In this document: positions 1-60,428 of the stretch, in pieces | Layout: each line of letters opens with the position of its first letter | How positions within the stretch are numbered: the stretch's first letter is position 1 | NCBI GenBank assembly: GCA_021432635.1 | Contig: MU270023.1 | Span: forward strand, 1,347,856-1,408,283 | Length of the DNA stretch: 60,428 bases | Reading direction: 5' to 3' | DNA from: Thozetella sp. PMI_491 | Lineage: Eukaryota; Ascomycota; Sordariomycetes; Chaetosphaeriales; Chaetosphaeriaceae | Notes under the pieces: generated by a model | Told to the model about the DNA's origin: nothing | The model's input: the letters and a program-made list of their open reading frames with translations, nothing else | Database searches by the model: none | Program-made: the position numbers and the translations under genes

Positions 1-124
1 TTATCTATTGCTATTAGTAGTGTATAAAAAGAAATCCTAACTACTTTCACTGGCTTTTTGTTTTTTTTTTTTTTTTTTTTTTTTTTCTTCAACGATACAG
101 AGTAGGAGAGCGAGAAAGTTTCCA

Positions 125-158
<34 letters not shown>

Positions 159-690
159 GCTTACTTACTTACTTGCTTACTTACTTACTTACTTGTTTTT
201 TCTTGGAATTTTTCTCGCTTATAGATTTTAAGCGAACATTCGCTCGAAATCCCCTAGTTGCCCTATATATATCCTACCCCCTTATCTATATCTATTAATA
301 GTGTATAGAAAGTAATAACTATAGCTCTTAGGGGGTTTTAGAAACAATAGAAGAGCAAGGAAGTTCCTATTGCTTGCTTCTTTTTTTCTTAGGTTTCTTT
401 CTCACTTAGGGATTTCAAGCAAACGTTTGCTTAAAATCCCCCAGTTGCCCCACATATACCCTGCCCCCTTATCTATATCCATCAGTGGTAGTATATAGAA
501 AAAGATAATAACCATAGCTTTCAGGGGGTTTTAGAACAACAGGAGAGCAAGAAAGTTCCTAATTACTTGCTTCTTTTTTTTCTTAGGTTTTTTTCTTGGG
601 GGTTTTTTTTTCTCGCTTAGGGGATTTCAAGCAAACGTTCGCTCAAAATCCCTAAGCAAGCCCCACTACCACCCCCTAGCCTACCCCAAC
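1..690. repeat. Degenerate tandem satellite, three units
   Basis: Three related units begin near 1, 281 and 469 with variants of TTATCTATATCTATTAATAG. Each carries a T-rich stretch, a purine-rich AGAGCRAGRAAGTT motif and an imperfect palindrome of about 32 bp (near 222-253, 410-443 and 621-655) built on GATTTNAAGC...GCTNRAAATCCC. Unit 1 is longer because of a poly-T run (about 60-86) and an ACTT/GCTT microsatellite (about 127-195). Differences between units are mostly transitions. No coding potential is visible. The function is unknown; it may be a satellite or the end of a larger element that lies outside the window. Confidence 0.75.
127..195. repeat. (ACTT)n microsatellite
   Basis: About seventeen copies of the tetranucleotide ACTT, interrupted by two GCTT variants. 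It sits inside the first unit of the satellite and accounts for most of that unit's extra length. A simple slippage repeat. Confidence 0.9.
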
Positions 691-744
691 AACCCCACAC
701 GCCCCCCAAATCCGAGAAATCCTAAACCAAACGCCTGCGTCTCA

Positions 745-897
745 CTCCCTAATTTAAATCTTAGATCTTTATCCTTTTATACACACACTTAAATACACTT
801 ACACTTCCACTCTAAAAGATCCGCTAGCCAGACCCACTTTTCATGTGTATTCTATTACTTACGTCATTAAAATTAATTACTCATCATACCTTTTAAC
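745..897 (-). repeat. 550-bp dispersed repeat, partial copy
   Basis: The reverse complement matches the first ~150 bp of the repeat at 2409-2962, including TTAAAAGGTATGAT near 897, a polypyrimidine CTTACACTTCCA and the CTCCCTAATTTAAATC block. It is one of the least RIP-mutated copies (CTGGCTAGCGGATC is retained). Similarity stops at about 745. Confidence 0.8.
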
Positions 898-2264
898 AAT
901 AAACTACTTTTATTAACTTAGTTTTTAAGCGCTTTTTTAAAGTGTAAAAACATATAGATATAGTATATATAACTAGGTAGTTTATAATACGTATAAAAAG
1001 TAATATATTTATTTACTTTCTACGGTTTTTTACCCTTATATTTACCCTTTATTTAAGTATATAAAGCTTAAGTATCTTCTTTTAAGTCTTAATGTTTAGC
1101 CTTATCTATAAGATTAGAGGTTATAGTATTAAAAGTATAAGCTTTAAGGTCTTTCTTAAATCTTAAGTTATAAAGCTTATTAAGCTGCTATACTTATCTC
1201 TTAAGCTATATAAAATCCACGAGATTATAACTTGATTAGGTAGGTTTATATCTCTAAAGGATAGCTTATTAGTAAGCTCTTTTACTTTATTTAAATATTC
1301 TTTTAAAGAGGTATACTTATTAAGTATAGATTTAAAAAACTCTTTTATAAGTAAATATTTTAATATAAAACCTATAGGGTTATATAGATTTTTAAGGCCT
1401 TCCTATACTATAAAAGTAGTAGTATAGTGTTTTATTTATAATAAAGGCCTATCTTTTAAATATAGTTGTATTTTAGCTAAAGCTTTATTTATCTTAGAGG
1501 AAGTAATATCCTCTCTAGATATAGCCTTAATTAAGCCTTTTTTAATTAAATAGACTTTTATATATAAGCTTTATATAATATAATTTATAATACCTTTTAG
1601 TTTAGGGATAATAGGGCTAGTTTTTTCACCTATTTTATAAGTATAAATATAAGGAAGATTGTTTAAAACCTTATACTTTTACTATATATAATAGTTTTTA
1701 AAGGTTTTATATAAGTATAAAAAGTAGGTTAGAAAAGCTTAGTAAAGGATTAAATCCTTAGGGCGATATAAATCTATAAGGTCTAGATCTAGGTCTAAAA
1801 CCGCCTGTATTTAGTAGTAGTATGATCTTAGTTTAATAGGTAAAAGCTTATTCTTATAATAATACTCTTCCTTAAGTTGTATTAAATCTATAAGTTGGCT
1901 AAAGTGTTGTATAGCTTGTAAAAGGAGAGGGTAGCTAAAATAAGTCTCTATATAGTTATAGATTTTATAGTTATAATATCTAATTAGTCGTTTTCTATTA
2001 TAATACTTATATAATAGCTTGATATACTACTTAATAAATAGATTTTAATCTAGGTATAGGTAGATATTATAGAATTCCTTGATATATAGGTTGATATTAA
2101 TAAGTTAAGGGACTGATATAATATTATTAGTTATATAAAGGTAAGGATAAGTTTAATCGTTAAAAAAAAGGCTCTTTATAACTAGAAGGGGTAAGATATT
2201 ATTGATCCTTATTAGTTTAAAGGATTTAAGAGCTATATAAAGTAGAAGACCTATAGGAACTAGT

Positions 2265-2290
2265 CTAGGGTTAGGGTTAGGGTTAGGGTA
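2265..2290 (+). repeat. Interstitial TTAGGG telomere-like tract
   Basis: One CTAGGG is followed by three perfect TTAGGG units and a trailing TA. Related AGGGTTAGGGATAGGG sequence follows about 80 bp later. TTAGGG is the telomere repeat of most filamentous ascomycetes. G-rich sequence is unexpected in this heavily RIP-mutated stretch, though TTAGGG read on this strand lacks CpA. It may be a repaired break, an old chromosome end or the terminus of an element. Confidence 0.8.
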
Positions 2291-2408
2291 TATTATAGCT
2301 TAAGGAATAGATAGAATTAGGCTTGGTTTAGTTGAGTTATACCCTTATAAAGTAAGGGTTAGGGATAGGGTTATATATATAAAGCTAGAGCTCTAGGCTT
2401 ATAACCTA

Positions 2409-2962
2409 TTAAAAGGTATGATAAGTAATTAATTTTAATAATATAAGCTGTGGAATACATATAAAAAGTAGGTCCGGCCAACGGATCCTTTAGGGTAGAA
2501 GTATAAGTATATTTAAGTATATATGTAAAAGGATAAAGATCTAAGATTTAAATCAGGGAGTAAAGCTATATATATATAGACCATATAGCCCCACTAATTA
2601 CCATATTAAGATAGCCCATCTTTTACTATATTAATATACTTGTAAAGACTAGTGTATAAAATACTTGCTTATATTTAAAACGCTTTATCTTCTTACATAT
2701 TTTATACCCTTACTAGTAGATATATATTAAAAGGGCTTAGCATATATTTTAGTTTATTTTAGGCGTTTTTATATAGTATAATTGTTTTATATAAGAGGTA
2801 GCTGTTGTATGGAATCATAGATGCTTTAAGGTGTGTGGTTGTTTTTACTCACGTAGATCTTTTATAAGTATAGGGCTTTCTTGCCTGCTTTAGAGGTATG
2901 TAGCCCGTGCGTTTTATAATATATATTTTAAGATCTATATTTAATAGTGGGTCATATATTAA
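2409..2962 (+). repeat. 550-bp dispersed repeat, full-length copy
   Basis: It runs from TTAAAAGGTATGATAAG to GGGTCATATATTAAC. Copies over the same length occur at 22530-23081 (same strand) and 34727-35285 (opposite strand), with shorter pieces at 745-897 and 19527-19772. Copies differ by transitions only over long stretches. There is no ORF, so this is a non-autonomous element or an LTR-like unit. The outer end abuts part of an LTR (2963-3129), which suggests it inserted there. Confidence 0.75.
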
Positions 2963-3129
2963 CATAGCCTTTACTCTTTAGTAATTAATCTCTACTTAAG
3001 TTTAACACTTATACTACTAGATCTTACCTTATACTAATTAATACTCTACTCGTCTCTACCCTTCCTACCTTAGGAAAGAATCCCCTATGTATTAAGAATA
3101 ACTAATCTTAAGATCTTAGTGTTATAACA
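2963..3129 (+). repeat. LTR fragment of the gypsy family at 33181-41416
   Basis: It matches the 3' ~165 bp of the 436-bp LTR, from TAGCCTTTACTCTTTAG to the terminal AGATCTTAGTGTTATAACA. The terminal CA is unmutated here, which shows the LTR's original ...TAACA end. The 5' part is missing, cut off at the 550-bp repeat. The sequence after 3130 does not match the internal region of the complete element, so it is a solo-LTR relic or a recombined end. Confidence 0.75.
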
Positions 3130-5160
3130 CTTACTTTATATATTTATTTAATAAAATAATAAAAACATATAATATTATATATAACCTATAAATTTAAGTT
3201 AATAAGGTAAGTATATATCTTTAATATAAAGAGGATATATTTAAATAGTATTATAAATAAACTATTAATAATAAAGAGAAAACTTAATAGAGATAGGGAT
3301 TAAAGATATAAAAGTTTAATTTAAAAAAGATTTAAAATAAGAGGTAGACTAAGTATAATTAGATTAAAATTATAGAGGAATAAAGTTTAAAGAAAAAAAG
3401 AAAGGAAAAATCCTTAAATCTATATAGTAAAATAATATTTATTATAATAATAAATCTATTAAGGTAATATTAAAAGTAAGGCCTTAGCCCCTAAGTAAAA
3501 AATTAAGAGTAGAGTTGATCTATATATAGAGTATACTAGTTAAATTATACTACTCTAGCTAGTAATACTTATTATAGTACTATTATATAACTATTAAACT
3601 ATTAGCTAAAGGGCTAACTATTAAGGGAGAGAGATAATTATAATAAGATATAATTATAGTTAGGGCAACTATTATATTATAGGTAAAAACTAAGGGTATT
3701 TTATACTTAATCTAATAGTATTCTAAGCTAGCTCTATAAGTAGACTAGTTAAATATATTATACTATAAAAGGATTTCCCTCCTATAAGTATTAATTAAGC
3801 AATATAATTATAATTAAGAAATATAATTACCTATTCTCTCAACTCCTTATCTATACTAATAACCCCTTCTAAGGACTTAATACTATAGTATTACACTTAA
3901 AGCCTTATAGTTTTATATAATTATTTATATATTTAAGCAGATAAGACACTTCTTATATATTCCTCTACTCTCTTAAATTAGTCTCTAGGTTAATAGATTA
4001 TAACAGTTGTAAAACTACCTCTTAATTAATAATGTTTTAATCCTAGATTATAAGCTATAGCTTCTTTAAGATACTAATAATCTCTACTTCTTTCTACTCC
4101 TCTTAGGTAAGTTTAACTAAATAAAGAGCTATCTTTTACATACTAGCCACAATACTTATATATATATAAAATAATTATTTTTATAATTATAATAAAGTCT
4201 TAATTCCTATTTAAGAACAGCCCTTTATTTTAATCACTTACTCTTAAACATCCCTAATTTTAAGTTTTAGGGCAGTAATCTCTAGAAAAGTATTTATAAG
4301 CTTCTCTTAGCTGTTTTATATCGCTTTAAAAGCAATACTAATCAGTATTTAATAATCATATAAGATCTTATAAAGCAATAAAACAAATAAACTATATAAA
4401 TCTATATTATATATTAGTATCTATCTTATATATTATCATTCTTAAGAGCTAATAAGCTTAGGAATAACTTTAATATACTCTTATTAATCACATAAAAAGA
4501 ATCTATATAATCTATAAGATCCTAATACTATAGATCCTCCACAGCTCACCAACACTATAAACAACTATTCTAACAGTAAAAGTCTTTTTAAGTCTAGTTA
4601 CTACCCTAATAATAAGGCTATTCTTATCTTAGCCTTTTATAAGGCCCTCTTTATTAATATTATACTTATTATTTAAGAAGATTTAGCTTATAATCTTATA
4701 AAGCTTAAACAACTAGTTAATATTATTAGGATATATTATATTTACTCTTACCTATTTAATATAATAACTAAGCTTTATTTTAAGGGCTAGCTAATACTTT
4801 AAGTTTATTATCTATTACTAGCTAAGAGGGTCTAAATCCCTTTAGGGAGCTAAGATCCTAACTACTAATATATATAGTTAAGCATAAATAAAAGCAAAGC
4901 TAAGAGCTTCCTAGTGTAAAATCTAGTTAACTAAGCGTTTTTTAGCCTCTAAAGATATCCTCTACTAATACTAAGCCTCCTTATTACAAGGGGAGCTCCT
5001 TAGGGAGTAATTATAAAGGGTGCTTTAAAAGACCTTTTATATATAGCTTACGCTATAAACTAGCGTGCTATTACCAACCTTAGTAATAGCCAAAAAGAGG
5101 TCCAAACTAGAGTAAGAAGCTATAAAGTAATGAAAAGATCAGGATTTAAACAAGCTACTA

Positions 5161-5679
5161 ACCGTATGGATTAAACGCGTGGTTCTTATATAGTGGTGGT
5201 TAGTATTAAGGGGGTAGGGAGGAGACGCGTCGGCGCGTTGGCATTTAAGGGGGGTTGGTTAAGGGGGGGGGGGTTAGTTGGCATGCAGGTCGACTTATTT
5301 ATATATGAGCTGAGTGCCTAGCGTTAATATAGATATAGCGGCCAAACCTAGAAACTGGCTTACCAGTAAGAGCAGGTCTGTAGACGAGTTTAAGGCAAAG
5401 ACATCGTGTTAACAGAGGTCCCTTTAAAAGAAAGTTTATTGGGCTATCTAGTACTTTAAGTTTGTTAGTGTAGGTAATCGCCTAAATGGTTGCCTAGGTA
5501 CCTAGGTCCTTTAGCCATGAAGACTTGGGACAATCCCAGCCAGAGTATGGTAGTTTATCCCATCAAGGTTGGCAGTCAAGTGATAGCCCCTTCCTAGACC
5601 ACATGTGAAGTATAATGAGTGGTACGCTACTTCCACGGGCCTCGGCTGCCATGAAATACCATGCCTGATTATTCTAAGA
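5161..5679. other. Transition zone, 3' flank of kinase gene
   Basis: This is the boundary between the AT-rich block and the gene island. It holds G-runs (near 5251-5275), ACGCGT and CGGCGCG words and no ORF I can support. It lies downstream of the minus-strand kinase gene and should include its 3' UTR and polyadenylation site, neither of which I can place. Confidence 0.5.
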
Positions 5680-8503
5680 TTACCTAGGATCCTGGCAGCA
5701 GATTCTAGGGCACTCGATAACAAAATCAGGTCCGACTTTGGTCTGATACCCGGTGCGTTTCTCCGGTGCGGGGTGGCTCGCGTATTTTTCGCTGGCTATG
5801 CAACGTCGGACCATGAGCTCAAGCTTGTAGTGGATTTGGCGACTGCATAGCCGGCCTAGATCTCTTGGGTTTGTTGGCTGGAGAACTACCATTTCATCGC
5901 GTACCATGTGCAAAAATTCGCACAGGAATTCAGGGCAAGTCTCATCTTCGAGGAGTTCGTCTACGAACTGCACATTGAAGTTAGCACTACTCTAATCCTA
6001 AGGAAGGTGTATAAGAAGGCTTGCCTGTTTCACTGTAGGTTTCACTCTCGCTTCCGACGTGTTCTTCTGGTTGGCCTTGAAAACCTCGAAAAAGGTGTTT
6101 GTCGACAGGCCGAGCCAATAGGGATCTGGAGATGATCTCTTGAGCTCAAACTCAAGCACGCGCCGCTTCCCACCGAGTAACCAGGCAGCAAACTCGAGGT
6201 ACACGCAGCCAAGCGCCCAAATGTCGAACGAGTAGCCGAACGTGCCCACGCCATCCAGATCCATCTCCGGGGCGCGGTAGTCTCGTGTCATGTTCAGCAT
6301 AGCCTGCGGCTCTGGCCGCCGCGTCAAGTTTGTCCCAAACTCGGCAAGGCCAAAGTCGGACACCCTGAGTGTGCCGCCACCAGTGGCCGCGGGGAACCAG
6401 AGGATATTCTCGGGTTTGATATCGCCGTGGTGGCCAAAGACGGATTTTGAGGAACAGTTGCTATCCTTTCCCCTAGTTAAGTGGGCTGAAGAAGACGACG
6501 AGACATATTTGTGTATTTCGAGGATGCCGCTGGCGATACCAGCGCACTGTTCCGCCATCCACCGCGCTGTTTGGAGGTCAAGGGTCGGGTTTGGGTTGAT
6601 CTGAAACCAATACTTGCGCAAGTCGCCTCCGGCCCATGGAAATACGAGGAAGAAGGTATGGCTCAGCTGATATGTCACCAGCAGGGAGATGAGATGTGGA
6701 TGTGCGTCATTGCTGAAACGCTTCAGCATTTCGACTTCCTTCTTAAACGTCTCTTTGTCCTTAGACCGCAAGCACTTGACGGCAAAACTCTTACTCGATG
6801 CCTCGTTCAAGTCGAAATTGTGGTGCTCAGGGTGTATATCAACCTTGAAGATGCGGCCTGAGCCGCCCTCGAGGTCCTTTTGCCGCTGCTTCACAAAAGG
6901 CAGGACGGTGGAGTCCGGAAACCGGTAATGGTTTACTTCTTTTCGCTCACAACCTTTGCCGAAGAAAGGCGACAGGGTGGCCCATTGCCAAAACTCAAAG
7001 TTCCAGATGTGAATCTGGGTCCACGACTTGCTAAAGCATTTCAGAGGCTCCTCCGCTCTGCGCACACGGCGGAGGTCGAAGGCCCCCGTGTCGCGGTTGC
7101 GGTAGACCTTGGCCAAGGGTAGATCGGAGTCGTTCAGGTCTTCATTGACAAACTTGACAATCGAGGACGGCCGCCCGACAAGCACGAGGATGGCGAAGAT
7201 CTTGCGGAAGCTCCGGATCTTTTGACGGGGGAGCGCCTCGCCTCCCTGCTGCTGGGAGTGGCTTCTACCAGGGAACTTGGTGCAGGCGCAAATCTTCCTG
7301 GCCAGCTCGGCTATCGCTGCCTCATCGTGTGACTCGTCGAGATGCGGCTCGAGCTCATGACGAACGGCCTCCTCAGTTACGATCCTAGCCAGCGCGCCTC
7401 GGGGTAAGAAGCGCCGTTTGCCCCGTGCGTCGTGCGGTGGCTGCATGGCCATGAAGAGCTGATCTTGTAAACTAGCCCGCGCATCTGGAATGGGAAGCGC
7501 TGGCTGCAGCCCAACTTGGCTGACCGCCTCTTGGGTGTTGTCGTACAGAATTTCATCGCCAAAGTCGGTGATTTCAGTCAGGACCCCCGCGCTAGCGTCG
7601 CCGTCGTGATTGAGAGCAGGCAGAGGTCCTTCATTGCTAAAAGCAGCCCGGCTAATTTGAAGGCTGATCTGGTCCTCCATCAGGCTGCCTTGAGATTCCG
7701 GTGTTCCGTATGGGCTCTAGAGTGGCAAGGGCGGGTTAGTTTGACCAAATATTTCTAAGACATGGCTGCAAACCCGCCGTGCAGCGCTATTTCTTTTTTC
7801 CGGCCGAGCGAACTTATAACGAAACAAGGGTATAAAGTTGAAAGAACAAGTGACTTAATCGAACAAGGACGCTGAATGTAACAAAGAAACGACAATGGCG
7901 ACATGGGAGGGCCGATTGGAGTATGCCATTGATGCAAATGTTAAATGGGCACGGGAGCGACTCAGGGGAAATGGAGCCGCTGCTTTGCGGGGTTTGGTTC
8001 TAGGAGTTGTTGGGCTAGAAATCGTGACTTACCTCTAGATCTCGTTCATTGATGTTAAGTGGCCTCTTGTTGCCGAGGAGCCCCGCTAGCAGCCCATGAC
8101 TTTCTCCAAACACCCCTCCGTAGTGGGCTAGCCTTCGAGGTTCAGCCCTGTCGACAACTTCCCGGGCTTCCCTTTTGAACTCCGAGCGATCCGGGCTATC
8201 ATCGATGCTAGGAGTACGGTCATCCAGGCTCGGCGGCTGTGAGCTTTCAGTTCTTGCGGGCCGCGCGCTAAAGCGTGGCATGTCGCGTCCTGAAGCATTC
8301 AGCTCGACTGTGAAGTCGCTGCAGCGCGGGCTCTCCAAATACTGCGAAAGCTCCTCGTAGTAAAGGCTATCCTGTGCCCAGGACTCCGTCTGCCGGGTAT
8401 TATAAAGAGGGGGAAAGGCCGCGTCTTGCAGCTTAGGACCGGCTGCAGCCGTGGCAACGCCGTCAATGTCGCCATCCTGCGCAGCTCGTGGCGAGTTCTC
8501 CAT
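5680..8503 (-). CDS. HGD-type Ser/Thr protein kinase with long N-terminal extension
   Basis: Proposed exons are 8503-8033, 7716-6025 and 5967-5680, giving 816 residues in one frame. The 316-bp first intron has a GTAAGT donor, an ACTAACC branch point and a CTAG acceptor. The 57-bp second intron is GC-AG (CAG|GCAAGC, branch TGCTAAC, acceptor GTGCAG) and restores an otherwise broken frame. The kinase domain covers about residues 441-690: glycine loop GGSGRIFKV, lysine in FAVK, catalytic loop HHGDIKPENIL (HGD instead of HRD), DFG, and YRAPE. The N-terminal ~440 residues are acidic, proline-rich, then helical. A segment FLPRGALARIVTEEAVRHEL matches the equivalent region of the kinase-HET protein encoded divergently at 10843, so the two share architecture. 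The substrate is unknown; such kinases occur beside HET and NLR genes. The least certain point is whether 8033-8503 belongs to this gene; the kinase alone could start at the ATG at 7680 (647 residues). Confidence 0.7.
5968..6024 (-). other. GC-AG intron in kinase gene
   Basis: Read on the minus strand, the donor is AAACAG|GCAAGC, the branch point TGCTAAC and the acceptor AATGTGCAG. Without it the kinase reading frame ends eight codons later; with it the frame continues for 95 residues. GC donors are a known minor class and usually have a strong AG|GCAAG context, as here. Confidence 0.65.
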
Positions 8504-10842
8504 GGAGGCAATAATCGATGGCAGTAAGCCAAAAATGCGTTCAATATCACCACATTTGTGCTGGGACCATTTGTTTGTATAGATAACTTCTCTCCTCTCT
8601 CGCACCGGGCATGCGCTACGTTCTATACAATAAGGCTCTAGGATCCTAACCTGGGTCGCCCTGGTTTCGACCGCTGTTGTTCGGCGCGACAGCCTGGCGG
8701 TAATAACGCCCACCTGGGCCTGGGGCCTCGGCCGTCAGACGCCACATAGCGCCGCAGCAGCACACCATTATGCATGGAGCACTGGATGACTCGGTCAGGG
8801 AATGAGCACATGGGGTTGCAATTGCGCCCCCGAGAGGCCGCCTCTTCCTGTGATTGGGTCACATGTGCGGCTGAACCATGGGCTGATTGCGCCCGTCGTG
8901 TTGGTGTCGCGGCTCGTTTCGTGTACAGCCTTGTCTGCTGAATTCAATCGTGGCGTGGAAATACGGGAGGGCATCTTCTCCTGAACATCACTAAATGCAG
9001 GTAACAAGGTAATTTCTTCTAGGCCATGGACGCTATACAACTGCAATAGAAAAATGTGAATACGCAAGGTTTGTAGCAGATTAGCAGGGGACCTAACTTA
9101 TCGGATAGAATCCAGTTTCTACTGCAAAAACAGCAGCCAAGGTGAGCACGAACTAGATTTACTGTAAATAAGATTACTGTCTGCTAATTTCTTCCACGGA
9201 TTCCCAGTCGTTACGAAAGCACTACAACACAATGACTGGCATGCCTGTAAGGTCTACCTTCATGTAGAGTCTCCATTAGCTCCTTCACTAAGCTGGACTC
9301 TCCCAACATCCTAGCACATGGACTCTCTAGCTTCCTAGAAAGAGAAAAACAACGGATGCCTCTTGACCATGAACTTTGGGCTGTGGAGGGATGGCTTCCC
9401 AGCGGTAGCCCAAGAAGATGGAAACTGGACCCGGTAAAACATGCAAGGTGCAATGGCGGCGCGCAGGAGCTCATTTTTTTCGGTCATAAGCAGAGCAGAT
9501 GGATTGCTGGAGCTCGGCCACAATGGCTAGTGCTTCTATGACGCAGGTGACAACGTGGTTGACGAACAATATGCCGCCCCCCCCGCCGTTTGCGGTCCGT
9601 TTCTTAATCCGGCTTGGCTTATACATTTGGGCCTGGCTGGTCACGCATATTCCCAATGTCTTCCGGTGTCTTGAGACATGGCAGTGTGGAAACGAGATCG
9701 CTTTTTCAGCGCCTGACCTGGCTTGACTCACGATCATGACTCCGGCCTCTGATGGGCCGTGGTGGGATACGAAGTCAGTAGTGAGCAGGTATGCGACCTT
9801 CGCCGTAAGTTAGGTAGATATTCATTCCGCCAGAGCCGTCCATCCGTCATTCAGCAAGGAAAAGGCCTGGATGTGGGCCCGAGGTCATCTAAGCTTCCAC
9901 CTGGAATAGAACTACGTGCGCGGCAACATCGTCGTTTACGGGCTCGTTATATGGCAAGTCATAGCCGCTGTTAGTCAAAATCACAGACCCATAACACTGA
10001 TAGCATTATATTACGGTAGAGAACCCCGCAGCCCACCACAAACGACACATAGCATGTTCACATGGGACTCCCGCCTCAGAGGAGACGCGGCCACCAGAGC
10101 ACCCAGCCTTAGGGGTCGACTGAAGGGGCAAAGAGCAGCTGGGCCTAGACAAAGAAGTGGTGCCCTCACCCTCCGGTGCTAGTATCCCATGACGGCGCAT
10201 GAATTATTTTTGGACGCCATTTTCCTTTCGCAGAATGGGACGAAATAAACAGCCGCGGCTGACCTCGGCCACAAAATCGCCCAATCTATCTTGTAACAGT
10301 TCCAATTTTGCGCGATCGTCGTGGACGGTAGACCATTTCGTCCACAGGGGGCCAATAATTTAGCAAAGCTAGTCAAGAGAGTCACAATGGTGAAGCTCGC
10401 GCAAAGTCCCAGGTCTGTCAGGTAGACAAGGCTGGAACGCAATAGTCCCGAAAGGGGTCATAGATGAAATTGGTGGCGTGTTGCATTTTTCTTATTCCTC
10501 CCCAGGCCAACATGGCCACCACACCCACACCTTGTCAGCTGCTGTTGGTTGGCTTCCTGTCGCCACCCACAGGCCCTAGCGCCAGCTATACCCATTGGCT
10601 TCTCCATTCGAGGAACCTGACCTGAGGTACCCTACCTTATTGTGGCGCACGACCCAGGGGGGAGGATCGGGCCTGGCCGCGCTCATGTAGCCGCATTTTT
10701 ACTTGGTAGTCGTGCAGGTTTCCATTGCCCCGCAACATTTGCGGAGCCTCCATTCCCCATTCTCCCATCTATTGCCGCCATCTTTGACTCCCTGTTTTCA
10801 AGTCTGCCGTTTTGCCGCTCTTGTTGCTCTTGCCCAGCTACT
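8504..10842. other. Shared intergenic region of the divergent kinase genes
   Basis: These 2.3 kb separate the 5' ends of the two kinase genes. The part next to the plus-strand gene is pyrimidine-rich (TTTTGCCGCTCTTGTTGCTC just before the ATG), a common fungal promoter feature. Apart from the small ORF at 9523-9726 I see no supportable gene, and no clear operator or RNA gene. Confidence 0.5.
9523..9726 (+). CDS. Possible small membrane protein, 67 aa
   Basis: The ATG at 9523 lies in CCACAATGGCT, close to the ideal start context of filamentous fungi (A at -3, G at +4). The product would have a short polar N-terminus, a run of five prolines and a hydrophobic, basic-flanked helix (about residues 23-45, FAVRFLIRLGLYIWAWLV) that could span or insert in a membrane, then a Cys-containing tail. 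I do not recognise a family. It lies between two signalling-type kinase genes. It could be a chance ORF or one exon of a spliced gene; a CAG|GTGACA donor-like site follows the eighth codon. Confidence 0.3.
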   Translation: MASASMTQVTTWLTNNMPPPPPFAVRFLIRLGLYIWAWLVTHIPNVFRCLETWQCGNEIAFSAPDLA

Positions 10843-13800
10843 ATGTCAAGCGATTCGGATGATGAGACAAGCTTGAGCAGCCAGCTCACGGAAAGGTTCG
10901 AAAGAAGCGTTTTTGACAAGCACGACTTTATGCCCGATGGCGTCGTCGAGGAACTTGTCATGCGAGAGGCCGTGGTGAGAGAGCTGGGCCTGGAAGCAAC
11001 TGACAATCATGGAGGGGTGTCGCCCCTGACAGACGAACAGCGGGACTTGGTGGCCTTCATCCTCGATCGCTCCAGGAAGATCTTCATCATTACATGTTTA
11101 GCAGGATTCCGACGCAAAAAGTTGCGTCAGGCAATAAGTCGATTCAAAGAGAAAGACATGGACGACCTTCGACTACCGATTGGACAACCCGATCTATCCT
11201 CTTTGCCTAAGCCCTGGAATGCATTCTTCACATACGCCTTCTCCACGCATCAGTGGCGTTTTCTGGTTCCCGTGTTTCGCCACAATGATCAGAAAACCCT
11301 ACACATGGACGACATTCTACCCTTTATTTGGATGAGTGAGGTCGAGAAATCGGGTGCCTTCGGCACTGTCCGCGAGGTCACTGTCCACGAAAGGCACCAG
11401 CTCCAATCCCTAACTACAGTAAGCTTCTGTCGTTAAGAGCCCTGTAATGCTTCCTATTTTGTTTCGACCGCTGCTAAGCGAACGTGCTAGTTTGACGGGA
11501 AGCGGGCCAACGTCGCTATTAAAGGGATCAGGCAGACGGAGGAATCTGCTGTGGTGGCTCTGAGGGAGGAGTGGGAGGCCGAGGTCCATGCACACCGGGA
11601 AATCAGCCAGTTGCACCACCCCAACATCATTGAGTTCATTGCTGCCTTCACCCGGGGCACGGAGCACTACTTGATGTTCCGCTGGGCTGACGGTGGCACG
11701 CTGCGTGATCTCTGGAAGAACAACTCCCAGTTCAAACTCAGCGCTGATCTGGTCCGAGATGTCGTCTTGCAGCTAAGAGGGCTCGCCGATGCCCTTGTGG
11801 AGCTGCACGAATACCGTGGCGGAGCCTGGCGTCATGGCGACCTCAAGCCGGAAAACATCTTGCGCGTGCTTACTAAAGCCAATAGTAAATCTAGCTTGGA
11901 CGTGGGAATCCTCAAGATATCCGACATGGGATTGGCCAAACATCATACGGCCATGACAGCGGTTCGGCACGCAACTACGCAAAAGAAAACGACCTTCCGC
12001 TACGAGCCTCCGGAGGTCTCCATCCGGCCGCTGGGCAGCCGGTCGCGGCGCTACGATATCTGGTCATTCGGTTGCTTCACCCTCGAGTTCCTCGTTTGGC
12101 TTCTTTTCGGCAACGAAGGGCTGACGGCTTTTAACAAGAGCATTGTGGGTGACCTTGGCGAGCAGACACCGTATTATACCGTGAAGATCAATGACCAGGG
12201 GTACAAATCCGCTCAAGTCCATCCCGAGGTGATCGAAACCATGGACGCCATCGCCAAGGACCAGGAAGGCAAATCCGACACCGCGATCCAGGAGCTATTA
12301 CATATCGTCAGAGATATGCTCCTGATTGTGGATCTAGATCCCGCAGCCGAGGAGATCACTTCCGAGATCGAGGTGCCTGGGATCATCGTAACACCTGCGG
12401 ATCCGACCGCGCCGCCGACCATTGCCATGGGAGACTTGGGGTTCCAAGGACCGCGGGCCACGGCCAAGGAGCTCCGAAACGCGTTGGATAATATTATCAG
12501 TGAGGGAAATAAGAACGAACGCTACTGGTTTACAGGTAAATCTCGTGATCACATCCGGCGGCTCAAGCCCGAGAAAGAGAGCCTAGCTATTCCCACACAA
12601 AACGTGAGTTCCCTCCGTGTCTCCGTTGAGGTCCTTCGTCCTTCTAGCTACATCAATGCCCAGAATACTAATGCCATTAATCAACGATTCAGAGCGTACG
12701 TATTCTGTCTATGAATTCCCAATTTTGCTATCCTTATAACCAGGTTCCCTGGTTCTCTAAACTTTGATTGGTCAACAGGAAGTAAGTAATGCTCTCGACC
12801 CGATTCTAATGCCGACGCCTAGGTGGCCCAACTTGGGAACTCACTAACCTTTGCGAATTAGTACGTAAGTGATAATACGACTCTTGTGAGAGTGGAGGTT
12901 GTAAATACGAAGCTGACGCGGCTTATTTGATATAATCAGCGTGTAAGTTCAATACATCTCCGCGCTCCTCTGTGGACCATCTACGGTTGTCACGGCTGAT
13001 TCTAACCCCAAATCCAGGTTGTAAGTGGCCCCTCCAAGAATAAATCCATGAATATTAGATAAGATATTTGGATGTATACTTAATTTCACGTGATAGCTGG
13101 TATGTCGACTGCCTTCTAGAGATCAAACGCGTTTAACTGACGACAATGTTTAACACGGATAGGGTTTGGTACGTATGGCTTTGAAACAGCTCTTTGCGGC
13201 TCTCAAAAGCTTATGCACTATACAGCTCGATGATAAATGGGTGTTTTCAGTCGACAACAAGTTCGCATCTGATCTTCTAGACTCCGCTAAATCAACGGCT
13301 CCCGTTCCAGCTCCCATGCCAGCCACCCTATGCAAAATCTGCCAGGGTCTCGACTTCACAAGCATGCAATTCAAACTAGTGGACAAGTGGGCAGATCTGG
13401 AAGAGCAAGGAAAGAAGGAGGGGCACAAAGCATGTGGTTTCTGCAAAATGCGGTGGAACTTGTGCAAAGATCTTGACAGGAGGCAATATCCAGAGCTCAT
13501 CTTCCGCCGCGAAAAGTCCATGCTCAGGCTCAACGATGGTTACCCTCCAGTACTCTCTATCCGCCGCCACCTCGGTAGGTTCGAAAGAAGAAACTTTTAC
13601 GACAGTCTAATCATTGAGAGAATACAGACTCCTCCATCTCGAATCCAGAACGCATTCAAGTTGGACTACCCAGCCTACCAGCTGTAGGAAGCGAGATGCA
13701 CTTCCACATTATGCGGAAATGGCTCCAACACTGTGATGACAACCATAAGTTATGCCAGACCCCGCAAAACACGATCTTGCCGAAGAGACTGCTAGACCTG

Positions 13801-15265
13801 GGACCTGAGTCTTCTTCCAATATTCTTTTGAGTGAGACGAAGGGGCTTTCCCCCTCGCTCCCGTACATCGCTCTGTCCCACCGCTGGGGCGAGGGCAAGC
13901 ATTTCTGTACTCTGACGTCTAACGTAGCGAGCTATCAGCGTGGCATCCCTTTTGAGGACTTGCCCGCGACATTCCGGCACGCAGTCGTTGTTGCACGGCA
14001 GCTCGGTATCCGTTACCTCTGGATCGATTCGATCTGTATTGTCCAGGGGCCAGGCGGCGACTTTTCCACCGAGGCAACCAGCATGGAGACTGTCTTCAAT
14101 TCAGCCATTTGTGTGCTGGCCGCCAGCAGCAGCCAGGGTCAGTGGGAGGGATTCCTTAACCGACGGCCGATCGATAGCATTACTCGTACTACCGTTGCCT
14201 TTACCGGCGAGGACGGAAAGCCTGCTGTTTATGTCTCTCCATTTTTTGACGACTTCGACGGCCACGTCTTGCATGGCCCTTTGAGCCAGCGCGGGTGGGT
14301 GCTCCAAGAACGAGCACTAGCCCGTCGTACCATCTATTTTACGGAAACCCAGACTTACTGGGAGTGTGGAGAAGGCGTACGATGCGAAACTCTCACCAAG
14401 ATGGACAAGTAAGCGTGTTTCTCGTTGTAACTTGACCACCCCGATACTTTTGATTGTCATAGAAACGTGAAGCTAAGCCATGATCACGACATACAGCCAG
14501 CTCGCTTCTTTTCTTGGAGACCCCAACTTCCCGTCGAAGCTTTCTAAGGATACAACAACTCGAGGAGAAAAGATACTGAACTACCAGAAGCTCTTTCGGC
14601 AGTATTCGCAGCGTGGTCTAACACGCCCTTCTGACCGCCCTATAGCAATCGCAGGTCTCGAGAAGCGCATACTACAGAACCTGCGCTGCCCAGGAGGTTA
14701 TGGCGTCTTTGATGACGGCAAAAGCCATTTGCAGCATACACTCCTCTGGCGACGAGACGCCGAGGTCCAGTCCCTCGTGCGTATCGACGAACTGAAACAT
14801 TCCATCCCGAGCTGGTCGTGGATGGCGTACTCTGGGGCCATCGACTATCTTGACGGCCCCGCCGGTCTGATGAAGTGGATCACAGATGACATACGCAGTC
14901 CTTGGAACATAAGCAATGGCGAGACCTGGCATACCAGTGACGGCCGTGAAAAGTCATTCCTGACCGCTAAAGTACGCGATTTCACGACTGTAATCGATGG
15001 CACCACTGACTCGGTGGTCGTGTACGACATCCCGGGCACCGTTCAGATGAACGCTGGACCAGTCAAATGCGTATTACTAGGTCGAGAAAACAGCTCTATG
15101 AAGTCACTGGGCGAGACAAGGCACTATGTGATGATCGTGGCTCGGAAGGATGTCTCGTCATCTGCAGAGAAACAAGACCTGGTTTACAAGAGAGTCGGGG
15201 TGGGATCGATGCCGGGCAAGTATATCGATTTGGAGACTCCCACCTCTTTGGCTACAATTCGGTAG
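10843..15265 (+). CDS. Protein kinase-HET domain fusion protein with microexon tract
   Basis: Proposed exons: 10843-11418, 11491-12603, 12693-12695, 12779-12781, 12862-12864, 12940-12942, 13018-13020, 13097-13099, 13163-13168, 13226-13574, 13628-14408, 14497-15265; 1203 residues with no frame break. Residues ~165-420 are a kinase domain: SGAFGTV glycine loop, VAIK lysine (split from the loop by intron 1), WRHGDLKPENIL catalytic loop, DMG in place of DFG, PPE in place of APE. A ~150-residue linker follows. After the microexons come DDKWVFSVDN, a CxxC/CxxC segment (CKIC, CGFC), then the HET domain at about 765-910 (YIALSHRWGEG, LPATFRHAV, GIRYLWIDSICI). The tail contains LGDPNFP and GLEKRI blocks usual in HET proteins. 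HET proteins trigger cell death in heterokaryon incompatibility; here a kinase-like module would act as sensor or regulator (inference). The DMG and PPE changes suggest atypical or low catalytic activity. Separate kinase and HET genes remain possible, with HET starting at the ATG at 13175. Confidence 0.7.
12604..13225 (+). other. Tandem microexon tract: eight introns, seven 3-6 nt exons
   Basis: Between the kinase exon (ends 12603) and the HET exon (starts 13226) there are eight consecutive intron-like units: 12604-12692, 12696-12778, 12782-12861, 12865-12939, 12943-13017, 13021-13096, 13100-13162 and 13169-13225 (89, 83, 80, 75, 75, 76, 63 and 57 bp). Donors are GTGAGT, GTACGT, GTAAGT (four times), GTATGT and GTACGT. 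All acceptors are CAG or TAG. Branch-like motifs include ACTAACC, GCTGACG and TTCTAACC. The sequences left between acceptor and next donor are AGC, GAA, TAC, CGT, GTT, CTG and GGTTTG. They add eight codons (S E Y R V L G L) and keep frame from the kinase to the HET part. The introns are not similar to one another, so they are not recent copies of one introner. Confidence 0.6.
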
Positions 15266-15838
15266 ACCAAGATGCAATTGTACAATGAAATTAGAAGTGA
15301 TAGTGGAAGGAATGGGTGTAGGTACGGAGCGGTTGTACGGTTCATGCTATTTCAGGCTTGATGCCTGACCGAGCTACCTGGGTAGTCTATCCTTGAGTAT
15401 TGTTTTCTGTTTTAGCAACTAGCAACCATAATATGAGATGTCTTGGTGATTACTCTGTCGTTGAAAACACTAATGTTTATGCTGGCTCCTCTGAGGAGGT
15501 CTTGGCCCGCAGACTTCAATTGGAAAATTTGTGTAGAGGCGGGCATGTGCGCTTTCCGTGATGCGATGTATGCTATTTAATTTATCTTGCTGACTTACCT
15601 GTGTGGGGAAATCGGGATGTGGGTAGCCGTCCTACCCAGACTGGAGATGAATATAGGGACGGTTTATCGCGATATTGCTTCGTCGCCTAGACTTTCCAGT
15701 TTTACCGGAACATCCGTTTGCCCTTTGCAACTACGTCGTATTCGTTTTGTATCCGATAGCTACATTCTCCGCATTTAAACCCAGAATCGAGTCCATGACG
15801 TAGGATCTTTCATCTTCTGCTTCTGAATCGGCGTTAGC
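15266..15838. other. Intergenic region
   Basis: Downstream of the kinase-HET gene and upstream of the G1 peptidase. No supportable ORF, RNA gene or repeat. A CGCATTTAAACC stretch about 65 bp before the peptidase ATG could be a TATA-like element. Confidence 0.4.
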
Positions 15839-16638
15839 ATGAAGCTTCTAAATATCTTTGTGGGCTTGCCGCCCATCAGTGTTGTCTTCGGAGTGTCTTT
15901 CCCGCATCGAAGGCTTGGCAGCCATGGGGAGCCCAACCCGATATTTTATGAGCGCGGGGCCGACTGGAAACAACTATCCTCTGGCGTCTCGGTGGGGAAT
16001 GATGTCACATACAACTCACTATGGGCCGGTGCTGTGATATCGGGCAAAGACTTCGTGTCTGTCACTGGCAATGTGGTTATTGGACCAGCGGCTTCGCCGC
16101 CGGGTGCACAGGCTGGGACTACCTATGCGTCTACAACTTGGGTGGGTATTGATGGCACCGGATGTGCGACACAAGCTCTTCTCCAGACAGGCGTTGATTC
16201 ATATGTTACCAACGGTGTTACACGCTACGAGGGCTGGTGGGAATGGTATCCGGGACCGTCCACGCCCTTCAACAATTCCCCCATTAACTGGGCGACGAGA
16301 TACGTATCAGTGTCATGGCCACCAGCGCCACGTCGGGCTACGCGACACTGGAGAACCTTACTACGAACAAGGTAGCCAACCACACCATCATAAATGCGGC
16401 TCGTCTCTGCTTCAGTAGCGCAGAATGGGTGGTGGAAGATTTTTATTCTAACGGCCGGCCAAGCAACTTCATGGCCAACTTCACGACAGTCAAGTTCACG
16501 GAGGCCTCGGCCACAACCAAAGATGGAAAGAAGCACGATACCAGCGGGTCGGAGATCTTCGGCGTCAAGCATGGGAGCAAGGTTTACACCGACTGTATGG
16601 TACCGAGCTCATCTGTCGTTACCTGTACATACACTTAA
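15839..16638 (+). pseudogene. G1-family glutamic peptidase (eqolisin), one frameshift
   Basis: A secreted acid peptidase of the scytalidoglutamic/aspergilloglutamic type. The N-terminus has a short hydrophobic signal-like segment and a propeptide. The mature-type part shows NSLWAGAV, TTWVGIDG, the catalytic Gln in ALLQTGVD, YEGWWEWYPG, and, after the break, the catalytic Glu in SSAEWVVEDF and a C-terminal CTYT. The first frame runs to 16372, but homology leaves it at about 16288-16292 (CTGGGCG) and continues in the +1 frame through 16638. One missing base in the G-run explains this. No splice sites fit. Both catalytic residues are present, so the gene is either recently inactivated or carries a homopolymer sequencing error. 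Confidence 0.8.
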
Positions 16639-16980
16639 TGTATAGGTTAGGCAGAGTAAGGACTGATGAAACCTCAGTAATGTTAGCGAAAGAATTGAAC
16701 TATCTATTATTTAGATATTTTCAGTGTGGATAAGTTAAATATAATTCGAGAAATACGTTAATAAAGCCGAAGTAGATAATATTTACTAGGCCATAAGGGC
16801 TTCAAAGCTCTCGTTATGGATTACCCTTTCCCTAAGATTGTAAAGAGACCCATGTCAGCGATATGCTTTGAACGAGAGATAGCTCTTATGAGCAGGTACG
16901 GCTGCCTACCTGCTAGATAGAGGAATCGGGCTTCAACTTTCTGCGATGCGTCCACCCCGGGTCCTATTAATTACAGCGGA
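16639..16980. other. Convergent 3' intergenic region
   Basis: Lies between the 3' ends of the peptidase and the AA9 relic. AT-rich patches and no coding signal. It should contain both polyadenylation regions. Confidence 0.4.
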
Positions 16981-18050
16981 CTAGCCTTTCCACACCTCGG
17001 GTCCGATAGGTGCCCAGAACGTCTGACTAGCCTGAGAGGAATACACGTTGATGTTTAAAGATGGTTGGCTGAGCTTGTAGACACCAGGAATCGCGACTTT
17101 GGCACTCTCAGGAGGGCAGACAGAGAGAGTAATTTGCGCGCATCTGTGGGGTTTTGTGAGCACTGGCGATCTTCATTGTGTCGCTTTCCCGGTGGCCTGC
17201 TATAGATAAGAAACGAAGGATTATACTAACTTGGGATAGAACTGCGGCTTGCCCGGATCGTGAAGTGCAATCAGCTCATGTCGGACCAGATATTCGCCAT
17301 CGGCCAAGCTTTCAGGAATAGTCGAAGTCCAGCTGTAGCCGGTATTCATCATTTTAACGACGCCCCATTGGCCATTTTTATGTCACCACTGAGAAGGCCG
17401 GCTTCATTTATCTTGAACTATCCCACGATTGGCTCGTCAGCACAGAGAAGAGTCGCGAGGACTGGAGTTTCTGTCCTCTCACCCATGCTGCGCCACTCCC
17501 ATCGTACTCAGAGCAAGCACCGGGGCCCTTAGCCATCCACCTATAGAGTGGGAAACGGAAGAGTCAGTGCCTCTTCCTCCCACAACCCGCCCGCCGTCGG
17601 GGAGTATCAACACTCACACAATAACGGGGCCATGAGTATACGGCCAGCTCTGCCAATGTGCGGTTATAGTCGATCCCGCTGCGTAGTACAGAAGAGGTGT
17701 CAGGCAGTCAATCTAACAAGTATCGCTCGCTATTACACGCCGGATAGACATACCCATAGCCGGGGCCGTTCCATTGACACTTCGCCCCGGGGTGTTGCAT
17801 CGCAAGTTGTTGGAGTTTAGGTCCTTTAGCGGATCGATGCTCGCCCAAGGTCGCTGGATCGACCCTGAGGACACTCGACTGCTTGACGATCTGCGTGAAT
17901 AAGACATTAGCCCTCAACAAGCAGATGAAAGCTGCCCAAGCAAATACTATCCGGCATAGTTCTTTCCGCCAATTGTGTACGTCATGACGCCTCCGTGAGC
18001 CTCGGCAACGCCGCAGAGAACGGCCCCGGCGACCAAGATGAGAACCACAT
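16981..18050 (-). pseudogene. AA9 lytic polysaccharide monooxygenase (GH61), decayed
   Basis: Six exons can be traced on the minus strand: 18050-~17951, 17890-17754, 17678-17618, 17540-17483, 17417-17231 and 17143-16981. In order they encode a signal peptide ending AEAHGGV (His-1 of the copper histidine brace), GSIQRPWASIDPLKDL and LRCNTPG, WQSWPYTHGPVI (second copper His), WMAKGPGAC, GYSWTSTIPESLADGEYLVR and HELIALHD, then QFYPKCAQI with the axial Tyr and FPGAYK-like IPGVYK. This enzyme class cleaves cellulose or hemicellulose oxidatively outside the cell. Defects: the start ATG (18048-18050) is two bases out of frame with the signal peptide; a one-base shift lies in the T-run at 17375-17379; and the donor after exon 1 is not GT. 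The catalytic residues survive, so decay is recent. Confidence 0.8.
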
Positions 18051-18719
18051 TTTGATTGACTTAACAGCAGAGACGACGATGATTAACAGAATCCGGGACA
18101 GAGTTGCCCAGATCTTAGTCTGCGTGTGGAGATCCAGTACACTTATAATCTGGAGTGGAATCACCCGACTTGGCATCCGCCCAGATTTGGACCAACCAGT
18201 TCTGGATTGAATCGCTGTACCACCGATGAAGCCCCGAGTCATTTGGCGCATCTAGTAATTGATCCTTACACTTCATATCTAAGGGCTTCTGTGAGAACTT
18301 GCTCAGGCTGCCCGCGTTCTTGTAACCAATGGATTGGCATCCCTTGAAGACCAGGTTGGGGTATAATAACGGTAAATATAGCGATGGCAGATGACTGGCG
18401 GTGCTAGCAAGTAAAGAAGTGCCCAACCTGCTTCACTCCCTCTACCCTATTGGCACGGATGCACAATTATAAGGATCAGGTAAATAAATTATCCGAAAGC
18501 CGAACTCCTTGGCACTTCTGAATGTTTTGCGGCAATTGGCAAAGCCTAGCCTAATACTTGCCGCGTTCACGAGCGTGGGAATTGCGCCGCCTTAAGCGAA
18601 CTCGTTGTTGTATTGGAATGAAGGAGAAACGTGACTAAAAGTTCTCTGAGAATCGGTTCCTTGATCCTCATTTGTAACCATGTAGGTAATTGCATCATAT
18701 TCATTGCGCGAAAACAGAA
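18051..18719. other. Region between AA9 and beta-lactamase relics
   Basis: No gene recognised. A minus-strand open frame across about 18115-18426 has no family resemblance that I can see. The stretch would contain the AA9 promoter. Confidence 0.35.
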
Positions 18720-19195
18720 TCAAGCTTGACGCGCAACCCAAAAAAGTTCATCAGGAAGACCGGGCTCCATCCTCAGAGCAATCGCCTCCTGTAAAGATCG
18801 GATCAGCCATTGTATATGGGCAAAAGCGGAGACAAAGGACCGCAACTTACCACCTTCCCGTCCACTCCCACGCGGGTTTGGGCTCTGGAAGCGACTTTGA
18901 GAGGGCTGTAGCCGCTCTCCATGTCTGCCGTGGCGCCAAAATACTCGGTGATCATCCAGTTCTCGGCGTTGATGTGGCTGAAGACCCAAAGGCGGCTCAA
19001 GGTCCAGTCAGAGATTCTGCAAACGAGTTAGGGCACGCCTTGGAGGCCTTTATCTCTCTGCTCCAGCTTGATAGTGATGAACCTGTACGCTCGGTAGTGG
19101 TATGTCCCAGTGTACTCTTTCAGGGCCACCGCGTGGGGTACGACGGGGTTTGGCGTGGCAGAAGGATATAGGCGAGAGCGCGCGTTGGCATAGCT
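18720..19195 (-). pseudogene. C-terminal piece of beta-lactamase-like serine hydrolase
   Basis: Minus strand. From the AT-block border it reads TPNPVVPHAVALKEYTGTYH, then a segment with LWVFSHINAENW and a VGVDGKV strand, then, after a clean 62-bp intron (18850-18789, donor GTAAGT, acceptor TTTACAG), a last exon ending WVARQA at the TGA at 18720-18722. LPLxxYxGTY and fxIGxDGKV-type motifs match the C-terminal domain that follows the beta-lactamase/transpeptidase fold (PF00144 family) in fungal proteins. The catalytic domain with SxxK is missing; it would lie in the RIP block. A TAA at 19028-19030 interrupts the frame and equals CAA with one C-to-T change. Confidence 0.6.
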
Positions 19196-19526
19196 TTCTG
19201 CCACCTTTAAAGTAAAAACTTAAAAATAACTTTTAATAAGTTTATCTTAAAAATATAAAGGACTAATTAAGAGATATAAAAATAAATTATAAGGGTAAAA
19301 GACTTAAAACTAGGAAGAAATCTTAAAGAAAGGTAGATATAAGTAATAAACTTTAAAAAGGGCTTTATATATTATAATAGATTATAAGTATTAAATAAAT
19401 TATTTTCAAAATAAGAGATTCTTATCTTATACTATAATAATCTCTTAACTAGTTATAATAATAGTAAGAAGATAAGAAAACTTATTAGTTATAGTTTTAC
19501 TTAAAAGGGTTTAAATAAAAATATTA

Positions 19527-19772
19527 GGGTTATAAGTATATTAATATAGTAAAAGATAGGCTATCTTAATATAGTAATTAGTAGGACTATATAGTCTATA
19601 TATACATAGCTTTACTCCCTGATTTAAATATTAAAGCTTTATCCTTTTTACACACACACTTAAATATACTTATACTTCTACCTTAAAAGATCTACTGGCT
19701 AGACCCACTTTTTATATGTATTTTATTACTTATATTATTAAAATTAATTACTTATTATACCTTTTAACAAAG
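19527..19772 (-). repeat. 550-bp dispersed repeat, partial copy
   Basis: The reverse complement matches the first ~245 bp of the 2409-2962 copy, from GTTAAAAGGTATAATAAG near 19772 down to TACTATATTAATATACTTATA near 19527, after which similarity ends. Inverted relative to the copy at 22530. Confidence 0.75.
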
Positions 19773-22529
19773 AGTAAGCCCCTTTAAAATATTACTTAGA
19801 TATTTCTTAGACTTTTAAAACTAAATTAAGGATAATTTACCTAGGAAAAAAGTATAAGCTATTATAAAATATATTTAAAAGCTTTATAACTTAAGAGAAA
19901 AGTTATATAAGTATTAAAAATAAGTAATAAAGATATAGATTAAGTATTATAATAAGAAGTATATATAATTAAAACTAAGATATAATAACTTTATAAGGCT
20001 TTTAATTAAGAATCTTAAGCTAAAAAAAGTAAACTTAAAGCTAAGACTTAAATATATTAAAGTATTAAAAGTTCTTAAACTTATAAGATTATAAGTATAT
20101 AAAATAAATTTATTAAAGAAATATAATTATTTATATAATATATTTTTAATAAACTTATTAAAACTATAACACCTTTAAAAAGAGTATTTAAAAGACTTTT
20201 TAAAACTACTTAACCTTAAAAATAATCTTAGGAAATAAAAAGTTAAAAAAGTATAAGAGGAAAAGATTAAAGATAATAAGGTTTTTTACTTAGTTAAATA
20301 AATAAACTAGCCTATAAAATATAATTAATAAGTTCTTATTAAAGAAATATAAAATACTTAAGAGTTTATTAAGGTATATTAAAAGAAGAGAAGAGGGTTA
20401 AAACACTAGTAAATTATAGATAATACCTAATAATTATAAATAAGTATTACTTAAAGATCTTAGTATTAAAAAGTAAGATTATAATTATTAATTATATATT
20501 TAAGTTATATCTAACTAAGTAATTAAAAAAGACTAATAATAATAAAAACTATTTAAAACTATATAAGTATTTAAGTATTAAGTATTAAAAATACTATTAT
20601 AAAGCTAAGTTATAAGTTAAAAATCTACTTATTATTAAAAAAATAGCTTAATAATAGATATTATTAAGAATAATAAGACTATAATAACTAAAGACTAAGG
20701 AAATTATAGTTATTTTACTATAAATCTAGGTAAAAATAGCCTTATTATTCTTTAAATATATTATAAGTATCTTATTTATATATTTATTAAAGTATTTATA
20801 AGCTTATAGTTAAGCTATTATACTCTTATTCTTAACTATATTATAAAATAAAATGTTTAACTTTTAATTAAGTATAACTATATAGTTATTACTTTATAAA
20901 AATATATTAATAAGATACTATTAAAATAATATTAAAATAAGAGAGACTAATAATAAGATTAATAAATATTTAATACTAGTTTAAAAACTATAATAAAATA
21001 AAAAGAGTGTATTATTTATATATAAACTAGTAATATTTTTAAAGGGTATTTTAAAAACTAAGGTTAGTTAAAAAAGATTCTTTAAAGAAGCTTTATTACT
21101 TATAAACTATATCTTAAGCTTTTTAATACTTAAAAGTTTATACTTATTTTTATAAGTAGTTATAAAGATATAAAAGGCTAAGATAATATATATTATAAAT
21201 AGCTTAATAACTTTATATTAGGCTATAATTACTTTATTTTTATTAAAAATATATATAAAAAGCCCTAGTATTTTAATTAAGTAATATTAAATAATATTAA
21301 AAGTCTTGTTAAAAGACTTAGATAAAAATAAGGTATTATTTAAGATAATAATAAAAACCTATTAAGAGCTTTATTAATAAAAACACTTTAAAAAACTCTT
21401 AATTAAAATAGAAAACCCTATTAATTTATATAACTCCTTACTCTTTTTATAAAAAGTATAATATAAAGAGTTAATATTTTTAAAAGTAAAGCTAAAGGCT
21501 TTATCTTAGCCTTTTTAACTATATTTAATTATAAAGTAATAGTTTTATTATAAAATAAGATATTCTTAAGAATAAAAGTAACTAGCTTTATTTTAATAGT
21601 AAATTAATAGGAAATTATAAGAAGATATAATAATAATAATAAAGAGAATAAAAGTAACTAATTATAAGGCTATAAGTAGGTACAGCTAGTAATATATATT
21701 AAAAGCTAGAGTTTTATTAGGAGCTATAATATTTATAGTAGTTATTATATTAAAGGGTAGTAGGGGTTTTTACTAGGTATAAAGAGGGCGAGTTATAACT
21801 AGATCACTAGTGATTTATACTCTTTAAGAGTTAGTCTCTTTATAAAAGAGCCTAATATACTATTAATTCCTTGCCTAGCTAGCTCTTTAAGAGTATAATA
21901 AACCAGCCTATTACTTAAAGGTAAGTAGGACTTTATATAAATATAAGAATAATAAACTAAAAGTAAAAAGAAAGAGATTATTAAAAGATTTTAAAGAGAA
22001 AAGAAAGAGTTTTTATACTTAAAGTAAAATAAAGCTAAAAATTAAGGGGCTAATAAAAATAAAATAATTATAGCGCTAAAAATTACTAGGGCAACTTAAA
22101 TTAAATTATATCTTATTTATACTTAAAACCTAGAGAAATCCTTATAATTACTTAGTTAGACCTTATTATAGCTAAAAATAACTATATTAAAAGAGAGGAT
22201 AATTATAAGGCTTTAAAGTATATAGTTTTATAATAAGATATATAACTATAAGTAAAACTTAAAAGGTTTTAAAGTAAGAAAGAATAATTAATATAACTCT
22301 AATATAACTCTAATATAAGCTATAAGTAGCTTAAAAGTTAGGTAAGAAATATAAGGAATTTAAAGCTAAGTTAAAATTAAATCTAAGAAGAAAACCCTTC
22401 TCTTATATAAGTAAGAACCTTAAGAGCTTTAAACTTAAGGATGTTAAGGATTAGTTTTTATTATAGCTTTAGTATTAGTATTAAATATATCTCTCTCTTT
22501 ATAGTTAAGCTTTTACTCTTTAAGATTTA

Positions 22530-23081
22530 TATTAAAAGGTAAGATAAGTAATTAATTTTAATAATATAAGTAATAAAATATATATAAAAAGTAGGTCTAG
22601 CTAGTAAATCTTTTAAGGTATAAGTATAAGTAATTTAAGTATATATATAAAAAGATAAAGATCTAAGATTTAAATTAGGGAGTAAAGCTATATATATATA
22701 AATTATATAGCTTTATTAATTATTATATTAAAATAGTTTATCTTTTACTATATTAATATACTTATAAAGACTAGTATATAAAATATTTACTTATATTTAA
22801 AACACTTTATCTTTTTATGTGTTTTATACCCTTATTAATAAATATATATTAAAAAGGCTTAGTATATATATTTTTAACTTGTTTATATAATATAACTATT
22901 TTATATAAGAAGTAGTTATTATATAAAATTATAGATACTTTAAAGTATATAATTATTTTTACTTATATAAATCTTTTATAAGTATAAGGCTTTTTTACTT
23001 ACCCTAAAAGTATATAATCTATATGTTTTATAATATATATTTTAAGATCTATAATTAATAATAGGTTATATATTAATAATT
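22530..23081 (+). repeat. 550-bp dispersed repeat, full-length copy, heavily RIP-mutated
   Basis: Aligns end to end with 2409-2962; nearly all differences are C-to-T or G-to-A (for example GGTCCGGCCAACGGATCC becomes GGTCTAGCTAGTAAATCT). This makes it a useful reference for RIP direction. Confidence 0.8.
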
Positions 23082-24074
23082 TACTTAAAGCTTAGTAAAT
23101 AAAATAAAAGTGCTTTATAAACCTAGTTAAACCTAATATTATAAAGAATATTTATAGTATTATATTAAACTAAATAAGTAACTTATCTATAATAAAAGCT
23201 ATAAAAAATACTAGCTTAACTCTACTTAGAGTTAAAGATATAATATAAAGAATCTTATCCTTTAGTTAAAGTATTAATATCTTTTAAGTTTTATCTATTT
23301 ATATTTAATTAATAACTCTAAGAAATATAAGAAAGAGTATTATAAAAGAATTAATTATAAATATTAAAGAGATATTATTAAAAGCTTTTAAATATTTATC
23401 TTATTCTTTTTTAATAGGATTAAAAAGTAGATAAATAATATAAGAGATTTTAATAAAGAGGAATTTATTAAATAGATTATTAAATTTAGCTTTAATATAA
23501 AAAAGAAAAGCAAAGAACTAATTATTCTTAAGAGGATAATTTTAGACTTAATAAAAGGAGAGAAATATAATTAAAGGCCTTTTTATAACTATAAAAGATC
23601 TCTTAATAACTATATCTTATTAGACTATTTTAATAACTTTTATAAATAGTTAGATTATTACTTTAAAGCTAGGATAAAAGCTAATTAATAAACTAGTATA
23701 AAATATTAAATAGTTTATTTATATAGTTATAAAAAGAATATCTTAATAACTTAGTCTTAATAAAAACTATTAATTAAATTAAGTAGATCTTCTCTAAGTA
23801 TTTTTACTCTTAGTTTTTATTATAATTTAAAGCTTATTAATATTAATAGTAAATTAAGCTTATTAAATATTATTATATTTATAAAGAAGTTAATTACTTA
23901 ACCTATTAAGGTAAGAAATTAGGTTAAATAACTTTAAGCCTAACTAAAGTAAAAGTAATAAGCTAGAGACTCTTATAATAATAATAATAAAAAGAAAGGT
24001 TTTAAGTAAAAGAATAAAAGCCTAAAGAAGAATATAAACTTATATAATATTAATAACTTATTACTTATACTTAA

Positions 24075-24221
24075 TAAGTTATTATAATTAAGGTATTAAC
24101 TACCTCTTTATAGTTATTAATAAGGCTTAATACTTAAGACTAATAGTTAATAAAGGCAGAACTTTTAATAAATATCTTAAGTATTTATATAGATATTTAA
24201 CTAATTAAAAAGAATTATTTA
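24075..24221 (+). repeat. Left half of a split solo LTR, with TSD
   Basis: TAAGT (24075-24079) precedes TATTATAATTAAGGTATT at 24080, the RIP-mutated start of the gypsy LTR seen complete at 33181 and 40981. The match runs ~140 bp and is then cut at 24221 by the start of the minus-strand element. The other half is at 50292-50578, followed by TAAGT. Confidence 0.85.
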
Positions 24222-24666
24222 TATTATAACACTAAGATCTTAAGGTTAATATTCTTAATATATAAGGGATTTATTTCTAAGATAAAAAGGGTAAAAACAA
24301 GTAGAGTATTAATTAATATAAGGTAAGATCTAATAGTATAAGTATTAAGCTTATAAATTAAATATAGATTAATTATTAAAGAGTAAAAGGCTAACTAATC
24401 TATTTAAGTAAAGACTATAATCTTATATATTAAGGTGCTTTTTAGGGCTTACTTTAGATTATTAAAGTCTTAAAGCTCTTAGGTAAGCTAAAAGCGTTAA
24501 GCTTATTAAGGGCTAGGTATTTTATAATAATTCTTTCTAATTAATAGAATATTAGTATAGATACCTAAGATATTTACTAGGGGTTTTATTTATTATAACT
24601 ACTTATAGTTAAATATTAGGCTATATTAATAATTATAAAGAGGTAGTTAATACCTTAATTATAATA
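24222..24666 (-). repeat. 3' LTR of minus-strand gypsy element
   Basis: Read on the plus strand it begins TATTATAACACTAAGATC and ends CCTTAATTATAATA; the other LTR ends CCTTGGTCGTAACA, so the original termini were TGTTA...TAACA. This copy is much more RIP-mutated than its partner. Confidence 0.85.
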
Positions 24667-27600
24667 TAAGCTCTCCCTTTTATATTAATATCTTTAATAA
24701 CCTATAAGTAGGCCTATACTTATATTTATCTATTAATATATTATTAAGTTTTCCTTTCCTCTTATATTATTATATACTAATAAGATATTTAGTTATATAG
24801 AGAAATAAAAAACTATTTCTAATAAAACTTAAGAATATTATCTTCTTATTAAATTTATTAATTAAAATAGGGTTAAATCTAATATATTATATTTTTACCA
24901 TTTTAAAAAGGGTTTAAAATATAAGGTGGCTAGTTATTTAGAAAAATATTATTATTATATTAAGTCTAAAAAATTATATAATAACTTATTAATAATAAAT
25001 ACTTATAAGTATTTCTATAGTTTATAAAAGTTATACTTATTAACTTATTAATATAATAGCTTAGAACTTATTAGAGTAGTTTAGGCTAAAGTATAAAAAA
25101 GAAGAGATAAGTAAGGCAATCTATTTTTAATATATTAAGGTATTAATAATATAAAAATCTCTATTTAAGGCTCTTATATAGTTAAATTATTTATATAAGT
25201 AAAAGAAACTAGTTTATTTATAGGGTAAGTAGTTATTTACTTATAAGGTTATAAGTTTAAAAGAGGATATTATTAAGGAGATGTTTTTAGAGTAATATAT
25301 TATAAGGAAAGTATAAGGTTTAAGTGTCTTTAGTGTAATTAATTAAAAGGTAATAGGTTTTAACTTAGTATTAGTTAATTAGGGTTTTAATAGTAAAACT
25401 ATTAGATAAGCTCTTATAAGTTTTCTAGGTATTTATTAAGTTTTTATATATTTTTACTAGTATTATATCTTATTTACTTAACTAAATACTTTAATTTATT
25501 CTTAGTATTATAAGAGTTTATAATATTTTTAACTTTATATTTTAGTTATTTATTAACTTTTATATATTTATCTAGTTTAGTATTTTTAAGTATTAGTTTA
25601 AATAGTAAAATATAAAAAATAAAGTATATCTATATTATTATAAGTAGTTTTAACTTATAAATAACTTTACTAGTTTATTTTTTAATCTAAAATAATCCTA
25701 ACTTTTTAAAGTCTAGTTTATTATTTAATTATATTATCTTAATATTTTTTATAAGAGATAAACCTTATTTTTCTTTTAAAAGGTTAGTTTTTTTAACCTT
25801 TTTTAATTAGTATATTTATTTATTTTATTATAGATAAACTTTATTTTTTTTATAAGTTTATATAAGGTTTTTAATTTTTTAACTCTTAATCTTACTTTAA
25901 GATTCTCTTTTAAATTAAAAGGGGTTTAATAAACTTTTAATTTAAAACTATAGTTAGTAAAGAATAAAAATATCTTAGTTAATTCTTATCTAATATTATT
26001 ATAAGTAAATTAAGTGATTAATAGTAGTTATACCTAATTATTTTACTTATAGTTAATATAATAATATAAGTATTATTTTATAGTTTAATTAAGTCTTTTT
26101 ATTTATTTATTAGACTAAAAGTAATAAGCTATTAATAATTAGTGTTTAGTTTTAACTTAAGCTATAAAGACTTTTTAAAAGTTTAAAGTAAATAATTTAT
26201 CTTTATTACTAACTAGCTTATCTAATAGTTTATAGTTTATAATAATATTTTTTATAAATATATAAACTAGTTCTTTAGTATTATTAACTTTTTTATATAG
26301 GATAAAATAACTATACTTAATAAGTTAATTAATAATTATTAAGATATTATTAAAAGATACTTTAGTTAAAGGTTTTTTTAAGAGTAATAGTTTTATAATA
26401 AAGTCTAAAAAGATTAAGCTTTATAATTTTTCAAGGATTAAAAGGGGTTATAATTCTCTATAGATCTTATACTAATTTACCTTACTTTTATTATATTTAT
26501 TATATTCTTTAATTACTTCTTTTATAATTCTTTTAGCTTTAGGAAAGTTATAGGTGTAATATAATTATTTTAAAGTCTTAATAACTCTTTAATATCTATA
26601 GGGAAAGATTTTATATATATTCTTTTACTAGGTTTTATTATAAGGTGTTAAGGATATAAATCTTCCTATAGAATTAATAGACTTTATTTTTCTTTTTTAT
26701 ATTTTTATTAAGGCTATTTTATATAAAGTCTATAAAGTCTTAATTATTAAAGACTTCTTTAATCTTATTAGTTTAGTTAGGGTTTAAAAGAATTTAAAAG
26801 GTAGTGTTTAACTCTTAGAAAGCCTAGCTTAAGCTTTTATCTTTTAAGATTATTAGGATACTTTATATATATAGTTTTAGTTCTTATATATAGTCTTTTC
26901 TTTAGCTAAGAGCATCTACTTTAGTGTTTTCTAGTCTCTTTTTATATATAATTTTAAAATTAAATTTAAAGAGGAATTTAGTTTATTTAATTTATTATTT
27001 ATTAAGCTCTTTATTAATTATAAAGTAGGTAAGGTTTTTATAGTCTATATAGATAATAACCTAGTGTTATACTTTATAAAGGTAAATCTTTTATTTCTTT
27101 AAGGCTTTAATAATAGCTATTAATTCTTTATTATATATTTAATAGTTAATTTCTACTTTTTTAAGCTTTTTTAAAAAGAAGGTAACTAGGTATAATAGTT
27201 CTTTTTTATTATATTATCTAAGTTATCCTCTTATTATAAAGTCTAAGGAGTTAGTTTTAACTTTATATAGTCTTACTAGATTTAAAAGTATAAGTATAAG
27301 TTTATTTAAGATCTATAACTTAATAGTTTTAAAGGCTTTACTAGCTTAGTTAGTTTATTTAAACTTAGTTTTCTTTTAGGTAAGCTTTATAAGTAGTAGG
27401 GTAAGCTTATTATAGTTTTTTATAAAGTAATAATAGTAATTAGTAAATCTAAGGAAAGCTTATACTTCTTTTACTATTTCTATTAGCAGCTAGTTTTATA
27501 CTACTATTACTTTCTTAGGGTTTATTTTAATAAATCTAGGGGTGGTTTTAAATCCTAGGAAGATAATTTCTTTAATATAAAACTTATTCTTCTCTAGTTT

Positions 27601-30600
27601 TACTAAGAGTTTAACATCTTTTAGGGCTTATAATATAGTATAAATATATTATTTATATTTTATTTTATTTCTTAAGTAGATAAGGATATTATTTAAATAG
27701 ATAATATAAAATCTATTAATATAGGGTTATAAGACATAGTTAATTATAGCTTAAAATATTACTAGGGTATTTTATAGTTTAAATAATATAACTAAGTATT
27801 TATAATATCTATATTTAGTCTTAATTATTATTTTCTATTCTTCTCCTTTTACTATTTAGATAAAGTTATAAACTCTTTTAAGGTTAAGATATATTATTAT
27901 TATAGCTTTTATTAGTTAGTCTTATAGTTTAAATATTAAGGGTAATAACCCTTTATTAAAGATAGTAATATTATTAAGTTATTAATTATTATAACTACTA
28001 GCTTTAATTATAGATTAAATTATTTACTATAAGTATATAAGACGAATAAATAGTTATAACTACCTAATAGCTGCCTAGCTATTAATCTCTATATAGTTAT
28101 ACATATTAAGATTATAATAAGTAGAAAAGCTATAAGTGTTTAAAAGCCTTAGCTCTTTAGATTTACCTCTAATTAAAGCTAGAGAGTAGTTATACTGCTT
28201 TTCTCTCCCTAATCTTTATCTTAAAGTCTTTAGTTATTTATCTAAAGTATAGTTAACCAGCCTTATTATCACCTTATAAAGCTTATTATAATACTACTTT
28301 AAGATCTAAAACACTATAGTTAAAAAGCTTAAAATATCTCACTCTTATAAATAACTTATACTAAGCTTTATAAAGCTAATCTATAAATAATCTTAGCTTT
28401 AAGGAGCTACTAACTACTACTTATACTAAGTATTAATTATACTTAATCTAACTAACTAGATTATAATCTTATTAGTACTAACTTATACCCCTTTCTTTCC
28501 TAATTAAAGTTATTAATAAGTAAGTAATAAACCTATTAACTTATAACTAATGCCTTAATTATAGTTAATATTATTTCTTTTTTACTTTCTTTATTTTTAT
28601 ATATCCCCTACCTAATTCTTACTATATATATATATATAAGAGAAAGCCCTATAAATACTTATTATATAATATAATAATAATATACTATAAACCCCTTTTC
28701 CTCCTCTAAGCCTTAATTAAAGCTGTCTCTACTTAGGAGAACCCTTTTTATATATAAGGATAGCTTTAAGAGAACCTTTATATAAGGCTATAAGCTTATT
28801 ATTAAGAGATACTTTTATTTACCTCCTTTTTATTATACTAGCCTCTTTTAAAGATAATATCCCCTTAATATATAGATTCCTTATCTTAAAGGATAATTAT
28901 TAAAACTATACTAGGTATTAAATATATTAAAAGTAGTAAAAAGTTATTATAAAAGATATAGTATTATTAGATATTATTAATAGTAAGTAGTTTTTTACTA
29001 AGATTTAAGACTATATTATAAAGCTTTTAATATAACCCTTAAGACTAATAGTTAAAGGCTAAAGTAAGCCTGTAAAATATATATAAGACAACCTAGTTAA
29101 TTAACTCCTTATATACCCTATTATAAAAGAACTATTATTAGCTTTAATAGTAATAGATAAGTACTATAAAAACTAGATGATAAAGTTATTATAGTTATTA
29201 TATATAGTATAAGACTAGCTCTCCTCTTACTTTAACTAGTAAATTATATTAAAAGATTAAGTCTACTCTTTAAAAGCTTTTATAACTAACTTTTTTATAT
29301 AGTAATATAACTAAGTACTACTTAATATAAAAATATTATCTCTAGATTAATAGTAAGTAATTATAATATTAAGCTAATCTAAGACTATCTCTAATCTCTT
29401 CTATTTAAAAGACTTATAAATAAGAAAAGATTTAAATTATAAGGACTAGAAAATCTAAATTAAGAATAAACTAATAATAAACTAAATAATCTTTTCTATT
29501 AAAATAGAAAAGATAGCTTATATTATTAGCTAGATTATTAGTATAATAATATAATAACTATATCTTTAAGTAGCTTAAGGTATAGTTAATCTCTTTATAA
29601 GTTTTAAAAAGTTATTAGACTTTTTTAATACTTATTTCTCTAATTAAATAAAAAAGTAAATAGCTTATATAAAGCTTAAATATATATAATTTATAAAAGG
29701 CTTTAATTTTAATAAGTTTACTATTAAGTTTATAACCTAAGTATAATATATTAAACTATATAAAAAAGACTAAAAGAAAACTCTATATAAAATGCTTTAT
29801 ATAAACCTTAAAAAAGCTATAGTTAGCTAATATAATAATATTATAATATTATTTTAAGAATATATTATTATAGTTAAGACGTATATCTTTCTAGACTAAT
29901 AAGAGTATAAATAGGTAGCTTATTATTAATAAAGTGTCCTTTAATAAATAAAAGCCTTTAGATTAGTACTATATATAACTTTATTCCTTGTTTAACCTTA
30001 TAGAGAAATATCCTACTTAAAACCTTTTATACCTCTAGTAAAAGCTACTCTTTAATTAGTAGTACTAATTAAATACTGTTTTAACTATAATTAACTAAGC
30101 TATAGGGCTATAATATACCCTAAGTTAAAATAACTTAGATTAGTTATATAGATCTTAAAGCTTAATAAGGATAATAATAATAACATCTTAAGAGAGGATT
30201 AAAAGGAATAATTAACTAGTAATAATACTAGGAGCTTTAATTATAACTTATTAAACTAGTAGGCTAAGAGTAAGCTTTTACCCTAGTTATTATTATAGTA
30301 TTAATAAGAGCTAACCTTAACCTTATATATCTAGTTGGGGAGAAGTAATTAATAATACCTGTAAAGCTCTTATTTATAAGTATAGTATTATAATTTAATA
30401 CTTTAGTTAATACTTAAGCTAATATTTACCTCTTATTATAATTAGACCTTATTAAGTAGGTTATTAAGTAGCTAGGAGTATAATATTAGAGGCTATTAAA
30501 GCTAGTCTTTATTAAGGGCTTTAATAAGGTCCTGTCTTAAAAGATCTTTAATACTTTAATTATCTACTTATTATTAAATTATTATAAGCTTTTAAATTAA

Positions 30601-33180
30601 CTATTACTAGAGCTAATAATAAGCTATAAGTTAATTATAAGTAATAAGTTTTTAGAGGAATATTATATTACTATTATACTATATAATTATAAGATCTATT
30701 AGCCTTTTATATCCTTATTTATATATAATATCCTTAATATTATCCTTCTCCTTTATATAAAGCCTTTATATATAAGGATAAACTATTAATATAATATTAA
30801 ATATTATACCCTTATTTAAAACTATAATAAAAAGTATTAATCTAATAAGTGTTACTTAAGACAAATAACGATAATCTAAAAAATATCTTTAGATACTAAA
30901 CCTATAAGTAAATTTAATTACTACTTTCTAGCTTAACTTTATTAACTTAATTATATTTTAGACTAGGTTTAATATATTTATATATTAAGTTATACCTTTT
31001 AGCTTAACTAATAAGTTAATAGTCTTTTAAGTGTATATTAATAAGATATTAAGTAACTTATTAAATATTTATTATATTACTTATATAAATAATATATTAA
31101 TCTATTTTAATCACTTAAAAGATTATAATAGTTATATATAATAAATAGTTAAATAACTATAAAATACTAGACTATATAATAATATTAAAAAGACTAAGTA
31201 TTATATTATTAATATTAAGTTTTTAAGATTTATAATTATTATAAGAGGTTGTTATATAGACCCTAATAAAATAATTATAGTTATAAACTAAAGGCCTTTT
31301 AAAAATATATATAAGATATACTTTTTTATTAGGTTTTATAACTTTTACTATTACTTTATATATAACTTTAATTATATTATAAAGCTCTTAGTAAATCTAA
31401 CTAAGACTAGTATTTTATTTATATAAGAAAAGTATTAATAAGATATATTTAATTAACTAAAATATAGCTTAATTAATACTTTTATTTTTAATTATTACTT
31501 ATTAATTATTAAACTATACTAGAAATAAATACCTTTAATAATATTTTAAGAGTAATATTACTTTAGAGATACCTTAATTAGAACTAATATCTAATTAGTT
31601 ACTTTTTTAAAAAGATAGTTAATATTAAGACTAGATATTTAATCTAAGATAAAGAGTTACTAATAATAATTTATACTTATAAGTATTAATAAGCTAAGCT
31701 TATAGGATTAACTACCTCTTTTATAATTATAACTAATTATAAAACTCTTAAATACTTTATAACTAAGTATCTCTTAAATAATAAATAAATATATTAAGCT
31801 TAAAAACTATCTACTTATAACTATAAGATTACTTATTAACTAGGTAAGTAAAATATCCTAGCTAATACCTTATTAAAAAAGTTAGAGCTTATTTATATAA
31901 TAAAAAAATACTATAATTAAGAGTAAATTATAGAAATACTAGATCTTTAATAGGTAATTCTTATCTATATAATCTTCTTACCTATTATTAAAGTTATTAT
32001 TATAAAACTATTAAATAATATATTATTAATAGATTAAATCCTATAGGTAAATCAAGCTATAAAAAGAAGTTAGTAATATATAGATTTCTTTAATTAAAGC
32101 TTTAAAACAGATCTTTTACTTTATAATAATCTCCTTATTATTTTAAATATATTAGGTTTAAATAATATACCTTTTTAAACTACTTTTATTAAATAAGCCT
32201 ATAAGCTTAAAGTTAATAGATATTTAAGATATAATAAAATAAAGGAGCTATTAAAAAAACTATATTACTAATTATCTCTAAGCGCTAATATAAGACAATA
32301 TATTATAAACTATTAATCCTATTATTAGACTAAAATCTTATATAATAAAACCCCTAGACTACTTTAACTACTTTTTATTCTATTAATACTATAATAAAAT
32401 ATTATAATTAATAATAAAAATATATCTAAAGATTATACTAGGTATAATTATATCTAAGTTATTATAGATCGCCTTAATAAATACCTCTTTATACTCTTAG
32501 GGTATAAGGCTAATACTATTAAAGATATAATAAAGCTGTTTTATATTTATATCTAGTATATTTTTAACTCTTTTAATATTATAATCTTTAATTATAGACT
32601 ATAGTTTGTCTTAGTCTTTATAGATAAGATATATTAGCTAATAAGTATAAAGTAAAAGCTTTTTATTATTAATTATTTCTAGATAAATAATAACTTTAAA
32701 GTAATAATATAATAGATTAATTAAAAGCTATATTATTATTATAATTATTTTAAAGATAATTAGTTAAGATATTTACTAGTATTAAACTTTATATAAGTAA
32801 CTACTCCTTATATAAGTATTAGAGTAGCTCCTTATAAGATTAATATAAGGATAATATTAAAGTTATATTATAACTAGTATAAATATATAACTACTAAGTA
32901 AAGTTAAACTAAGGATTTAATATAATTAAAGGCTTAATAGTTTATAAACTATACTTATAAAGTATAAAAATAGGTAAAAAAAATACCTAGTTATAATATA
33001 GATATATTAGAGTTACTAAGTTAATAAGTACTATTAAAAGCCTAATTTTAGTGTTAATAATAAGGTCTTTATCTTTATAAAGAGATAAAGCTTTAACTAG
33101 CTTAATCTAAAGTTAAAGAAGTAAATAAATAGCTTATTTAAGATTGTAAAGGTATATAATAATACTTATATATTAAATCT

Positions 33181-33616
33181 TATTATAATTAAAGTATTAG
33201 CCACCTCCCTATAACTGTTAATAAAGCCTAATACTTAGGACTAATAGTTAGTAAGAATAAAACCTCTAATAAATACCTTAAGCAACTATATAAATATTTT
33301 ACTAATAAGAAAGGATTACCTCCTTAAAGGCTTAATAATAATTTAGATTATTAGGTAAGCTAGATCACTAGCGCTCTTTAGGATAGGTAAGCTATAAAAG
33401 AGCAACCTAGTATATAAGACTATAGTTTCTACTTAGATAGATTAGTTAGCCTTTACTCTTTAATAATTAATCTCTATTAGTTTATAAGCTTAACACTTAT
33501 ATTATTAGATCTTACCTTATATTAATTAATACTCCACTTATCTCTACTCTCTCTACCTTAGGAAAGAATCTCTTATATATTAAGAATATTAACCTTAAGA
33601 TCTTAATATTATAATA
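33181..33616 (+). repeat. 5' LTR of innermost gypsy element
   Basis: Starts TATTATAATTAAAGTATTAGCC and ends GATCTTAATATTATAATA. Aligned with the 3' LTR, all the differences I compared are transitions. Confidence 0.9.
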
Positions 33617-34726
33617 TATTAATTACTTTCTTTTAAAGGATAAGATAAGTATAATTAACAATGTTTTATAGTTAATATATCTAGTAAAAACACCCTATCT
33701 ACTAGTAGTTATAATTCTAGTAAGTCCAATAAGAAAAAGGAAAAGGCCCCTGCTTAGTATAGTTTTAACTAAGAAATAAAAGACGCTAATAATAGTAGAG
33801 ATAATACTAAGTATATTAATATAAAAAAGGACCTCTCTTAGATAAAAAAACTAATTAGTAAGCTATATACTAATACTACTTAAGTATTTTAACTTAAAAG
33901 TAATCTATATATTATATATATTATTATTAATATTATTATAACCCCTATTAAAAGATGTAAAAAGCTAAGGCTTAACTAACCCTAACCTTTTAATAGTACC
34001 TATAGATATTTAAAAAGCTATCTAGCTTAAATAAGAGTTTATTATTTTTTTATACTAATAGTTTCTAGAGTAAATATAAAAAAGTAGTATATACTAGCTT
34101 ATTTCTAAAGGGAAAAGTATTAGTATAGTTTAAACTATATCTTATAGACTTCTTTAAAAAAGGATTTACTATAGAACTTAAACTAGAAACTTATAATATC
34201 TTTATGACTTATATAAGATATAAATAAGCTTTAAAATCCCTCTTTTAAGAATTAAATAAGAAATACTAGTGGGAATAAAACCTATACTAATTTAAGTAGA
34301 AAGGATTAGTAGTCTAATATATAATAGAATTTTAATGATTCTACTTACTCTTAGATTATACTTATAAAACTAAGAAGTTTCTATTTTATTAAGAACTTAA
34401 AAGTAAAGTTAAAGATAAAGTTTTAAAGCTTAACCCCTTAGAAGATTTTTTATTATATATAAAAATAATAACCTATATTAATAACTAATTATATAAATAA
34501 AAGATAGAAAAATAGTAGTAAGAACCCTGATAATTAGCTAATACTAGAAAACTATAATAAAATAACTAGTCTAAATAATCTATTAATTAATATTAGAACT
34601 GTTAAATAATAGTATATAGGATATATTTAAGACTTATAGACTTAAATATAATATAATAAAAATTAAAATAAGACTTTAAAGATATTAAGTGTTATAACTA
34701 TTAAAAAAAGAGATATAATACTGTTA

Positions 34727-35285
34727 ATATATAACCTACTATTAAATATAGATCTTAAAATATATATTATAAAATGCACGGGCTATATATCTTTAAGGCA
34801 GATAAGAAAGCCTTATACTTATAAAAGATCTATATAAGTAAAAACAACTATACGCTTTAAAGTATTTATAATTCTATATAATAGCTACCTCTTATATAAA
34901 ACAATTATACTATATAAAAACGCTTAAAATAAATTAAAATATATACTAAGCCCTTTTAATATATATCTATTAATAAGAGTATAAAACGTATAAAAAGATA
35001 AAGTGTTTTAAATATAAGTAAGCGTTTTATATACTTATCTTTATAAGTATACTAATATAGTAAAAGATAAGCTATCTTAATATAGTAATTAGTAGGGCTA
35101 TATAGTCTATATATATATAGCTTTACTCTTTAATTTAAATCTTAGATCTTTATCCTTTTATATATATATACTTAAATACACTTATACTTCCACCTTAAAA
35201 GATCTATTAGCTAGACCTACTTTTTATATATATTCTACTGTTTATATTATTAAAATTAATTACTTATTATATCTTTTAATATATA
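34727..35285 (-). repeat. 550-bp dispersed repeat inserted in gypsy gag
   Basis: The reverse complement of the 2409-2962 repeat interrupts the plus-strand gypsy element. The minus-strand copy of the same gypsy family has the uninterrupted sequence near 48720-48790, which gives the pre-insertion site. An AATACT motif occurs at both edges and may be the target duplication. This shows that the 550-bp unit is itself mobile. Confidence 0.75.
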
Positions 35286-38200
35286 TTAATACTTATAAAT
35301 AACTAAAGAAGATAAGTTAAAAACTAGTACTTAAAAGTAGTTAGTTAACTTAATATAGTATAAACTAGTTTAAACCTTAAGTATAACTATATAAAATAAC
35401 CTAGTTAATAATACTATAGATCTTTATAATACCTATATTATAATATTAATAAAAAGACTATCTCTTAATTAATATATAGCCTTAAATAAATTAGTAACTA
35501 GAAAAGTTATACTATACCTAGGAATAATAATAGATATAAATTATTTACTACTATTAATTAGAAATAATATAATCCTAACTATATAAAAACTAAAGCTAAT
35601 TATATATTATAGACTAAATAAACTATATAAAATAGATAGAGTTAAGGCTTATTTAAAGTATTAAAGTAAAAGAATTTACTATATTAAAGACTAAGGAGAA
35701 ATAATAATATATATTTATTATAAAAAACATTTATTTCTCTAAATACTACTACTTTTAAAGTATATAATAAATACTTTAAAAATAAGAAGAAATACTATTT
35801 TTTAAACCTAAATAATTCTAAGTATAATATATATATTAAAGATAAAACCTTATATATAAGGTAAGAACCTAGTAATAAATAACAACTAGGAAAACTTTAA
35901 TAATTAAATATTTTAACACTTATATCTAAATAACTAAACTACCTTAAATAATACCTTATAATAGTATATTATAATAATAAAAAAGTCTAGAAGATATAGT
36001 TAAATAACTCTCTTATTAAAACCTATATCTATAAAGAAAATATTAAATAGCTTATCTTTTATATACCTAAGTAATAAGGAGAAGAATTTAATAACTTATT
36101 AGAAATTAAGGAAGAATTAATAGAGGAAATATATAATATACCCCTATTTATAGTTTAAGAATATCTAAGGATTAGACTTAACTTAATCTTAAAAGGGGAA
36201 TATACCTTATTCTTTATAGATAGAGTTTTATATTATAATTTACTAAAAAATAATTAATAGTTAAACTATTAAGATAATTCTTAAATAAACTCTTAATATA
36301 AATATTATAAAGAAATTATTTAGATATAATATATTATACTATGTAAAATATATATTATAGATAAATTAAAGTATAATTTCTTCCTTATTAGATATAAAAC
36401 ATAGTAAATTAATAATCTTTACCTATAAGAAGAAATAAAATATTAGGAAATAAAAGACTAATATAATAGATAGGCTACCTTTAGGCTAAACTTTTAATTC
36501 CTAGTATATTATAAAAATAAACTAAATATAATATAATATATTTTAGCTATATACCTATATTATTACTTAGAGAAAACTATATAATAGTATTAAGGAAAAG
36601 TATAAGGATATACTCTTATAAGAGAAGACCTTATTAACTTATAAATAACTAAGGAATAAATTAAAGCTACAGAATATATATAAGAATAATTTATTAATAT
36701 AAGACTTAAGCTTTAACTTAAAGATTTTATATAGTATAAATTATAACCTATAAATAAAAGCTAATACTTATAACTAACCCTAAGATAAGACTAGATAAAA
36801 AATAATAGATATTACTTATAAAGAGTTAATAAGATAATCTAAAAATAAAGGCTCTTATAGTAGCTACTAGCTTAAACTTAAGACTATTTACCTATATATT
36901 TATTATTAATAATTAATATAATATTACTATAATAATTAATAATAAATCTTAAAGAAACTATATATTACCTAGAGTTATTAATTAGCTATAACTACCTTAA
37001 AATAAGAAAGAATTTATATATTACTTATATATTATAAAAGTAGAACTAGCTTAATATAAAAAGAGAGATATTATAATAAAAACTATACTTCTCTTAATAT
37101 TAGCTTATAATATATATAATAAAGAAGTAACCTTTAATATTATAGAAATTAAACTATATTATTTAATTTTAAGGATATTATAATTATAAAAAAACAACCT
37201 AAGAATTAACTAAATAACTAGCTAGATATTCTTTAGATTAGTACTTAAAAAATATACCTAACTAATCTTAAAGAAAGAAATTAAAGATGTTTAAAGAGAC
37301 TTAGCTTTTAGTATAACTTATATAAGATCTTTAAGTAAGCCTATAGAAAAGACTTTTAAGATATTAATAATTATTAAAGTATTTATAATAAGAACCTTAA
37401 GTAAAATACTAAAAGAATATTAGAAATATAATAAATTATTTAAAGGAATATTAGATATAAGGTTATTAGAATATAGTTAGTTTAACTATTATATACTAAT
37501 TAAACCAGGAGAATAACTTAAACTATATAAAATCTATAGATTAAATAAGGAAAAACTTATAGCTTTATAATAGTATTTTAATAAAAACCTAGAGAAAGGT
37601 TATATATAACTGTTAAATTTACTAGTAAGATATTTAATCTTATTTATATCTAAGAAAAGTAAAGATAGGATAAGAAAATAGAGATTATATATTAATTATT
37701 AATAGTTTAATAGTATTATTATCTTAGATAGAAGATTATTACCTTTAATATTTAAATTATAAGATTAACTAATAAAAGCTATAATAATAATATACTTTAA
37801 CCTTAAAAGAGCTTATAACTTAATCTAAATAGTAAAAGGAAAAGAATAGAAAATAATAATTAAAATTAAGTATAGATATTATAAGTATTTAGTTATACCT
37901 TTTAAACTATAAAATACTTTAGTAATATTTTAAGCTATAATTAACTATATCTTATAACTTTATATTAATAGATTTTTTATTATCTACTTAGATAATATCC
38001 TTATCTATTTAAAAAATAAAATAAAATATAAGTAATATATTTATATTATATTATAAGTACTAAAGAATGTTAAACTCTTAATAAAATTAAAGAAGAGCGA
38101 GTTTTATATTAAAAAAACTATCTTCTTAGGATTTAAAATTATTTTTAAATTTATTAAAATAGACCTTAAAAAAATAATAGTAGTATAAGATTAGCTACTA

Positions 38201-40980
38201 CTAAAAATAGTAAAAGGAGTATAAGCTTTCCTTAGATTTACTAATTACTACTATTATTTTATAAAAAACTATAATAAGCTTACCCTATTATTTATAAAGC
38301 TTACCTATAAAAAGACTAAGTTTAAATAGATTAACTAAGCTAGTAAAGCCTTTAAAACTATTAAGTTATAGATCTTAAGTAAACCTATACTTATACTTTT
38401 AAACCTAGTAAAACTATATAAAATAAAAACTAACTCCTTAGACTTTATAATAAGAGGATAACTTAGATAATATAATAAAAAAGGATTATTATACCTAGTT
38501 GTCTTTTTTTTAAAGAAGCTTAAAAGAGTAGAAATTAACTATTAAATATATAATAAAGAATTAATAGTTATTATTAAAGCTTTTAAAGAATAAAAGGTTT
38601 ACCTTTATAAAGTATAATATTAAGTTATAATTTATATTAACTATAAGAATCTTATTTATTTTATAATTAATAAAGAGCTAAATAAATATTAAATTAAATA
38701 GACTAAATTCCTCTTTAAATTTAATTTTAAAATTATATATAAAAAAAAACTAGAAAATACTAAGGTAGATACTCTTAGCTAAAGAGAAGATTATATATAA
38801 GAATTAAAACTATATATATAAAGTATTTTAACAGTCTTAAAAGATAGAAGTCTAGGCTAGGCTTTTTAAGAGTTAAATATTACTTTTTAACTTCTTTTAA
38901 ACTCTAACTAGACTAATAAGATTAAGGAAGCTTTTAATAATTAGGACTTTATAGACTTTATATAAAGTAGCTTTAGTGAAAATATAGAAAAGAAAAATAA
39001 AGTCTATTAATTTTATAGTAAAATCTATATCACTAATATTTTATAATAAAACCTAGTAAAAGAAATATATAAAATCTTTTCTTATAGATATTAAAGAGTT
39101 ATTAAGACCTTAGAATAACTATATTATACCTATAACTTCCCTAGAGTTAAAAGGATTATAAAAGAAGTAATTAAAAAATATAATAAATATAATAAAAGCA
39201 AGGTAAATTAGTATAAGATCTATAGAGAATTATAAGCCCTTTTAATCCTTAAAAAGTTATAAAGCTTAGTCTTTTTAGACTTTATTATAAAACTATTATT
39301 TTTAAAAGAACTTTTAACTAAAGTATTTTTTAATAGTATCTTAGTAATTATAAATAGACTTATTAAGTATAGTTATTTTATCTTATATAAAAAAGCTAAT
39401 AATACTAAAGAATTAGCTTATATATTTATAAAAAATATTATTATAAATTATAAACTACTAGATAAGTTAGTTAGTAATAGAGATAAATTATTTACTTTAA
39501 ATTTTTAAAAAGCTCTTATAGCTTAACTTAAAACTAAATACTAACTGTTAATAGTTTATTACCCTTAGTCTAATAGATAAATAAAAAGACTTAATTAAAC
39601 TATAAAATAATACTTATATTATTATATTAACTATAAATAAAATAATTAGATATAACTATTATTAATTACTTAGTTTACCTATAATAATATTAGATAAGAA
39701 TTAATTAAAGTGTCTTTATTCTTTACTAATTATAACTTTAAACTAAAAGCTTACTAAACCCCTCTTAACTTAAAAGAAAACCTTAAAGTAAGATTAAGAG
39801 TTAAAGAATTAAAAACTCTATATAAACTTATAAAAAAAAAACTTAAGTTTATCTATAATAAAATAAGTAAATATACTAATTAGAAAAGATTAAAAGGACT
39901 AATCTTTTAAAAGAGAGATAAGGTCTATCTTTTATAAAGGAATATTAAGATAATATAACTAAGTAATAAATTAAAGTTTAAGAAATTAGGATTATTTTAG
40001 ATTAAAAAATAAACTAGTAAAGTTACCTATAAGTTAAAACTACTTATAATAATATAGATATACTTAATTTTTTATATCTTATTTTTTAAACTAATACTAA
40101 AAAATACTAGAATAAATAAGTATATAAAAGTTAATAAGTAACTAAAGTATAAAGTTAAAAATATTATAGACTCTTATAATACTAAAGATAGATTAAAATA
40201 TCTAGTTAAATAAATAGGATATAATATTAGTAAAAATATATAAGAACCTAATAAATACCTAAAGAATTTATAGGAGCTTATTTAATAGTTTTACTATTAA
40301 AACCTTAATTAACTAGTACTAAGTTAAAATATATTACCTTTTAGTTAATTACTTTAAGAGTATTAAAGAATTAAGTCTTACTTATTATATATTACTTAAA
40401 AGATATCTCCCTAGTATTATCCTCTTTTAAACTAATTATCTTATAGTTAAATAACTTCTTACCCCTAGTTTAAAGAAGATATTTTTACTAGTATAATTAC
40501 TCTAACTTAGCTAAGGCCTTAGATATATAATATTATATCTCCTCTTCCTCTTTTTTTATCTTCTTTAACTCTATTATATTATATAAAATTAAAAACACTT
40601 ATTAGTAAGAATTATTAAAATAAGTAAAATATTAAACCTATATACTATCTCTACTAAAGAATTATTATATAGCTTTTTTAAATATATATAGTTTAAATAT
40701 TTTAAGGATTATAATAATATAATATACTTAACCCCCTTATTAAAATAATATATATAAGGCATAGTTATTTTTATACTATATTAATTAATATATTTAGTTA
40801 AATAATAGTACTTATAAGTCTTACTTAAAATAGTTTTTTACTTTTCTAAAAGACTAAATATCTTATTAAGATATAATAATATAAAAGGAAAAGAAATTCT
40901 AATAACTTATTAACTAATAAAATATAAGTTAAGGCTTACTTATAAGTTATTATAGATATTAATATAAAAGAGAGAGCTTA

Positions 40981-41416
40981 TATTATAATTAAGGTATTAA
41001 CTACCTCTTTATAACTACTAATAAAGCTTAATACTTAAGACTAATAATTAGTAAGGGTAAAACCTTTAATAAATACTTTAAATAACTATATAGATATTTT
41101 ACTAATAAGAAAGGATTACCTCCTTAAAGGCTTAGTAGTAATTTAAATCACTAGGTAAGCTAGATTACTAATACTCCTTAGGATAGGTAAGCTATAAAAG
41201 AATAACCTAGTATATAAGACTATAGTCTTTACTTAGATAGATTAATTAGCTTTTACTCTTTAGTAATTAATCTCTATTAATTTATAAGCTTAATACTTAT
41301 ACTATTAGATCTTACCTTATATTAATTAATACTTTACTTATCTCTACCCTCCCTATCTTAAGAAAGAATCTCCTATATATTAAAAATATTAACCTTAAGA
41401 TCTTAGTGTTATAATA
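40981..41416 (+). repeat. 3' LTR of innermost gypsy element
   Basis: Same length (436 bp) as the 5' LTR; begins TATTATAATTAAGGTATT and ends GATCTTAGTGTTATAATA. GATCT follows as the target duplication. Confidence 0.9.
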
Positions 41417-43134
41417 GATCTTTTATTATCCTATAAAATATATTTAGTATTTAATATAAGCTAGTTATAAAAGGTATTAGATAATCTACTCCTAAGGTAA
41501 TTATAACTAGAGCTAGAGCTTAATATTATTAATAAAGAGCTTAAATAAGAGGTTAACTACTTAAAAGTATTATATATCTATTATAAAAAACTATAATATA
41601 AAGCCTAATAAGTAGGGTATAATCTTAATAATAAGTAGTATTATACCTCTAGCTTTTATAATATATTATAAATAATCTAATATTTTTATAAGGAATATCT
41701 AGATATTCTTAAACTATTAGTAAAGCTAAATAAGTAGCTCTAAGTTATTAAAGACAATTAATAGCTAGATAGCTTTAATTAAGACAATAAGCCTTTTAAA
41801 CTTAATACTTAGAAAAACCTTTATTAATAGCCCTATTTTTAATAGATAATAACCTTAAGGGTTATTAACTTTAGATTCTCTTATAATTTAACTATAATTT
41901 TAAAATTATAATCCCTTTAAGCTTTACCTTACTTAATAACTAGATAAAAATACTTTTATTAAGAGGGATAAGATTAATATTTTTTAATATTTATCTTAAA
42001 AATATATTAGTAGATATATTAGTATAATAGTCTAGCTAATTATTTAAAGTCTTAAAAGTAAACACTAGGCTAATATTTAACTCTAGATATAATTAAGAGT
42101 TTTTCCTAATAAAACTATTCCTACTACCTTTTAAATATAAAAAGCTAGTTAAAATTACTAGTAATAATAATAAGTTCTCTTATATACTTATCTTTAACTT
42201 TAAGGTTTTTTAATAAGATAAATAAACCTTATATACTCTATAAATATTACTTTAAAGTTAAAAAGAATAATATTTAAACTAATTTATAAGGATAACCTTT
42301 AGGTATATTATTAAGCCTATTAAAAATATCTTTATTAAGATTAAGCTTTATCTAATAAGATTATTTATATAACCTAAAGAGATATAAATAATAGCTAGCT
42401 TTCTTTTTATATAAAAAGAAAAGGGTTAATATAAGAAAATCTTAAAGGATAGAATATATACTTAATATTATCTATATTTACTTTATTTCTTACCTTTTTT
42501 TTTAGGGATAAAAAATAAGCTTTAAAAAGGGGGTAGTATTATAATTACTAGCTTTAATTATAGATTAGACTATTTATTATAAGTATATAAGATAAATAAA
42601 TAGCTATAACTATTTAGTAACTACTTAGCTATTAATCTTTATATAGCTATATATATTAAGATTATAATAAGTAGAGAAGTTATAGGTATTTAAAGGCCCT
42701 AGCTCTTTAGATATACTCTTAATTAAAGCTAAAGAGTAGTTATACTACTTTTTTCTCTTTAATCTTTATTTTAAAGTCTTTAGTTACTTATTTAAAGTAT
42801 AATTAACTAGTCTTATTATTATCTTATAAAGCTTATTATAATATTAATAATTAATATATAGTTTTTATTTCCTAGTTTTATCCTTACTTTTCTTTAGTAT
42901 AAATAAGATTAAGTATTTTATTAATAAGTTTAATAGTTATATATATTCTTTCTCTAGGTTTTTATTAAGGTATTATTATAAAGCTATAAGTTTTTCCTTA
43001 TCTAATTTATAAATCTTATATAGTTTAAGTTATTCTCTTAGTTTAATTAATATATAGTAATTAAATTAACTATATTTTAATAACCTTATATTTAATATTT
43101 TCTTAAATAGTTTATTATACTTTTAGTATTTTTT

Positions 43135-46100
43135 AAGGAATTATTAAGAATATATATTAAATTACTATAGATATATAATCTTATAGATATATAATAGTTT
43201 TACTACTTTTTATTAGCTTAAATCTTTAGTATTTATAACTACTTATCCTATAAAGATAGTGAGTAAAACTTATTAATAATAGCCCTTTTTTATATTAATA
43301 ATTCTTAGATAAGTAGTTAAACATCTTATTAAGATTTTATAATAATTGTTATAAAAAGTAAGTATATTAAGTCTATAAAGTATAATAACTATTATATAAA
43401 GTGCTAGAGATATTTAATCTATTACTAGCTATTATCTATATAGCTATAAAGACTAAAGCTAATATTAAAGTCTCTTATTATTACTACTTATCTACTCTTA
43501 CTAGCTTCTTAGCCTTTAAATATTTAGCTAAGTCTTTTAACTACTTATATACACCCTAGTTATTATCCTAATACTTAAGGTAGTTAATACCTACTAATTA
43601 TTTTAACGCTATAATACTTCTCCCTCTTTTAATAACTAGCTATCCTAAGCTTTTTTAAGCTTTAATTAGGTAAGTATAACCTTATTCTAACTTTTTAAAG
43701 GTTAGCTATAATAACTAGCTAGTTAGTTATTATTCTAGGTTAATAACTAGCTCTAATTATTTATATATAGTTAGACTAGTAAAGGCTATATATTATTACT
43801 TAGCTTATTATATAGTAATATAGTAATCTTTAAGTTATAAATCTATTAATAAAGATCTTTAAAAGTTAGCTTATAAATATACTATTATAAATAAATGTCT
43901 TACTTAATAAAAATACCTTTAGTCTTTAAAACCTTATAGATCTTATAATAGTAAAATATACCTAGTTAGATAAAAACAGAGTAATTATTATTATAAAAGC
44001 TAATTAGTTATAGCCTAGGGTTTTTAGCCGATAGGATTACTATCTTTACCTTATAATATAAGGTAGTAATAAGTTAAAGACTCTTTTTAAACACTACTAT
44101 TTATAATTTACCTAGGTATTCTAACCTAGGTTTTAAATACTTATAAAAAGAAAGTACCTTGTCTTATATATAAGCTTTAATAAAATCCTTCTCTTAATTA
44201 CTAAGTATTTCTTTAATAGCTTTAACTAGTTAATATAAGTGACTTATATTATTTAAGAGGTAGCTTTTAATATTATTATTACTTGCCTTTATCCTAAATA
44301 TAACCTAGATATTAAAGTTTTAGTACTTTTAAATATAATACTAGGCCTACTAGGCTTATATACCTATATATATCTAATAAAGATATATAAGAATAACTCT
44401 CTAGTTATTAAATTCTTTATAAATATTAGCCTAGGCCTTTTTATATTTCTCTTTAGTCTTAATAAATATAACAAACTTTTAAAGTACTAATACCCCCTTA
44501 TAATTATAAGTAATTAGCCTTAGAGGGGTTTTATCTAGCTTTTTAATATCTTAGATTATATTTTTATCGCTAGAATTAAGTAAGACTTAGACTTTCCTGT
44601 TGTTACTGTTATTATTATTATTATCTAGAGTAAAAGGTTATTTCTACTTCCTTTTTAACTAGAGAAGAACGTTTAAATTAATATAGTAGATATATAGCTA
44701 TTATTATACGTCTAGAAAAATAGCTCTAAGAGCCTCTTTTATTTATATATTAAAGTTAGTGATTATTATATTAAAAAGTTAAATCTTATATTAATTAGCT
44801 AGTTTTTAGATAGTATTAGCTAGAAATTAAAAACCTTTAAGCCTTTTATTATTAATTATATTAAATATAGTGTTAAAAATAGTTTCTAAGTAGGTCTAGC
44901 TAGTCATCTAAAACAAGAGAAGCTTATAGTAATTAGTATTATAAGTATTATTAAAACTTATTACCTTAAAAAACTACTTTTATAATTATATATAAAAAGG
45001 ATAGGTTTATATAAGTCTTAGTAGATAGTCTAGATTATTATCAGCTTATTTTATAATATATAAAATCTTTTTATTATTAAATAACTTAATTAAGGTAATA
45101 ATAAAGCTATAACTATTAAGCTTTTCCTAGTTATTCTTTACCCTAGTATTATAAATATCTTTCTTAGTTAAAACTAATTTAAGGTATTATTTAATAATAA
45201 TTACCTAGATATTATATACTTAAATACTTATCTATTAACTTATCGACTTAATTAACTCTTTAATAAAGTTAGTAAGCCTTTTATAAGTAGAGTAGGTAGA
45301 TAGATTAATACTAAGTGTATAATTATATTAGAGGTGCTTTAGGTTAATATATTTTTAAAGAAGTTACTTATCTTCCTTAAAGGCCTTAGTAATAACTTTC
45401 TACTTATAGTTATACTTTTAAGGCTTTTAATTCTAAAGTTCTTTACCCTTATTAGGCTAGGGTATTTTATAGTAGTTATATTAAAAAGTATATTATATTA
45501 CTTAATTATCTTAAGTATAGTTATTATATCTATTAATAATAAATCTATTAGCTTTATTAAAAGTATTAACTATATTAAAAAGCTCTTCTATAAAAGCAAC
45601 TAGTTTGCCTAGTATAAATAAGTTTAAGATTAAAGGTATAACTAATTTATTAGACTCTAACCTTAATATATAACTACCTTACTTTACTAATAGGCCTAGA
45701 TATAAAGATAGGGCTTCCCTTAAAGGGGAAGAGATTAAATCTTAAAGTAAGAAATATCTTTATCTCTCTTATTAACAGTAAACTTATTTATATAACTGTA
45801 TAAAGTTAAAGATAAGTTACTAATTTATATTAATTACCTTTTAGACAAGCTTTAAAATAGAGATAAACTAGGCTTAGGACAATATAACTAGAGTTATAAT
45901 AAGTAATAACTAGAAAATAACTTGATTTTAGAGATAGGTAATTTCAGCGGACTTAAGGCCTAGGATAAGAATATAAATACAATTCTATTTTACTCGTTAG
46001 AGATATTTAATAAATTAATCTAATAGATAGATCTTTAAATTACTCCTAATAATCTATAAAGGATTGTTAAACACTTTATTATACAGGTAAGAGATAGTTA

Positions 46101-46560
46101 TAAAGTGTTTTAAAAACATAGAAAAAAAGTTTAGTATAGTGTTATTATTACTAACGCTATAATAGAGACTAATATTAGTTCTTAAGGTGTTAATAATATC
46201 TAATAAACTAGGAGAGCTAAGTGTTAGGTTTTAACATTATTATTTAAAAGGTAGCTATTCTAAATAAGTTATAGTATTAGACTATTACTACTAGCAGCTT
46301 TTAATTAGGCAAATAGGGATAAGTATTAAGTTGTTATTATTATAGTTTAACTAAAGCTTTTTAAAGAGGCAATAAGACATATTTATATTACCTTAACTAA
46401 AGAAAAACAGCTAAAATAGCTTAGGGTACTTTAATAGAATTTTAAGTGTGGTATATATATTAACATTAAAAATTTAAGCTAATAAGAAGTAGTAAAACTA
46501 TTATATATCTATAAGATTATATATCTGTAGTAATTTAGTATATATTCCTAGTAATTCCCT
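43135..46560. mobile_element. 3.4-kb DNA transposon with ~95-bp terminal inverted repeats
   Basis: The left end starts AAGGAATTATTAAGAATATA; the right end read in reverse starts AGGGAATTACTAGGAATATA. The two match over about 95 bp, including the internal duplication AGATATATAATCTTATAGAT. It interrupts the minus-strand gypsy pol: host sequence ends at CTTTTAGTATTTT and resumes at TATCTTATTTAAGG, while the plus-strand gypsy copy has them joined. TATTTT/TATCTT at both junctions may be the target duplication, but the T-run blurs the exact boundary. The interior is RIP-decayed and I cannot name the transposase family. Confidence 0.75.
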
Positions 46561-49500
46561 TTTTTTAATATCTTATTTAAGGTTTTTATTATAAATACTT
46601 TAATAATTATTAATATCTTAAAGGTTTTTTTTATAAACTTATTTAAAAATCTCTTATAAGTTACTCTAAAAGCTAAGTCTCTTTAAATATCTTTAATTTT
46701 TTTCTTTAAGATTAATTAAGTATATTTTTTAAGTATTAGTTTAAAAAATATCTAGTTAATTATTTAATTAATTCTTAGGTTGTTTTTTTATAATTATAGT
46801 ATTCTTAGAATTAAGTAGTATAGTTTAAATTTTATAATATTAAAGGTTACTTCTTTATTATATATATTATAAACTAATATTAAAAGGGGTATAGTCTTTA
46901 TTATAATATCTCTCTTTTTATATTAAGCTAGTTCTCCTTTTATAATATATAAGTAATATATAAATTCTTTTTTTTCCTAAGGTAGTTATAACTAATTAAT
47001 AACTTTAGATAATATATAGTTTCCTTAAGATTTATTATTAATTATTATAGTAATATTATATTAATTATTAATAATAAAAATATATGTAAATAGTTTTAAG
47101 TTTAAGCTAGTAATTATTATAAAAGTCTTTATTTTTAAATTATTTTATTAACTTTTTATAGGTAATATCTATTACTTTTTATCTAGTTTTATCTTAGAGT
47201 TAACTATAAGTATTAGTTTTTATCTATAAGTTATAACTTATATTATATAAAATCTTTAAGCTAAAGCTTAAGTGCTATATTAATAAATTATTCTTATATA
47301 TATTTTATAGTTTTAATTTATTCTTTTATAGTTTTTATTTATAAGCTAATAAAGTCTCTTCTTATAAAAGTATATCCTTATACTTTTTCTTAGTATTATT
47401 ATATAGTTTTTTCTATATAATAATATAAGTATATTATAAAGATATATTATATTATACTTAGCTTATTCTTATAATATATTAAAAACTAAGGGTTTAGCCT
47501 AAAGATAGCTTATTTATTATATTAGTCCTTTATTTCTTAATATTTTATTTCTTTTTATAGGTAAGGGTTATTAATTTATTATGTCTTATACTTAATAAAG
47601 AAGAAATTATACTTTAGTTTATTTATAATATATATTTTATATAGTATAATATATTATATCTAGGTAATTTCTTTATAGTATTTATATTAAAGGCTTATTT
47701 AAAGGTTATCTTAATAATTTAATTATTAGTTATTTTTTAATAAGTTATAGTATAAGACTTTATCTATAAGGAATAATATATATTCTTTACCTAGGATTAA
47801 GTTAAGTCTAATTCCTAGGTATTCTTAAACTATAAATAAAAGTATAGTATATAATTCCTTTATTAGTTCTTTTTTAATTTCTAATAAACTATTAAATTCT
47901 TCTTTTTATTACTTAAGTATATAAAAGGTAGTTATTTATTATTTCCTTTATAAATATAAGTCTTAATAAAAGAGTTGTTTAACTATATCTTTTAGACTTT
48001 TTTATTATTATAATATATTATTATAAAATATTATTTTAAGTATTTTAGTTATTTAAATATAAGTGTTAAAATATCTAGTTATAAAAGTCTTTCTAGTTAT
48101 TATATATTAAAGGTTTTTTATTTTATATATAAGGTATTATCTTTAATATATATATTATATCTAAAGTTATTTAAGTTTATAAACTAATACTTCTTTTTAT
48201 TTTTAAAATAATTATTATATATTTTTATAGCTAATAGTTTAGCCTATTATCTTAATTTTCTATATATTTTAAGAGTAGTAATATATAAAAGAGTAAATAC
48301 TTTTTATAATAAGTATATATTATTATTTCTCCTTAGTTCTTAATATAATAGACTTTTTTACTTTAATATTTTAAATAAGCCTTAGCTCTATTTATTTTAT
48401 ATAGTCTATTTAGTCTATAATATATAATTAACTTAGGTTTTTATATAACTAGAGTTATATTATTCCTAGTTAGTAATAATAAGTAGTTTATTTTAACTGT
48501 TATTCTAGAATATAATATAGCTTTTCTAGTTATTAGTCTACTTAAGGCTATATACTAGTCTAGAGATAATTCTTTTATTAATATTATAATATAAGTATTA
48601 TTAAGATTTATAATACTATAGGTTAAACTATCTTATATAACTATATTTAAAGTCTAGACTAACTTATATTATATTAGATTAACTAATTACTTCTTAGGTA
48701 TTAGTTTTTAGCTTATTTTTTTTAGCTATTTATAAGTATTAATATAATATCTCTTTTTTTAATAGTTATAACACTTAATATCCTTAGGGTTTTATTTAGG
48801 TTTTTATTATACTATATTTCAGTCTATAAGTCTTAAATACATCTTATATATTATTATTTAGTAATTTTAACATTAGTTAATAAGTTATTTAAACTAGTTG
48901 TTTTATTAAGGTCTCTTAATATTAGCTTATTATCTTAGTTTTTACTACTATTTTTCTATCTTTTATTTATATAGTTAGTTATTAATATAGGTTGTTATTT
49001 TTATATATAATAAAAAATCTTTTAAGGTGTTAAGTTTAAACACTTTATCTTTAACTTTACTTTTAAGTCTTTAATAAAATAAGAACTTCTTAGTTTTATC
49101 TATATAGTTAAAAAGTAAGTAGAGTTATTAGAATTTTATTATATACTAGACTGTTAAACTTTTCTATTTAAGCTGATATAGGTTTTATTCTTATTAGTAT
49201 TTCTTATCTAATTCTTAGAAAAGAGATTTTAAGGCTTATTTATATCTTATATATATTATAAAGATATTATAAGTTTCTAGTCTAAATTTTAAAGTAAATC
49301 CTTTTTTAAGAAAGTCTATAAGGTATAGTTTAAACTATACTAATACTCTTTTCTTTAAAAATAAGCTAGTATATATTACTTTTTTATATTTACTTTAAAA
49401 GCTATTAATATAAAAATAATAATAAGCTCTTATTTAAGTTAAATAGCTTTTTAAGTATTTATAGGTATTATTAAAAGATTAGGGCTAGTTAAGCCTTAGC

Positions 49501-49846
49501 TTTTTATATCTTTTAATAAGGGTTATAATAATATTAATAATAATATATATAATATATAGATTACTTTTAAGTTAAAGCACTTAAGTAATATTAATATATA
49601 GCTTATTAATAAGTTTTTTTATTTAAGAGAAGTCTTTTTTTATACTAGTATATTTAATATCTTCTCCACTATTATTAGTGTCTTTTATTTCTTAGTTAAA
49701 ACTATATTAAATAAAAGCCTTTTCCTTTTTTTGTCTAACTTACTAAAGTTATAATTATTAATAAATAGGATATTTTTACTAGATATATTAACTATAAAAC
49801 ATTGTTAATTATACCTATCTTATCCTTTAAAAGAGAGTAATTAATA

Positions 49847-50291
49847 TATTATAATACTAAGATCTTAAGGTTAATATTCTTAATATATAGGGGATTCTTT
49901 CCTAAGGTAGGAAGGGTAGAGACAAGTAAAGTATTAATTAATATAAGGTAAGATCTAATAGTATAAGCATTAAGCTTATAAATTAAGTATAGATTAATTA
50001 TTAAAGAGTAAAAAGCTAACTAATCTATCTAAGTAAAGACTATAGTCTTATATACTAAGGTGCTCTTTAGGGCTTACTTTAGATCACTAAAGTCCTAGAG
50101 CTCCCAGGTAAGCCAGGAGCTCTAGGCTCACTAAAGGCTAGGTGCTCCGTAGTGATCCTTCCTGATTGGTAGAACATTAGTGTAGATGCCTGAGGCATCT
50201 ACCGGGGGTTCTGCCCGTTATAACTGCTTACAGCTAAGCGCTAGGCTGTATTAGCGGTCGCGGGGAGGTGGCTGATGCCTTGGTCGTAACA
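49847..50291 (-). repeat. 5' LTR of minus-strand gypsy element, partly RIP-spared
   Basis: 445 bp. The half from about 50090 to 50291 keeps normal base composition (CCAGGAGCTCTAGGCTC, GCGGTCGCGGGGAGG), whereas the same half in the 24222-24666 copy is almost pure AT. It therefore shows the unmutated LTR sequence. Confidence 0.85.
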
Positions 50292-50583
50292 ACTTGGATC
50301 ACTGTGATGAGCCTAGCGCTCCGGATCACTTGGATCACTATAATGAGCTAAGTGAGCTATAAAGAGCAACTTAGTATATAAGACTATAGTCTCTACCTAG
50401 ATAGATTAGTTAGCCTTTACTCTTCAGCAATTAATCTACTTAGTTTATAAGCTTAACGCTTGCACTATTAGATCTTACTCTATGTTGATTGATGCTCTAC
50501 TTGTCTCTACCCTCTTTATCTTAGGAAAGAACTCTTATATATTAAGAATACTGACCTTAGGATCTTAGTGTTGTAATATAAGT
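50292..50583 (+). repeat. Right half of the split solo LTR, with TSD
   Basis: From 50292 the sequence is the 3' ~285 bp of the plus-strand LTR (GAGCAACTTAGTATATAAG to AGTGTTGTAATA at 50578), then TAAGT at 50579-50583, identical to the TAAGT at 24075-24079. With the left half this makes one ~430-bp solo LTR opened by a 26-kb insertion. Confidence 0.85.
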
Positions 50584-51280
50584 ATAATAGTAAATAATAT
50601 TATTAAGGATTAGGGCAGCTTTTTTTACTTTATACTTGACGTCTAAAAGCTAAAGGGAGATATATGCTAGAGATAGTTAGTAGATTTTTCTTTTTTACCT
50701 AGTATAACCCTAGTATAGGAGGAACTATATAATAGATTTAAACCCTAGTTTAATTAAGCTATACTAGCTTGATTTATATAAGTAGTTAAAGAGTGTTATC
50801 CTACCTTAAAGGAAGAGGATTATTAAAATCTATTAGTCTATTATTTTAACAATCTACTTTATATATTTATTTTCCTAGATAAGACTAACATATAAGACTC
50901 TTTTATATAACTATTATAAGGCTTTACCCTTTTCCTATGTATTTATTCTGCCCTAGTTAAAGCCTAGCACTCATTAGATCTTATATTAGCACGCTCTCTT
51001 TTATATACTACTAGACTTATACTACTTTAATAGCCCTACTTATAAACTGGATCACAAGGTTATAGTATTAGTTCTATACTATAGCCACTAGGCTATAAAG
51101 TGTATAGTAGTAGTATTATATGTGGGTTGTTTCACACATGCTCTACTTCCTACTCTTTATTCTTAATACTTTAAGGCCTTATAATAATATAATATATATA
51201 TTATATTAGTTAATAAAGCTTTTATATTTAAAATCTAATAAAAAAAAGTGTTATAAGGTGAAAACTATACCTAAGTAGTA
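50584..51280. other. AT-rich tail of the RIP block
   Basis: Partly RIP-mutated sequence of unknown origin that was contiguous with 24074 before the LTR insertions. No gene. Base composition returns to normal towards 51300. Confidence 0.5.
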
Positions 51281-51430
51281 TAGGTTAGGTGAACTTTACT
51301 ATAGGTTGGGCAAGTTTAAAGGAGGGTTAGCTGACCTTTTCTATAGGTTAGATGAGCTTTTTAAGGGTCAGCTGACTCTAACGCTTTAGGTTTAGCAGAC
51401 CCACCTACCAAGGGTTCAGGTCAGGTGAGA
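51281..51430 (+). repeat. 21-bp minisatellite, about seven diverged units
   Basis: A GGTYRGNTGA-type core recurs at 51283 (GGTTAGGTGA), 51304 (GGTTGGGCAA), 51325 (GGTTAGCTGA), 51346 (GGTTAGATGA), about 51366 (GGTCAGCTGA), about 51389 and 51419 (GGTCAGGTGA). Spacing is 21 bp for the first units, i.e. two helical turns. It lies 130-280 bp before the isochorismatase-like gene, so a promoter role is possible but not shown. Confidence 0.65.
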
Positions 51431-51563
51431 CTAGGGGGAGAGGGTCGCCTGAACTTCCCCCTCAGAACCCCACCACAGCAACAATTATATCCCTCATGAG
51501 CTTTCAAATTGAAAGTTTTCAACACTAAAAATTACAATAAACACAAACCAGCCGTTCACTAAG

Positions 51564-52187
51564 ATGCTCCAACTCGATTCCGCTCCAGCGCTTCTGGTGG
51601 TTGACATGCAAAATGGCTTCTGCCACAAACAAGGTAGCTTCGCAAAGATGGGCATGCAAAGCGAACCAACAGCAATTATTCCCCGCATCAACGAGCTGCG
51701 CTCCGCGTTCCGCGCCGCTCATATACCAGTCTTCTTCCTGAGGACAGGATACAACGCAGACTACTCTGACAGACGCCGCCGCGACGCAGGGGATCGTGTT
51801 GAAAATCTCCAAGGCCTGATACGAGGGTCTTGGGATGCCAATATCCTAGACGAACTCACGCCCGAGCCCGACGAAACAGTCGTTGACAAAACGAGAAATT
51901 CTGGGTTCTTTCGGACGTCGCTGGAGAGCACCCTAAAGGAGCGCGGAGTCAACCATTTGATTTTGACAGGAGTGGGGACGGATGTGTGTGTCGAGTCGAC
52001 GGCACGAGATGCATATCAGATGGACTTCGCCGTTACTACGGTAAGTGATGCGACTGGGACATGCAATGAGCCAGATCATTTAGCCGCTCTACATGCCCTA
52101 CGAATGTTCGGCGGCACGGCGTCGACAGCAGAAGTGATTGAAGCTTTGCAAAGTTCACAAGACTTGCGCAATCAAAGAATGCTATAG
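51564..52187 (+). CDS. Isochorismatase-family cysteine hydrolase
   Basis: A 207-residue single-exon protein, the usual length of this fold. The catalytic triad is visible: Asp in LLVVDMQNGF (about residue 14), Lys in VVDKTRNSGF (about 109) and Cys in GVGTDVCVESTARDA (about 145), with the characteristic cis-peptide G-V/T region before the Cys loop. The family includes isochorismatases, nicotinamidases, N-carbamoylsarcosine and peroxyureidoacrylate amidohydrolases; the sequence alone does not tell which substrate is used. The closest motif pattern (VDKxxxSGFxxTxLxxxLxxxGxxxLIxTGVxTxxCVExTxRDA) is that of ureidoacrylate/biuret-like amidohydrolases. The gene is intact although it begins only 0.3 kb from the RIP block. 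It is preceded by a 21-bp minisatellite. Confidence 0.9.
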   Translation: MLQLDSAPALLVVDMQNGFCHKQGSFAKMGMQSEPTAIIPRINELRSAFRAAHIPVFFLRTGYNADYSDRRRRDAGDRVENLQGLIRGSWDANILDELTPEPDETVVDKTRNSGFFRTSLESTLKERGVNHLILTGVGTDVCVESTARDAYQMDFAVTTVSDATGTCNEPDHLAALHALRMFGGTASTAEVIEALQSSQDLRNQRML

Positions 52188-52753
52188 ACGTTAGGAAAGA
52201 CTATGTATGTTCCACTGTCAAATCGAGCTATTAAATTCTGCCTAGTCTTTTCTTCTTAGATGAAAAGGACTCTTGTTAGCGCCTCGCATAAATATGTCGC
52301 ACGCAGCTTGCAATATATATCTACTACTGACAGAAAGCAAGTTTCTGGAACTAAAGCCTTGATAACCATGGGAAAAGACGTAGGGGGCCTAAGTCTTTTT
52401 AACTTTAGGGGCTATATCCACAGCCAGAGAAGGCTCAGGAACGCCTTCCTGATCAAACGTGATCGCGTTACTAGACCACAGCGTGTCGGCGGCGACCATG
52501 CTTGACTTGTAGCTGGATCAACGGATGGATCTAGCTGATGTTTTTACTGTCTCCTTCTGCGTTCTTTTCACAAGATTGCCCCATATTCAAGCCAAGTGCA
52601 CTGGAAGCAACTTGTATGGCTATATCCTCGCAGCTGACCCGGGACCTGTAGATAGGAGTTGTAGGAGGCAAGGCAGGAGAAGCCAGGGGCAGGATAATAA
52701 GAACTAGTACAGTTCAGATACTAGAAACATATATCTGAGTCACAGCATGATCC
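52188..52753. other. Intergenic, no recognised gene
   Basis: Two short open frames on the plus strand (about 52260-52505 and 52525-52707) show no domain, start context or codon pattern that would support them. Confidence 0.4.
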
Positions 52754-53190
52754 TCAGCTCCTCACGCCGCGCCTTCTGAATAGAAAAAGCCACGTAATAG
52801 TGCAAACGCATAGGAGCGACATGACGGAAACAGCTAGCACAGCCACAAGTCCGTACAGTCTCACCGGGACTTGTATGATCATAGGCGACACTGCTGTGAT
52901 ATATTCTTTGCCTGAAAAGCCAAGTTGGAGAGTATTGAAGAGTATCCCGGCTGCAGTTGTAAAGAACGATTCGAGTGCGGGCGCCGCCAGTTGAAATTGG
53001 CAGACGAAGCGAAGCAGCCGAAGTCTTCGCAGTCCTGTAGCAGATCCAGGTTGGTAGTGACAAATGAAGCATTGAAGTCTAGCATACCGGTCATCCGGAA
53101 GTCCTTTTCCACTCTCGGCTGCTTGAAGGAGGGATGCACACAATTCTCAATTGTTGAGAGAAAACAACCCCGCTGTATCGTCTAATCCGA
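52754..53190 (-). pseudogene. C-terminal fragment of a fungal integral membrane protein
   Basis: On the minus strand, from about 53190, one frame reads a Cys-containing ectodomain-like segment (NCVHPSFKQ ... MLDFNASFVTTNLDLLQDCED ... CFASSANF). A second frame continues with FFTTAAGILFNTL, GKEYITAVSPM and a transmembrane helix (VRLYGLVAVLAVSVMSLLCV), ending with a basic FRRRG tail at 52754. The change of frame near 53000 fits a one-base indel. The layout (extracellular domain, YxTAVSP motif, last TM helix, basic tail) resembles large multi-TM fungal proteins of unknown function. It may be a relic or one end of a poorly preserved gene. Confidence 0.35.
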
Positions 53191-53314
53191 GTGGTGTAGT
53201 CTTGTGGAGACGGCCAGAAAAAAAAAGGGCAATGTCCGTATAGCTCACACCATGGGGAGTTGGAGTGGTGTTCATGCTCCTGGGTAATAACTCAGCATCA
53301 CTAAGCTCGATTGA

Positions 53315-54535
53315 TTATCTATTTGTGGCACTGATCCAAACGACTGCCCCATATTCGCCTTTCTTGTCGTCGATGTACTTAAGTGCGGCGGACGACTTCG
53401 CAGAGCCGGGGGGTCCATGGAGGATCACCAGCGGCCAAGAATCGAGAGACTGCGTGACCGAGTCCGAAAGCGTTGTGTCTACGCGCAGCAAAGGATCGAA
53501 GTGGTCCGAGAGAGTCGAAATGAGAGACTTGGTTTCTGTCGTAGGTCTCGAAGAAACGCTTGAGATGCTCGGACGGTAGAATTGACACTCAAAATCGCGC
53601 AGTGCTCTGGATACCCGATCTGGTGACTCGGCGACATTCTGACAGATTGTGTCAACCGCTCGGATGATATCTTCTCGGTCCTTGTCGTTGGCATCGCGAA
53701 AGTTGGCGAGGTCGGAGTGGAGGTCTTGTCGATTTGCGCCATGTGGTATAGTCTGCGGTGCACTGAACTTCTGCACGTCAAGCCTGGCTGCTAGAGGTTT
53801 AAAGGGCTACAGGGGAAAGGCTAGTTTAGTCAACAGAGGCATCATCTCGTCCTTGCAAGTGCCATGGGCCTCGTGCTGTGATCTATCGTGCGCTTCCCCT
53901 CCCGGCCAGGCTAGTTGTCTTTCGTACAGCGTGCTGTGCATGTCGACATGCAGGATAGAGTACATTTTCTCTGCTAGCTGGGAGGGTGATCCGGCGTGCG
54001 GTGTGGCGAGAAAGACAACGCCGACGGTAGATTGGCAGACTTCCCGGATGGCCTCGTCCCCAAAATTCTTGGCGGCAGAGATGAGGGCATTCTTAACGAC
54101 AATACCTCCCAGGCTGTAGACGACAAAGACGATGGGCCGGTAGCGCCGTTCGTCGCTGCGACGCTCGGCAAGCAGCTGCATCAACATGTCGGCATGACAA
54201 AGCAGGGTGCGCGTGGCCAGGTACTCGACGTCGCGAAACTCAGTGTCTTAGTCAGAGGTAAGAGCCCTCACCGGCACGCGCAGCCGGGCAAGCTCGGTCG
54301 AGGGCCATCGCAGTGGTCCCTCTCTCGTCCCCCATGCCGTGCTACTGTTGGCGCCGAGGCCGTAGACGAAGACAAAGTCTATCTTGGCAGCCTCTCCGTC
54401 CTCGTAGATCACCGACGTCCCGAATAGACTAGACTCTTCACGACGTGCATCGCTTCCTGGTTTCAAGGACTTGAGCGCGCGGAGTGGAGCGGCGATCCAA
54501 GAAATCACACTGGCGGCGGTCGCGATTACGTCCAT
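53315..54535 (-). pseudogene. Esterase-NB-ARC type NLR, truncated with in-frame stops
   Basis: One minus-strand frame from the ATG at 54535 holds an alpha/beta-hydrolase domain of the lipase/PGAP1-like kind used as an NLR N-terminus: FVFVYGLGANSSTAWG, a nucleophile elbow VVYSLGGIVVKNALI (usually HSLGG), and FLATPHAGS. It continues into an NB-ARC/NACHT P-loop, VILHGPPGSAKSSAALKYI, and a following strand AVVWISATNR. Three stops break it: TAA at 54248-54250, TAG at 53807-53809 and TAA at 53315-53317. The last two equal CAG/CAA with one C-to-T change, and the elbow change His-to-Tyr is also C-to-T, so RIP-type mutation is likely. The rest of the nucleotide-binding domain and the repeat sensor are absent. 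Intact relatives are cytosolic innate-immunity/incompatibility receptors. The first stop might instead lie in a 33-bp pseudo-intron, which is too short to be convincing. Confidence 0.7.
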
Positions 54536-56575
54536 GCGCCGAGGCTGGACGCTTTCGCGGGGAAATCAATAAACCTGTACTTCGGCGACAAATGTCTACA
54601 CAGATGTGTATTTTGGTGGCACAACGCAGTTGCGTAGGTTTGTTCGGGTACTTTCGGGACTCGAAGTGGGGAATGTCGTTTGCTTTTAAGAATGTCGTTT
54701 GAGAAAGTCAGAAAAGGAAGAAGATAGAGATTGGGCATTGCGGCTGAAAGCTGGTCAGCTGACTGTTCGTCGGCCTTTTCGATCGGCCAATCTACCAGGT
54801 ATCACCTTGGCTGCCTCTGTGTGGTTTGCCTCTTTCTTTCCTCTTTTGGGTTTACCATGTGGCAAGGCTACGTGTTTGTGGCGCGTTGACCGAGCATCAA
54901 CACGAATATGTCTACATTCTTATTAGCGGTACACCAAGCAGAGATGTCGGGGAACGACTCCTGCGGTAGCAGCGAAAAAAAAAAAAAAAAAAAAAAAAAG
55001 TTCTGTGTTTTATGTGCGGTACTTTGGCCTAAACACCAATCAGATACAGATCCAGACAAAAAGGCAGCTTTTAAACAAATTCATTTAAAATGAAAGAAGA
55101 AGAAGAAAGCACCCCCAAACATAGCCGCTGCCGAAGGTATATGTAGAATAGTGGCTAATTACAGCTACAAGGCTGCCTTCCTGTCACAGCGAAGTGGCAT
55201 CTTATCACAAGGCATATTGGTTATGCCAATATTTAGCTTACTCTGCAAAGGTCTATACACAATTAAATCACCTGCTCTCCGCCACTCTATCGCACAGCTT
55301 AGATGCTGCGCCATGTAGGCTTTTTAGCACTGCCGATATATCATCATCGTTTCACAAACCCAACCTACGTGTGACAAGGACGCCCCTAGTTAAAGAGATA
55401 CGTGTGAAGGTATCGTACGCGACTAGCCGGCACGTTCTCAGAGCGCTATATGCTGTAAGTGAATAATGAAGAGTATACCCCTCTCTAAAGATCAATTTCT
55501 GCCTCTAAGATTGAATTGATATCTGGCTTAATTATTTGCAATGTCGTATATACACTTTCATATTTCGTTCGACAAATTTATTTCAGAGAACGTGAATAAT
55601 TAGAATAAGAAACCAAGGCATGAGCTCAGTTGTAACTTTGAGCTACATTCAATAACAGATTTCTGAGCCTACATACTAGCTCCTTCTTATGCGAGATGCT
55701 CACTCTCTGCTTCACATAGCTGCATAACAAATTCTTACAGGTAAGGGTTTAGAAGGATTACTTCGGCAGAGGACCGATTCGCAATGCCTCCTTTGTAGGC
55801 TTCCTGTGTCTCCTTCCTAGTTAAAGGTTGAACATCCTTTAGACAAAGGATTGGAGATTGGATGCTACCAGTAAGGAACATTCGCTCTCAAAATTTCTGC
55901 CAAACGGTTGGTTCTACAATGGTCTTAAGCCAGTAGCAAGTCTTATGCGTCGAATTGGTGTGAATTTTGCTGTACCACCACAACATACCCCATGCAGCTA
56001 AGCTAATGTATACACACAGATGCATGACCAGCATGCAGGCCCAGATCAACATTCTCTCTAGACCTGTTTGGGTAGCCCAACCCCTCACCCCAAGAAAATC
56101 CGTGTCCTTCGATTTAAGGGCGTGGAGCTATCCACAGCCACTTAATTTCAGCCCGCACAGCTAATCCGTTAGAGAGAAGCTGAAATGCGTGAGTGTTTGA
56201 GGCTGGAAATAGCGCTGTAGTGGATCGGCGAGCCGTAATTTTACGAAACGTATAGTTCTTTTGCGACAAATAGGTGCCATACTTGGATCATATACTACTC
56301 TAGTGCGGGACGGTTGGGAAGAGAATCTAGTGAAATATAGCTAGGGGGCCCGTGGAGTCAACCGCGTGGCCTGTCTGACGGTGTCGGCATACGTCAATCA
56401 CTTTCGGTAAACTATGAGCTCCTCTCTCCTCTTGTCGCGAAATCAGATAAATCGCGCCATTGTTCACTTCTTTCACAAAGCTGCGCGGAATCGCACAAGT
56501 GTGGTGAATATTCCCACGCCACACTAAATAGCTTGTCCCCGACTAGGCTGCTTACTGCATTAGCCAGCCATTTTT
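54536..56575. other. Gene-poor interval
   Basis: About 2 kb without a recognisable gene. It contains a run of 25 A at 54975-54999 and scattered short open frames. One minus-strand frame at 55888-56088 is hydrophobic and Trp-rich but has no recognisable family. The right end should include the promoter of the multicopper oxidase. Confidence 0.45.
54975..54999 (+). repeat. Poly-A tract (25 A)
   Basis: Uninterrupted A-run between GCAGCG and GTTCTGTG. No adjacent target duplication or reverse-transcriptase relic is visible, so a retroposed tail is not supported; a simple homopolymer. Confidence 0.85.
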
Positions 56576-56641
56576 GGCGCTAGGGCAGCTCGGTGTCGGC
56601 GCTGGGACAGCCCAGTTTCGGCGCTGGGACACGCCACTAAA
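56576..56641 (+). repeat. 22-bp direct repeat, three units, upstream of multicopper oxidase
   Basis: GGCGCTAGGGCAG at 56576, GGCGCTGGGACAG at 56598 and GGCGCTGGGACAC at 56620: exact 22-bp periodicity with a conserved GGCGCTRGGRCA core. It lies 150-215 bp before the ATG, a plausible position for a transcription-factor array. Confidence 0.7.
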
Positions 56642-56790
56642 ACTTGCTCCTCGCGAACTTGTGCACTAAGAAGTGGCTGAATCCAAGTGCAAATGATGGC
56701 TGAGATGCCGGTCTTCGGTCGAGTCATACAAATAGGAACCAATTTGTCCCTCTGATTGAACTCATCGGTTCTCCAAGTCTTCAGCTTACC

Positions 56791-58798
56791 ATGTTGTTCT
56801 CGATGGGCCAGAGTCTCAGGTGCTGGGCCTCCTTCAGCCTTTTTGCCTGCGCTTTAGCGGACACTGTGACCTTGGATTGGGCATTAGGTTGGAAGACCAT
56901 CTCCCCAGATGGCACTGCGCGGCCCGTGGTGGCCGTGAATGACTTGTGGCCACCGCCAGCCATATCCTTACATGAAGGTGACAGACTTGTCATCCACGTT
57001 ACGAACAACTTGGGAAACGAGACTGCGAGCATTCACTTCCACGGATTATACCAGCGCGGGCAGAATGCCATGGATGGTCCTGTGGCCGCTACGCAATGTC
57101 CAATACCCCCCGGTTCAAAGTTCACCTACGATTTCAAGGCTTGTTCAGTCAGTTGCTTTAAGACTTCTTCGGCTAACCCATCAATCAGGTTATCGGTCAA
57201 GTTGGAACATACTGGTGGCATGCACATGTCGCTGGTGAGATTGCCGACGGATTAAGAGGGCCATTAATTATTAATGACCGCAAAAACCCATATCAGGATC
57301 AGATTACCGGCGGCGAAATCACAATCACACTCGGTGACTGGTATCATGACCAAGCCCCGGATCTAATCCGCTACTATCAATCCAAAGCCAATGCCGACGA
57401 TGGCGGGCCCGAGCCAATTCCAGATTCGGGATTGATCAACGACGGGCAGGATGTTCATTTCGGAGTCGAACCTGGAAAGACGTACTACGTACACGTGATA
57501 AATACAGGGAACTTTGTCGGGGCGTACTTAGACATCGATGGCCATGATGTCACCATCATCGAGGCCGATGGGATCTATACCGAGCCCAAAACAGTTGGTC
57601 GGCTTTATCTCGCCGCTGCCCAGCGCTATGGCGTGCTTCTCACGACCAAGGCAAATAACAAAAATAACTATCTTGTTATGTGCAGTCTCGATACTGGTGA
57701 GTTTTTTTGGTTTACATCTCAGCCACCGTGATTAACTTTAACTGTAGACATGTTTGACGATATTCCGCCCGGCTATAACCCTCTCTTCTACGGTTATCTC
57801 ATATATGACAATGCCAAGGCTCTTCCGACAAAGAAAAGCTTCCCGAACTTGAGAGTCTTCGACGACATGGATCTTGTCACTTCCACTTCGAATCAATGGG
57901 ACCAAGCCCAAACATACACCACTGTTGATAGACAGATTATCCTAAACATGGGTTTCACCGACCTGGACGATCAGAACAGAGCAACGGTTAATAATGTCAC
58001 TTTTGTGCCGCAGAAAGTCCCCTCGTTATACACAGCACTAAGCACCGGAAAAGAGGCCCTTAATCCAGTTGTATACGGAGTCAACTCTATTCCATTCGTC
58101 ATCAAGAATAATGATATTGTAGAAATCATCATCAATAATTACGATGTAAGTACCGGGTAGCACTGTTCCAATCCGACTCTGGCTCCTATCGATAGATTAT
58201 TACTCACCGATCACGATGTGATAGAACGGCAACCATCCCTGGCATCTTCATGGTCACACCTTCCAGGTGATCCACAGAAATAAGCCGGGTGGCGGCTATT
58301 ACAAAGGCCAAGCCTTGAAAGCTGACAGCGACCGCCCCCTTCGAAGAGATACAGTCACCGTCTACGCAAACAGCTACATCGCCTTGCGCTTTAAGGCTGA
58401 CAATCCTGGAGTACATTTGATGCATTGCCATATCGAATGGCATGTTGAGGCTGGTAAGTTTTTCTTGCTTACAAGGGCTGCCCCTTCAGTTATCCGTCTC
58501 AACTCGCGGCAACCGACTAAGATTTCGACCTCTAGGACTTAGTGTGACGCTTATTGAGTCACCTGATATCATGCAGCAGACTCAATATATCCCCGGTGAC
58601 CACCTAGACGCTTGCATTCGCCAAGGCATACCTGTCAAGGGCAATGCTGCAGGGAATACCAAGAATTTCACAAACCTGGATGGTGCAAACATCTCCCCGA
58701 ACAAGAATCCTTCCGGGGCGATCATTGACCCGACAACACTCGGCCCTCCAGGGAAGCACCGGGCTTACTGGCCAAGGCATGGAAGGCATAACTATTAA
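56791..58798 (+). CDS. Secreted multicopper oxidase (laccase/ferroxidase-like)
   Basis: Exons 56791-57138, 57189-57696, 57748-58145, 58225-58453 and 58536-58798 give 581 residues. The signal peptide is about residues 1-23 (cleaved after CALA, before DTVTLDW). Copper ligands are all present: [19 protein letters not shown] and [12 protein letters not shown], the last with the T1 Cys and an axial Leu ten residues later. Three cupredoxin domains are implied by order and length. The enzyme would oxidise phenolics, ascorbate or Fe(II) with reduction of O2 to water. The overall look (TLDWALGW start, GLINDGQ, HxIxxDGxY, [14 protein letters not shown] near the end) is that of Fet3/ascomycete MCO relatives. 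No C-terminal transmembrane helix is seen, so it is secreted rather than a membrane ferroxidase. Intron 1 (57139-57188) is GC-AG with a GGCTAACCC branch point; the others are GT-AG. A 22-bp repeat array lies in the promoter. Confidence 0.88.
57139..57188 (+). other. GC-AG intron in multicopper oxidase
   Basis: Donor TTCAAG|GCTTGT, branch GGCTAACC, acceptor AATCAG, 50 bp, phase 0. Needed to join YDFK to [13 protein letters not shown]; reading through ends in a stop and loses the copper motif. Confidence 0.75.
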
Positions 58799-60428
58799 TA
58801 GTCTAATAAGCCAATCAAATAGAGGAGAGTCTGTAGCCACCGTAATAAATATATGAAAAGCCGTAGCCTCTGCATGTCTTTATTTTAGTAGAGAACTTTA
58901 TCTCTACTACACTTACAGCACCACATACTAGCCGATCTATTTTCTATCCAAAGCTTCAGGTCACCTGTCGTGCTTCTTTCCGCCTTTGCGGACTGGCGGC
59001 CGTGTAGTTGTTGTCTTTGGGAAAGTTGCCGTCGGAGGCAGGATGGACGTCTGCCGACGTGTACCTGTCTGTGGCGGGTGGGGCTTGCTGAGCGTGCTTC
59101 GGAGCATCGAGAGGGTACTCGCAGGATGGTGGTAGGGCACGGATACCATGCCGCAAAGAATCGTCGCCGGTGAGCTTGGATGTTGTGGTGATGGCGGTCT
59201 TGAGTATCGGAAGCGTACTTTAGCGGCTGAGAAGTGTTCTTGCTGTTTTCCTTGGAAGGTTAATCCGATGTACGCGCATCCATCTGTCGCACCTCATGCA
59301 TAGCAGACTCGTATAAATGACCAAAAATAGATTGCAGTCGGCCAGCTCAATGATAATCCGGCTCGGCCCTAAAGCATTGTTCCTACGCATGCGCTCTCCC
59401 GGAATTGTGCTCTACCTCGAACCCCTCAAAACCCCGACAGTGGAGGCTAGAACTTGTTCAAGACCCCGTCAACTCTTGGGGAGTTTATACTGGTTCCTAG
59501 AAATGACTCACACCGCGCGTCTACGAATCATGAGGTCGAACACTAGTGGATCTTCAGAATGATGAAGGGTAAAGACACTTTGTTCCACGATCAACACTGG
59601 CCAACCGAGACGGACGGTATTTATTATAGAAATATTTACGTTTTTTTTCAGAAATATATACTAGTAAGTAAATACACCTTGAAGTTATTCGTTAAAACAA
59701 GCTTGTCCCTGTCCAGTCCGTATCTGATCCCCCCTCGCTTATCTCACACTGACTACGCCAAATTCATATCGTCTCTTACATCCCCTCACGTATCTAAAAT
59801 TGACAAAAAATCAATGCCTTAATTTATTCCCATCTATTAAGGCCTGAACTATTGCTGAAGTACCCTAGGCGCGAGTCCTTACACGTGGGCGGATAAGATG
59901 TCCTTATATCCCAGTTCCACAACGCCTAGGTCACTGACAAATTTATAATAAGACGCCCGAGAGTTCAACACTTTCATAGTCATTATACTTGCATGCTGGG
60001 CTACCCATACCTGACTTTGACTGCCTGTGTATCCATACCCACGCTCTCAGCTCTTCAAGACAGATATAACTGGATCAATTATTTCGCGATATCTAGGTCG
60101 TGACGATGGTTAATTTGTACTTTAAAAAGAATAAGCAGAAAAGAGCAGAAGTAGAAATGCGATAGAAAAAAAAGAGTCATATGTGTTAGACTACTCCGCC
60201 ACCTGGCCGTTGGAAAGATCGGTCTAATTTCGTTGTTTATATTACACCGTTACTCCTTAGAACCTGTTTTCGCGCTTGGGTCACTGCTAGTCATACAATA
60301 CGTGCCTCTTAGCCCTGGACGCCGCAAGTACCGGCAGGGCTGTGAAATTAATTAATTAATTTAGTATTTACTCATACTAATACTAATTAAATTAATTTGA
60401 GCCTATACTAAAATTAATCTAATTAGTA
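58799..60428. other. 3' flank, no recognised gene
   Basis: A minus-strand open frame at 58956-59156 ends in a polar, Pro/Thr/Asn-rich sequence that could be the 3' exon of a gene, but no domain is visible. The last 90 bp (60339-60428) is an AT-rich stretch of short ATTAATT/TTAATTAA and ACTAATA inverted motifs, possibly the edge of another repeat. Confidence 0.4.

Follow-up and report, generated by a model that had tools for sequence, protein, structure and literature searches.

Codon-sized microexons in fungi are known from the nank (NACHT-ANK) genes of Tuber melanosporum, which, in the available parts of the reports, are described as containing tens of such exons and as undergoing alternative splicing (PMC3689799, PMC9815663, PMC4986451, PMC10197012). 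The microexon array described here, from Thozetella sp. PMI_491, resembles the truffle genes, as far as these accounts go, in having many 3-bp exons per gene, in belonging to a filamentous ascomycete and in the class of gene concerned, that of nonself recognition and cell death. It differs from them in being located in kinase-HET rather than NACHT-ANK genes, in coding for an interdomain hinge, while the nank array encodes a C-terminal recognition domain, and in spelling out a motif which is shared with unbroken relatives; furthermore, alternative splicing is reported for nank, whereas the Thozetella microexons are predicted from the DNA sequence. The view of the first-pass annotation, that no tandem array was known in a fungus, was therefore wrong, given what is reported for the truffle genes.

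Other systems are less close. The Xlr2 gene of Trichoderma virens contains a single microexon of 20 nt, not a multiple of three and reported as a switch, which was missed by the JGI gene model, just as the window array was missed by the deposited model of its gene (PMC11121469, as far as available). P450 genes of Phanerochaete chrysosporium feature exons down to 6 bp, spread over the genes and 2-10 codons long (PMC1184071); these are basidiomycete enzymes, and a tandem chain of single codons is not mentioned in the accessible part of that paper. Stwintrons and recursive splice sites, in the accounts available, share with the present array the occurrence of successive splicing reactions in one short tract, but differ in that the Thozetella introns are each complete, with 3 or 6 nt between neighbours. 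The schistosome micro-exon genes, which belong to another kingdom and another protein class, also typically contain series of small symmetric exons, larger than the single codons found here.

The array is located in a window, i.e. the whole stretch of DNA analyzed, of 60,428 nucleotides of contig MU270023.1, within a genome of 72.3 Mb; all positions given below are those of the window. The gene, on the forward strand, starts with exon 1 (10843-11418), coding for the N-terminal region, followed by exon 2 (11491-12603), which contains the protein kinase domain and ends with ...IPTQN at the first array donor. Downstream of the array, the HET-side module begins with an exon (13226-13574) starting with LDDKWVFSVDNKFA..., and is completed by the HET-domain exon (13688-14408) and by the final coding exon with the stop (14497-15265). 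Once exons and microexons are joined, the frame is open for 1183 aa, with no internal stop. Pfam analysis of this model finds a Pkinase match at residues 196-394 and a HET match at 747-895, the succession of domains in one chain that defines the fungal kinase-HET protein family; kinase and HET are the only families matched, NACHT and ankyrin being absent from the Pfam matches.

The gene lies within an island flanked by AT-rich blocks (1-6000 and 18001-51000, GC 17-31% in 3-kb steps), which may reflect past repeat-induced mutation. About 3 kb upstream of the kinase-HET gene, on the opposite strand (5998-7716), lies another gene matching a protein kinase, and a peptidase A4 gene (Pfam PF01828) is found at 15827-16638 (forward strand). 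The two halves of the latter profile match fall in overlapping frames, because of either a frame break or an unrecognized intron.

The array itself spans positions 12604 to 13225. As described in the first-pass annotation, eight donor-acceptor units of 57-89 nt follow one another there, with gaps of 3 nt in six instances and of 6 nt in one; all these figures were confirmed in the sequence, as was the use of GTAAGT donors by four of the eight introns (3 to 6). Intron 1 (12604-12692, 89 nt, GTGAGT...CAG, branch-type motif CTAAT) is followed by the microexon AGC, coding for Ser (12693-12695), and intron 2 (12696-12778, 83 nt, GTACGT...CAG, with TTGAT as its only branch-type motif) by GAA (12779-12781), whose Glu is the acidic residue of a [DEN]Y motif. 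Intron 3 (12782-12861, 80 nt, GTAAGT...TAG, CTAAC) precedes TAC (12862-12864), coding for the conserved Tyr, the majority residue at that site in the consensus of 63 relatives. Next come intron 4 (12865-12939, 75 nt, GTAAGT...CAG, CTGAC) and CGT for Arg (12940-12942), intron 5 (12943-13017, 75 nt, GTAAGT...CAG, CTAAC) and GTT for Val (13018-13020), and intron 6 (13021-13096, 76 nt, GTAAGT...TAG, TTAAT) and CTG for Leu (13097-13099). Intron 7 (13100-13162, 63 nt, GTATGT...TAG, CTGAC) leads to GGTTTG (13163-13168), coding for Gly-Leu, the only 6-nt microexon, and intron 8 (13169-13225, 57 nt, GTACGT...CAG) closes the array. A YTRAY branch-type motif is thus present in introns 1 to 7, while none is found in intron 8; the latter, if retained, would be in frame and free of stops. 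Together the microexons amount to 24 nt and, as claimed, keep the frame from kinase to HET, reading N-SEYRVLGL-LDDKW.

Recursive splicing with zero-length exons requires that the AG of an acceptor abut the GT of a donor. This was never observed: acceptor and donor are separated by 3 or 6 nt in all 22 cases known from the window and its paralogs. Similarly, in the window array no splice or branch site is split by another intron, as would be the case in stwintrons, and the eight introns are complete. Several tandem 3-nt exons within one gene, a feature of the truffle nank-type class, are present in the sequence.

Chance can be excluded as the source of the array. A scan for chains was run with rules drawn up after the array had been seen (donor GT[ACG]NG[TC], acceptor [ACT]AG, exon length 3 or 6 nt, intron length 45-110 nt) on both strands of 45 fetched loci and the window, for a total of 316,593 bases. 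Eight loci repeating stretches of the arrays were left out of this sample, in which some overlaps persist (L011 and L015 with L043; L018 with L046). It is not a random draw from the genome, since, window aside, it mostly includes kinase, HET and NACHT loci, its random part being limited to 50 kb, from five stretches at the head of a list of 80 drawn randomly. Single units (69 found, 67.8 expected from first-order Markov simulation) and chains of two (2 found, 1.9 expected) occur at the simulated rate, and no chain of three was seen, against 0.05 expected. Chains of at least four were found four times, always in the kinase-HET linkers of four paralogs, as opposed to none in 12.66 Mb of simulated sequence, in agreement with the initial claim that the array exceeds chance; outside of these arrays no chain of at least three occurs in the 316,593 bases. 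When a single spacing was allowed at a time, from 1 up to 15 nt, chains longer than two were obtained at 3 nt only. No chain of at least three was found in two kinase matches lacking a HET match (C18 and C19), nor in the NACHT genes at 2 of their 87 matched places, where a single chain of two derives from repeated CCTCGG. One scan of viral contigs did not find foreign DNA of the kinase-HET family.

The paralogs were identified among the best five matches to the HET exon in the genome, namely the window gene (C9) and C8, C11, C1 and C27. All four that also have a kinase match, C9, C8, C27 and C1, contain an array, with 7, 7, 4 and 4 microexons, respectively, 22 in total, 21 of 3 nt and one of 6 nt. 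The encoded residues, with hyphens at the introns, are N-S-E-Y-R-V-L-GL-LDDKW in C9, F-I-N-Y-K-H-P-K-LDNEW in C8, E-Y-N-V-P-QLQNLNDDW in C27 and E-Y-N-A-L-QHRKLLDNDW in C1. A Tyr microexon and five intron positions (before the Tyr and after it and each of the next three residues) are common to all four, and every one of the 22 microexons is in phase 0 and frame-neutral. A CTRAY motif occurs 6-45 nt upstream of the acceptor in 16 of the 26 array introns (shuffle mean 4.7), the other 10 being devoid of it. The first microexon of C8 (ATT), initially placed by eye, was later recovered by the scan; an eighth one (TTC) was dropped as a probable over-extension. In C1, the first donor may be either GTCCGT or GTGAGT, both leaving the microexons unchanged. 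The remaining match, C11 (L043, 5570-7612), is limited to the HET side, with neither a kinase match nor a readable upstream array; it has a stop inside its HET match and is probably a truncated copy.

Introner-like elements of one family are alike in sequence. No such likeness was found among the 26 array introns, whose 325 pairs have a mean score of 11.8, compared to 12.0 in shuffled sequences, and a highest score of 19, compared to a shuffle maximum of 24; recent tandem duplication and introner spread were both ruled out on account of this lack of mutual similarity.

The array of the window is thus real at the sequence level, and its microexons are very probably spliced into mRNA, because the residues they encode resemble those of relatives in which the same stretch is written unbroken. 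This resemblance and the three paralogs built alike support the initial proposal of codon-sized exons joining kinase to HET in frame. In C8, INYKHPK-LDNEW can be compared to INYTHPE-LDDKW of Lasiosphaeria miniovina (P0057), with identity at five of the seven positions of the motif. Random intron triplets give five identities with P 5e-6, and the C8 score was reached in none of 200,000 trials, a generous estimate, as P0057 was chosen once the linkers within its clade and in further relatives had been inspected; in the tree members of this clade other than C8 and P0057 themselves, the INY-type motif is not present in the annotated proteins. SEYR of C9 is similar to NEYR or DEYR, and [DNS]EY[RQ] is found in seven relatives (P0006, P0007, P0008, P0030, P0040, P0021 and P0029) at a distance from the following [IL]D equal to that of C9. 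Against random intron triplets, and with partners picked, here as in all these tests, after the linkers had been viewed, the P values for SEYR are 0.0008 (P0040), 0.0024 (P0006) and 0.0056 (P0021), and that for YNVP of C27 versus YTLP is 0.0009; YNAL of C1 did no better than chance with the relative tried (P 0.08). A Diaporthe protein (P0013, KYVLVQ) was discarded as a match, since its letters could be translated intron. A profile built on 86 relatives favours inclusion weakly (135.3 versus 132.9 bits), 10 of 128 microexon subsets scoring slightly above full inclusion, and was rejected as proof because it is too weak.

A further indication comes from the set of 119 relatives (P0006-P0124), 15 of which derive from metagenome sources only. 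A [DEN]Y located 11-16 residues before the anchor is present in 14 of these 15, but in 25 of the 76 anchor-bearing annotated models (Fisher P 1.5e-5); 28 further annotated models, lacking the anchor, fall outside the 76. Nine of the 15, P0006 included, break off at the conserved intron that comes next, which is expected of raw reading frames. The excess is only suggestive of inclusion, since the two sets do not have the same clade composition. Altogether, we put the probability that the window array is both real and spliced in at about 0.85.

The conserved hinge motif of the kinase-HET protein would then be cut by eight short introns into the pieces S, E, Y, R, V, L and GL, all in phase 0 and normally retained in the mRNA. 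Each intron would be recognized across itself, by intron definition, and taken out singly, as simultaneous recognition of an acceptor and the next donor, 3 nt apart, is hardly feasible; every such step would restore a normal exon end ahead of the next donor. Skipping of any microexon would leave the frame intact and alter the length of the hinge. The predicted structure of the relative P0006 (63-row alignment, mean pLDDT 83, pTM 0.61) bears on this point: residues 340-390 have pLDDT below 50 and probably form a flexible linker, the block 391-400 has a mean of 88, and the motif occupies residues 382-390. Gain or loss of one residue is likely tolerated in the hinge, given the location of the motif at the end of the low-confidence linker, before the confident region.

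The array genes occupy three separate positions in a 124-row tree: C9, C8, and C1 with C27, the placement of this last, long-branched pair differing between two trees. Forcing them into one clade was rejected, at a cost of 185 log units (AU p 2e-69), in a quick search on 30 chosen rows of the 124 and 531 columns, linker left out, the four-gene group having been named once the first tree was known. Since the array genes do not form one clade, either an old array was later lost or the arrays arose several times, and the shared intron positions favour the former. The likeliest history, in our view fairly probable, is that the array predates the split of these gene clades and was afterwards eliminated as a whole from some lines, the pattern that loss by way of a spliced copy would leave; it is perhaps unannotated in other relatives. 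A real array with several origins in Thozetella or its near kin, through repeated intron gain between adjoining hinge-motif codons in distinct gene lineages, is the less likely course. It would fit the motif being in one piece, at the protein level, in P0006 and P0040, near C9, and in P0057, near C8, and the raw-frame-like ends of P0006 and eight other metagenome-only proteins. It is harder to reconcile with the five intron positions common to all four arrays around the Tyr, and the dissimilar introns give no sign of recent spread. In addition, the motif is missing from 51 of the 76 anchor-bearing annotated relatives, as expected if it were hidden in unannotated microexons, a deficit which clade make-up could also explain.

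A different question is whether the array serves diversity, as has been proposed for truffle nank genes, with regulated combinatorial skipping producing hinge variants at the junction of the kinase with the death effector. This is compatible with the microexons being normally included, and has in its favour their uniform phase and frame neutrality, the precedent of truffle nank, as far as reported, and the vicinity of the site to the probably flexible linker of the P0006 model. The conserved residues, the Tyr above all, argue instead for constant inclusion, and the array encodes a hinge, not a recognition repeat; we regard such a role as rather unlikely. A broader version would make the single-codon chain an ancient feature of fungal kinase-HET genes, one that predates the split of their main clades and persists unannotated in many other ascomycetes, its frame-neutral skipping tuning the hinge that connects kinase and death effector; it is tentative and also less likely than not.

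P0005 (GQ53DRAFT_680702), the model deposited for the gene in the window, lacks the whole array, joining ...IPTQNV to TPMPATL by a jump which, judged by eye, starts close to the first array donor and lands at approximately position 13305. It also lacks the W.F.VDN.FA motif. A protein search yielded 325 matches, of which the 120 listed, P0005 included, have kinase and HET Pfam domains; DN.FA is present in 86 of these 120, P0005 being among the misses. Further searches returned 3 and 13 proteins, mostly not new. The junction in P0005 is what would be seen if 12604-13225, or a wider stretch, were removed whole as a single intron with decoy sites never used inside it, a very improbable reading, rejected on the evidence of paralogs and relatives, as it would turn into coincidences both the arrays of four paralogs, when simulation gave no chain of at least four, and the INYKHPK/INYTHPE match, and is taken from a model which misses the common DN.FA as well. 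Annotated models of related species differ over the linker stretch (P0031/P0038 and P0027/P0042), which is what missed exons would produce. In P0073, P0045 and P0049, from Xylaria and Fusarium, the residues before the conserved W motif could, by eye, be translated intron ends, and hint at missed microexons.

Chains of single-codon exons with short introns between them are a rarely seen gene layout. With codon-sized microexons already known in fungi from Tuber, what is new is the gene family, the location in the linker and the sharing by diverged paralogs; among the literature matches listed, which cover subscription papers thinly, tandem single-codon arrays in kinase-HET genes are not reported.

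With up to seven codon-sized exons in a row in four diverged paralogs, these arrays provide a natural test of the minimum exon size for the spliceosome, and of strictly stepwise, intron-defined splicing. A second family after the truffle NACHT-ANK genes would tie codon-sized exons to genes of the nonself-recognition type and, if the array is ancestral, many gene models of fungal cell-death proteins may err at a conserved motif.
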